NCBI RefSeq assembly: GCF_037975245.1
Contig: NC_092579.1
Coordinates: 6,571,001 to 6,635,000, forward strand
Origin: Apostichopus japonicus
Lineage: Eukaryota > Echinodermata > Holothuroidea > Aspidochirotida > Stichopodidae
Reading direction: 5' to 3'
DNA length: 64,000 nucleotides
In this document: piece by piece, positions 1 through 64,000 of the stretch
Layout of the letters: the number at the start of each line of letters is the position of its first letter
Position numbering within the stretch: the stretch's first letter is position 1
Translations under genes and position numbers: made by a program
Notes under the pieces: generated by a model
What the model saw: only the letters and a program-made list of their open reading frames with translations
Told to the model about the DNA's origin: nothing
Databases searched by the model: none

Positions 1-843
1 TGAAGACCATTTATTGAAGTCAATGAATATTAGTGAATGTGCTTACAGTACTCTACCTTCTTGAGATAATGATAAGTTAAAGCAGTATGATGTTAAAATT
101 TTGGAGTATCCAAAAATTTTAAAAGATTGAGGGGGATGTTATGAAATAGTGATGCCATCTCTTTGATGTTACCGAAACACTCCATCGAGACACCATACGG
201 GCCTCTTATGTATTTATCTAGGTCATGGATTCAGTTTTCCCACGAGAAGTTTTTAACTATCTTATTGAATCTTGTTACAGGGCCTTTTCCCAAAATAGAT
301 TCCATTATGTCTGTGGAACATTCGAGAAGGTTCTCTCACGTGGTATGGAAGTTTCCATAGAAAGGGAATGGACTTCCAAACTCCCAACCAATCAGGGCAG
401 ATCAGTGCCAGCGCACTTATTTTTATATCGTTAAGTTAATACAGGATGGTCAGGTTATTGGCTGCCTACTGATTGTGCGCAGAGGGATTTTATAGAAGTA
501 AGGTATAAAAGGAAAAGGGGGCCGCAAGATTCTCCACTTGGTCAGCAAATTTATCACTCCGCCGAAGGTTCATCACTCTATCTAATTGCTTAATTGACGG
601 AGTCAAGTCAAGTCAAATCATTGTAATTTAGTTTTATTTGTAAAGAGAATCGACAGAGAAGAAATTATATACCGAATCAATAATCAAATCCTATCTCGTC
701 AAATTGTTTTTCTGTGAACTCATTGTTTTCGCCCGTTCGAGACATCTCCTGAAGAAGCATAAATACGGCATCAAGATATCCCAGTACCTTTCTATCGCGA
801 GTCCCGATATAGTTTTACTATCGGAGGAGCCGGGCTCGTCACA
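1..843 (+). mobile_element. Right-hand end of an LTR retrotransposon with complete 3' LTR
   Basis: Positions 1-136 are the last internal bases of an element whose body lies outside the window. They end in a polypurine tract (TTGAGGGGGA, about 127-136). The LTR runs from TGTTATGAAA (137) to a terminal CA (843), about 707 bp, and has a TATAAAA box at 504-510. Neither the target duplication nor coding domains can be seen here. The TTGAGGGGGA tract suggests Ty1/copia kin, but that is weak. The LTR ends within about 10 bp of the point where unit 1 becomes alignable with unit 2, and unit 2 has no such LTR, so this insertion is specific to unit 1. Confidence 0.6.
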
Positions 844-3280
844 ATATTACATTATTTTCTAACAGATACATTTATATAGCATGTCTTCCGTGTTAACAAT
901 ATTTGAGGGCATTTCTATCGTGAGAAAAAAAACTCATACTAAGTTTTAACAATGTGATGTCAAATAGACGACTACAGAAACCAGATCAAGGTTTATAAAT
1001 TAATGGTTAATTACTAATGAAGAGAGATCGAAGGAAATAGACGAGGTTGAGAAAATTTCAAGTAAGTCACTGATTATTTTTTTTGTGTTTTATACTTCTG
1101 CTATGCAGACACCAAATGAGTTACCCATAAATTATGTCTATCGACACGTTTTAAAGACACCAGTTTATACAGACCCGTTGCTTAATTGAATATTCGATAT
1201 AATATTTAAAGTAAAACGGGGGCATAACAAGTAACCCATATGATGAGTAATGTTGTACTTAAAAAGTACTCGTCAGTACTCGAGTATATTTTAGGATATA
1301 CTTGATGCTCGCACTTGATGAAAACTACCCGGATGCTAAAGTACTTGCTTACTTGTACTCGATTTAAACTACCTGGTAATCGCTCAGGACGAGTAGAACT
1401 ACTTATCGAGTACTTACATAATAACGCATTTGTGTCAAACTGCGTGACGTACGTTACATCAGGAAGCCGTATAATTTTTATTAGTACTCATATTACTGTA
1501 GTCCTACACTCTTAAGTCTCTACCCCAGTAGTTTATCATACATATAGCATAATTAATCACCAGGTAAGGATAGGCTGTACGACGATGAAGCATGTATAGC
1601 TGATTTATGTCATCTTGCTAGCGTATACGAAACAATTTATGGGCATGCTTGAAGTAGAACTATATCAAATTTATCAATCTTGTGCATGTACATGTCAAGA
1701 CGTCACCTGCTACTGCATGCCACCTTCACATTCCAAATATCGGAAAATTTCTGAAATCAGAGAAACATTCTGACAACAACAACAAGATTTGGGCATTTCC
1801 ATTACACACAACTGTTACATCATTTGATTAGAATGGCCATCGGGGATCAGTCATAATTACGAGCTGCTTTTTTGATTTGATAAATCCCAAAGAATTAAAA
1901 AGTATTCGAATGACAAAAGTACTCGTGTACTCGATATAGTCGGACTCGAAAATGCTGTATTCAGTCAATGATAATCGGTATTTGGAACCCTCAAGTACTG
2001 GGAAATACTCGATATTCGGATGAAAGTACTTGACTACAACAGTAATGATCTGCGTGGGACACGGTGTAGCCCGGCTTAACTAGGTTGATCAAACTACGTG
2101 GTGCTATAGATAGAGAAACATCAAAGTGCTGAGCTTTTAATGCGAAAAGCGTAAATTATCACCTGTAATCTTAGTATCGTTTCGATCCAAGTCGTAAAAT
2201 AGCAAGATTTACGGATTAAAGCAACCTAGACACTCTCTCACCTTCTGCTATACAGCTAACTGATACATAGCGCTATTACATTTGAATATAGTATAGCCAG
2301 TAGTCACACGCTGAAATAATTTCTAATTTACCGCAATCATTTTCATTTCAGAACTGCTAGTATGAATTTGTAGGAAAATGTTCAGATATTGGTTGAAACT
2401 TATATTTATAGTACTTGCTAATAATCAACACAACACTCACGAGATGCTGTGTTGTGTATTAAAGATGATACTTTAGATTTGACATTTCAGTCGTTTTAGT
2501 CTAAATAGAAATATATAACGGTAGTTAATTAAAGCTATCTAAAGTTTGTAAGAAATATAAATGTAAACCTTTGCATATTTAAGTTTCGTTAAATTGTAAC
2601 ATATATTTGAGTGATAAAATCCTAAGGAAATAATGTTTCTTCCTCTTCTTCCATATAAATCAATGATTGCGCTTCTCCCATAATAAAACTAAACCGGAAC
2701 TTATAAACCAGCAATTGTCTTTAAAAAATTGTTCTTTGCATTACCCTCTGTTAAACATATCACAAATTTCATGGTGCATAGTAAAGATACGGTAACAGTA
2801 TAAAAAAAGGAATATTTATTCCTATAACGTGATGGGGGCGAATATGGTCTGCAAGTTTTCTTCTACCCATTGTAATGTTACCATTGTATGTTTTCATTGC
2901 AGACATTAATTTTGGCCGACTAGAAAACAAGGATCAAACAGTTCAGCTGCAGAAGGGCTACTTTTTGCAGAGATGGAAAAGAGGAACATTGATATGTTTT
3001 GTCTACAGAATATTCTTTAACATTTATCCTTCTGATTTGAATGCAACAGCGTTAACTTCATTCTAGCCCACCCTGTATTACAGTGACTATAGTCATCAGA
3101 CCGTGACAACTCTTCAAAGCATATGTGTAAACTATACTTAATATCGTCATGGTTCATGGAACTTATCACGCACTTTTAATGCAGTATTATCAAGTATAGA
3201 CTTGTCGTCAATTCGATGTTATACTGTTTATATCTATGTAGTCATCATTTTATGTTTGCTGTTGAAAACTCATCAGAATC
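844..3280. other. Upstream region of the unit 1 adaptor gene, no gene found
   Basis: The sequence is nearly identical to 21747-24173 in unit 2. No supported coding gene is seen; the short open frames here start at non-ATG codons or lack any domain. Between about 1257 and 2035 the motif GTACTCG and variants (AGTACT, ACTCGA) recur in both orientations, which may mark an old degraded repeat. The stretch 3080-3280 probably contains the promoter and 5' UTR of the adaptor gene, but I cannot place a start site. Confidence 0.5.
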
Positions 3281-3775
3281 ATGGCAGATGTGATTATCTT
3301 AGCTTTTCTCTTTGGTATTGTCGTGGTGTCAATGACAACCATATTCATCGTCGCGTGTTATACATGCCGCGTCATCTCAGCGTTCTCTCGAGCTGCTGGC
3401 TGTCGTCAAACAGTTCACTGTCACGTGGAATCATCGAGACCGGAAGTCGGCCTGTCGTCATCACCATCCACTGTTAATTATAGCAGGACGATATATGTTG
3501 ATAACCACTCAGTGTCCATTAAAACTGAGTTCTACCCACAAAAAGATCGAACCGCGTTTCGCTCTACAAGCAATGGCTTCTCGAAACAAAATGGCCAACA
3601 GGGAGCAGCTTTCAGCAATGTTATATACGAATTAGAATCGGAAAGAAACAGCAACAGAGCGGAGGTTGAAGTTCTAACTGCTTCGGATCCTGAAAGCAAA
3701 GACAAAAACCACGACTATGAGAATACAAGGAGAAAAATTTACGAGAATGTTTCATTTCCCACCAGAGAATTCTAA
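3281..3775 (+). CDS. LAT-like transmembrane adaptor protein, unit 1 copy (164 aa)
   Basis: This encodes a probable type III single-pass adaptor. Seen directly: a five-residue N-terminus (MADVI), a hydrophobic helix at about residues 4-25, a juxtamembrane C26-Y-T-C29 followed by C41 and C47, then a polar tail. Tail tyrosines lie in TIYVD (Y72), IYELE (Y116), DYENT (Y146) and IYENV (Y154). Known for vertebrate LAT/NTAL adaptors: a tiny exterior, a CxxC palmitoylation motif below the membrane and pYxN sites for the Grb2 SH2 domain. I infer a similar docking role at the plasma membrane, perhaps downstream of the neighbouring LRR receptors. The ATG has a strong context (A at -3, G at +4). The last segment is repeated downstream at 3954-4058. 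Convergent architecture rather than orthology to LAT is quite possible. Confidence 0.7.
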   Translation: MADVIILAFLFGIVVVSMTTIFIVACYTCRVISAFSRAAGCRQTVHCHVESSRPEVGLSSSPSTVNYSRTIYVDNHSVSIKTEFYPQKDRTAFRSTSNGFSKQNGQQGAAFSNVIYELESERNSNRAEVEVLTASDPESKDKNHDYENTRRKIYENVSFPTREF

Positions 3776-3953
3776 TCTGTAGAAACCTGAAAGTATACTT
3801 TAAACAATTGAAAAAGACAAATATGTGTTTGGTTAGAACGGGACTTCCGGCTTACAAGCCATCATTGAATCGAATTATTTTCCAGCCAAAAAAAATCTTG
3901 GCTCTATTCGTTTTTTTTTTCTATAATTACCATGTTACATTTATGTTGTTCAG

Positions 3954-4058
3954 TTGCTAACTGCCTCGGACCCTGAAAGCAAAGACAGAAACCGCGACTA
4001 TGAAAATGCAATACGAAAACTTTACGAGAATGTTTCATTACCAACGACAAGAATCTAA
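3954..4058 (+). other. Duplicated terminal coding segment of the adaptor gene, candidate alternative last exon
   Basis: A 35-codon segment (34 residues plus stop) follows an acceptor-like tract ending TTGTTCAG. It repeats the C-terminus of the preceding gene: LLTASDPESKDRNRDYEN, then IRKLYENVSL, then TTRI and a stop. It preserves both YEN motifs. Splicing from GAG|GTTGAAG at 3664/3665 to 3954 would keep the frame (phase 0 to phase 0) and swap the last 36 residues. The donor is weak, so this may instead be an inert partial duplication. The same arrangement is kept in unit 2 at 24852-24956. Confidence 0.5.
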
Positions 4059-7048
4059 TCTGTTGAAACTTATATGTAATTCATATGTAACATTCCAGAA
4101 TGCAAAATAGCTAATGGAGATCCAATATTGGAATGTAGCCCATGATGAAAGAAGGGAACGCAAGCTTGTAGTTTTGAAAAAAAAGAAGCTTAAGAATACT
4201 TTGTGTTAGATTGATTGGTTATAATTAACTGTACATAAAAGTTCGATGAATTCTGTACAGCGTCTATTTGGTACTTTAATTCAATTCTTGAATGTCTAAT
4301 TTTAAGATAAGTCGAAATAGCGTTTGAAACAATCGAAGCTTTATTGTATTGATTGGAGGATCATCAGCTTGTGAACACGACTGTCTGTCCTTTACGCCAA
4401 CCGTTCTACAGTATTATGCATATTCATGACATTTTAATGAAAAACTTACATATGCATTTCTACTTAGAGACATATGCAATATGATAGCGTAATGCTTGTA
4501 TCACAATGAAACATAGCATTATGTCTGAAACCTTCATTTCTACATAGGTGCATAGGATATAGTTTTCCTCTAATGACAATATGGCTGTAGGATTTAAAAA
4601 ACTAATTTTACGGAGACGTATGCAAAGCATATCTTACAAATTATTTTTGTAGTAAAATATAATGATTTCCTTGTGTGATGCAATTCATGGGTTAACAATG
4701 GCATGCTTTTGAGGTTTGAACTAAAGATATAACCTGTCACTCTGCTTTCATTGTTAACTACTTGAATTTATGAATACTAATGAGAAAGTAACTTTGTCGC
4801 CATCAGGGCAATTTCACTTTCGACAGGAAAAAACAAAACGAAAGCTTTACTTGACCAGGAAGTATACATACCCAATGCATAGTTTAGAACCCGTGTTGTT
4901 TAACGTGCAAAACATGCCTATTCATGCGAATAATGATATAAGGCGCAATAAATTATACATACTGTAGCACTTGAAATGCTTCGTTGGGAGAACTGAATTC
5001 CATAGAGAACTGCCATCGTGGACTCGAATTTGAAAAGAGCATTGAACATTAATACAGATAAACTGGAATTGATTTTGATATAACACCTATACGAGTTACA
5101 ATACAAGTTATCGGTAAGTAACCTTTATACATTGCAGCACGATTACAAGATCTAATCGATTCGAAATTTACTTTTTTTCTATATATGTTTAGTTTTAGTA
5201 TCTAACGGACACGTAATGCTTCAACTCACCTAACATCACCATGATTAAATAGCTACAGTCCTTGCGGAAGGGGACAAAGTTTAAGAGTGGATCGTATTGC
5301 TTGACTTTCGTGCTCCTGTAGGCTCTGTGTCTTGTGTAAATTTGTCTTCCTGAATACCTTGTTTTAAAACGTTTCAAGGTAATATTACCATACTATTTTG
5401 TTTACACTACAAATACACTGTAATCAAACCTTAACGGCGGGCGATTAAAGTGGCCGGCTGATTATGTGGGGGGGGGGGGGATTCAAAATCCCCCGACTGA
5501 CTTAGGTAGGGCTGAACTTTGCGAAAGGGCCAGAGGCGAATGAAGAATTTTATAAAGAAGAATGTGATTCCCTAACATCCTTGCTTCCGACTCCAATGTA
5601 GAGTGGTGTCGGGGATCTTCCCTCAGAAGAAAATATATTACTTCAAGTGCTGCATTGTGAGACATATATAGACTATTAGTTAAGTGTTTATAAGTAGCAT
5701 TAAATGCCCGTCTTTGCCATTGAATAGTCTAGCTAAAAATGTAAAGCGTAACCAAAAGGTAACCAGAGATCCCTTTCTCTGACGATAGGAGATTCTACTA
5801 TTCCTTTGCGCACTGGTTTTACTTTCGATCAGAAGTTGGTACTAATTTATGCAATATTAAAGAAACACTTTGATTACCTGATATATGAACATAAAATGGT
5901 AAGTGTACGACGTCAGATATAGCTGTCATGGTATTATTAATACAACAGTTAATGTACAATTACAATAGTGATCTGGGATCAACCATTTTCTTATAGGGTG
6001 AGGGATAAGATGTTTTGCCGTACTGGGTAGGCGTTTATGTAGAAGAGCTTCCTCTCTCCCATGCAGTAACTTTCGATCAAATGGAGGTTGCTAATATGCA
6101 AATTGATACTATAGTTTGCAACTTTTGAAGCAATGTGGAACTCAGAATTTTCACTTTGATATCTTCATGGAGAAGGGTTTAAGCAGGTATGCGATTCCCT
6201 TTCAAGAAATTTTGATAACACGGAGGTTGCTAAGACGCAAAATAGAGCTATGTGTTACAAAGTTTTACACAATAGAATTTTTTTTTTTTGCATTTGGCGT
6301 TGTATTGGCCTATTTCTAATTTATTAGTAATATTCTGTCTGTCTATGGGGGAGGGGATCTTTATTTCTTCAGTGGAGGAGCTGGGGTGGGAAAAAACTCT
6401 AGAATCATTCATCATAATAACCATGTAAGCATGTCTCATCCTCGCAAACGATGGTTTCATCTCTGAGAAGAAAACTGTTATTCAAGCAGACTAATATATA
6501 AATACAGAGGAATTAACGTACATTAAGTACTGCAACCAAATATACCAGAAAGTTAAATTGAAAAATTTAAATCAGCATGCATTTGGTTACAAATCGTCTA
6601 AACATTTATTTGGGCCATTCACTTGATCAAAATCTCCAAGGGAGTACGGTAAAAAACAAAATTGAGATTGAATTAACCGCATGATGATATTCTGAATTCA
6701 ATGCGATATTCGAAAGTAAAATACAACTACCAATATTGTGAATTTGTTAAAACTATATTAAATGTTGTGTTATCAGATATTTTGCTGTGTCATTCATGTT
6801 CTGTATTACTATTCTGCGTTACTATTCACAAATATCAATATTAACTTTAGTTGCATTAATTACTTATGATGCATGAAGTAATAAGGAAAAGATGGTTATA
6901 ATGTAACACAATAACACAATTCTTGTTATATTTAATTGTCCTTATAATGTCCCCATAGTACTTCAGCTGTCGTGACCGTGACATTCATGTGTCCCTCAAG
7001 ACAGTAACTGCTAAAAAATGGTATTTTTCTTCTGATTTCTCTACAGCT
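4059..7048. other. Intergenic region between adaptor and LRR1
   Basis: This aligns with 24957-28370 of unit 2 and holds no supported gene. It has a G13 run at 5468-5480. At about 6516 it carries the uninterrupted target site (AAGTACTGCAACC) into which unit 2 received a 462-bp element. The last bases before LRR1 form a good splice acceptor (TTTCTCTACAG, ending 7046), so LRR1 probably has an upstream non-coding exon in this stretch. I could not locate it, and no TATA/initiator pair like that of the class II genes was found. Confidence 0.5.
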
Positions 7049-9535
7049 ATGGGAGCTGTCTTTCATGTGTTAATCCTACTTGCGTTCTTCTCCATTACCA
7101 TCTTCGGTAGATGTCCGGATCACTCTCAGGAGACGCTTTGTTCATCCTGTGAGAATAACACAGCAGATTGCAGTCACAGATGTATAGGAAACTCACCGTA
7201 TTCTAAGAATTACTTGACACAAATGTGCCCTGGTAGAGGATCAGAAATTTACAACATTGATCTTTCCTTTAATAAATTAATCCGTTTTGAATGCCCCGTT
7301 GATGGTCATGGCGTTAAATCATTAAACATATCACATAATAACGTTACCGTCAACAATTGTTCAAACTGGGAACGTTATTGTGAAAACTTTTTTCGTCGCT
7401 TACGAACAATAGATCTAAGCTATAACAGAATACAACAAACTTGCAACGCTTCTGCTTTTGGTTTCTTCAAGTTGGAAAGCGTGAATTTAAGTCACAACGA
7501 GATAAAATCTTTGGAAAATCTTCCTTTTGTGACCTCAGCCAAAAGACTGCAAACCCTTGATGTAAGTCACAATATGATAACATGTATACCATCAACATTT
7601 TTCATAGAGAGACAGAATCTTATTAAAGTTGATCTTCGCTTCAATTCCATTCAAAAGATCGCATTACACATTGATATCTCCGACCAACGGTTGTGTGATT
7701 CAGACAACCAGTTATCTATAATCCTTTCGGACAATATTTTAAGCAAATTAGACGTCTCGCTTATAAATGAAAATAACTTAACTTGTCAAGAGTTGCAAAA
7801 TCAAACTCTATGCGAAGGTACTTTGGAATTTCTTTATAACAACTCGAAGAACAGGAGTTGTAACTTAACGTCAGACATTGTAAAGAGCGCCATCACTCCT
7901 TCAAGCATAGGAAATGAGATGGAATGTAATTGCCAAGGTAATATATGCGAACAGAATGGAAGCACTATACTACAGCCTACATATAACGTGTCCTGCATAA
8001 GTACAAATGCACCACTTATGACCACAGATACAGCTCATGAGAGGGGAACTACATTTTCCCTTATCCCTCAATCAGATGAAACTATTGTAACCAATCCGGT
8101 CCTGACAACCACCAAAGAATTAGAACTAGGGGAACGTTCACCTCATTCGCAAACGCATCCAGCATTCCCTGCCAGTAACTCGCAAACGCATCCAGCAGTC
8201 CCTGCCAGTAACTCGCCAAAGATAGATATGCTTTTCCTCCTTATCCCGATAGCAGCTGTTGTATTGATAACGTGTATATTTTCAGTATGCGTGGTTAGGT
8301 ACCTATCACAATTAGCATCGTACACTCTGTCGTCGAATGCAGTAACAAACAGGCAACAAATGGTACCAGAAAGGCCACCAAAATTACCGAAAAAGAGGAA
8401 ATCTTCTGGAAAACGACTGTCTTCAAAGTTTTACAGATCTACAACAACTAAGGAAGACGTTTCGATATCTCCTATCAATGGCAATGTATTCACTTTAAGG
8501 CCTCTTCCTTCGGTACCATCGATGGGGAATACAACAATGATTACAACAACCGAGGAACAAAATTCGTCTGTGAAATGGCAGCATTCTTCTAAAACTGGCC
8601 ATTCATTCAAGAAGATTGACCATCTAGCTTCTACGCAAATATCATGCAGCTATGAAGATGACGTAACACTAGATAGAAAAGAAAATATTCCCAATGGAAC
8701 AAGAACGGCTAGTTTTTACAAGGAATTTTCTAAATCAAGTATAAGACAAAAGAAGGAAATGAAACGAACTCAATACACGTGGTCATGTGACACGAAACAA
8801 GAAGAATCACCAATTGTCCCTCCAAAGTTGAAGAATACTCGGCCTGTTTCGCCAAATGATGCTCATCTCTCATCTCCAACTGTTTTATTGGATGATCAAT
8901 ATGAAAGGAATGAGCAAATTGAAATGAAGGAACTGTCATCAATCGAAGCTAAATCAACAAACAACGTTTACCAACGTACTATACCTTATTCTAGGTATTC
9001 ATATGCGTTTAGGGAACAGGGGGTTAAACAGCTTGCAAAAGGTGGGAGAAAGGTTGTTTCTTGCATAGTTCTAGATGAACAAATTGCAGGAGAAGTGCGA
9101 GACGTTTCGAATACGAAACGACCCTTGAGCATGTCTAATCCTTTTACATTTAATACGTCTAGAGCAGACAATGACAACAGATTGGACATACCAAAATCAT
9201 CTACTGTAGATAGCAATACTCCCAAAGAACAAACTTGCAAAGTGGAAACGGTTACTAATGGAGGTGAAAATGAAATCATATGTGCAAACAAGAAGTACAA
9301 AATGGACATGAATGCTACAGATGAGGAAGACAGAGGGACACATTTGTCAGATGGTGTCAGCGAGGGAGCTTTGGGGACGAGAAACACTTTGGTGGTTAAC
9401 GTTGATGTACATCCATGTCCAAGTTCCAGTTCGGAAATGATGGCCTATCCTAAGACAATTTCACATAATGCTAAATTTCTAGATCCAAACAAATTTTCTA
9501 AGCTAAGTAAGAAATATGAAAAAGGGACGATATAA
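7049..9535 (+). CDS. LRR1: leucine-rich-repeat transmembrane receptor, class I tail (828 aa)
   Basis: I chose the ATG at 7049, two bases after a splice-acceptor motif, because it begins a clean signal peptide (residues 1-20) and all six paralogues start there. A Cys-rich N-cap follows (C22, C31, C34, C41, C45, C60), then about six LRRs (for example LRTIDLSYNRI, LQTLDVSHNMI), many N-glycosylation sequons and a second Cys-rich region (ECNCQGNICEQ). A stalk contains an 11-residue repeat, SQTHPAFPASN, twice. One membrane helix spans about residues 395-417. The roughly 400-residue cytoplasmic tail is basic near the membrane and holds SH3-ligand motifs: PPKLPKKR, RPLPSVP and IVPPKLK. No TIR, death or kinase domain is visible. 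An innate recognition receptor signalling through recruited SH3 proteins is an inference. LRR3 shares this tail; LRR2 shares the N-terminal ectodomain. Confidence 0.9.
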   Translation: MGAVFHVLILLAFFSITIFGRCPDHSQETLCSSCENNTADCSHRCIGNSPYSKNYLTQMCPGRGSEIYNIDLSFNKLIRFECPVDGHGVKSLNISHNNVTVNNCSNWERYCENFFRRLRTIDLSYNRIQQTCNASAFGFFKLESVNLSHNEIKSLENLPFVTSAKRLQTLDVSHNMITCIPSTFFIERQNLIKVDLRFNSIQKIALHIDISDQRLCDSDNQLSIILSDNILSKLDVSLINENNLTCQELQNQTLCEGTLEFLYNNSKNRSCNLTSDIVKSAITPSSIGNEMECNCQGNICEQNGSTILQPTYNVSCISTNAPLMTTDTAHERGTTFSLIPQSDETIVTNPVLTTTKELELGERSPHSQTHPAFPASNSQTHPAVPASNSPKIDMLFLLIPIAAVVLITCIFSVCVVRYLSQLASYTLSSNAVTNRQQMVPERPPKLPKKRKSSGKRLSSKFYRSTTTKEDVSISPINGNVFTLRPLPSVPSMGNTTMITTTEEQNSSVKWQHSSKTGHSFKKIDHLASTQISCSYEDDVTLDRKENIPNGTRTASFYKEFSKSSIRQKKEMKRTQYTWSCDTKQEESPIVPPKLKNTRPVSPNDAHLSSPTVLLDDQYERNEQIEMKELSSIEAKSTNNVYQRTIPYSRYSYAFREQGVKQLAKGGRKVVSCIVLDEQIAGEVRDVSNTKRPLSMSNPFTFNTSRADNDNRLDIPKSSTVDSNTPKEQTCKVETVTNGGENEIICANKKYKMDMNATDEEDRGTHLSDGVSEGALGTRNTLVVNVDVHPCPSSSSEMMAYPKTISHNAKFLDPNKFSKLSKKYEKGTI
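8147..8212 (+). repeat. 33-bp tandem repeat (two copies) in the LRR1 stalk
   Basis: Two in-frame copies encode SQTH-PA-F/V-PASN just outside the membrane. The corresponding region of LRR3 is absent, leaving a much shorter stalk, so this is a length polymorphism between paralogues. Confidence 0.85.
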
Positions 9536-10865
9536 CCAAAGGAGAGGCATTTTTTAGTTGCCGGTACATCCAATAGTTGCAATTAATGTATTTTATTATT
9601 AGTTTTGAATGCGATACAAAAAGTTATGAACACAACTTTTAAATAGTATTGAATTTAGATTAAACTTTAAAATGCGCATATTTTTTTTTAGCAAATGCAA
9701 TAGGTACTATAGTTATTTGAGATCTTAAACAACAATGTACTGACGATATTCATATAATCAATATACCGTTAATGGCGTAAAGTTGACATACCCAAGACAT
9801 TTACAGATAAGGTTGCAACTATATGTATGCAAACTTACTATTTATATTCTTAGGGTTCGTAAAGTTTACCTTTCAACTCCAGATTATAACAAACCATTGT
9901 GCTAACTCGTTCACAAGATTTGTGCCTTACAAGATGAAGAAAGCCAATTTATGTTAACATCAGTATTGTACTCATCGGGTGAGGTGGGGGGGGGGGGGGG
10001 GGAGTGATTCCCACCCTCATCGGCAGCCAGGCAAATCACCCATGGATATTTTTTACATTCATTCGAGAAAGAGCTTCTTCAGGACCAGGACGCACCGAGG
10101 CTCAGATCTATGGGTGCGGTGTTCCTCTCCTTTTCAACTTTACACACGAGTACAAAGGTATTAATTAGTACACTCCTGCGTTTAAACTTAACTAAAGACC
10201 CAATTTATTACCCGAATATGCCTCAGAATCCAATATTTGACGCCTCCTTTGGGGTTTCCATAAAGATTCATGTCCATAATCTAAATCGTGTTAAAATCAC
10301 TTTAGGTCTATGCTATTAATATTCTATGGACATAATGAAACAAGAATTATCATGATGTTCCATTTATTGTTGTAGTTTATAATATCAAATAGAGATCACA
10401 TTTATTTATGTTATATAAGTAATGTATATACCCTAAATATGTTGTAACAAAATGAATGCCTGTGATAGTTATATAAAAGTAACGGAAATTTATTTAGGAA
10501 TCATTATTAACAATATAAAATATGTGATACCTGATTGGTTTATGGAAACATGTAAAGTGTTTACTTAGCAACTTAAAAGCCGGTAAATTCAAGCGTAAGG
10601 AAAGGAATATTTTATCTGCATGTACTGAGTGTAATTATTGTTCAACAGTCAACATTTAACAGTGGGCATGAACTTAATACTGCTCTCGCTTTTGATGTTG
10701 AACGGTCATGTATTTAATGTACCATGATCTCAGTGATAGAAGTACTATAGAAGACAGTAGAAGGTAAGTGAAAATAATTCTGACATAAACACTTGATAAA
10801 GACGTTAAGTCTCCATTTATAAGTATCATGTTAACCATAAAATGAATAAAACCATTGAGAGTAAT
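9536..10865. other. 3' flank of LRR1, no gene
   Basis: This aligns with 30771-32014 in unit 2. It contains a G17 run at 9986-10002. A block at about 10296-10790 occurs again after LRR2 (18800-19290) and after LRR3 (31465-31930). The 3' UTR of LRR1 must lie at the left end, but no clear AATAAA was recognised close to the stop. The short open frames across the G-run are low-complexity artefacts. Confidence 0.5.
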
Positions 10866-12345
10866 TGTGGTAATAATGACGACGACTGATACACTTGATT
10901 ACAGACCTTTAATGAGGTTTTAAACAACAAAACACAACCAGTAAAACGAACCTATGTATATAATATGTAGAAGGCAGAATAATATATGGAAGGCCGTAAA
11001 GGCAAAAAACACATACTGCTAAGATTAACTATATAATACAATATCATCACATTCTCCCCACCTAAGAGAGAAACAAAAATGCACTCGACACCATTCGACA
11101 TAGAAGTATGTTAAAGGTCCAAACGATCAGGAGGTTTACATTTCCTCGCTGAACGTCCCATGCTTAAAGTCTCTTTTACAGCCAAACTATCATCAGCTTC
11201 GCAACCCACTGGGATAGAGCCTTTTTCATCAACATTTGGATGTTCCTCAATCAAATCCCTACTATCAACTAAAAGTTCAGTTCCATTTCCGCCCATAGGC
11301 CCTCCCCTAAGGTCATTATTCTCTACCACACCCACAGGGGCTAGATGACGGAGTGAGACTGTCGAATCTCTGCCGTCCTGGAAACGGACATGAGCATACT
11401 GGGGGTTAGCCTGCATGCGTTCGGCCTCATCGACTAGTGGATCGGTTTTATGAGCACGAACATGACGTTTAACAAGCACAGGACCTGGCAAGGAAGTCCA
11501 AGAAGGGACAGAGACCCCAGAGGATGATCTCCTGTGGAACTTTAAAAAAATCTCTCCTTGTGGTGTTTGATTAGTAGTGGTACACATGAGGGACCGAACT
11601 GAGTTTAGGGCATCAGGTAGGACTTCCTGCCAGTGCTTAGCAGGTAGTCATCTTGTTTCTAAGGCTAACATTATTGTTTTCCAAACTATCCCACTGTACC
11701 TCTCAGTTTGACCGTTACCTTAAGGGTTCTAGCTTGTCGTTCTACTACATGCCACACCCCTCATCCTAAGAAATCCAGTAAGTTCCTTACTCAAGAATGC
11801 TGCCCCCTGTTAGAGTGGATGTATGCTGGGGTTCCGAATAGGGAGAAAACCCGACAGAGGCAAGCAATAACTGTTGACGATGTCATATCTGAGCATGGGA
11901 AAATAAACGGAAACTTGAAAACTCATCGACTACTGTCAGAAAGTAAATATTCCTATAGGTGCTGGGTAGTGGTCCTTTAAAGTCTACGTTGAGCCTTTCA
12001 AAAGGTTGAGTAGCCTTGACTAGGGGTGAATTACAAGGCTTGTAAAATCTGGGCTTAAGCTTTGCACAGACCTTACAAGCTGCCGTCATCTTCCTCACTT
12101 CCTCTATCGCAAATGGAAGGTTCTTCGATTTGAAAAAGTGCCACATTCTAGTAACTCCCGGGTGACACAACACATTGTGAAGCTCAGCAAAGTTCTCTTC
12201 TATGCTAATCGCAGAACAGAATGCTCTAGTCAAATGTGACGGGTGGAATGTTCTCACTTCCTGGGCGATAGACAAAATCAAACGTGAAACACGAAAGTTC
12301 TATTCTACAACGCCTCATTTTCCCTTTCTTTATCTTGCCTTTGTG
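10866..12345 (-). mobile_element. Ty3/gypsy LTR retrotransposon fossil, unit 1 copy
   Basis: This is a broken remnant in reverse orientation. A short LTR candidate (about 10866-11051, starting TGTGATG on the - strand) abuts a polypurine tract at 11052-11066. Upstream on the - strand are the C-terminal part of integrase and the integrase zinc-binding module with the start of the catalytic core (HNVLCHPGVTRMWHF, then CKVCAKLKP, then FERLNVDFKGPLPS). Several disruptions are apparent and no second LTR is seen. The same insertion sits at the matching place in unit 2, so it predates the unit duplication. Confidence 0.8.
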
Positions 12346-15300
12346 CTGAAGTGCTCCTCCCTGCTATCCCCTTGATTTAATACTTGGAACTAAGCTGGAA
12401 GTGGGCTAAAGGTCCACGAGTGAAGTACGTGGTAACGTCCCTGTGCAGAGCTAATACACACTGTGACGGATTGTTATGGATTCCACAACGAGTGGAAATA
12501 CTAGAATAGATGTTGCTGCCACATTAGCCGGACTGTTTAGATTTTTAACAACAACAAGGTCTTGTGTTATCTGTTTTCTGAATAGCGCCACGTAACTCAG
12601 TCGGTTAGTTATTTAGTTTTGAATAACGTCAATGAAGACAATAGCTTATGAAATATCATCATTTATCAGATCGGTATTTTTCAAGATGAATAATTGTGTT
12701 ATGTTTAGTCAACGACAGCTTACCTCATCAATAATTCATGCGCAGTTACCAATATGTGATTAAGTTTATTAATATTTTGAGATGACTGAAAAGAAATACC
12801 CCACATGGACAGCCGATTCTAATGGCTTTATCAATTGAAAGTGAAAAATGTGAGGAACCGTTACTTCGTTCAAATCGGCCGTAAGTTAGTAACGCCGTTA
12901 CATATGTGAAACCATTACAAATTACAGTTGTCCGTATGTATTACTCATCAGTATACCTTGTTAAAATGGTTCAATGTGCAATTATAATCGTTTTGCAGTA
13001 AAGCGTCATCAACATTCTGTTAAACTGTTCGGCGGAACTATATAGTAGTCTAATTTGTCAGTCAATCGTCTACGTAGAGGTTTATGTGCTCAGTATTTTC
13101 TATTTATAATTCCTCCCAGTAAGAACTGGTCGTAAGTGTAACACTTGCTAAGAAATTATAACACGTGTTAGCTTCCACCGATTAACGGTTACTCACCTTT
13201 GCTAGATTTAACTGATAAAGCCGCAATAACTTGTTGACCGGCATGGATTGCAAATGCATTATATTGCCTAGTTATCAATCGAAAGGGGACTTGTAATGAT
13301 GTTTTTACATGTTCAATGCCATACCATTGAGTTCGATGCAGGAAATGGTATCTTTTAGTTACCAAGGTTAGAAGCCTAGAATGAAATAAACAAATCAGGA
13401 CCCAGATGTTTACTTGGCTACTAACTTTATTTTTCCACTCAGGTCTTCCAGGTTGTCCATTGTAAATAATTATGATCATATTTACTACAAGAGAAAATGG
13501 CTTAATATATCGATTTTGTTTATTTTTCTTCAGCTTTCATTTAATCAACTGAGTTGAAAACGTTAAGTAGATCTACCTACTTATGCTATCGCTTTAAGTT
13601 TAAGTTAGATGATTCACTTTTCCTTTTAACAAGTTTTTCCCTAATTTATGCTTGGTTCAATGAACATCAATTGTTCACATATTACTAGCTACATCGACAT
13701 GTTATGTATAGATAAACTACCACGGAGAACGTCTGACGACCAACAACTCACAAATTAGCAATGTGCTGTAATTACTACATGTATTGTTTAACCTTATCAC
13801 TTCGTACAGCGAATGAGCATTTTATGTTCGGAACTGCAAATTCTTCTAAAGAATTTTTCATCTTTACGATAACAGTCGTCCTGCGAGCAAGAGTTACTCC
13901 TAATTGTCATAGAAGATAACCAACGGTAAGATGGCATGAACTATTTTATGTTACACTATTATGGCTATGTATGTGCATCTGCATGTGTGGTTATTTGTAT
14001 GTCATTTTCTACGTTTATTTTCTTTTACATCGTAAATGTATTCCTTTAAATATAACCAAAAAACCTTTATAGTGCGCTGTACGCAGATGAGAAAGGAAGA
14101 ACTGCAATTGAAAAGCATTATAACTGATAGTAAATATAGCAACTCACTAAGATTGACACATTTTATGTTACACAACAGTGCATTAAAAAACCCATAATAT
14201 TAACAGCAAATGGCTAACAATTTTAAAAGAAATTGTATTTTCTTAAAAGTGTTATTAATGTGGAGAATTTACCTATCTATGATCTATTGCTGATCAATAA
14301 GTTATAATCACCCTAGAACCTGACAATGTATGTAAGAAAATGTTTAGATTCGACCGATATGATCTGTATGAGCAGAGTAACATGTTCAACTTTATTAGGT
14401 TAATAGAGTTGCGCCATAACGCCCATCACAAAATGCCCCCTCACTCATTGCACATGGGCCAGCTATGCTAGATTAAAGGAGACACAAGATAAGTAAGATG
14501 TTTGGTTGGGGAGCTGTCATGCTCTAATGTTTTACTTCTAGCACAAGGCCTATATATTAAAGGCTTGAACAAATCTACGTTCGATTAAAGAGAGCTACTG
14601 CTGTTTGAGCGTGTAATGCATTTTACCCTTAGTTTTTTTTTAAACTCTCTTTTATAGATGTGGCGGTTGCAATTGTTATTAACAAAACGAAGGTACTGAT
14701 ATTAACCCATGCATACTTATAATCTTTACACGAGTTATACTGCTTACTCTAAAGTATGAAGAAAAGCACACGCACACACAGACAGACAGGTAACAAAGAA
14801 ATCTCACATTGAAATGGTTCTATTTTGTAAAGAAACAAATATTTAATCACGATCTCTAAACTAACAGAGCAATATTCCTCTTAGCTGTTATTTACCCCAA
14901 AACCCTGATAAAGATACATATGTCTGTAATTCACCTTTAATTCTATGTGTCAGTCCCTGGCGATATTATTAACACCTTTAACCAGTTAATGAGAACTAAG
15001 ATGTGTTTTGACAAATCATATAAAACAAAGGAATGCTTTTGACTAATTACTTGCTTCTTGTAACTGATTGCTCATGTTTACTTCCTCTGTAACTGCAAAG
15101 TTGATCTGCGGATTAAAAAATTTGATAACCTCAAAAATTTATGGTCATATAAATTGATAAAAACAATGAAAAGAAACGGACAAGTTTTTTATTTATACGT
15201 GAAAGGGTTATTTGGTATAGTATAAAAGTTACGTTTCATAGCATCATTCCAACCATGCAGTTGCATTTATGTTAGCAATGCAATAGTCTGTAAAACCGAA

Positions 15301-15904
15301 AAAGTCTATATTAATATTCGTTTCACCCCAACTGTTGAAGGAAATTGGCGAATACCCTTAACAATTACCGGAGGTAATAACTTCGACCCAGAAAAATGAA
15401 ATGAAAAATGCTATGAAAGTTTGGTAGGTAAGGTTTCGTGGTAAGGCTTATGTCGATTATGTATTTATACACACACTATGTTTATAATTAATAAATTTAA
15501 ACGATAACCCTGTAAAGATGAACAGAAAAGCAATGGTTTCTCTTCCTAGTATAGCACTATGTACAGTAGAAAGTGATATCTTACACATGTCTATTAAATT
15601 TCAACAGTACGCACACTCCCTTTAAATATTATTGCGTTCAGAATTGCGTTTGCCATAAATACCGAAATGAAAAAAAAACATAAATAATTTGCAACTAAAC
15701 CTGAAGAAGTTTAATTAACACAATTACAATTTTCCGTGAACAAAACGTCTTCAATGATGGCAATATAGTATTGTTTTGAAAGTGATTGGTAATTTTGTGA
15801 CTTTCTAGCATATTGAGGGGAATGGCTGATGACATTTCGATATCTTGCATATGGAACGACTTAATTTCATGTCATTTAAATCCTCTCAAAGTTTGGATAT
15901 CTGT
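12346..15904. other. Upstream region of LRR2, shared by all class II genes
   Basis: From about 12640 onward this region is recognisably repeated upstream of LRR4 (34920-37703), LRR5 (40980-44894) and LRR6 (54145-57432, plus 49190-49469), and again at the right edge of the window (61880-64000). No protein-coding gene is supported. Conservation over about 3 kb in five copies reflects the duplicated unit and need not imply function. Confidence 0.6.
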
Positions 15905-15939
15905 TATATACGTTATTTATTAGATGATGTGTATCAGTC
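15905..15939 (+). promoter_or_regulatory. TATA-initiator core promoter of LRR2
   Basis: TATATA at 15905-15910 is followed by an initiator TCAGTC at 15934-15939. The presumed +1 A (15936) lies 31 bases downstream of the first T of the TATA box, the canonical spacing. The same pair with exactly the same spacing precedes LRR4, LRR5 and LRR6. Confidence 0.6.
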
Positions 15940-16102
15940 TAAATACTCATTGGACTTAGGAAATCATTTTAAATGAATGTCAATTACAATGCTGCAATTA
16001 GATTGATCTCTTAATCAGACTGAGGGGTCTCCAGTGTTGAATATTAACTGGAATAAAACTTTCAATGTGAACAGCACAATGAGCATCTCCTGTGTACATA
16101 AA
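15936..16102 (+). other. Predicted non-coding first exon of LRR2 with uORF
   Basis: The exon runs from the initiator to a GTGAGT donor (intron 16103-16236, ending CTACAG). A 13-codon upstream ORF at 15973-16014 encodes MNVNYNAAIRLIS. A second upstream ATG at 16079 would read through the splice out of frame past the receptor start. This layout suggests restrained translation of the receptor. The splice sites and uORF are kept in the class II paralogues. Confidence 0.5.
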
Positions 16103-16238
16103 GTGAGTACATTTACTTTGTTTTTGTTTCATTAGAAAATATGCATTCAGTATTGAAGGTCGTATGCATTCGTTTGTCTCGTCAAGATTGTAAGTGCTTA
16201 GTGAAATATGTAATTTTTCTTCCAATTTCTCTACAGCT

Positions 16239-18410
16239 ATGGAAATTGTCTTTGATGTGCTAATCCTACTTTCGTTCTTCTCCATTACCATCTTCGGTAG
16301 ATGCCCGGATCACTCTCAGGAGACGCTTTGTTCATCCTGTGAGAATAACACAGCAGATTGCAGTCACAGATGTATAGGGAACTCACCGTATTCTAAGAAT
16401 TACTTGACACAAATGTGCCCTGGTAGAGGATCAGAAATTTACAACATTGATCTTTCCTTTAATAAATTAATCCGTTTTGAATGCCCCGTTGATGGTCATG
16501 GCGTTAAATCATTAAACATATCACATAATAACGTTACCGTCAACAATTGTTCAAACTGGGAACGTTATTGTGAAAACTTTTTTCGTCGCTTACGAACAAT
16601 AGATCTAAGCTATAACAGAATACAACAAACTTGCAACGCCTCTGCATTTGGTTTCATCAAGTTGGAAAGCGTGAACTTGAGTCACAACGAGATAAAATCT
16701 TTGGATAATCTTCCTTTTGTGACCTCAGCCAAAAGACTGCGAACCCTTGATGTAAGTCATAATATGATAACATGTATACCATCAACGTTCTTCATAGAAA
16801 GACAGAGTCTTATTAAAGTTGATCTTCGCTTCAATTCCTTTCAAAAGATCGCATTGCACTTTCATATCTCCGACCAACGGTTGTGTGATTCAGACAACCA
16901 GTTATCTATAATCCTTTCGAGTGATATTTTAAGCAAATTAGACGTCTCGCTTATTAATGAAAATAACTTAACTTGTCCAGAGTTGAAGAACCAACCTCTT
17001 TGCAATGATATTGCAGAAGATTTCTATGACAATTCGGATAACAAGAGTTGTAACTTAATGTCAGAAATTATAAAGACCGCCATCACTCCTTCAAATCTAG
17101 AATATCAGATGGAATGTTGTTGCCAAGGTAATATATGCGAACAGAATGTAAGCACTATACTACAGCCTACAAGTACCTTGTCCTGCATAAGTACAAATGC
17201 ACCAATTATGACCACAGATAAAGCTCTTGAGAAGGGAACTACATTTTCACTAATCCCTCAATCACATGAAACTAGTGAAGCCAATCCGGTCTTGACAAAC
17301 ACCAAAGAACTAGAACTTGGAGAAATATCATCTCAATCGCCAACGCAAACAGCTCTACTGATAGATGAAATGCTGATCTATATCATGCTGATAGCAGCTG
17401 TTGTATTGCTGACGTGTATATTTTGCATTTGCTTGATAAAATCTCTTTCGCAAATTGCAACAACGTACTTTCGATATAAGAGTAGGGTAATTGAACAAGG
17501 CGTAACGAACAACGAACGTCCAAAACTTCCCAACAGGTACTTCTCATTTGGAAACAGTCAACCAAAAGCTGAATCCCATGAAACGCAAAGTAGCATTATT
17601 CACATTTATGAATCATCTGAATTTGAACAACGTGACGAAATCGTGACGTCATCTAATAAACCGATAGAGTCCTGTACAAATACCAATGAAGATCCAATTA
17701 CAGAATGGCATTCATATGAACGTTGCATCAAGGAAAAATCCTTACACCCTAACGAACAACTGAAAGACGTAAATATTGAAAGCAATCTTTTCAATAAGCA
17801 AGATACACTTGTTGAAATACACCCTGTCCATGAATTTCAAGAACCTCCTTCTTATGGATTTACTTTATCGAAGACTCCCTCCAAGTCCCATAACGAACCA
17901 GTAACTACATTCAGTGACGCACATGTCTATGAATATACCATTATCAAGACGTCTTCTTCTGATACTGAACTAAAACCTACTGATATCCATACAGAGTTTG
18001 ACAAAGCAGTTACTAGCTGTGGTGAACCAAAGGACGGACATATTTATGAACATAACCGTATGAAGACGTCTTCCTCTGATACTGAATTGAAATCTGCTGA
18101 CATCCATAGAGAGTATGACAAACCAGTAACTAGCTTGAGTGAACCAAAGGACGCACATGTCTATGAATATACCATTAACAAGACGTCTTCCTCTGATACC
18201 GAAGTGAAACCTAGCGACATTGATCGAGAGTTTGACAAACCAGTAACTAGCTTGAGTGAACCAAAGGACGCACATGTCGATGTTCATACGTCCTCCTCTG
18301 ATACCGAAGTGAAACTTAGCGACATTGATCAAGAGTTTGACAAACCAGTAACTAGCTTGAGTGAACCAAAGGACACACATTTCTATGAACATGAAGAAGC
18401 CTTCCTCTGA
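16239..18410 (+). CDS. LRR2: leucine-rich-repeat transmembrane receptor, class II tail (723 aa)
   Basis: The start codon lies two bases after the acceptor AG, and residues 1-20 form a signal peptide. The ectodomain has the same Cys-rich N-cap, about six LRRs and Cys-rich C-cap as LRR1. Its first part is almost base-for-base LRR1 (16295-16650 against 7105-7460, about two differences by eye). The membrane helix spans about residues 378-402. The cytoplasmic tail is unrelated to class I: a conserved block (IIHIYESSEFEQRDEIVTSS) is followed by four to five repeats of about 39 residues of the type HVYEYTIIKTSSSDTE, ending near DKPVTSLSEPKD. Each repeat offers tyrosines and an acidic serine cluster fitting casein kinase 2. 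Of the class II genes this has the longest intact tail. The ligand is unknown; immune recognition is inferred from the expanded family. Confidence 0.9.
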   Translation: MEIVFDVLILLSFFSITIFGRCPDHSQETLCSSCENNTADCSHRCIGNSPYSKNYLTQMCPGRGSEIYNIDLSFNKLIRFECPVDGHGVKSLNISHNNVTVNNCSNWERYCENFFRRLRTIDLSYNRIQQTCNASAFGFIKLESVNLSHNEIKSLDNLPFVTSAKRLRTLDVSHNMITCIPSTFFIERQSLIKVDLRFNSFQKIALHFHISDQRLCDSDNQLSIILSSDILSKLDVSLINENNLTCPELKNQPLCNDIAEDFYDNSDNKSCNLMSEIIKTAITPSNLEYQMECCCQGNICEQNVSTILQPTSTLSCISTNAPIMTTDKALEKGTTFSLIPQSHETSEANPVLTNTKELELGEISSQSPTQTALLIDEMLIYIMLIAAVVLLTCIFCICLIKSLSQIATTYFRYKSRVIEQGVTNNERPKLPNRYFSFGNSQPKAESHETQSSIIHIYESSEFEQRDEIVTSSNKPIESCTNTNEDPITEWHSYERCIKEKSLHPNEQLKDVNIESNLFNKQDTLVEIHPVHEFQEPPSYGFTLSKTPSKSHNEPVTTFSDAHVYEYTIIKTSSSDTELKPTDIHTEFDKAVTSCGEPKDGHIYEHNRMKTSSSDTELKSADIHREYDKPVTSLSEPKDAHVYEYTINKTSSSDTEVKPSDIDREFDKPVTSLSEPKDAHVDVHTSSSDTEVKLSDIDQEFDKPVTSLSEPKDTHFYEHEEAFL
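17910..18400 (+). repeat. Coding tandem repeat, about 117 bp, in the LRR2 tail
   Basis: Four full units and a partial one encode the 39-residue tail repeat with SSSDTE and Tyr motifs. One internal unit is shorter (VDVHTSSSDTE). Copy number and sequence vary between LRR2, 4, 5 and 6. Confidence 0.85.
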
Positions 18411-18770
18411 AGATTGAACTGAAACCTATACTATCATAGGATAGTCATGAACACGGTCACTAGCTTGGGTTAATCAGATCTAGAAGACATTTACTTGAAC
18501 ATAGAATTTTATATAGATGTTAATATATATGTTTATATATATTGCATAAGTTAATGGAACGTATAGGACAACATTTGTAATTTTGTCGATATATCGCAGG
18601 CGGTCTTGCATGTGTGCCACCTGTCTGGTAAAGAGTTTGCTACTTTGTGCTGTTATAATATCATCAATTAATATCATATTTACTAATACCCCTGTTTTTA
18701 GCCACGGCCAATACTTCTATGGATCGCGTTTATATGTATAGTGCCTTAACGAATCCAATTTACTTTGAAT

Positions 18771-18776
18771 AATAAA
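18771..18776 (+). terminator. Poly(A) signal of LRR2 (AATAAA)
   Basis: AATAAA lies about 360 bases after the stop within a block conserved after every class II gene (AACGAATCCAATT ... AATAAA ... TTCTCAGGAT). Confidence 0.55.
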
Positions 18777-18799
18777 GGTTTATATATATTTCTCAGGAT

Positions 18800-19290
18800 A
18801 AATCACAATAGGTCTATGCTATTAATATTATATGTACATAATGAAACAAGAATTATTATGATGTCCCATTTATTGTTATAGTTTATAATATGAAACAGAG
18901 ATTTTATTTATTTATGTTACATATATACGTCATGTATATTATCTAATTATAAAGTAAAAAAAATAATTCATTTAATAGTTATATGAAAGTAACAGAAATT
19001 TATTTAAGAAATATTATTAACATAATAAAATATATGATACCTGATTGGTTTAATGTAAACATGTATAGTATTTACTTAGCGAGTTAAAAGCCGGCAAATT
19101 CAAACATAAGGAAAGAATGTTTTATGTGCATGTACTGAGTAGCAAGCGTGTAATTATTGTTCAACAGTCAACATTTACCAGTGAGCATGAACTTCATACT
19201 TCTCTCGCGCTTGATGTTGAATGGTCATGTAATTAATGTACCTTGATCTCAGTGATAAAACTAAAAGGATAGTGAAAATTCTGACGCAAA
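18800..19290. repeat. Third copy of the LRR1/LRR3 3'-flank block
   Basis: At about 18797-18801 the class II 3' flank (TTCTCAGGATAAA) switches abruptly to sequence matching 10296-10790 and 31465-31930 (ATCACAATAGGTCTATGC). The join shows only about 3-4 bases of shared sequence, so it looks like a recombination breakpoint. Confidence 0.7.
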
Positions 19291-19811
19291 CACTTTCGCT
19301 ATGTTACATCTTCGCGATGTTACGGAATTACATGAAATAAACACATAAATAAACAAACAAAGTCACAAAAACAGATTGGAAGCGCATAATCAGTGAAATC
19401 TAATTGAGTTATTTAATTGTTAGAATAAAGAGAAGACACAATGTCAATGTTTTGCTAAAAAAAAGTTGAAAACCTTGAACATAAATTATTTCAACAGTTG
19501 CACAATATAACACCATTTTTCATCTAAGTACCATTAATCATATCACAATATATGAAAGGGTAATACCTCATCCTCGTAGACGCCATGCAACTACCTCCAC
19601 CACTGCAGGGTCGCTAAGATGATGAAGGTGGAAATTGGGGCTACCAAGTAAAAAAGTTTGTCAAAGCATCTGCTGTTCAGGTAACTTAGCTATGACTACG
19701 TTGAAGTGTACGTTTCTTCATTAATTAACAGAGTAACATAATAGAATACTTGTCCATCTCCACATCCTCTTGATTCCTCCAAGGCATCGTCCGTTTCCTC
19801 ATTCTCAGATT

Positions 19812-20411
19812 GCTCATCTCCATCTTCAGCAACTTCACCTTCAACATCTTCACCTTCAACAACTTCACCTTCAACATCTCCACCTTCAACATCTTCACCT
19901 TCAACATCTTCACCTGCAACATCTTCACTTTCACCATCTTCACCTTCAAAAACTTCACCTTCAACAACTTCACCTTCAACATCTTCACCTTCAACAACTT
20001 CACCTTCAACATCTTCACCTTCAACACTTCACCTTCACCTTCAACATCTTCACCTTCAACATCTTCACCTTCGACATCTTCACCTTCGACATCTTCACCT
20101 TCAAAAACTTCACCTTCAACAACTTCACCTTCAACATCTTCACCTTCAACAACTTCACCTTCAACATCTTCACCTTCAACACTTCACCTTCACCTTCAAC
20201 ATCTTCACCTTCAACATCTTCACCTTCGACATCTTCACCTTCGACATCTTCACCTTCAACATCTTCACCTTCAACATCTTCACCTTCAACATCTTCACCT
20301 TCAACATCTTCACCTTCAACATCTTCACCTTCAACATCTTCACTTTCAACATCTTCACCTTCAACATCTTCACCTTCAACATCTTCACCTTCAACAGCTT
20401 CACCTGCAACA
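19812..20411. repeat. 15-bp minisatellite (TTCAACATCTTCACC)n
   Basis: About 600 bp of 15-bp units includes a larger duplicated block (about 19945-20035 and 20105-20190). One - strand frame reads as GEDVE pentapeptides flanked by non-repetitive acidic sequence (VENQEIQSQPD before, EDGDEQSENEETDDALEE after) and is preceded by a pyrimidine-rich AG. Two 14-bp units break that frame, so I treat the array as a repeat and at most a decayed acidic exon. Long open frames on either strand here are products of the repeat. Confidence 0.85.
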
Positions 20412-20674
20412 TTCACATCTGGTTGAGACTGAATTTCTTGATTCTCAACAAGGGCTTCTTCTTTATGCTCTTAAAACGAAACAAAAGAATCTGAATTAGA
20501 ATGATGGGTACATATAATTGTTCACTACAATTTAAAGGATTCTAAAGTATTAGAAGAAAATGATTCTCTTTAAAACCTATAAACAACTTTACAGAACATG
20601 GTTGCATACTTTATCGATAAACAATGCCTGTAAGCGTTACTTTTTTCCAAGCTGTAAGACACAGCTTATATGGG

Positions 20675-20975
20675 AGATTGGAGATGTTTGTCCTAAGATT
20701 ACATCATATCCTGTAGTACTAGACCACGTGTCTTTGATACCTTAAATGAGAGATTGGAGATGTTTGTCCTAAGATTACATTATATCATGTAGTAGTAGAC
20801 CACTTGTTTTGATACCTTAAATGAGAGATTGGAGATGTTTGTCCTAAGATTACATTATATCATGTAGTAGTAGACCACTTGTTTTGATACCTTAAATGAG
20901 AGATTGGAGATGTTTGTCCCAAGATTACATCATATCCTGTAGTACTAGACCACATGTCTTTGATACCTTAAATTA
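20675..20975. repeat. 75-76 bp tandem repeat, four copies
   Basis: Copies start at 20675, 20751, 20826 and 20901 with AGATTGGAGATGTTTGTCC. Outer and inner copies form two slightly different subtypes. Confidence 0.9.
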
Positions 20976-21746
20976 GGGCTTGGAATGGAATGACGTCATC
21001 ATTTACAGAAAGGGTTGAACTCACAGAGGTTTGAGAAGTGCGCTGTATGTGGATTCTGGATAAGCCATATGAAGTTAATGCGTATAGGTTGGCAATGGTC
21101 TGGATATTGATCCGAATAAATATATTTGATATAATCTTAACGTTAGGATATCAAGGAAGCATTTATTACTGAAGTATAGATAAGGTAGAAAAAAATCAGA
21201 TGTAAGTGTAATTATTATTCGCATTTTACACTGTATTAAATGTAAAGAACAAAATTTTATCTTATTTTTCTTATTGGTAGAATAGATGACAATAATAAAA
21301 ATTGAAATTTGAGCTGCAGTTCCCTTGTCGTTTTTAAAAAGTGTGAATTTTATGTGTACACGTATAATGACATACCCTATGACAAATAATTACATATAGC
21401 GACATACAATGGCACATTGAGCCATAAAATGATAGATCTGCCTATATACATAATGCCAAAGGTTTACTTTGATCTCTTTCACAAGCGATGTATACCCAAA
21501 GAATGATTTTTTTGAGAAACCTGATTTCTGCTGGATATAAATATGATATATGATTTCTTTTTAATGACTGAACATCACTAATGGATACAAAGTGAGGGAA
21601 ATCGAGCTCCATAGCAATGAGTCAATAACAAAAACTGCTTTCAATTCTTTGAATTCTTTTAATTGCTTTTGGTTTTGTTATATAGTCGTCACAATCGTAC
21701 ACAGTTTTTAAACTGAAAGGTTGCAAACATTTTCTGCGACCCTTTA

Positions 21747-24173
21747 TTTTCTAACAGATACATTTATATAGCATGTCTTCCGTGTTAACAATATTTGAGG
21801 GCATTTCTATCGTGAGAAAAAAAAACTCATACTAAGTTTTAACAATGTGATGTCAAATAGACGACTACAGAAACCAGATCAAGGTTTATAAATTAATGGT
21901 TAATTACTGATGAAGACAGATCGAAGGAAACATACGAGGTTGAGTAAATTTCAAGTAAGTCACTGATTATTTTGTTGTGTTTTATACTTCTGCTATGCAG
22001 ACACCAAATGAGTTACCAATAAATTATGTCTATCGACACGTTTCAAAGACAGAAGTTTATACAGACCCGTTGCTTAATTGAATATTCGATATAATATTTA
22101 AAGTAAAACGGGGGCATAACAAGTAACCCATATGATGAGTAATGTTGTACTTAAAAAGTACTCGTCAGTACTCGAGTATATTTTAGGATATACTTGATGC
22201 TCGCACTTGATGAAAATTACCCGGATGCTAAAGTACTTGCTTACTTGTACTCGATTTAAACTACCTGGTAAGCGCTCAGGACGAGTAAAACTACTTATCG
22301 AGTATTTACATAATAACGCATTTGTGTCAAACTGCGTGACGTACGTTACAACAGGAAGCCGTATAATTTTTATTAGTACTCATATTACTGTAGTCCTACA
22401 CTCTTAAGTCTCTACCCCAGTAGTTTATCATACATATAGCATAATTAATCACCAGGTACGGATATGCTGTACGACGATGAAGCATGTATAGCTGATTTAT
22501 GTCATCTTGCTAGCGTATACGAAACAATTTATGGGCATGTTTGAAGTAGAACTATATCAAATTTATCAATCTTGTGCATGTACATGTCAAGACGTCACCT
22601 GCTACTGCATGCCACCTTCACATTCCAAATATCGGAAAATTTCTGAAATCAGAGAAACATTCTGACAAAAACAACAAGATTTGGGCATTTCCATTACATT
22701 CAACAATTACATCATTTGATAAAATTGGCCATCGGGGATCAGTCATAATTACGAGCTGCTTTTTTGATTTGATAAATCCCAAAGAATTAAAAAGTATTCG
22801 AATGACAAAAGTACTCGTGTACTCGATATAGTCGGACTCGAAAATGCTGTATTCAGTCAATGATAATCGGTATTTGGAACCCTCAAGTACTGGGAAATAC
22901 TCGATATTCGGATGAAAGTACTTGACTACAACAGTAATGATCTGCGTGGAACACGGTGTAGCCCGGCTTAACTAGGTTGATCAAACTACGTGGTGCTATA
23001 GATAGAGAAACATCAAAGTGCTGAGCTTTTAATGCGAAAAGCGTAAATTATCACCTGTAATCTTAGTATCGTTTCGATCCAAGTCGTAAAATAGCAAGAT
23101 TTACGGATTAAAGCAACCTAGACACTCTCTCACCTTCTGCTATACAGCTAACTGATACATAGCGCTATTACATTTGAATATAGTATAGCCAGTAGTCACA
23201 CGCTGAAATAATTTCTAATTTACCGCAATCATTTTCATTTCAGAACTGCTAGTATGAATTTGTAGGAAAATGTTCAGATATTGGTTGAAACTTATATTTA
23301 TAGTACTTGCTAATAATCAACACAACACTCACGAGATGCTGTGTTGTGTATTAAAGATGATACTTTAGATTTGACATTTCAGTCGTTTTAGTCTAAATAG
23401 AAATATATAACGGTAGTTAATTAAAGCTATCTAAAGTTTGTAAGAAATATAAATGTAAACCTTTGCATATTTAAGTTTCGTTAAATTGTAACATATATTT
23501 GAGTGATAAAATCCTAAGGAAATAATGTGTCTTCCTCTTCTTCCATATAAATCAATGATTGCGCTTCTCCCATAATAAAACTAAACCGGAACTTATAAAC
23601 CAGCAATTGTCTTTAAAAAATTGATCTTTGCATTACCCTCTGTTAAACATATTATAACAATTTTCATGGTGTATAGTAAAGATAAGGTAACAGTATAAAA
23701 AAGGAATATTTTTGCCTATAACGTGATGAGGGCGAATATGGTCTGCAAGTTTTCTTCTACCCATTGTAATGTTGCCATTGTATGTTTCATTGCAGACATT
23801 ATTTTTGGCCGACTAGAAAACAAGGATCATACAGTTCAGCTGCAGAAGGGCTACTTTTTGCAGAGATGGAAAAGAGGAACATTGATATGTTTTGTCTACA
23901 GAATATTCTTTAACATTTATCCTTCTGATTTGAATGCAACAGCGTTAACTTCATTCTAGCCCACCCTGTATTACAGTGACTATAGTCATCAGACCGTGAC
24001 AACTCTTCAAAGCATATGTGTAAACTATACTTAATATCGTCATGGTTCATGGAACTTATCACGCACTTTTAATGCAGTATTATCAAGTATATATTTGTCG
24101 TCAATTCGATGTTATACTGTTTATATCTATGTAGTCATCATTTTATGTTTGCTGTTGAAAACTCATCAGAATC
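21747..24173. other. Upstream region of the unit 2 adaptor gene, no gene found
   Basis: This is the unit 2 counterpart of 851-3280, with only scattered differences by eye. The GTACTCG-rich stretch recurs at about 22150-22925. No supported gene is seen. Confidence 0.5.
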
Positions 24174-24668
24174 ATGGCAGATGTGATTATCTTAGCTTTT
24201 CTCTTTGGTATTGTCGTGGTGTCAATGACAACCATATTCATCGTCGCGTGTTATACATGCCGCGTCATCTCAGCGTTCTCTCGAGCTGCTGGCTGTCGTC
24301 AAACAGTTCACTGTCACGTGGAATCATCGACACCGGAAGTCGGCCTGTCGTCATCACCATCCACTGCTAATTATAGTAGGACGATATATGTTGATCACCA
24401 CTCAGTGTCCATTAAAAGTGAGTTCTACCCACAAAAAGATCGAACCGCGTTTCGCTCTACAAGCAATGGCTTCTCGAAACAAAATGGCCAACAGGGAGCA
24501 GCTTTCAGCAATGCTGTATACGAATTAGAATCGGAAAGAAAGAGCAACAGAGCGGAGGTTGAAGTGCTACCTGCTTCGGATCCTGAAAGCAAAGACAAAA
24601 ACCACGACTATGAGAATACAAGGAGAAAAATTTACGAGAATGTTTCATTTCCCACCAGAGAATTCTAA
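24174..24668 (+). CDS. LAT-like transmembrane adaptor protein, unit 2 copy (164 aa)
   Basis: This has the same length and layout as the unit 1 copy: short N-terminus, helix at about residues 4-25, C26-Y-T-C29, and tail tyrosines at 72, 85, 116, 146 and 154. About eight residues differ (positions 53, 65, 75, 82, 114, 115, 123 and 133). None removes a tyrosine, the CxxC or a YEN motif, which suggests constraint on the docking sites. The start context is identical (A at -3, G at +4). LRR3 lies about 3.7 kb downstream, as LRR1 does in unit 1. No third copy accompanies LRR5 or LRR6. Function is inferred from architecture. Confidence 0.7.
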   Translation: MADVIILAFLFGIVVVSMTTIFIVACYTCRVISAFSRAAGCRQTVHCHVESSTPEVGLSSSPSTANYSRTIYVDHHSVSIKSEFYPQKDRTAFRSTSNGFSKQNGQQGAAFSNAVYELESERKSNRAEVEVLPASDPESKDKNHDYENTRRKIYENVSFPTREF

Positions 24669-24851
24669 TCTGTAGAAACCTGAAGGTATACTTTAAACAA
24701 TTGAAAAAGACAAATATGTGTTTGGTTAGAACGGGACTTCCAGCTTACAAGCTGTAAGCCATCATTGAATCGAATTATTTTCCAGCCAAAACATCTTGGC
24801 TCTATTCGTTTTTTTCTTCTATAATTACCATGTTACATTTATGTTGTTCAG

Positions 24852-24956
24852 TTGCTAACTGCCTCGGACCCTGAAAGCAAAGACAGAAACCGCGACTATG
24901 AAAATGCAATACGAAAACTTTACGAGAATGTTTCATTACCAACGACAAGAATCTAA
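24852..24956 (+). other. Duplicated terminal coding segment of the adaptor gene, unit 2
   Basis: This counterpart of 3954-4058 is preserved as an open 35-codon segment with both YEN motifs and the same acceptor-like TTGTTCAG. Retention of frame and motifs in both units is mild evidence that it is used as an alternative last exon. Confidence 0.5.
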
Positions 24957-27307
24957 TCAGTTGAAACTTATATGTAATTCATTTGTAACATTCCAGAATG
25001 CAAAATAGCTAATGAAGATCCAATATTGGAATGTAGCCCATGATGAAAGAAGGGAACGCAAGCTTGTAGTTTTGAAAAAAAAGAAGCTTAAGAATACTTT
25101 GTGTTAGATTGATTGGTTATAAATAACTGTACTTAAAAGTTCGATGAATTCTGTACGGAATTCTGTACGGCGTCTATTTGGTACTTTAATTCAATTCTTG
25201 AATGTCTAATTTTAAGATAAGTCGAAATAGCGTTTGAAACAATCGAAGCTTTATTGTATTGATTGGAGGATCATCAGCTTGTGAACACGACTGTCTGTCC
25301 TTTACGCCAACCGTTCTACAGCATTATGCATATTCATGACATTTTAATGAAAAACTTACATATGCATTTCTACTTAGAGACATGTGCAATATGATAGCGT
25401 AATGCTTGTATCACAATGAAACGTAGCATTATGTCTGAAACCTTCATTTCTACATAGGTGCATAGGATATAGTTTTCCTCTAATGACAATATGGCTGTAG
25501 GATTTAAAAAAACTAATTTTACGGAGACGTATGCAAAGCATATCTTACAAATTATTTTTGTATTAAAATATAATGATTTCCTTGTGTGATGCAATTCATG
25601 GGTTAACAATGGCATGCTTTTGAGGTTTGAACTAAAGATATAACCTGTCACTCTGCTTTCATTGTTAACTACTTGAATTTATGAATATTAATGAGAAAGT
25701 AACTTTGTCGCCATCAGGGCAATTTCACTTTCGACAGGAAAAAAACAAAACGAAAGCTTTACTTGACCAGGAAGTATACATACCCAATGCATAGTTTAGA
25801 ACCCGTGTTGTTTAACGTGCAAAACATGCCTATTCATGCGAATAATGATATAAGGCGCAATAAATTATAGATACTGTAGCACTTAAAATGCTTCGTTGGG
25901 AGAACTGAATTCCATAACACCTATACGAGTTACAATACAAGTTATCGGTAAGTAACCTTTATACATTGCAGCACGATTACAAGATCTAATCGATTTGAAA
26001 TTTACTTTTTTTCTATATATGTTTAGTTTTAGTATCTAACGGACACGTAATGCTTCAACTCACCTAACATCACCATGATTAAATAGCTACAGTCCTTGCG
26101 GAAGGGGACAAAGTTTAAGAGTGGATCGTATTGCTTGACTTTCGTGCTCCTGTAAGGCTCTGTGTCTTGTGTGAAATTATCTTCCTGAATACTTTGTTTT
26201 TAAAAACGTTTCAAGGGAAAATTACCATACTATTTTGTTTACACTACAAATACACTGTAATCAAACCTTAACGGCGGTCGTTTAAAGTGGCCGGGTGGGT
26301 GGGGGTTCAAAATTTCCCCGACTGACATAGGTAAGGCTTAACTTTTACGAAAGAACCTGAGGCGAATGAAGAATTTTATAAAGAAGAGAGTGATTCCCTA
26401 ACTTCCTTGCTGCCGACTCCAATGTAAAGGGGTGTCGGGGATCTTTTCTCAGAAGAAAATATATTACTTCAAGTGGTGCATAGTGAGGCATATATAGACT
26501 ATTAGTTAAATGTTTATAAGTAGCATTAAATGCCCGTCTTTGCCATTGAATAGTCTAGCTAAAAATGTAAAGCGTAACCAAAAGGTAACCAGAGATCCCT
26601 TTCTCTGACTATAGGAGATTCTACTATTCCTTTGCGCACTGGTTTTACTTTTAATCAGAAGTTGGTACTAATTTATGCAATATTAAAGAAACTTTTTGAT
26701 TACCTGATTTATGAACGTAATATGATAAGTGCACGACGTCAGATATAGCTTTCTTGGTATTATTAATACAACAGTTAACGTACAATTACAATAGTGATCT
26801 GGGATCAACCATTTTCTCATAGGGTTTGGGATAAGATGTTTTGCCTTACTGGGTAGGCTTTAATGTGGAAGAGGTTACTCTCCCCCATGCAGTAACTTTC
26901 CATAAACTTGAGGTTGCTAAAATGCAAATTGATACTATAGTTTGCAACCTTTGCAGCAATGTGGAACTCAGAATTTCCCTTTTATGTCTTCATTGAGAAG
27001 GGTTTAAGCAGTGAGGTATGCCTTTCCCTTTTAAGAAATTTTGATAATATGGAGGTTGCTAAGACGCAAAATAGAGCTATGTGTTAGAAAGTTTTACACA
27101 ATGTAGACTATATTTTTACCATTTGGCGTTGTATTGGCTTAGGGGAATTTTTATTTTCTTCAGTGGAGGAGCTGGGGTGGAAAAAACCCTCTAGAATCAT
27201 TCATAATCATGTCCCATCCTCGCAAACGATGGTCTCATCTCTGAGAAGAGAACTGTTATTCAAGCAGACTAAGGTATAAATACAGAGGAATTAACGTACA
27301 TAAAGTA

Positions 27308-27769
27308 CTCAGGGATGTTCCCACGCTGGGCGGAACTGGTCGGCCCCGCCCAGCACTAAACATTCACAGCACTGTCTTAAAAATTGTGAATCCCGCCCAA
27401 CACTATTTTCATCTAAACTCCCGACATTCCTAACAATATATTGTACATAAACTGGGCCTAGTCTATACCAACATGATACACACTAATAATACATCAGTTA
27501 CGAAACATTACTAACGGCTCTCAATCGGTTCCTTGTAAAATCTCTTTGAAACAAACTAATAACTTTTACCAGGTAGGCTACGTAATATATTTCACCCAAA
27601 AAATGTAAATTGTTAGCAAAACTAGTACTTTTTTATGTGCTTAAAAGCTACACAAGTGCCAGCATTTGGCATCTGAGCACCTTTAAAACACACCCCTCTC
27701 CCTTAGACCCTCTCCCAGGACGGCGATCAGTGTACCCGGCACTCAGGATATCCTGGGCACATCCCTGAG
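27308..27769. mobile_element. Non-autonomous DNA transposon (MITE-like), 462 bp
   Basis: The ends are inverted repeats (CTCAGGGATGTTCCCA on the left; reverse complement of the right end CTCAGGGATGTGCCCA). Unit 1 has the empty site AAGTACTGCAACC at about 6516. Because the ends and the target are palindromic (AGTACT), the duplication could be read as TA (mariner-like) or as six bases. No coding capacity. Confidence 0.75.
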
Positions 27770-27891
27770 TACTGCAACCAAATATACCAGAAAGTTAAAT
27801 TGAAAAATTTAAATCAGCATTCATTTGGTTACAAATCCTCTAAACATTTATTTGGGCCTTACACTTGCTCAAAATCCCCAAGGGAGTACGG

Positions 27892-28031
27892 TAGAAAACA
27901 AAATTGAGATTGAATTAATCGCATGATGATATTCTGAATTCAATTCGATGTTCGTAAGTACAGAAAAACAAAATTGAGATTGAATTAATCGCATGATGAT
28001 ATTCTGAATTCAATTCAATGTTCGTAAGTAC
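27892..28031. repeat. 70-bp tandem duplication
   Basis: Two copies of AAATTGAGATTGAATTAATC and following bases lie 70 bp apart (27901 and 27971). Unit 1 has a single copy. Confidence 0.9.
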
Positions 28032-28370
28032 ATGCAGAACAACTACAAATATTGTGAATTTGTCAAAACTACATGAAACTAAATTGTGTTTGTCGTATCA
28101 GATATTTTGCTGTGTCATTCTTGTTCTGTATTACTATTCTGCGTTACTATTCCCAGATCTCAATATTAACTTTGGTTGCATTAATTAATTATGATGCATG
28201 AAGTAATAAGGTAAAGATGGTTATAATGTAACACAATTCTTGTTATATTCGGTTATCCTTATAATGTCCCCATAGTACTTCAGTTGTCGTGACCGTGACA
28301 TTCATACGTCCCTTCAGGATAGTAACTGCTCAATGAAATATGTAATTTTTCTTCTGATTTCTCTACAGCT

Positions 28371-30770
28371 ATGGGAGCTGTCTTTGATGTGTTCATCCTA
28401 CTTGCGTTCTTCTCCATTACCATCTTCGGTAGATGTCCAGATCACTCTACTGGGACGCTTTGTGCATCCTGTGAGAATAAGACAGCATACTGCAGTAACA
28501 GATGTATAGGAAACTCACCGTATTCTAAGAATTACTTGACACAAATGTGCCCTGGTAAAATATCAGAAATTTACAACATTGATCTTTCCTTAAATGAATT
28601 AATTCGTTTTGAATGCCCCGTCGATGGTCCTAGCGTTAAACATTTAAACATATCACATAATAACGTTCGCTTTGACAATTGTTCAAACTGGGAACATTAT
28701 TGTGAAAACTTTTTTCGTCGCTTACGAACAATAGATCTAAGTTATAACAGAATACAACAAACTTGCAACGCCTCTGCATTTGGTTTCATCAAGTTGGAAA
28801 GCGTGAATTTAAGTCACAACGAGATAAAATCTTTGAATAATCTTCCGTTTGTGACCTCAGCCAAAAGACTGCAAACACTTGATGTTAGTCACAATATGGT
28901 AACATACATACCATCAACATTCTTCACAGAGAGACAGGATCTGATTAAAGTTGATCTTCGCTTCAATTCCATTCAAAAGATCGCATTACACATTGAAATC
29001 TCCGACCAACGGTTGTGTGATTCAGACAACCAGTTATCTATAATCCTTTCGGACGATATTTTAAGCACATTGGACGTCTCGCTTATAAATGAAAATAACA
29101 ACACTTGTCAAGAGTTGCGAAATCAAACTCTTTGCGATGGTACTGCGGAATATCTGTATAGCAACTGGAATAACATGAGTTGTAACTTAACGTCAGAAAT
29201 TGTAAAGAGCGCCATCGCTCCTTTAAGCATAGGAAATCATATGGCATGTAATTGCCACGGTTATATATGCGAACAGGATGAAAGCACTACAATACAGCCT
29301 ACATATCAGGTGTACTGCATAACTACAAACGCACCACTTATAACCACAGATACAGCTTATATGAGGGGAACTACATCTTCCCTTACCCCTCAATCAGATG
29401 AAACTATTGTAACCATTCCGGTCCTGACAACCACCAAAGAATTAGAACTAGAACTGCTGTTCTACCTTATCCCGATAGCAGCTGTTGTATTGATAACGTG
29501 TATATTTTCAGTATGCGTGGTTAGGTACCTATCACAATTAGCATCGTACACTCTGTCGTCGAATGCAGTAACAAACAGGCAACAAATGGTACCAGAAAGG
29601 CCTCCAAAATTACCGAAAAAGAGAAAATCTTCTGGAAAACGACCGTCTTCAAAGTTTCACAAATCTACAGCAACTAAGGAAGAAGTGGCGATATCTCCTA
29701 TCGATCGTTCCAATGGCAATGTATTCACTTTAAGGCCTCTTCCTTCGGTACCATCGATGGGGAATACAACAATGATTACAACAACCGAGGAACAAAATTC
29801 GTCTGTGAAATGGCAGCATTCTGCTAAAACTGGCCATTCATTCAAGAAGATTGACCATCTAGCTTCTATGCAAATATCATGCAGATATGAAGATGACGTA
29901 ACACTAGATGGAAAAGAAAATATCCCCAATGGAACAAGAACGGCTAGTTTTTACAAGGAATTTTCTAAATCAAGTATAAGACAAAAGAAGGAAATGAAAC
30001 GAACTCAATACACGTGGTCATGTGACACGAAACAAGAAGAATCACCAATTGTCCCTCCTAAGTTAAAGAATACTCGGCCTGTTTCGCCAAATGATGCTCA
30101 CCTCTCATCTCCAACTGCTTTATTGGATGATCAATATGAGAGGAATGGGCAAATTGAAATGAAGGAACTGTCATCAATCAAAGCTAAATCAACAAACAAC
30201 GTTTACCAACGAACTACACCTTATTCTAGGTATTCACATGCGTTTAGGGAACAGGGGGTTAAACAGCTTGCAAAAGGTGGGAGAAAGGTTGTTTCTTGCA
30301 TAGTTCTAGATGAACAAATTGCAAGAGAAGTCCGAGACGTTTCGAATTTGAAACGACCCTTGAGCATGTCTAATCCTTTTATATTTAATACGTCTATCGC
30401 AGACAATGACAACAGATTAGACATACCAAAATCATCTACTGTAGATAGCAATACTCTCATAGAACAAACTTGCAAAGTGGAAATGGTTACTAATGGAGAT
30501 GAAAATGAAATCATATGTGCAAACAAGGAGTACAAAGTGGACATGAATGCTACAGATGAGGAAGACAGAGGAACACATTTGTCAGATGTTGTCAGTGAGG
30601 GAGCTTTGGGGACGAGAAACACTTTGGTGGTTAACGTTGATGTACATCCATGTCCAAGTTCAAGTTCGGAAATGATGGCATATCCTAAGACAATTTCTCA
30701 TAATGCTAAATTTCTAGATCCAAAGAAATTTTCTAAACTTAGTAAGAAATATGAAAAAGGGACGATATAA
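28371..30770 (+). CDS. LRR3: leucine-rich-repeat transmembrane receptor, class I tail (799 aa)
   Basis: The start is two bases after a splice-acceptor AG. Residues 1-20 are the signal peptide, followed by the Cys-rich N-cap, about six LRRs and the C-terminal Cys region. The stalk repeat of LRR1 is missing, so the chain passes almost directly from KELELELL into the membrane helix (about 362-385). The long tail matches LRR1 closely, including PPKLPKKR, RPLPSVP and IVPPKLK and the C-terminal FSKLSKKYEKGTI; it carries a small insertion, DRS. The N-terminal ectodomain instead resembles its neighbour LRR4 (CPDHSTGTLCASCEN). This is the class I member of unit 2. Confidence 0.9.
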   Translation: MGAVFDVFILLAFFSITIFGRCPDHSTGTLCASCENKTAYCSNRCIGNSPYSKNYLTQMCPGKISEIYNIDLSLNELIRFECPVDGPSVKHLNISHNNVRFDNCSNWEHYCENFFRRLRTIDLSYNRIQQTCNASAFGFIKLESVNLSHNEIKSLNNLPFVTSAKRLQTLDVSHNMVTYIPSTFFTERQDLIKVDLRFNSIQKIALHIEISDQRLCDSDNQLSIILSDDILSTLDVSLINENNNTCQELRNQTLCDGTAEYLYSNWNNMSCNLTSEIVKSAIAPLSIGNHMACNCHGYICEQDESTTIQPTYQVYCITTNAPLITTDTAYMRGTTSSLTPQSDETIVTIPVLTTTKELELELLFYLIPIAAVVLITCIFSVCVVRYLSQLASYTLSSNAVTNRQQMVPERPPKLPKKRKSSGKRPSSKFHKSTATKEEVAISPIDRSNGNVFTLRPLPSVPSMGNTTMITTTEEQNSSVKWQHSAKTGHSFKKIDHLASMQISCRYEDDVTLDGKENIPNGTRTASFYKEFSKSSIRQKKEMKRTQYTWSCDTKQEESPIVPPKLKNTRPVSPNDAHLSSPTALLDDQYERNGQIEMKELSSIKAKSTNNVYQRTTPYSRYSHAFREQGVKQLAKGGRKVVSCIVLDEQIAREVRDVSNLKRPLSMSNPFIFNTSIADNDNRLDIPKSSTVDSNTLIEQTCKVEMVTNGDENEIICANKEYKVDMNATDEEDRGTHLSDVVSEGALGTRNTLVVNVDVHPCPSSSSEMMAYPKTISHNAKFLDPKKFSKLSKKYEKGTI

Positions 30771-32014
30771 CCAAGGTAAGGCATTTTTTAATTGCCGTCA
30801 CATCCTAGAGTTGCAATTGATGTATTTTTATTATTAGCATTTGAATGCAATGTAAATATTTATGAGCACAACTTTTAAATAGTATCGAATTTAGATTAAA
30901 CTTGAATTTTTAACAAAAGCAAAGGGTACTATAGTTATTTGAGATCTTAAACAACAATTTAATGACGATATTCATATAATCAATATACCGTTAATGGCAT
31001 AAAGTTGACACACCCCAGACATTTACAGATAAGGTTGCAACTGTATGTATGCAAACTTCGTAAGGTTTATCTTTATACTCCAGATTATAACAAACCATTT
31101 TGCTAACTCGTTCACAAGATTTGTGCATTACAAGATGAAGAAAGCCAATTAAAAACAGTCTTGTGCTCACCGGAAGGGGGGGGGGGGATGTGGTCTCCAC
31201 CCTCATCGGCAGCCAGGCAAAGCGCCCTTGGATATTTTTTTACATTCATCGGGGAAACAGCTTCTCCGGGGCCAGGACGCACTGAGGCGCGGATCTAGGG
31301 GTTCAACTTTGCACAAGAGTACAAAGGTATTAATTAGTAAACTCCTGCGTTTAAAATTAAATATAGACCTGTTTTATTACCAGAATATGCCTCAGAATCC
31401 AATATTTGACGCCTCCATTGGGGTTTCCATAAAGATTCATGTCCATAATCTAAATCGTGCTAAAATCACAATAGGTCTATGCTATAAATATTCTATGGAC
31501 ATAATGAAACAAGAATTATCATGATGTTCCATTTATTGTTATAGTTTGTAATACCAAATAGAGATGATATTTATTTATGTTATATAAGTAATATATATAA
31601 CCTAAATATGTTGTAACAAAATTAATTTATTTGATTGTTATATGAAAGTAACGGAAATTTATTTAGGAATTAATATTAACAGAATAAAATAAATGATACC
31701 TGATTGGTTTATGGAAACATGAAAAGTGTTTACTTAGCAACTTAAAAGCCGGCAAATTCAAGCGTAAGGAAAGAATATTTTATGTGCATGTACTGAGTGT
31801 AATTATTGTTCAACAGTCAACATTTAACAGTGGGCATGAACTTAATACTGCTCTCGCGTTTGATGTTGAATGGTCATGTATTTAATGTACCCTCATCTCA
31901 TTGATAAAAGTAGAAGGTAAGTGAAAATAAATTCTGGCATAAACACTTAATAAAGACGTTTCCATTGATGAGTATCATATTAACCATAAAATGAATAAAA
32001 CAATTGAGAGTAAT
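30771..32014. other. 3' flank of LRR3, no gene
   Basis: This aligns with 9536-10865. It has a G12 run at 31176-31187 and the shared flank block at about 31465-31930. No clear poly(A) signal was assigned. Confidence 0.5.
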
Positions 32015-34200
32015 TGTGGTAATAATGACGACGACTGATACACTTGATTACAGACCTTTAATGAGGTTTTAAACAACAAAACGCAACCAGTAAAACGAAC
32101 CTATGTATATAATATGTAGAAGGCAGAATATATATAGAAGGCCGTAAAGGCCGAAAACATATACTGCTAAGATTAACAATATAATACAATATCATCACAT
32201 TCTCCCCACCTAAGAGAGAAACAAAAATGCACTCGACAACGTTCGACATAGAAGTATGTTAAAGGTCCAACGATCAGGAGGTTTACATTTCCTCGCTGAA
32301 CGCCTCATTTACAGCCAAACTATCATCAGCTTCACAACCCACTGGGATAGATCCTTTTTCATCAACATTTGGATGTTCCTCAATCAAATCCCTACTATCA
32401 ACTAAAAGTTCAGTTCCATTTCCGCCCATAGGCCCTCCTCTAAGGTCATTATTCTTTACTACACCAACAGGGGCTAGATGACGGAGTGAGACTGTCGAAT
32501 CTCTGCCGTCCTGAAAACGGACATGAGCATATAGGGGGTTAGCTTGCATGAGTTCAGCCTCATCGACTAGTGGATCGGTTTTATGAGAACGAATATGACG
32601 TTTAACAAGCACAGGACCTGGCAAGCAAAGCCAAGAAGGGACAGAGACCCCAGAGGATGATCTTCTGTGGAACTTTCCTTAATATATTTATATATATCTA
32701 TCTTAAGGGGGGGGCGGGGGGACAGGGATGGCACAGCGCGTTATTAGGGGGCACAGGGTTTACCTGTGAATGCCGTCCGGAGGGTGGGGTCTAAGGGGAG
32801 GGAAATGTTTTTGATTAATTGAGGGTTCTTAGATGCAATCTGGTGCTATATTTTGCAACTTGAAGTAACTCTATGTTCAAGAAATTTCTGTCTTAGCCTG
32901 TCTGATATTTACGTTTTTAATTGAGGTGGATAAAAAGTTATACAAAATATAGAAATTTACCCTTAATAATAATGATAATGTTTTTAATTAAGAGTGTTGA
33001 AAATTGAAGTTGAAATTCATGAAGGGTAGAAATCTCTCCGTGTGGTGTTTGATTACTAGTGGTACACACGAGGGACCGAACTGAGTTTAGGGCATCAGGT
33101 AGGACTTCCTGCCAGTGCTTAGCAGGTATTCATCTTGTTTTTAAGGCTAACATTATTGTTTTCAAACTATCCCACTGTACCTCTCAGTTTGACCGTTACC
33201 TTGAGGGTTTTAGCTTGTCGTTCTACTACATGCCACACCCATCATCATAAGAAATCCAGTCAGTTCCTTAATCAAGAATGCTGCCCCCTGTCAGAGTGGA
33301 TGTATGCTGGGGTTCCGAATAGGGAGAAAACCCGACAGAGGCAAGCAATAACTGTTGACGATGTCATATCTGAGCATGGGAAAATAAACGGAAACTTAAA
33401 AACTCATCGACTACTGTCAGAAAGTAAATATTCCTATTGGTGTTGGGTAGTGGTCCTTTAAAGTCTACGTTGAGCCACTAAAAAGGTTGAGTAGCCTTGA
33501 CTAGGGGTGAATTACAAGGCTTGTAAAATCTAGGCTTAAGCTTTGCACAGACCTTACAAGCTGCCGTCATCTTCCTCTTTTCCTCTATCGCAAATGGAAG
33601 GTTGTTCGATTTGATGAAGTGCCACATTCTAGTAACTCCTGGGTGACACAACTCATTGTGAAGCTCAGCGAAGTTCTCTTCTATGCTAATCGCAGAACAG
33701 AATGCTCTAGTCAAATGTGACGGGTGGAATATTCTCACTTCCTGGGCGATAGACGATATCAAACGTGAAACACGAAAGTTCTATTCTCCAACGCCTCCTG
33801 TTCTCATTCTTTATCTTGCCTTTGTGCTGAATGTCAAATACATAACTGACAGACTTTTGGTCAATCGTCAGTTTAATCCGCCTGCCGATCAGGTAATATT
33901 ACCAATGGCGGACTACTTCAATGATCGCTAGTGCGTCTTTCTCAACTGCTGGGTGATTATTCTCAGCTCCATTCAACGGACGGGAGAGAAAGGCGACTGG
34001 CCGTCCAGCTCGATTTAGTGTCGCTGCTATAGCTACCCCTGAGGTATATGTTTCCACTTCGAAAGGAATTTCATCAATTGCCGTTACTACAGAGTTTTCA
34101 ATGTCTGCTTTCAGACGATCAAAGGCTTTCACAACCTCCTCCCCCAAAGGAAATGTGGGGGATTCAGTCAGTGGTAGGTATCCAGCGGGCGTAATAATGT
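32015..34200 (-). mobile_element. Ty3/gypsy LTR retrotransposon fossil, unit 2 copy
   Basis: This is the same insertion as in unit 1, reverse-oriented and broken. Parts visible are an LTR candidate (about 32015-32199), a polypurine tract, an integrase C-terminal part, the integrase zinc-binding module and an RNase H segment (33899-34147, with FEVETYTSGVAIAA and VEKDALAIIEVVRHW). About 350 bp at roughly 32680-33030 has no retroelement similarity and may be a later insertion. Several disruptions are apparent and no 5' LTR is seen. Presence in both units dates it before their duplication. Confidence 0.8.
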
Positions 34201-37200
34201 CATTGATTGTTAAAGGAAATGTATTTAAAAGCAGAACACTTGAACAAATTCATTGGATAGTCCATTAATTAGATGGTCACATAATATAGCACGTCAATGT
34301 TGCCTGCTCAGCAATTATTAGTTCGTAAACATACCCTCCCGTATCAACGGCTCTGTACATTCCTTTGAAGAGCGACTGTTCGGTTTTTTGAAGAGCCTGA
34401 CCTCATTTTCCAATTTAATACGTCAGTGTGCTTTAATATAAAGTATATTACGTTTTTACAATACACAAATATAAAATTCTTGTCCCAAAATGACGTGTCG
34501 TGTCTTAGCACTGATGCAATATTGAATATTCCATTAAACGTGTATGAAAAAATGACTTCAATTGGTACAATATAGTTGTGTCGTCGATAAATGTTGTAAA
34601 TTTATTCACTATACACTAGCAGTTTCTTTTTAATATTCTGTTTGTCAGGAAAAGCTCCTCCCTGCTATCCCCTTAATTTTATACTTGGAACCAAGCTGGA
34701 AGTGGGCTAAAGGTCCACGAGTGAAGTACGTGGTAACGTCCCTCTGCAGAGACAATACACACTGTGACGGATTGTTATGGATTGCACAACGAGTGGAAAT
34801 ACTAGAATAGATGTTGCTGCCACATTAGCCGGACTGTTTAGATTTTTAACAACAACATGGCATTGTGTTATTTTTTTCTGAATAGCGCCACGTAACTCAG
34901 GTTAGTTATTTAGTTTTGAATAACGTCAATGAAGACAGTAGCTTATGAAATATCATTATTTATCAGATCAGTAGTTTCAAGATGAATAATTGTTTTATGT
35001 TTAGTCAAAGACAGCTTACCTCATCAATAATTCATGCACAGTTACCAAGATGTAATTAAGTTTATTAATACTTATGGGATGACTGAAAAGAAACACCCCG
35101 CATGGAGAGCCGATTATAATGGGTTTATCAGTTGAAAGTGAAAAAGGTGAGGAACCGTTAAGTTCGTTCAAACCGATCTATGTTAGTAACGCCGTTACAT
35201 ATGTGAAACCATTGACAAATTACAGTTGTACTTGTGTTTTTCTTGTTAGTATACCTTGTGAAAATGTTTCAATGTGCAATTATAATCGTTTTGCATTAAA
35301 GCGTGATGAACATCTGTTAAAATATTTGCGAAAATATGGGCGGAACTATAGAGTAGTCTGTTTAGTCAGTCAAATCGTTTACGTAGAAGTTTATGTGTTT
35401 AGTATTTCTATTTATAATTCCTTCTCAGTAAGAACTGGCCGTGAGTATAACTCGTGTTAAGAAATTATAACACATGTTAACTTCCTCCAATTAGCGGTTA
35501 CTCACCTTTGCTAGTTTTATCTGATAAACCCACAAGAACCTGTTGGCATGGATTGAAACTACATTATATTGCGTAGCTATCAATCGAAATGGGACTTTTA
35601 CATGTTCAATATCATACCATTGAGTTCGATGCAGGAAATGGTATCTTTTAAATACAAAGGTTAGAAGCCTAGAATGAAATAAACAAACCAGGGACCAGGT
35701 GTTTATTTGGCTACTAACTTTATTATTCCACTCAGGTTTTCCAGGCTGTCCATTGTACATAATTATAATCAAATTTACTACAAGAAAAGGTGGCTTAATA
35801 TATCGATTTTGGTTATTCTCCTACATTTTTTTTTACATTTTTCATTTCATCAACTGAGTTGAAAACGTTAGAGTAGATCTATCTACTTATGCTATCGCTT
35901 TAAGTTTAAGTCAGATGCTTCACTTTCCTTTTAACAAGTTTTTCCCCTGATTTATGGTTGGTTCAATGAACATCCATTGTTCACATATTACTAGCTATAC
36001 TGATATGTTATGTATAGATACACTACTGCGGAGAACGTCTTACGACCAACAACTCACAAATTAGCAATGTGCAGTAATTACTACATGTATTGTTAAACCT
36101 TATCACTTCGTACAGCGAATGAGTATTTTATGTTTGGAACTGCAAATTTTTCTAAAGAATTTTTCATCTTTACGATAACAGTCGTCCTGCGGGCAAGAGT
36201 TACTCCTAACTATCATAACGGATAACCAACGGTAGGATTACATGAAATATTTTATGTTACATTATTGTGTCTATGTATGTGCATCTGCATGTGTGGTTAT
36301 TTGTATGTCATTTTCTACGTTTATTGTGTTTTTCATCGTAAATGTATTCCTTTAAATATAACCATATATCCTTATAGTACGCTGTAAGCAGATGAAAAGG
36401 AAGAACTGCAATTGAAAGCATTATAACTGATAGTAAATATACCAAGAGCATTAAAAATGACACATTTTATGTTACACAACAGTGCATTACAAAAACCCAT
36501 AATATTAACAACAAATAGCCAACAGTTTTAAAGAAACTGTATTTTCCTTAAAGTGTTATTAATGTGGAGAATTTACTTATCTATGATCTATTGCTGATCA
36601 ATAAGTTATAATCACCCTAGAACCTAACAATGCATGTAAGAAAATGTTTAGATTCGACCGATATGATCTGTATGAGCAGAGTAACACAACCTTAGGTTAA
36701 TAGAGTTGCGTCATACGCCCATCACAAAATGCCCTCTCACTCATTGCATATGGGCAAACCCGTTCACATGCAGCTATGCTAGATTAAAGGGGCGCAAGAT
36801 AAGTGGATGTTTGGTTGGGGAGCTGTCATGCTCTAATGTTTTACTTCTAGCACAAGGCCTATATAATAATAGCTTGAACAAATCTACATTCGATTGAAGA
36901 GTGCTACTGCTGTTTGAGCGTGTAAAGCATTTTATCCTTAGTTTATTTAAACTCTCTTTTATAGACGTGGCATTTGCAATTGTTCTTAACAAAACGAAGG
37001 TACTGATATTAATCCATGCATACTTATAATCTTTACACGAGTTATACTGCTTAATCTGAAGAAAAGCACACGCATACATAGACAGGTAACGAAGAAATCT
37101 CACCTTCAAATGGTTCTATTATATAAAGAAGCAAATATTTAACCACGGTCTCTAAACTAACAGAGCAATATTCCTTTTGGCTGTTATTTATCACAAAAAC

Positions 37201-37703
37201 CCAGATAAAGATACATATGTCTGTAATTCACCTTTAATTCTATGTGTTAGTCCCTGGCGATATTTCTACCTTTAACCAGTTAATGAAAACTACGTTGTGT
37301 TTTAACAAATCATTTAAAACAAAGGAATGTTTTTGACTAATTACTTGCTTCTTGTAACTGATTGAAAAGAAACGCATTCTACAGACAAGTCAATATATAG
37401 TTCTTCAGTTCTCATACTACCTTTAAATATTATTGCGTTCAGAATTGCGTTTGCCATAATACCAAAATGAAGAAAAAGCATATTATTTGCAACCATACCC
37501 TGAAGAAGTTTCAATTATACAATTATAATTTTCATTGGGCAAAAAGGCTACAATGGTGGCAATATAATGTTGTTTTGAAAGTGATTGGTAATTCTTTGAC
37601 TTTCTAGCATATTGAGGGGAATGACTGATGACCTTTTTATATCTTGCATATGAAACGACTTAATTTTGATGTCGTTTAAATCCTTTCAAAGTTGGATATC
37701 TGT
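34201..37703. other. Upstream region of LRR4
   Basis: This aligns with 12346-15904 and with the regions upstream of LRR5 and LRR6. Its first 450 bp keep sequence also found after LRR5 and LRR6 (about 48330-48450 and 61010-61140) but missing from unit 1. No gene is supported. Confidence 0.5.
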
Positions 37704-37739
37704 TATATACGTTATCCATTGGATGATGTGTATCAGTCT
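37704..37739 (+). promoter_or_regulatory. TATA-initiator core promoter of LRR4
   Basis: TATATA is at 37704-37709 and TCAGTC at 37733-37738, with +1 A at 37735, 31 bases from the TATA start as in the other class II genes. Confidence 0.6.
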
Positions 37740-37901
37740 AAATACTCATTGGACTTAGGAAACCAATTTAAATGAATGTCAATTACAATGCTGCAACTAG
37801 ATCGATCTCTTAAACAGACTGAGAAGTCTCCAGTGTTGAATACTAACTGGAATAAAACGTTCAATGTGAACAGCACAATGAGCATCTCCTGTGTACATAA
37901 A
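37735..37901 (+). other. Predicted non-coding first exon of LRR4 with uORF
   Basis: The 13-codon uORF at 37772-37813 reads MNVNYNAATRSIS. The exon ends at a GTGAGT donor; the intron is 37902-38045. Confidence 0.5.
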
Positions 37902-38047
37902 GTGAGTACATTTAAATAGTATATAGTTAATTTTGTTTCATTAGAAAGTATGCCTTCAGTTAAGTAGGTCTTATGCATTCGTTTGTCTCGTCAAGACAGT
38001 AACTGCTTAGTGAAATATGTAATTTTTCTTCTGATTTCTCTACAGCT

Positions 38048-39574
38048 ATGGAAATTGTCTTTAATGTGTTTGTCCTACTTGCGTTCTTCTCCATTACCAT
38101 CGTCGGTAGATGTCCGGATCACTCTACGGGGACGCTTTGTGCATCCTGTGAGAATAACACAGCATACTGCAGTAACAGATGTATAGGAAACTCACCGTAT
38201 TCTAAGAATTACTTGACACAAATGTGCCCTAGTGTATCAGCCTTTTACAACATTGATCTTTCCTTTAATGAATTAATTCGTTTTGAATGCCCCGTCGATG
38301 GTCCTGGCGTGAAACATTTAAACATATCACATAATAACATATACTTTGACAATTGTTCAAACTGGGAACGTTATTGTGAAAACTTGTGTCGCATACGAAC
38401 AATAGATCTAAGCTATAACAGAATACAACAAACTTGCAACGCCTCTGCTTTTGGTTTCATAAAGTTGGCAAACGTGAATCTGAGCCACAACGAGATAAAA
38501 TCTTTGGATAATCTTCCTTTTGTGACCTCAGCCAAAAGACTGCAAACACTTTATGTTAGTCACAATATGATAACATGTATACCATCAACATTCTTCATAG
38601 AGAGACAGAATCTTATTAAAGTTGATCTTCGCTTCAATTCCATTCAAAAGATCGCATTACACATTGATATCTCCGACCAACGGTTGTGTGATTCAGACAA
38701 CCAGTTATCTATAATCCTTTCTGGAAATAGATTATGCAAATTGGCTTTCTCGCTTATTAATGAAAATAACTATACCTGTCCAGAGTTGAAGAACCAACCT
38801 CTTTGCGATGATATTGCAGAAGATTTTTATGACAACTCGGATAACAAGAGTTGTAACTTAATGTCAGAAATTATCAAGACCGCTATAACTCCTTCAAAAC
38901 TAGAATATCAGATGGAATGTCGTTGCCAAGGTAATATATGCGAACATAATGTAAGCACTATGCTACAGCCTACATCTACCATGTCCTGCATAAGTACAAA
39001 TGCACCACTTATGATCACAGATAAAGCTCTTGAGAAGGGAACTACATTTTCACTAATCCCTGAATCACATGAAACTAGTGAAGCAAATCCGTTCTTGACA
39101 AACACCAAAGAACTAAAACTTGGGGAAAGATCATCTCAATCGCCAACGCAAACAGCTCTACTGATAGATGAAATGCTGATCTACATCATGCTGATAGCAG
39201 CTGTTGTATTGATGACGTGTATATTTTCCATGTGCTTGATAAAATCTCTTTCGCAAATTGCAACAACGTACTTTCGTTACAAGAGTAGGGTAATTGAACA
39301 AGAAGTATCGAACAACGAACGTCCAAAACTTCCCAACAGGTACTTCTCATTTGGAAACAGTCAACCAAAAACTGAATCCCATCAAACGGAAAGTAGCATT
39401 ATTCACATTTATGAATCATCTGAATTTGAACAACGTGACGAAATAGTGACGTCATCGAATAAACCATTAGAGTCTTGTACAAATACCAATGAAGATCCAA
39501 CTACAGAATGGCATTCATATGAACGTTGTATACAGGAAACATCATTACACCCTAACGACCTAACGAACAACTGA
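38048..39574 (+). CDS. LRR4: leucine-rich-repeat transmembrane receptor with truncated class II tail (508 aa)
   Basis: The signal peptide, Cys-rich N-cap, about six LRRs and Cys-rich C-cap are intact, and a membrane helix spans about residues 377-401. The tail starts like LRR2 (YESSEFEQRDEIVTSS) but ends at LHPNDLTNN. Compared with LRR2 and LRR6, an 8-bp tandem duplication (CCTAACGA twice, near 39552-39567) shifts the frame. The protein would keep about 105 cytoplasmic residues and lose all 39-residue repeats. It could act as a receptor with reduced signalling, or the gene could be early in decay. The ectodomain N-terminus resembles LRR3, the other receptor of the same unit. Confidence 0.85.
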   Translation: MEIVFNVFVLLAFFSITIVGRCPDHSTGTLCASCENNTAYCSNRCIGNSPYSKNYLTQMCPSVSAFYNIDLSFNELIRFECPVDGPGVKHLNISHNNIYFDNCSNWERYCENLCRIRTIDLSYNRIQQTCNASAFGFIKLANVNLSHNEIKSLDNLPFVTSAKRLQTLYVSHNMITCIPSTFFIERQNLIKVDLRFNSIQKIALHIDISDQRLCDSDNQLSIILSGNRLCKLAFSLINENNYTCPELKNQPLCDDIAEDFYDNSDNKSCNLMSEIIKTAITPSKLEYQMECRCQGNICEHNVSTMLQPTSTMSCISTNAPLMITDKALEKGTTFSLIPESHETSEANPFLTNTKELKLGERSSQSPTQTALLIDEMLIYIMLIAAVVLMTCIFSMCLIKSLSQIATTYFRYKSRVIEQEVSNNERPKLPNRYFSFGNSQPKTESHQTESSIIHIYESSEFEQRDEIVTSSNKPLESCTNTNEDPTTEWHSYERCIQETSLHPNDLTNN

Positions 39575-40300
39575 AAGACGTAAATATTGAAAGCAATCTG
39601 TCAAATAAAGCGATGCACGCCTTTTTTCAATAAGCAAGACATACTTGTAGAAATACACGCTGTCCATGAGTCACAAGAACCTCTTTCTTATGAAAGTACT
39701 TTAACGAAGACTCACTCCAAGTCCCATAATGAACAAGTAATTCGGTGACGCAAATGCCTATGAACATACCATTATCAAGACGTCTTCTTTTGATACTGAA
39801 CTTAAACCTAGTGATATCTATACAGAGTTTGACAAAGCAGTTACAAGCTGTGGTGAACCAAAGGACGCACATATCTATGAACATGACATTATGAAGACGT
39901 CTTACTCTGATACTGAATTGAAACCTGCTGACGTCCATAGAGAGTATGACAAACCAGTAACTAGCTTGATTGAACCAAAGTACGCACATGTCTATGAATA
40001 TACCATAATCAAGACGTCTCCCTCTGATACCGAAGTGAAACCTGGCGACATTGATTGACAGTTTGACAAACCAGTAACTAGCTTGAGTGAACCAAAGGAC
40101 GCTCATGTCTATGAACATACAATTATCAAGACGTCTTCCTCTGATACCGAAGTGAAACTTAGCGACATTGATCGAGTGTTTGACAAACCATTAACTAGCT
40201 TGAGTGAACCAAAGGACACACATATCTATGAACATAACATCATGAAGACGTCTTCCTCTGAAGACTGAATTGAAAACTGCTGACGTCCACAGAGAGTATG
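39575..40300 (+). pseudogene. Decayed repeat tail of LRR4
   Basis: The sequence still shows the class II repeat units (TCTTCCTCTGATACCGAAG and neighbours), but further small insertions, a deletion near 39738 and in-frame stops are present. One repeat pair remains open at 40083-40268. It lies beyond the LRR4 stop and is probably 3' UTR now. Confidence 0.75.
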
Positions 40301-40588
40301 ACAAACCAGTAACTAGCTTGAGTTAACCAAAGGACGTACATGTCTATGAACATACAATTATCAATACGTTTTCCTCTGATACCGAAGTATATATATATAT
40401 ATATATGTATATATATTGCATAGGTTAATGGAATGTATAGGAAAACATTTGTAATTTGTCGATATATCGCAGGCGGTCTTGCATGTGTGCCACCTGTCTG
40501 GTAAAGAGATTGCTACTTTGGTATTTACAAATACCGCTGTTTTTAGCCGTTTATATGTATAATGCCTCAACGAATCCAATTGATGTTG

Positions 40589-40594
40589 AATAAA
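40589..40594 (+). terminator. Poly(A) signal of LRR4 (AATAAA)
   Basis: This occupies the same position within the conserved class II 3' block as in LRR2, LRR5 and LRR6. Confidence 0.55.
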
Positions 40595-40619
40595 AAGGGT
40601 TTATATATATTTCTCAGGA

Positions 40620-43600
40620 TTAACGCATGAACTAGTAGTTGTCCAAATGAACCAATCCTGAACTGAGACTGAAGTCTGGTTGTCAGTTTGAATGCGAGCG
40701 TGTATTGAAATAACTGTCAATGCGATAGAATTGAATACGTCTGTCCTGAAATTCACGCTTTGATTGAATGCAGCATCTTACTACAGGAAGACTTTAAGTT
40801 CTGAGGCAAAAATAAGGAACAAAAATGAACGTAAAGATTAGTAATCAGTTTCACGAGTCAGGGGAGTCTCGCTGACTATGTATACATCACACCTATTAGG
40901 GTCGGACTTGAATTGACACAAATGAATCTCAATTAGATTTGTCCATTCAGCACACATAGATGCCATGGAGGTCTTTTTTAATATTTAGTCAACGACATCT
41001 TACCTCGGCAATAGTTCCCGTACAGTTACCAAGATGTGATCAATTTGATAATAATTATGACTGAAAAGAATAATTCTGCATGGACTTCCGATTCTTATGG
41101 CTCAGTTAAAACTGTTAAATGTGAGAAATCGTTATTCAGTTAAAACCGACATATGATAGTAATACAGTAAGATGTGATGATCCATTAACAGTTACCGTAT
41201 GTTTTACTAGTAAGTATACCCCGTTAAGTTGCTACAATTTGCAGATTTGAAGCATTTGCATTAAAGCGTGATCCGGATTCTGTTAAAATGTGTACGAAAC
41301 CTTCAGTAGTGCGGTAAGTCCAGTCCAGTCCAGAGTTATGTATAGGTTTGTTTGCTAGGTTTTTTCTATATAATTACTTTTCAGTATAGGAACTGGTCGC
41401 AAGTGTTACACTTGCTAAGAAATCATAACACACATCAGTTTCCCTTGGTTAACTGATAAAACAGCGAGGATCGGTTAGCATGGATTGAACTACAACCTTA
41501 ACTTTAAGCTATCAATTAATCGAAAGGGAACTTTGAAGATTTTTCGTAGGCTACATGATATTACATTGAGTCCGATACAGGAAACGATATGTTTCTGCTA
41601 CAACTGTTAGTAACCTAGAATGGAATAAACAAATCATGGCTAGGTCAAAGGGTACATAATTGGCAACTACTTTTATTCTTCCACTCAGTTCTCAAAGGGT
41701 CTTCATTGTGAATCATTATAATTCTATTTACTAACAGAGTAAAATAGCTTACTATATAAGGTTTGTATATTGTTCTATATCTCTTAATAAACTGAGTTGA
41801 TATACACAAAGTAGTTCTACTAACATAATGCAATCGCTTTCAACTTCACGAATACGTTAGATATTTTACTTTCGTTTTAACCAGTTGTTCTCCCTGATTT
41901 ATGCTAGGTTCGATACATATGTACGTCCATTGTTCATATAGCCTATAGCGACAAATCTTATGTATACATAAACAAGTACAGAGACAGCTTGACGGCCAAC
42001 AACTCTCAAATTAGCAATGTGTAGTTATTGCTACGGGTTTTGTTAAACCTTATCACTCCATACTGCGAATGAGTATTTTATGAACGGAATTGCAAATTTC
42101 TACTAAACGGGTTTTCATCTTTATGATAACAGTCGTCCGGCGGACAAGAGTTACTCCTAACTGTCATAGAAGATAACCAACGGTAAGATGACATGAAATA
42201 TTTGATGTTACACTAATTTGGCTGCATTTGTATGTGCATCTGTCTGATTGTTTTTAGGTATGTTACTACATTTGATTGTAAAATTATTCCTTTAAGCTAA
42301 ATTTATATACCTTTATAGTGCGCTTTAAGCTGATAAGCAGAAAACAAGAACTCCAATTGAAAAGTATTTTAAATGTGATACAGTACATATATCAAGCGCA
42401 CGTAGATTAACAGAGTTTATGTTTCACCATAGGGTATTAATATTACCAAAATGTTAATTTCAAAGGAAACTGTATATATATATTATCCATAATGCGATTA
42501 ATCCGGAGAATTGACTATAATCTATTGTTTATCAACAAAATAATCATCACTCTAGAAGCTAGCAATGTATGTAAGAAAATGTTAAAATATGATCAATATG
42601 ATCTGTCTGAGCACGGTACATTTTCTAACGTTGGATCAATAGAGGTACGTCATAACGCCCATTACTTAATGCCCACCCCCCCCCCTCACTCATAGAACAT
42701 GAGCAAACCCGGTCACAGCTGCGTAAGATTAAAGGAGCAGCAAGACCAGTAAGATCTGTTCTTTGGTAGCTATCATGCTATATAATAAAGGTTTGCAAAA
42801 AATATTCGATTCATTGAAGAGAGCCCCTGGTGTTTGAGCTTGTCATACATTTCACCCTTACTTTTTCTGCTACTCTCTTTCATAGAGGTGGCATTTAAAA
42901 ATGCTCTCAACAAAAGTATAAGGTTTTGATATTAACCCATACTTACAGTATTTACACGAGTTATACTGCTCATTTTATAGTTTGAAGGAAAAATTATGCA
43001 CAGACAAACAGGTAACAAAATAAATCTCACCTCCAATTGGGACTATAATAAAACAAAGCTACAAAAAGAAAACCCTAATCACAATCACGTGATCAAGATG
43101 GTAGATATGTTTGAATTTCTCCTTTAATTCTATATGGGTTAGCCCCGGTCGAGTTTTCTGCTATTGAACAGTTAATGAGATCTGCGACGTTTCTTGACAT
43201 AACATTTAAATCAAAGTCATGTTGTTGTCCAACTCTTCACTTGTGGAACAAACTGTTTAATTTGTACATCCATTATACATGTAAAGTTGATCGGAGAACT
43301 AAACGAAGGTACCACGCGTACGGCAGCTTCATAACCATAACATTTTATGGTGACATAAAGTAATAAAAATAATGACTGGAAACGAAACGGACATTTTTTG
43401 TCGTTTCAATTCCATGTTTATACTTATTTGGTAATAGTATAGGGACACCTTCTTTGTCTAACAAATTTAACGTTTCATGGCTTCATTCCAACCACGGGGA
43501 TTCAATAACATAATGAAGTTTGCAGGCAAATTAAAACAATTACAATTAAGTAATAAAGTCAGCCCAAACTTTTATATGCAATGTAAGCTAGGCTAAACTG

Positions 43601-44894
43601 CATTGCTATGAAAGTGTGGTAGGTGTAAATTAATGTGGTGAATGTCGAGAATATATGTATTTACATCAGAAGTAAGTTTTATTCATAACAAATACTTTTC
43701 TTTATTTTTCAAATGTGTTTTGAAGCAAAAATAACCATAAAGCTGCTTCAAGTGGTTTTAGTGGTCGTTTTAGCAGTCATTTCACCAGTGGCGGAGCGTC
43801 CATACAGTCAGGGGGGCGGATGCCCCACCCCTGACGGACTGAAATGGACTGCTGGCGCCCTTTTCAGCTTTTTACCACATTTTACTTATTAGCGATTATT
43901 GACATTTTTACTGCGCTCTCATCTACCTATTGACATTTGTCACATTCTTTTGGTGTAATTTTCTGAAAAAAAGCTCTAACGGCTATTTATTCTTCGTTTA
44001 TCTGCAAATGAGCAAAACCCGAAAGGGTCATTTCCGGGGATCTAGGGAGTATCTTTACTCAAAAAAATTCTGTACATTCCGCGCCAACCTGTGGATAGTG
44101 TCGAAAGCGCCCCTACAGACCATTCTCGCCCCCTCTGACCAATACCCCTAGCTCCGCCACTGCATTTCACCTTAAACATGTATATAAAGCAACGTAAAGA
44201 AGACGCAACGAAGTCTCCTCGTTTTTGTTATGCGTAGGGTGGTGCAATGGTTATCATGATCGTTCAACGAAAATAAAGAGAGACATAACCAAAACATCAT
44301 TCATCAGCCTAATTAATAGAGGTAAACAATGAGTTTGTCATTCCCTCGATCATTTAAAGAGTGAGAATTTAAACACATCTAAAAATATCATTTCACATGA
44401 TTTTTTTCTTATTTACTCCCAGAGGTTACATATGAAATATTACTAAAATGAAACTCCCACTTGACTGTGGTTAAAATGACAGCAACATGTATACGTTTAC
44501 CTTGAAAGGATTAATACAAAGGAAACTGCTTTTACTTCCTTGCATAGCACTATGTTCAGCAGCAAAATGATATCCTACAGACATGTATACTAAAGTTCAG
44601 CAGTACTTATACTGCCTTATCTCGGTTCAGAATTGCTTTTTCCCTTATTACCAAACTGACTAAAAACAACGTATTGGCAACCACGCACTGACATATTTAA
44701 ATTATACTATTATAATTTTCATTGGACAAAACAGCTACAATGTTGGCAGGCAATGAAGTGTTGTTTTGAACATGATTGGTCATTTGTTGACTTTCCTGCA
44801 TATTGAGGGGAATGGCTGATGACTTTTCGATATCTTGCATGTGGAACGACTTAATTTTATGTCATTTAAATCCTTCCAAAGTTTGAATATCTGT
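40620..44894. other. Upstream region of LRR5, no gene
   Basis: The first 350 bp are the class II 3' flank, as at 47820-48160 and 60500-60850. At about 40970 it jumps straight to the upstream block (TTAGTCAACGACATCTTACC), skipping about 1 kb that is present between the same points at 48160-49190. A hAT-type element is inserted at 43786-44162. No coding gene is supported. Confidence 0.55.
43786..44162. mobile_element. Non-autonomous hAT-type DNA transposon, 377 bp
   Basis: The terminal inverted repeat is CAGTGGCGGAGC, flanked by an exact 8-bp target duplication CATTTCAC (43778-43785 and 44163-44170). The empty site is present upstream of LRR6 (about 56740: CAGTCATTTCACCTTAAAC). The 8-bp duplication and CAGTG ends point to the hAT superfamily. 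The internal open frame has no domain. Confidence 0.85.
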
Positions 44895-44930
44895 TATATA
44901 CGTTATCCATAACATGATGTGTATCAGTCT
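44895..44930 (+). promoter_or_regulatory. TATA-initiator core promoter of LRR5
   Basis: TATATA is at 44895-44900 and TCAGTC at 44924-44929, with +1 A at 44926 and the same 31-base spacing. Confidence 0.6.
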
Positions 44931-45091
44931 AAATACTCATTGGACTTAGGAAATCAATTTAAATGAATGTCAATTACAATGTTGCAACTAGATTGATCTC
45001 TTAATCAGACTGAGGTGTCTCCAGTGTTGAATAGTAAATGAAATAAGCTTTCAAAGTGAACAGCACAATGCGCATCTCCTGTGTACATAAA
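44926..45091 (+). other. Predicted non-coding first exon of LRR5 with uORF
   Basis: The uORF at 44963-45004 encodes MNVNYNVATRLIS. The donor is GTGAGG; the intron is 45092-45252. Confidence 0.5.
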
Positions 45092-45254
45092 GTGAGGGCA
45101 TTTACTTTGAAATGGTTAATGCATTAATATATACTTAATGTTGTTTATTAGAAAATAAAAATTCAGTGTAGTAGGTCTTATGCATTCGTTTGTCTCGTCG
45201 AGACAGTAACTGCTCAGTGAAACATGTAATTTTTCTTCCGATTTCTCTACAGCT

Positions 45255-46454
45255 ATGGGAATTGTCTTTGATGTGTTCATCCTACTTGCGTGCTTCTCCA
45301 TTACCATCTTCGGTAGATGTCCGGATCACTCGCAGGGAACGCTTTGCTCATCCTGTGAGAATAACACAGCAGACTGCAGTAACAGATGTATAGGAAACTC
45401 AAAACATTCTAAGAATTACTTGACACGAATGTGCAATGGTAGAGGATCAGATATTCACAACATTGATCTTTATTTTAATGAATTAATTAGTTTTGAATGC
45501 CCTATTGATGGTCCTAGCGTTAAATCTTTAAACATATCACATAATAACGTTCGCTTCGACAATTGCTCAAACTGGGAACGTAATTGTGAATCTTTTTTTC
45601 ATCACTTACGTACAATAGATCTAAGCTATAACAGAATACAACAAACTTGCAACGCCTCTGCTTTTGATTTCAGTAAGCTGGAAAACGCGAACTTGAGTCA
45701 CAACGAGATCAAATCTTTGGATAATCTTCCTTTTGTGACCTCAGCCAAAAGACTGCAAACCCTTGATGTAAGTCATAATATGATATCATGTATACCATCA
45801 ACATTCTTCATAGAGAAACAGAGTCTTGTTAAAGTTGATCTTCGCTTCAATTCCATTCAAAAGATCGCATTACACTTTGATATCTCCGACCAACGGTTGT
45901 GTGATTCAGACAACCAGTTATCTATTTTCCTTTTGGGAGACATTTTAAGCAAATTAGACGTCTCGTATGTTAGTGAAAAGAATTATAATTGTTCAGGGTT
46001 GCGAAAGCAAACCCTTTGCGATGGTACTGTGGAATACCATTATTACAACTCGAATAAAATGAGTTGTAACTTAACGTCAGAAGTTTTAAAGAGCACCTTC
46101 ATTCCTTCAAATATAAAAAATCAGTTGGAATGTCGTTGCCAAGGTAATATATGTGAACAAAATGAAAGCAGCATACTACAGCCTTCATATATAGTATCCT
46201 GCGTAAATATCGATGTCACAAACGCACCACTTATGACTACATGTGAATATCAAGAGAGAGGAACTACCTTTCCTCTCATCCCTCAACTACAGGAGACTAG
46301 TGAATCCAATCAACCTGTCTTGACAGCCACGGAAGAAATAGAACAAGAGGAAAGTTTATCTCACTCGACAAAGCAAACAGTTTATACAACGTTGAGTATG
46401 AACGTGGTTATTTTTTGCTTTTTTTCGTGGTTATTTTTATCGTCATCACTATAG
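45255..46454 (+). CDS. LRR5: LRR receptor ending inside its membrane segment (399 aa)
   Basis: Signal peptide (1-20), Cys-rich N-cap, about six LRRs and Cys-rich C-cap are intact. The frame meets TAG at 46452 within the membrane segment, after NVVIFCFFSWLFLSSSL. Compared with LRR6, a T-run is one base short (near 46419-46425) and a later T-run is one base long (near 46471-46475). The stop lies only between these compensating indels, and the original tail frame resumes for another 320 residues. As written, the product is an ectodomain ending in a 17-residue hydrophobic C-terminus, either a tail-less membrane form or a GPI-type signal. Both differences are in homopolymers, so an assembly error must be excluded. 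Confidence 0.8.
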   Translation: MGIVFDVFILLACFSITIFGRCPDHSQGTLCSSCENNTADCSNRCIGNSKHSKNYLTRMCNGRGSDIHNIDLYFNELISFECPIDGPSVKSLNISHNNVRFDNCSNWERNCESFFHHLRTIDLSYNRIQQTCNASAFDFSKLENANLSHNEIKSLDNLPFVTSAKRLQTLDVSHNMISCIPSTFFIEKQSLVKVDLRFNSIQKIALHFDISDQRLCDSDNQLSIFLLGDILSKLDVSYVSEKNYNCSGLRKQTLCDGTVEYHYYNSNKMSCNLTSEVLKSTFIPSNIKNQLECRCQGNICEQNESSILQPSYIVSCVNIDVTNAPLMTTCEYQERGTTFPLIPQLQETSESNQPVLTATEEIEQEESLSHSTKQTVYTTLSMNVVIFCFFSWLFLSSSL

Positions 46455-47429
46455 TATTTGTCTGTCTTTCAATCTGTTTTTGTCACCGAAAACCTATTAG
46501 AAACAGGGAAACATTGTCCACAAGATTCTCAAAACATAAACCCACAGTACGGACCTAAACTAGGCATTACTGCTAACTTGGGAACGCCATCCACACAAAA
46601 TACGCCGTTCCTTCCCAAAAGAAACTTCTCATTTGGAAACAGCCAACCAAAAACCGAATCCCATGAAACGGAAAGTAGCATCATTCACATTTATGAATTA
46701 TCTGACGTTGAACAGCGTGACGAAATCGTGACGTCATCGAATAAACCGAAAGAGTCCTGTACAAATACCAATGAAGATTCAACTGCAGAATGTCACTCAT
46801 ATGAACGTTGCATAAAGGAAACATCATTACACCCTAACAAACAACTGAAAGACGTAAATTTTGAAAACACTCTTTCTAATAAGGCGATGCACGACTTTTT
46901 CAATAAGCAAAACACAATTGTAGAAATACACCCTGTCCAGGAATCACAAGAACCTCCTTCTTATGAACATACTCTAAAGAAGACGCCCTCCAAGTCTAAT
47001 AACGAAACAGTAACTACATTCAATGACGCACATGTCTATCAACATACTATTGTCCAGACGTCTTCTTCTGATACTGAACTAAAACCTAGTGATATCCATA
47101 CAGAGTTTGACAGACTAGTTACTAGCTGCGGTGAACCAAAGGTCGCACATATATATGAATATAACATCATGAAGACGTCTTCCTCCGATACTGAGTTGAA
47201 ATCTGCTGACATCCATAGAGAGTATGACAAACCAGCAACTAGATTGAGTGAACCAAAGGACGCAAATGTCTATGACCATACAATTATCAAGACGTCTTCC
47301 TCTGATACCGAAGTGAAACTTAGCGGCATTGATCGAGAGTTTGACAAACCAGTAACTAGCTTGAGTGAACCACAGGACACACATTTCTATGAATATACCA
47401 TTATGAAGAAGTCTTCCTCTGAAAACTGA
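46455..47429 (+). pseudogene. Class II cytoplasmic tail of LRR5, downstream of the stop
   Basis: This is in the same frame as the LRR5 ectodomain and open throughout: a segment shared with LRR6 (CPQDSQNINPQYGPK), the YELSDVEQRDEIVTSS block and about four 39-residue repeats ending KKSSSEN. It lacks the RRRSS-containing insert of LRR6. There is no suitable start codon of its own. Long retention of the frame suggests either that the upstream interruption is recent or a sequencing error, or that read-through or splicing still uses this tail. Confidence 0.7.
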
Positions 47430-47790
47430 ACTGAAACCTATACTATCAATAGGAAAGTCATGAACACGGTCACTAGCTTGGGTTTATCAGATCTAGAAGA
47501 CATATACTTGAACATACAATTTTATATATATATATATTTATATATATGTTTACATATATGTTTATACATTGCATAAGGTAATAGAACGTATAGGACAACA
47601 TTTGTAATTTTGTTTATAAATTGCGGTCTTACATGTGTGCCACCTGTCTGGTAAAGAGATTGCTACTTTGTGCTGTCATAATATCATTAATTAATATCAT
47701 ATTTACTAATACCCCTGTTTTTAGCCACGGCCAATACTCCTATGGATCGCATTTATATGTATAGTGGCTCAACGAATCCAAATTACTTTG

Positions 47791-47796
47791 AATAAA
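47791..47796 (+). terminator. Poly(A) signal of LRR5 (AATAAA)
   Basis: This is in the conserved class II 3' block, about 360 bases after the tail stop. Confidence 0.55.
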
Positions 47797-49469
47797 AAGG
47801 GTTGATATATATTTCTCAGGATAAACGCATGAACTAGTAGTTGTCCTAATGAACCAATCGTGAACTGAGACTGAAGTCTGGTGTATTGAGATAACTGTAA
47901 ATGCGATGGAAGTAAATACGTCTGCCGTGAAATTCACGCCTTGATAAAATGCAGCATCTCACTATAGGAAGACTTTATGTTCTGAAAATGAAGGAACAAG
48001 AAAGAACGTAAAGATCAGTAATCAATTTTCGTTAGAGTTAGAGGAGTCTCACTGAATATGTATATAGCACACCTATTAGGCTCGGACTTGGATGGACACA
48101 AATGAATCTCAAATAGATGTGTCCATTCAACACATATATATGCCATGTAGGTCTCAAGAAGTTCCCGTGTTGGTCCGAACTGAATAATAAATATAGAAAT
48201 GAAAAGATTTTCATGTCAACGAGTCTTTTTTCAAGGCTGGAGAGCTACTCTAATCTGTGTTAATATGCTGGCTACATGGCTTCTTTAAGATTACCAACCC
48301 ATACCTACGGCTCTAATATATTTCTTTGAAGAGCGACCTCATTTCCAATAATATGAATTATTGTCCCATTTTACAACTAGACAATAAACAAATGTAAATT
48401 TTTGTCGAAAATGACATTGTCGTGTCTTAGCACTTCTTGACGATGGTGTATTCCTTTAGTATATGAAAAGTGACTAAAATTCAGATCAAACATGCCGTCC
48501 ATTAAAGGTCTAATGATACACTCGTAATTATATTGATTAACTTACGTAACACCTATACAAACCTTCGCTGTAAGTGCCTTTTCAGTTAGATTAACAGACT
48601 GCGGCCCAACTATCATTTATGGGCGGGATGGGTGAGGATCGGGGGGTTGTTGGGGGATGGGTGGGGCTATGATGCTACGTCGTCTATAGAGATTCCTAAG
48701 GGCAGTGTTACCCCTTTGTTAGTAAAAAGAGGGGTGGTTAAATGCAAAATTGGGCTATATTTGGTGGGTTATGAACAATATTGGAGACTGTTTAACTGTT
48801 TACACTAGCAGTGTTTTTAATCTGTCTGTACAGATGAGCTCCTACTCACAACCCTTTGATTTTATTCTGGGGTAGGGGCTGAAGGATACGCCCCTGTGGA
48901 GAGATAATACAGACTGACGGATTGCTATTGATTGCATAACAAGTGGAAATACTGGTAGAGATTTTGTCACACTAGCCAAAATGCAGGCTGTGTGTATCTT
49001 ATTAACAGCAAGTCCAGATATAACGTCAATATTCAATATATATTCTATAATAAGTTAAACTTTCTTAGTTGGTTAGTTACTTTATGTATTGAATGGCATC
49101 AATCAAACAGTAGCTTAAAAATATCATTGTTTAACAGAATAGTTTGTAATAAATATATCGGTAGTTATCAAGATGTATTTTGTAATGTTTAGTCAACGAC
49201 TTCTTACCTCAGAAATAGTTCCTGTACAGTTACCAAGACGTAATCAATTTGATAATATGACTGAAAAGAAATACTTCTGCATGGACATCCGATTCTTTAT
49301 GGCCCAGTTAAAACTGTTAAATGTGAGAAACCGTTATTCAATTTAAACCGACATATGTTAGTAATACAGTAAGATGTGATGAACCATTAACAGTTACAAA
49401 TGTCCGTATGTTTCACTGGTAAGTATACCCAGTTAAGATGCTACAATTTGCAGATTTTAAGCATTTGCA
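47797..49469. other. 3' flank of LRR5 and start of the LRR6 upstream region
   Basis: Closely matched by 60475-62170 after LRR6. No gene is seen. It contains a G-quadruplex-type run (listed separately) and ends at the TTAA insertion site of a DNA transposon. Confidence 0.55.
48621..48666 (+). other. G-quadruplex-forming motif
   Basis: Five or more runs of at least three G with short loops (GGGCGGGATGGG ... GGGGGGTTGTTGGGGG ... GGGTGGGG). The matching segment after LRR6 (61329-61374) keeps the G-runs despite loop changes. Confidence 0.6.
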
Positions 49470-50630
49470 TTAAAGCAGCATTTTGCGTTGATTCTCGAGA
49501 TTTTCCAATACTATATACTATATCCGATACTATACCAATGACGTAAATTAAGCTGACTGTAAAGTTTCAACTCAAACTATTCCCGAAAAGTGCAAAAATA
49601 TGACATTTTCTGGTTTTCGTATTTTGAATCTTTGACTTCGAGAGACTCCTCCCACATAAAGGAACCTTGTGAATATGTATAACGGAAAAGGTACTTTGAA
49701 TAGCAAGGTAAACAGTAAACAAAAATCAGCTGAGGAGATGTACGTATTGCGCGAAGGGACACTTACGGCATATCTCATTGCATACGATGCCCTAAAAACC
49801 CAAGAAAATTCGTCGCTCCGCGAAAGTAAAACCAGCTTTGTAGCAAGGATACATAAGAGAGAAAGTCATTGAACCAGCAAGAACTCGATCGGTACGTAAC
49901 ATTCTCTAGAACGATATTGTATCACTCTACGCGGTGTTACATAGGCTAGTTACTGTAGTACAATCAGACCTATTAGTGTGTGACTTACACTGGTTAGGCC
50001 TGAATAACGTTATGACCACGCTGTGAATTTTGCACTAAAAGCAATGTAGCTACGAGTGTATCGCAATGGGGGCCTTTTTTCCGGATCTCTTGAAAAACGT
50101 TAGCTTCCTCCTCTTACAACATGGGAGAAAATATCGTTTTTCAAGAGATGAAAGTAACGTTTCTCATAAGGGAATGCAATAAGGCATACTGGCTAGGCCA
50201 TGTGGAGATTTAAGTAGTGCTTTGTAGCAAGTGCTTTGCAAAACTGTAGTAATTGCAATTGATGATTTAGGCGAATTTTATGATTATGTGTGAGTGTAGT
50301 AAGTAACCTTTTTTTTAAGTTTCATTCAACAAGCATATTAGTTTCCTAACCTGAATGCGATACTTTACTACCTTGATGTAGAGGAGGAAAGTAACGTATT
50401 TAGTAGAGGAAACTAAAATTTTCAGGGGAGGAACTAACTGGTCGGGAAACTGAAACCTAGGGCAACATGCAATGTCTGCTGTTCTATAAATTTTATAGTA
50501 AAGTGTACAATCATTCCATTAAAGTGATAAATAGCATCTAGTCATATGTCACCAGTAAATGAGAGCAATACATTTTAGCAGCGGATCCAAAGACATGTTT
50601 ATAATTTGAAACCTTTTGCTACCTTCTTAG

Positions 50631-51364
50631 CAACCATCTGGTGATGAAACACCAAGGAGGGCTGGCAGAAGTAGAGGACGGAGAGGTTAGCTCCTGGGTA
50701 ACACCAGAAAACGGGACAACCCGGCTAACAGCAGCTGCAGCTAGGAGGCAGGTAGAAGAACGCCAACAGGAGTGAATGGGAAATATAAGGGTACGTTTCA
50801 ATATGCAAAATTGTGGGATCTGCAAAGTAATAGCTGGTAATTCTTTAAACAGTTAAACTCAGTGTAATAACAGAATGGCTTGCTCAATTAAAGAATACTA
50901 CCAACATAAGTAGCTGGCTAGATTGTCATACTGAAAATAGTTATTTTTAAGTGACATCAATTTCCAAAGGGTTATATTTGCTAATCCTTTTTGGAAGCAA
51001 AACACTGTTTGTCTGAAAGCAAGTTTTGAAAAACAGAGCACTTCGTAGTACTTGGTGTAGTGTTCAAACAATATATTTTATGTCTATCTTCATATATCAC
51101 ATGTTTATTAAACACCCAAAGCAACACAATCAATAAATGCTGTCTATCATCAAAAGCAATGATATTATTACTTAAGCAAAATAAATGATACTCTTTTTTC
51201 TTCACTTTTCTTCTTAGGCAATGGTTGGTAATGTAGATGTTCAACAGCCTCGACAACTGGTAATGCAACTGCTTGAAACCCATCCGGCACTCTTTTTGGA
51301 TATATGTACACACAACATCTCAAGAAGTGAAAGTTGCTTGAATTCAAACTTGGTATATTGGTAG
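50631..51364 (+). other. Two candidate + strand exons inside the TTAA element
   Basis: An acceptor (CTACCTTCTTAG) opens 50631-50751 (NHLVMKHQGGLAEVEDGEV onward to AAAARRQ), with a possible donor GCAG|GTAGAA. A very good acceptor (CTTCACTTTTCTTCTTAG) opens 51218-51364, which continues in phase as AMVGNVDVQQPRQLVMQLLE then THPALFLDI, and runs into the minisatellite before stopping. The RQLVMQLLETHPALFLDI helix recalls segments preceding zinc-binding modules in transposon-linked proteins, but I cannot name the family. It could be an element gene cut short by the minisatellite. Confidence 0.3.
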
Positions 51365-51905
51365 TCTTTGAAGAGTAGATGATTCTTATTGTTTTGCATC
51401 AAGTTTAAAGGTCATTTGAGGTCAACATTTGAAATCTGTGTAAAACCAGTATCTCAAGAAGTGCTAGTTGGTTTGACATCCAACTTGCTATGTAGATAGC
51501 ACTTGGTAAGTAGATGAACCCTATTATTTTTCATGGAGGTTAAAGGTCATTTTAGGTCAAGCGATGTTCAACTCTTGAAAACTTATAAACAATATCAAGA
51601 AGTGAAAGTTGGTTGAACTTCAAACTAGCTATATAGGTGGCCCTTGGTGAGAAAGTAAAACATTTTGTTAACCATGAAGGTCATTTTGAGGACAATAGTT
51701 CATATCCCAAGAAGTGAAAGTTGGTTTCATGGCAAATGTTGATAACACTCGGTGGGTATATAATCCCATTGTTATGCTTATGGCCATTAGTGCTAATGCC
51801 ATATCTCAAGAAGAGAAGTTGGTTAACTGTTACATATGTAGCCCCTGGAGAGTAATTGATTGCTATTGTTTTCCCTAGGTCAAAGTGATCTTGGGTCAAA
51901 GATAT
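51316..51905. repeat. Degenerate minisatellite with about five copies (95-141 bp spacing)
   Basis: Copies begin at about 51316, 51449, 51590, 51703 and 51798 with the consensus ATCTCAAGAAGTGAAAGTTGG. Two copies contain direct AGGTCA half-sites separated by four bases (51409-51424 and 51544-51559); later copies are eroded. Confidence 0.8.
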
Positions 51906-52636
51906 TCTCTATTTCCTTGACTTAATCATTCATTTGTATTCAGTTCTTTATTTCTTGATCAGTTGTATTCCTTGCCAAATATAGACTTGTTTTCACTATC
52001 ATCTAAGATTATAGACATGTTATTAGTATTACATTTGCTTTTTGTGAAAGACGTGATCATGGTTTTCCTCTATTTTTCTGTGTTCCTTAACTTTACCATT
52101 CAGGGCTTTGAATAAACACACAGTTTCTTTCACTGCTGTTCTTACTTCAATCTGAAAATCTTCCAATTTAATGTGCTAATTTATTCTGAAACATGGACAT
52201 TAATAAGTTTCAATACACATAACAAGTTCAATTAAGTGTTCATTTTTTATTGATGAATGTGCTTAGAATAAGTCTGCTGATCTTTACAACAACAAAAATT
52301 GAAAAAAAAGGAATAGTTCTTCGAGTCCAAACCTGATTCTAAACTAGTACATGCATTATGTTTTAGATCAATTGGCATGACTGATGACTATGAGAAAAGA
52401 AGCCAAAGTTGTAGGAGACATGCAGGTTGCAATCAGTCCAACCTCCCCACCCCCAAATAATATTACTTGCTGAAGCGAGGAAGATTAATAGATTTGACTT
52501 ATTACAAAGTAGAACTAGGCCCCATGCTGCTCTGATGGCTTGCAACAAGCTGTGCAACAACTCCATCCCACCCCCACCCCCCCCCCAAAAAATGATATCA
52601 CTTGCTGATGCAAGGAAGACTTATAGATTTGACTCA

Positions 52637-53846
52637 TTACAACAGTAGAACTTGGTCCCATCCTGCTATGATGGCTTGCAAGAAGCTGTAAAACTGATGG
52701 AGGTTGGCTCGGGCAAATTGTACCAGAGATGTGCCTTGGGTCATCCTCAGCAAGAACAACACGACAACACGTCCTAGTTGGGAATTGTCATCATCAAGCC
52801 TCCGTCCAAATATGTCCTTCATCAGTTGCGGAATGTACTTGTAACGATTCTTTTCCATAACAGGAACACAGGTCCATCTGCCTGCAGACTTTGAGAAATT
52901 TCTTGTAAACCTGAAAGTAGAATCACAAAAATAAACTATCACTCAGGGAGGAAAGTACTGTTTCTCAGGGGAGGAATTCAAGCAAGAAGACATTTGGCTA
53001 GGCTACGTAGAAAGAGTTAGGTACTGAAGTAACTGTAATTTTTGATTTAGGAGAGAAAATAACGATTTCAATCAAAGAAACATTTTTCAAGGGAGGCAAA
53101 TTGGCTAGGCTATATGGGAAGAGATATTTGTAGAAAAGGTAGAAATGAAAAGAAATTCCTACAGCTATTCCACTTAGGCCCTAGGCCTACTAAATTTCTT
53201 CTTTCCACATAGCCTAGCCAATATGCTTTCATCAGCTTCCTCCCTGGAAAAACGATAATTTCCTCCCCATGATTGAGGAGGTACAGAGGTAAGAAACGTT
53301 TTTAGGGGAAGGAAACAAACATTATTTAGGGCATGAAACTAACGGGAACCGCCAAAACGTAGGCCTCGTGATTTCGGCTACTGCATATGCAATCACTGCC
53401 ATCATAGCCCATGCCTTGTAAAGTCTAGTGTAAAGTATCTATGAGTCGGCGTGAACGTTAGTTAGCACTGTATCAAGAACAAAAACTTGTTGCAAGTTGA
53501 TAAGACTATGACTGTGAAGAAAGAGTAAGAAAAGTAAGAGCGTTTAGCCTAACTGGCCTTGGTTGTGCTAGTAAATAATAGGCTAAGTACACTATACTAG
53601 TAGTACTATAGACTTAGTATAGGCCCCTATACTGGCCTAGGCTAAACTAGATACTGTAGTAATAATAGTGGAGGCAGAGGTTCGGTCTCAGTTTCTCTCA
53701 CCGATAATGAGAAGTAACGTTAAATCATGTAAACAAAAATGGTAACGAACAATTCTATCCTTTGCTTACCTGTCGAGTAGAAGTCGAGTGACTTCTGAAT
53801 CACTTTCAGATGTAAATTCCTCTTCACTTCGCTCCATCTTTCCCAT
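52637..53846 (-). CDS. Possible two-exon Bcl-2-like gene inside the TTAA element (116 aa)
   Basis: On the - strand, exon 1 (53846-53770) starts MGKMERSEEEFTSESD and ends at CGACAG|GTAAGC. Exon 2 (52910-52637) follows CTACTTTCAG and joins in phase, making an arginine codon at the junction. Exon 2 contains YKYIPQLMKDIF, then SQLGRVVVLFLLR, which resembles a BH1 motif (NWGRVVALF) without its Trp, and ends AGWDQVLLL, which resembles BH2 (GGWDxF). Exon 1 has an amphipathic EVTRLLLDRFTRNF segment. A BH3 region and a C-terminal anchor are not seen, and the chain is shorter than usual Bcl-2 proteins. If correct, it could be a captured host gene fragment or an anti-death accessory gene. The similarity is weak and by eye. 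Confidence 0.35.
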
Positions 53847-54144
53847 TGATTGAGGGATTACCATGCCAATGACTCTATTTTAAGCTCCACGTCATACATA
53901 AACATCTTCACTGATTGGTTGAATTTGAATAGGCGGTTTGTAGAGCTGCATGTGATAAATACTAATGTCGATTGTGTCTGGGAGACACAATTCTCAGAAT
54001 CATATAATATCCTTAATTACTTGCTAGTTAACGTTCGATGTGGGGAAAAAAGTATGAGAAAGTCTTAGTTTTGTCTTTTGTGATCGTATTATGATAAAAA
54101 CTCGATAGACACGGAAAAAATCTGGACAAACGCAAAATGCTGCT

Positions 54145-57100
54145 TTAAAGCGTGATCCGGATTCTGTTAAAATGTGTACGAAATCTTCAGTAGTGCGGTA
54201 AGTCCAGTCCATCGTTATGTATAGGTTTTTCCATATAATTCCTTCTCAGTAGGAACTGGTCGAAAGTGTAACACTTGCTAAGAAATTATAACACACATCG
54301 GTTTCCCTTAATTAACGTTTACTACCTTTAACCAGTTTTAACTGATAAAGCAGCGAGGATCGGTTAGCATGGATTGAACTTCAACATTAAACTATATAGC
54401 TATCAATCGAAAGGGAACTTTCAAGATGTTTCGTAGGCTACATAATATTACATTAAGTTCAATACAGGAAACGATATGTTTCTGCAACAACTGCTGGAAG
54501 CCTAGAATGGAATAAACAAATCAGGGATAGGTCAAAGGGTACATAATTGGCACCTGCTTTTATTTTTCCACTCAGTTATACAAGTGTCTCCATTGTGAAT
54601 CATTATGATTATATTTACTAAGACAGTAAAATGGTTTACTATATAAATTTTGTATATTCTTCTATATCTCTTAATAAGCTGAGTTGATTGACACGAGGAG
54701 TAGTTCTACTTACATAATGCAATCGCTTTCAACTTCACGCATACGTTAGATATTTTACTTTCGTTTTAACCAGTTGTTCTTCCTGATTTATGCTAGGTTC
54801 GATACATATGTACATCCATTGTTCATATAGCCTATAGCGACAAATCTTATGTATACATAAACATGTACAGAGACAGCTTGACGGCCAACAACTCTCAAAT
54901 TAGCAATGTGTAGTTATTGCTACGGGTTTTGTTAAACCTTATCACTCCATACTGCGAATGAGTATTTTATGAACGGAATTGCAAATTTCTACTAAACGGG
55001 TTTTCATCTTTATGATAACAGTCGTCCGGCGGGCAAGAGTTACTCCTAACTGTCATAGAAGATAACCAACGGTAAGATGACATGAAATATTTTATGTTGA
55101 ACTATTTTGGCTGCATTTGTATGTGCATCTGTCTGATTGTTTGTAGGTATGTTACTACATTTGATTGTAAAATTATTCCTTTAAGCTAAATTTATATACC
55201 TTTATAGTGCGCTTTAAGCTGATAAGCAGAAAACAAGAACTCCAATTGAAAAGTATTTTAACTGTGATACAGTACATATATCAAGCGCACGTAGATTGTA
55301 GGGAATTAATATTACCAAAAATTTTAATTTCAAAGGAAACTGTGTATATGTTATCCATAATGTGATCAATCCGGAGAACTGACTATAATCTATTGCTTAT
55401 CAACAAAATAATCATCACTCTAGAACCTTGCAATGTATGTAATAAAATGTTAAAATTCGATCAATATGATCTGTGTGAGCACGGTAACATTTTCTAACGT
55501 TGGATCAATAGAGGTTCGTCATAACGCCCACTACTTAATGACCCCATTCCCCTCCCCCCTCACTCATAGAACATGGGCAACCCGTTCACACACAGCTGCT
55601 TAAAAGTTAAGAAGCAACAAGACCAGTCTGATCTTTTCGTTGGTAGCTATCATGCTTTAATGCTTTACTTCTAGCACTACACCTATATAATAAAGTCTTG
55701 CAAAAAATATTCGATTCATTGAAGAGAGCCCCTGGTGTTTGAGCTTGTCATACATTTGACCTTTACTTTTTCTGCTACTCTCTTTCATAGAGGTGGCATT
55801 TAAAAATGCTATCGACAAAAGTATAAGGTTTTGATATTAACCCATACTTATAGTATTTACACGAGTTTTACTGCTCACTTTATAGTATAAAGGAAAAATT
55901 ATGCACAGACAAGCAGGTAAAAAAAAAATCTCACCTCCAATTGGGACTATTATATAAGAAAGCTACAAAGAAAACCCTTTTCAACCAGGACATCTCACTA
56001 ACAGAGAAAATTGTTATTAGCTGTTTGTTATCACAATCTCGTGTACAAGATGGTAGATATGTTTGAATGTCTTCTTTAATTATATAAGTGTAATTAGTCC
56101 CTGACGCATTGTCTGCTATTGAACAGTTAATGAGATCTGCGACGTTTCCTGACATAACATTTAAAATAAAGTCATGTTGTTGTCCAATTCTTCAGTTGTG
56201 GAGCAAACTGTTGAATTTGTAGTTTCATTATACATGTATAGTTGATCTGCGGATCTAAACGGAGGTACTATGCCTACGACAGCTTCATAACCATAACATT
56301 TAATGGCGATATAAATCATAAAGGAATGACTGGAAACGAAACGGACATTTTTGTCGTTTCAATTCCATGTTTATACTTATTAAGTAATAGTGTAGAGACA
56401 CCTTCTTTGTCTAACAAACTTGATGTTTCATGGCTTCATTCCAACCATGCAGATTCAATAATAAAATGAAGTTTGTAGGCAAATTAAAACAATTACAATT
56501 AAGTAATAAAGTCAGCACAAACTTTTATATGCAAAGTTAGCTAGGCTAAACTGCATTGCTATGAAAGTGTGGTAGGTTTAAATTAATGTGGTAATACTTA
56601 TGTCGAGAATATATGTATATGTATTTACATCAGAAGTAGGTTTTATTCATAAATAATAATTTGCTTTATTGTTCAAATGTGTTTTGAAGCAATAATAACC
56701 ATATATCTGCTTCAAGTGGTTTTATTGATCGTTTTATCAGTCATTTCACCTTAAACATTTATATAAAGCAACGTGAAGAAGACCCAAGGAAGTCTCCGTG
56801 TATTCGTTGTGCGTAGGCAGGTGCAATGGTTATCATTATTGTTGACCGAAATTAAAAAGAGATGAGTTTGTAATTCTCTCGATCATTTGAAGAGTGAGAA
56901 TTTCAACACTCTAAAAATGACATTTGACATGATTTTTTTTCCTATTTACCCTCAGAGGTGTTTCTATATGTTGCATATAAAATATTTCTAAAATGAAACT
57001 CCCACTTGACTGTGGTTATATAACAGGAAAATGTAAACGTTCACCTTGAAAGGATTAATACAACGGAAACTTCTTTTACTTCCTTGTATAGCACTATGTA

Positions 57101-57432
57101 CAGTAGCAAAAGGATATCCTACAGACATGTCTACTAAAGTTCAGCAGTACGTATACTGCCTAATCTCGATTCAGAATTGCTTTTCCCTTATTACCAAATT
57201 GACTAAAAACAACGCATTGGCAACCACACACTGAGATATTTAAACTATACTATTATAATTTTCATTGGACAAAACAGCTACAATGTTGACAATGTAGTGT
57301 TGTTTTGAACATGATTGGTCATTTGTTGACTTTCCTGCATATTGAGGGGAATGGCTGATGACTTTTCAAAATCTTGCATGTGGAACGACGTATTTTATGT
57401 CATTTTAATCCTTCCAAAGTTTGGATATCTGT
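54145..57432. other. Upstream region of LRR6, no gene
   Basis: This aligns with 41250-44894 (without the hAT element) and with 62170-64000. No supported coding gene is seen. Confidence 0.55.
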
Positions 57433-57468
57433 TATATACGTTATCCATTAGATGATGTGTATCAGTCT
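57433..57468 (+). promoter_or_regulatory. TATA-initiator core promoter of LRR6
   Basis: TATATA is at 57433-57438 and TCAGTC at 57462-57467, with +1 A at 57464 and the same 31-base spacing as the other class II genes. Confidence 0.6.
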
Positions 57469-57615
57469 AAATACTCATTGGACTTATGAATGTCAATTAC
57501 AATGTTGCAACTAGATTGATCTCTTAATCAGACTGAGGTGTCTCCAGTGTTGAATACTAAATGAAATAAAGCTTTCAAAGTGAACAGCACAATAGGCATC
57601 TCCTGTGTACATAAG
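57464..57615 (+). other. Predicted non-coding first exon of LRR6 with uORF
   Basis: The uORF at 57486-57527 encodes MNVNYNVATRLIS. The donor ATAAG|GTGAGT is the best of the family; the intron is 57616-57754. The second upstream ATG seen in LRR2 is ATA here. Confidence 0.5.
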
Positions 57616-57756
57616 GTGAGTACAATTACTTTGAAATGGTTAACGCATTAGTATATAGTTAAAGTTTGTTCATACGAAAGTATGCATTCGTTTGTCTCGT
57701 CAAGTTAGTAACTGCTCAGTGAAGTATGTAATTTTTCTTCCGATTTCTCTACAGCT

Positions 57757-59943
57757 ATGGATATTGTCTTTAATGTGGTGATCCTAATTGCGCTCTTCTC
57801 CATTACCATCTTCGGTAGATGTCCGGATCACTCTACGGGGACGCTTTGTTCATCCTGTGAGAATAACACAGCAGATTGCAGTAACAGATGTATAGGAAAC
57901 TCACCGTATTCTAATAATTACTTAACACATATTTGTGAAGGTATATATGACAACATCGATCTTTCCTTTAATAAATTAATTCGTTGTGAATGCCCCGTTA
58001 GTGGTCCTAGCGTTATATCTTTAAACATATCACATAATAACATATCCTTCGACAATTGCTCAAACTGGGAAGGTTACTGTGGATCCTTTTTTCGTCGCTT
58101 ACGAACAATAGATCTAAGCTATAACAGAATACAACAAACTTGCAACGCCTCTGCATTTGGTTTCATCAAGTTGGAAAGCGTGAATCTGAGTCACAACGAG
58201 ATAAAATCTTTGGATAGTCTTCCTTTTGTGACCTCAGCCAAAAGACTGCAAACACTTGATGTAAGTCACAATATGATAACATGTGTACCATCAACATTCT
58301 TCATAGAGAGAAATAATCTTATTAAAGTTGATCTTCGCTTCAATTTCATTCAAAAGATCGCATTACACTTTGATATCTCCGACCAACGGTTGTGTGATTC
58401 AGACAACAAATTATGTATAATCATTTCGGGAGAAATTTTGAGCAAATTAGACGTCTCGCTTATCATTGAAAAGAGCTACACATGTGCAGAGTTGAGAAAC
58501 CAAACTCTTTGTGATGGTACTCTGGAATATCTTTACCCCAACTCGAATAACTTGAGTTGTAACTCAACGTCAAAAGTTTTAGAGAGCACCTTCATTCCTT
58601 CAAATATAGAAAATCAGTTAGCATGTCGTTGCCAAGGTAATATATGCGAACAAAATGAAAGCAGCATACAGCAACCTTCATATATTGTATCTTGCGTAAA
58701 TATCGATGTCACAAACGCACCACTTATGACTACAGTTCCTCTCACGACTCAACCACAGGATACTAGTGAATCGACAACGCAAACAGGGAATACAAAGTTG
58801 AGTATGAATGTGGTTATTTTTTGTTTTTTTTTCGTGGTTATCTTTATGGTCATTACAATAGTATTTGTGTGTCTTTCATTCCATTTTGTCACCAAAAACG
58901 TATTAGAAACAGCGAAACATTGTCCACAAGATTATGAAAAAATTAATCACCAGTACGGACCTAAACTATGCATTACTGCTAACTTGGGATTGCCATCCAC
59001 ACAAAATACGCCGTTATTTGAGGAATATGATGAAATTCCTTTTGCTGCAGATGGCAACCGCCGTCGAAGTTCAGTTTCAGATGGAAAACACACGGATGAG
59101 TCCCTCGATCGTAGCGTAACAAAAGAGCAACCGATAGATGTAGCAAATCTTGCCAGAGACGACGTTATGTGTTGTGAAGCATTGCCAATCGTACAAACAT
59201 TACAGCGAAATCCAAGTGAAACTGAGATTGACCAATCAGAAATAAATATTGGAAACGGTCAACCAAAAATTGAATCCCATGAAACAGAAAGTAGCATTAT
59301 TCACATTTATGAATCATCTTACGTTGCACAACGTGACGAAATCGTGACGTCATCGAATAAACCGATAGAGTCCTGTACAAATACCAATGAAGATCCAATT
59401 ACAGAATGGCATTCATATGAACGTTGCATACAGGAAACATCATTACACCCTAACGAACAACCGAAAGCCGTAAATAGTGAAAGCAATCTTTCAAATAAAG
59501 AGATGCACGACTTTTTCAATAAGCAAGACATACTTGTAGAAATGCACGCTGTCCATGAGTCACAAGAACCTCCTTCTTATGAAAGTACTTTAACGAAGAC
59601 TCCCTCGATGTCCCATAACGAACCAGTAAGTACATTCAGTGACGCACATGTCTATGAACATAACATTACCAAGACGTCTTCTTCTGATACTGAACTAAAA
59701 CCTAGTGATATCCATACAGAGTTTGACAAAGCAGTTACTAACTGTGGTGAACCAAAGAACGCACATAACATTATGAAGACGTCTTCCTCTGATACTGAAT
59801 TGAAATCTGCTGACATCCATAGAGAGTATGTCAAACCAGTAACTAGCTTGGGTGAACCAAAGGACGCACATGTCTATGAATATACCATTATCAAGTCGTC
59901 TTCCGCTGATACCGAAGTGAAACCTAGCGACATTGATCGATAG
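57757..59943 (+). CDS. LRR6: leucine-rich-repeat transmembrane receptor, class II tail (728 aa)
   Basis: Signal peptide (1-20), Cys-rich N-cap, about six LRRs, Cys-rich C-cap and a membrane helix at about residues 351-377. The tail has a segment shared with LRR5 (CPQDYEKINHQYGPK) and a unique insert with FEEYDEIPF and the basic RRRSS, a protein kinase A-type site. The YESSYVAQRDEIVTSS block and about three 39-residue repeats follow. The last repeat ends early: where LRR2 reads DREFDKPVTS, LRR6 has DR followed by TAG, with about 25 further recognisable codons after it. This is the longest class II protein and the reference for judging lesions in LRR5. Confidence 0.9.
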   Translation: MDIVFNVVILIALFSITIFGRCPDHSTGTLCSSCENNTADCSNRCIGNSPYSNNYLTHICEGIYDNIDLSFNKLIRCECPVSGPSVISLNISHNNISFDNCSNWEGYCGSFFRRLRTIDLSYNRIQQTCNASAFGFIKLESVNLSHNEIKSLDSLPFVTSAKRLQTLDVSHNMITCVPSTFFIERNNLIKVDLRFNFIQKIALHFDISDQRLCDSDNKLCIIISGEILSKLDVSLIIEKSYTCAELRNQTLCDGTLEYLYPNSNNLSCNSTSKVLESTFIPSNIENQLACRCQGNICEQNESSIQQPSYIVSCVNIDVTNAPLMTTVPLTTQPQDTSESTTQTGNTKLSMNVVIFCFFFVVIFMVITIVFVCLSFHFVTKNVLETAKHCPQDYEKINHQYGPKLCITANLGLPSTQNTPLFEEYDEIPFAADGNRRRSSVSDGKHTDESLDRSVTKEQPIDVANLARDDVMCCEALPIVQTLQRNPSETEIDQSEINIGNGQPKIESHETESSIIHIYESSYVAQRDEIVTSSNKPIESCTNTNEDPITEWHSYERCIQETSLHPNEQPKAVNSESNLSNKEMHDFFNKQDILVEMHAVHESQEPPSYESTLTKTPSMSHNEPVSTFSDAHVYEHNITKTSSSDTELKPSDIHTEFDKAVTNCGEPKNAHNIMKTSSSDTELKSADIHREYVKPVTSLGEPKDAHVYEYTIIKSSSADTEVKPSDIDR

Positions 59944-60136
59944 TTTGTCAAACTAGTAACTAGCTTGAGTGAACCAAACGACACACATGTCAATGGCTAT
60001 ACCAATATGAAGAAGTCTTCATCTGAAGACTGAATTGAAACCTATACTGTCCATATGAAAGTCATGAACACGGTAACTACCTTGGGTAAATCAGATCTAG
60101 ATGACATATACCTGAACATAAAATTTTATAAATATT

Positions 60137-60252
60137 AGTTCATATATATGTTAATATATATGTTTATATATATATATATGTTTATATATATATATATATA
60201 TATGTTTATATATATATATATATATGTTTATATATATATATATATATATATA
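60137..60252. repeat. AT-rich microsatellite, (TA)n with GTTTA interruptions
   Basis: ATATATATGTTTATATATAT-type repeats lie in the 3' UTR of LRR6. Shorter versions are at 18520-18545, 40387-40418 and 47522-47565 after the other class II genes. Confidence 0.9.
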
Positions 60253-60468
60253 TTGCATAAGGTAATAGAACGTATAGGACAAATGTTTTAATTTTGTTGA
60301 TAAATTGCGGTCTTACATGTGTGCCACCTGTCTGGTAAAAGATACTTTGTGCTGTTATAATATCATTAATTAATATCATATTTACTAATACGCCTGTTTT
60401 AGTCACGGCCAATACTCCTATGGATCGCATTTATATGTATAGTGCCTCAACGAATCCAATTAACTTTG

Positions 60469-60474
60469 AATAAA
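60469..60474 (+). terminator. Poly(A) signal of LRR6 (AATAAA)
   Basis: This is in the conserved class II 3' block. Confidence 0.55.
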
Positions 60475-63400
60475 AAGGGGTGATATATATTTCTCAGGAT
60501 AAACGGATGAACTAGTAGTTGTCCTAATGAACCAATCGTGAACTGAGACTGAAGTAGGGTTGTCAGTTTGAAGCGTGTATTGAAATAACTGTAAATGCGA
60601 TGGAAGTGAATACGTCTGTCGTGAAATTCACGCGTTGATAAAATGCAGCATCTTACTACAGGATGACTTTATATTCTGAGGCAAAATGAAGGAACAAAAA
60701 TGAACGCAAAGATCAGTAATCAATTTTCGTGAGTAAGAGGAGTCTCACTGACTATGTATATAGCACACCTATTTGGCTCGGATTTGGATGGACACAAATG
60801 AATCTCAAATAGATGTGTCCATTCAACACATATATATGCCATGTAGATCTCAAGAAGTTCCCGTGTTGGTCCGAACTGAATAATAAATAAAGGAATGAAA
60901 AGACTTTTATGTCAACGAGTCTTTTTCAAGGCTGGAGAGCTACTCTAATCTGTGTTAATATGCTGGCTACATGGCTTCTTTAAGATTAACAACCCAAACC
61001 TACGGCTCTAATATATTTATTTGAAGAGCGACCTCATTTCCAATAATATGAATTATTGTCCCATTTTACAACTAGACAATAAACAAATGTAAATTTTTGT
61101 CGAAAATGACATTGTCGTGTCTTAGCACTTCTTGACGATAGTGTATTCCTTTAGTATATGAAAAGTGACTAAAATTCAGATCAAACATGCCGTCAATTAA
61201 AGGTCTAATGATACACTCGTAATTATATTGATTCACTTACGTAACACCTATACAAACATTCGCTGTAAAGAAAGACGATTGCCTTTTTAGTTAGATTAAC
61301 AGACTGCGGCCCAACCAACATTTTTTATGGGCGGGATGGGTGGGGATCGGGGGTTGTTGGGGGAAGGGGTGGGGCTATGATGCTACGTCGTCTATAGAGA
61401 TTCCTAAGGGCAGTGTTACCCCTTTGTTAGTAAAAAGAGGGGTGGTTAAATGCAAAATTGGGCTATATTTGGTAAGTTATGAACAATATTGGAGAATGTT
61501 TAACTGTTTACACTAGCAGTGTTTTTAATCTGTCTGTAAAGATGAGCTCCTACTCACAACCCCTTGATTTTATTTTGGGGTAGGGGCTGAACGATACGCC
61601 CCTGTGGAGAGATAATACAGACTGTGACGGATTGCTGTTGATTGCATAACAAGTGGAAATACTGGAAGAGATTTTGCTGTCACACCAGCCAGACTGCAGG
61701 CTGTGTGTATCTTATTACAAGCAAGTCCAGATATAATGTCAATATTCTAACTAAGTTAAACTTCCTTAGTTGGCTAGTTACTTAATGTATTGAATGTCAT
61801 CCATCAAGACAGTAGCTTAAAAATATCATTGTTTAACAGAATAGTTTGTAATAAATATATCGGTAGTTATCAAGATGTATTTTGTAATGTTTAGTCAACG
61901 ACTTCTTACCTCAGAAATAGTTCCTGTACAGTTACCAAGATGTGATCAATTTGATAATATGACTGAAAAGAAATACTTCTGCATGGACATCCGATTCTTT
62001 ATGGCCCAGTTAAAACTGTTAGATGTGAGAAACCGTTATTCAATTAAAACCGACATATGTTAGTAATACAGTAAGATGTGATGAACCATTAACAGTTACA
62101 AATGTCCGTATGTTTCACTGGTAAGTACACCCCGTTAAGATGCTACAATTTGCAGATTTAAGCATTTTGCATTAAAGCGTGATCCGGATTCTGTTAAAAT
62201 GTGCACGAAACCTTCAGTAGTGCGGTAAGTCCAGTCCATCGTTATGTATAGGTTTTACTATATACTTCCTTCTCAGTAGGAACTGGTCGAAAGTGTAACA
62301 CTTGCTAAGAAATCATAACACACATCAGTTTCCCTTAATTAACGTTTACTACCCTTAACCAGTTTTAACTGATAAAGCAGCGAGGATCGGTTAGCATGGA
62401 TTGAACTACAACATTAAACTATATAGCTATCAATCGAAAGGGAACTTTCAAGATGTTTCGTAGGCTACATAATATTACATTGAGTCCAATACAGGAAACG
62501 ATATGTTTCTGCAACAACTGCTGGAAGCCTAGAATGGAATAAACAAATCAGGGATAGGTCAAAGGGTACATAATTGGCACCTGCTTTTATTTTTCCACTC
62601 AGTTCTCCAAGTGTCTCCATTGTGAATCATTATGATTATATTTACTAAAAGAGTAAAATGGTTTACTATGTAAGTTTTGTATATTCTTCTATATCTCTTA
62701 ATAAACTGAGTTGATTGACACGAAGTAGTTCTATTTACATAATGCAATCGCTTTCAATTTCACGCATACGTTAGATATTTTACTTTCGTTTTAACCAGTT
62801 GTTCTTCCTGATTTATGCTAGGTTCAGCGCATATGTACATCCATAGTTCATATAGCTAGCTATACCGACAAATCTTATGTATACATTAACAAGTACAGAG
62901 ACAGCTTAACGGCCAAGAACTCTCAAATTAGCAATGTGTAGTTATTGCTACAGGTTTTGTGTTAAACCTTATCACTTCATACTGCGAATGAGTATTTTAT
63001 GAACGGAATTGCAAATTTCTTCTAAAGGTGTTTTCATCTTTATGATAACAGTCGTCCGGCGGGCAAGAGTTACTCCTAACTGTCATATAAGATAACCAAC
63101 GGTAAGATGATATGAAATATTTTATGTTGCACTATTTTGTCTGCATTTGTATGTGCATCTGTGTGATTGTTTGTATGTATGTTGTTACATTTGATTGTAA
63201 AATTATTCCTTTTAGCTAAATTTATATACCTTAATAGTGCGCTTTAACCTGATAAGCAGAAAACAAGAACTCCAATTGAAAAGTATTTTAACTGTGATAC
63301 AGTACATATATCAAGCGCACTAGATTGACAGAGTTTATGTTTCACCATGGGGTATTAATATTACCAAAATGTTAATTTCAAAGGAAACTGTGTATATATT

Positions 63401-64000
63401 ATCCATAATGCGATTAATTCGGAGAATTGACTATAATCTATTGCTCATCAACAAAATAATCATCACTCTAGAACCTAGCAATGTATGTAATAAAATGTAA
63501 AGATTCGATCAATATGATCTGTGTGAGCACAGTAACATTTTCTATCGTTGGGTCAATAGAGGTACGTCATAACGCCCATTTCTTAATGACCCCATCCCCC
63601 CCCCTCACTCATAGAACATGGGTAAACCCGTTCACACACAGCTGCTTAAGATTAAAGAAGCAGCAAGACCAGTCTGATCTTTTCTTTGGTTGCTATCATG
63701 CTTTAATATTTTACTTCTAGCACTACACCTATAAAATAAAGGCTTGCAAAAAATATTCGATTCATTGAAGAGAGCTCTTGGTGTTTGAGCTTGTCATACA
63801 TTTTACCCTTACATTTTCTGCTACTCTTGGTGGCATTTGAAAATGATTTTAACAAAAGTAAGGTTTTGATATTTACACGAGTTATACTGCTCACTTTAAA
63901 GTATGAAGGGTAAATCATGCACAGACAAACCGGTAACAAAATAAATCTCACCTCCAATTATCATATAACAAAGCTTCAAAAGAAAACCCTTTTCAACCAG
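60475..64000. other. 3' flank of LRR6 and upstream region of a further class II unit
   Basis: 60475-62170 matches the flank of LRR5, including a G-rich run at 61329-61374 and the empty TTAA site at about 62174. From 62170 the sequence is the same upstream region that precedes LRR5 and LRR6, so another class II gene is expected about 2 kb beyond the window. No gene is seen inside. Confidence 0.6.

Follow-up and report, generated by a model that had tools for sequence, protein, structure and literature searches.

Scaffolds of the LAT type are best known from vertebrate leukocytes. TRAP proteins share a common plan, consisting of a short outside part, one helix and a tyrosine-rich tail, and a CxxC motif is present in LAT, LIME, NTAL and PAG, as laid out in the available part of PMC2803307. 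Work on amphioxus, in the part of the paper accessible to us, states that no LAT-like molecule was found in that animal, and its authors suggest an unknown membrane molecule instead (PMC5431462). We found no invertebrate LAT-like protein described in the open-licence literature, as far as its texts were available, and the portion of the Holothuria genome paper at hand (PMC13228809) makes no mention of leucine-rich, LRR, Grb2, adaptor or transmembrane.

Here we describe a sea cucumber locus with a predicted membrane protein of this general kind. The window, i.e., the whole stretch of 64,000 bases that was analysed, corresponds to C19:6571001-6635000 (C19 being one of the 35 contigs) in a genome of 671.58 Mb, which was searched in full. 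Positions given without a contig name are those of the window.

Layout of the predicted adaptor

The adaptor ORF, copy W1, occupies positions 3281..3775 of the forward strand as a single exon that runs from ATG to TAA and encodes a predicted single-pass membrane protein of 164 aa. The layout proposed in a preliminary description, with about five exterior residues, one helix, CYTC just inside and two YEN sites near the C-terminus, is borne out. A membrane helix is predicted at about residues 6-25 (3296..3355, forward strand) from hydropathy, from AlphaFold and from the constancy of residues 6-32 in all four copies. The six best 19-residue Kyte-Doolittle windows begin at residues 3-8, with means of up to 2.75, while windows beginning after residue 35 reach -0.03 at most, which leaves one membrane segment in all. 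The N-terminus would lie outside, judging from Asp3 before the helix and Arg30 after it.

CYTC at residues 26-29 (3356..3367, forward strand) is a possible palmitoylation CxxC and contributes two of the four cysteines of W1 (26, 29, 41 and 47). Tyrosines are found at positions 27, 67, 72, 85, 116, 146 and 154; the tail of 135 residues contains 6 of them, two in YxN, and has no Pfam domain above the cut-off. The two candidate pYxN-type sites, both on the forward strand, are YENT at Tyr146 (3716..3727) and YENV at Tyr154 (3740..3751), the latter of which also fits YxxPhi. W1 shows two of the features of a TRAP: a predicted short extracellular part with one transmembrane helix, as seen by hydropathy and in the AlphaFold helix 2-38, and, in its sequence, a long and presumably cytoplasmic tail that contains a number of tyrosine sites.

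AlphaFold, run with the four copies as rows, placed a helix at residues 2-38; when residues were grouped in blocks of ten, pLDDT was 77, 78 and 64 for blocks one to three. All of residues 32-164 fell below pLDDT 50 (mean 38.8), and the low-confidence elements of the tail were strands at 49-51, 65-73 and 76-84 and a helix at 146-155. It should be noted that the input consisted of four near-identical rows, so the low pLDDT of the tail agrees with a disordered tail but does not establish it. At least two YEN occurred in 0.05% and at least two YxN in 6.2% of 200,000 tail shuffles, and a CxxC within residues 24-36 in 0.44% of whole-protein shuffles, all three tests having been picked after the sequence had been seen.

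Adaptor copies and the LRR receptor cluster

With E values of up to 10 allowed, a protein search of the whole genome returned 11 matches, namely four full copies, three tail-only copies, one TM fragment near copy D and three matches taken as chance. The full copies all lie on contig C19 within 58 kb, at 6537457 (D), 6543705 (C), 6574281 (W1) and 6595174 (W2). W2 (24174..24668, forward strand), found both in the ORF list and in the genome search, is a second adaptor copy of 164 aa; the three copies other than W1 are 95, 91 and 89% identical to it, the first value being that of W2. CYTC at residues 26-29 is present in all four, and two carry an extra tyrosine at residue 46, where W1 has histidine. 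The preliminary description spoke of two copies with unchanged tyrosines; all seven tyrosines are indeed kept in every copy, but the copies number four, and since 138 of the 164 codons show no amino-acid change, the unchanged tyrosines are weak evidence and carry little weight. The fragment C19:6537142-6537225, located 0.23 kb upstream of D, matches the TM/CxxC region with 91% identity along 64 bases and has one TGA inside the protein match.

The neighbourhood of LRR receptors, also part of that description, was confirmed: copies C, W1 and W2 lie 3.2, 3.8 and 4.2 kb upstream of an LRR gene, measured from start to start, whereas the nearest full copy downstream of D is C, 6 kb away. W1 and W2 are part of a block duplication. 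The LRR receptor ORF that follows W1 (7049..9535, forward strand, 828 aa) lies 3.3 kb past its end, and that following W2 (28371..30770, forward strand, 799 aa) lies 3.7 kb past its end; a tail of the PPKLPKKRK type is common to these two genes and to the LRR gene after copy C. With an ectodomain of 319 aa as query, at least nine copies of the LRR family were found, all at C19:6546919-6637746, and no match elsewhere was better than E 2.3e-6; 125 of 240 candidates were scored, which makes the copy counts lower bounds. Among the matches listed, the LRR family is confined to this cluster, and it may be lineage-specific.

Several further features of the cluster were observed. The LRR gene after copy C (C19:6546919-6547876) is interrupted by a TAA in the match, which continues in another frame near query residue 292-294. 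Another type of LRR tail, at 17916-18410, 39747-40388, 47022-47440 and 59641-60087, is made of tandem 39-residue repeats with the core H-V-Y-E-Y-T-I-x-K-T-S-S-S-D-T-E, so that its tyrosines are repeated as well; repeat number varies between receptors. Tandem repeat arrays with 15-base and 75-base steps in self-comparison occupy 19815-20412 and 20665-20987, downstream of the LRR gene that starts at 16239 and ahead of W2.

Evidence on whether the ORF is coding

By our judgement of the sequence, the adaptor ORF is probably a real protein gene. Among the four copies, frame-breaking indels number 0 in 498 ORF columns vs 5 in 364 flank columns (Fisher p 0.014), and among three copies 0 in 495 vs 15 in 1208 (p 0.006), some of the flank indels lying in base runs; the comparison of W1 with W2 alone (0 in 495 vs 4 in 1195, p 0.25) is uninformative. 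The sole ORF indel among the four copies removes or adds three bases, i.e., one codon, and no copy has an internal stop. Within residues 6-32, all 3 variable sites are synonymous; given that the amino acid varies at 26 of 164 codons, the chance of none in these 27 codons is 0.006, for a stretch that was chosen afterwards. G+C is 0.44 in the ORF vs 0.35 and 0.32 beside it.

Substitutions in the ORF look neutral. The dN/dS values of the six copy pairs (1.17, 0.64, 0.69, 0.88, 0.73 and 0.87) show no departure from neutrality, 28 of 38 variable sites are non-synonymous, which is near the neutral share (one-sided binomial p 0.35), and columns are variable in 7.7% of the ORF vs 5.8% of the 5' flank. 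The codon-usage score of the true frame, 0.070, is higher than that of 99% of the non-coding stretches and of 94% of the sequences shuffled at equal composition. The training set comprised 8 ORFs out of 38 loci and gave 3,546 counts, pseudocounts included; at each match the longest frame, whichever its strand, was taken if it exceeded 600 bases, and duplicates were dropped. One antisense frame outscores the true frame in all four copies. ORFs that begin with ATG and reach 164 aa or more appeared in 5 of 60 simulated 64-kb sequences; length alone therefore proves little.

Flanking regions

Downstream of W1, at 3954..4058 of the forward strand, lies a copy of its YEN-YEN tail. It comprises 34 residues in the frame LLTASDPESKDRNRDYENAIRKLYENVSLPTTRI, ends in TAA, is located 178 bases past the W1 stop and begins directly after the acceptor-like TTGTTCAG. 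Its DNA is 83% identical to the end of the W1 ORF over 102 bases, with both YEN kept. Compared with the ORF tail, dN/dS is 0.37 and 10.5 of 17 changes are non-synonymous (binomial on 10 of 17, p 0.07; the count omits the first codon of the tail copy), and in the codon test the true frame is the best of six. Together with one further base, the stretch (106 bases in all) is identical among W1, W2 and C; the tail copy is disrupted in D.

This tail copy may be an alternative last exon or a relic, that is, the old last exon of a gene whose ORF lost its intron. Joining at GAG|GTTGAA keeps the frame into it; the acceptor is fair and the donor scores -4.4 on a consensus matrix, and since this is a poor score, splicing into the tail copy is put forward as a possibility only. 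The copy ends in TRI, which we take to be a class I PDZ-type end.

On the upstream side, a donor-like CAA|GTAAGT at 1062 is found in W1, W2 and C and is absent from the 10-kb stretch around D; it could mark the end of a 5' UTR exon, and a donor-like site at 1564 scores still better. The 3' end of an LTR element occupies 137-852, the element reaching upstream to C19:6562589. Along 716 bases, its LTRs show 99.7% identity to each other, the insertion being recent, and W2 has the uninterrupted target site (21744-21748), a 5-base overlap suggesting target-site duplication. The element lies 2.4 kb upstream of the W1 ORF and about 0.2 kb before the likely 5' UTR donor, and so may have changed the W1 promoter.

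Homology searches

Membership of the LAT family, for which the preliminary description had proposed a profile search, found no support in Pfam. The LAT family PF15234 was not among the Pfam matches of the W1 protein when E values of up to 10 were admitted and HMMER filters were on, and PF15234 run against the genome gave one match, on contig C17 (E 5.8, 14.6 bits), under the cut-off of 27. The layout of the putative adaptor does fit the common TRAP plan (PMC2803307, in the part available), and a function analogous to that of LAT is plausible; with the profile tests negative, the adaptor is not filed as LAT. If functional, it would act in the manner of a raft TRAP. The Pfam matches to MOV-10_N (E 0.0029, 18.1 bits vs a cut-off of 27.4) and Acyl-CoA_ox_N (E 0.19) were taken as chance. 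No family was matched in NCBIfam, a library for bacteria and archaea, and a sequence search of PDB gave two matches only (E 1.1 and 1.6).

In the genome, a remote match at C20:13582072 (E 0.017, 26%, within an 803-codon frame) was set aside as chance, the 700-aa ORF there showing no adaptor layout on inspection by eye; weaker matches on C16 and C10 (E 0.95 and 2.6) have stops inside. Descent of the adaptor from the TM and tail of the linked LRR receptors themselves was likewise rejected, the best BLASTP E values against two LRR proteins being 8.2 and 1.1. Fast-evolving tails hide descent, and for this reason convergence and deep homology with LAT are not separable here; convergence is as likely as common descent, or likelier.

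Possible partners

A Grb2-type SH2 exon at C19:20052925 matches the Grb2 SH2 chains of PDB (E 1.8e-19) and carries KYFIWVVKF, the tryptophan of which presumably sets the +2 Asn (pYxN) preference. A second, related exon at C19:19977714, 75 kb away, has tyrosine at the position of this tryptophan. What we take to be a Csk-like SH2 was also recognised in the genome.

YxN is absent from the four LRR tails inspected (genes at 7049, 16239, 28371 and 57757, of at least nine in the cluster), each of which has 11-14 tyrosines and one to three YxxPhi. As these tails have no YxN, a YxN-bearing partner would add something. It is the linkage alone that suggests that the adaptor serves the linked LRR receptors, and linkage can also be a by-product of block duplication, which counts against such a pairing.

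Interpretation of the locus

In our opinion, the four copies may constitute a small gene family encoding a TRAP-like adaptor with a role similar to that of LAT/NTAL, a similarity that convergence could explain; we adopt this reading tentatively as the best one. As to expression, topology, lipidation, phosphorylation and partner, we infer the following arrangement. About five residues would lie outside the cell, followed by one helix and a mostly disordered tail, and CYTC at the inner face would be palmitoylated, holding the adaptor in ordered membrane. Tyr146 and Tyr154 would be phosphorylated by a kinase of the Src or Syk type that is active close to a receptor, for which the linked LRR receptors are the most plausible candidates, and the resulting pYEN would bind the SH2 of Grb2 and lead to SOS/Ras or to actin regulators.

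Three other explanations have to be weighed. The duplicated ORF might not, or might no longer, be functional, its open frame having been carried along with the LRR block. The neutral-looking dN/dS, the weak codon score and the appearance of ORFs of this length in 5 of 60 simulated windows agree with this, as do the TM fragment with an internal stop upstream of D, the one interrupted LRR copy in the cluster and the recent LTR insertion upstream of W1. Nevertheless, the frame is kept in four copies despite the indel load of the flank, residues 6-32 show no amino-acid change, and both the CxxC at the helix end and the two YEN are rare in shuffles; we regard a non-functional ORF as rather improbable. 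A functional single-pass protein could use its tail tyrosines as sorting signals instead, with YENV binding AP-2 and serving traffic or recycling, perhaps together with LRR receptors and without phosphotyrosine signalling. YxxPhi is a sorting motif, and it is matched by the Tyr154 site of every copy (YENV in three, YENL in the fourth) as well as by the YENV of the downstream tail copy. YENT at Tyr146, however, does not fit YxxPhi, whereas YxN fits both sites in all four copies and in the tail copy, and sorting appears an unlikely explanation of the tail.

The ORF might also be the last exon of a larger receptor, which looks very unlikely. There is an AG four bases before the W1 ATG, though it has no good pyrimidine tract, and better acceptor-like sites lie further upstream; the frame of copy D is open for 47 codons ahead of the ATG, and an acceptor-like site at 2903 is followed by an upstream frame common to W1 (77 codons) and W2 (86 codons). 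Yet a 4-base indel in copy C crosses this shared frame, an in-frame stop stands six codons ahead of the W1 ATG, and the open frame measures 169 codons in three of the four copies. When the four copies are compared, their 5' flank shows indels of 4, 2, 5 and 1 bases, unlike coding sequence, and over 2.4 kb upstream the longest forward-strand frames are 77 codons (W1) and 93 codons (W2). Homology of copy D to the other copies stops about 0.25 kb upstream, and beyond 2.4 kb there is the LTR element at W1 and a stretch of tandem repeats and LRR sequence at W2.

If the tentative reading of the ORF as a TRAP-like adaptor is extended to its neighbours, the locus might represent a module that evolved in echinoderms, in which a LAT-like scaffold, block-duplicated with a YxN-less LRR family, provides Grb2 coupling in trans, while the duplicated tail exon gives rise to another isoform, one that ends in a class I PDZ-type motif. 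We consider this extension doubtful. Were it true, the module would parallel, in an invertebrate, the receptor-plus-TRAP logic of vertebrate lymphocytes. A working echinoderm TRAP would show that the layout of receptor, membrane scaffold and Grb2 is either older than lymphocytes or arose independently of them, and the adaptor would be a gene to test in coelomocytes.

Comparison with known systems

LAT has YxN sites near its C-terminus, as W1 does, but its tail is longer than the approximately 135 residues of W1, and its PLC-gamma site is a YLVV-type motif, of which W1 has none. W1 further differs from LAT in having only two YxN and no PF15234 match. Pfam also contains a LAT2 model, and W1 had no match to NTAL/LAB (LAT2) there at E up to 10. 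With LAT, W1 shares, by prediction, a very short outside part, one helix, a CxxC at the inner face and a long tail, and with NTAL/LAB (LAT2) the CxxC TRAP plan, as far as these plans are given in the available part of PMC2803307. Like NTAL/LAB, W1 is not tied to T cells.

The amphioxus Slp76 signalosome, in the accessible part of its description, provides an invertebrate case in which cytosolic members of the LAT pathway are present (PMC5431462). Amphioxus BbLcLRR (PMC8211107) and FrLRR (PMC10199209) are, according to the available parts of these papers, invertebrate deuterostome LRR membrane proteins tied to Lck and Grb2, beside which the sea cucumber LRR genes are set here by description, not by sequence. 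In BbLcLRR, the receptor itself carries the tyrosines, whereas in the sea cucumber a separate small protein would do so (PMC8211107, in part). FrLRR, which is predicted to be GPI-anchored, comes down with Grb2 in the published portion available to us (PMC10199209), while the sea cucumber adaptor would be a protein separate from the receptor.
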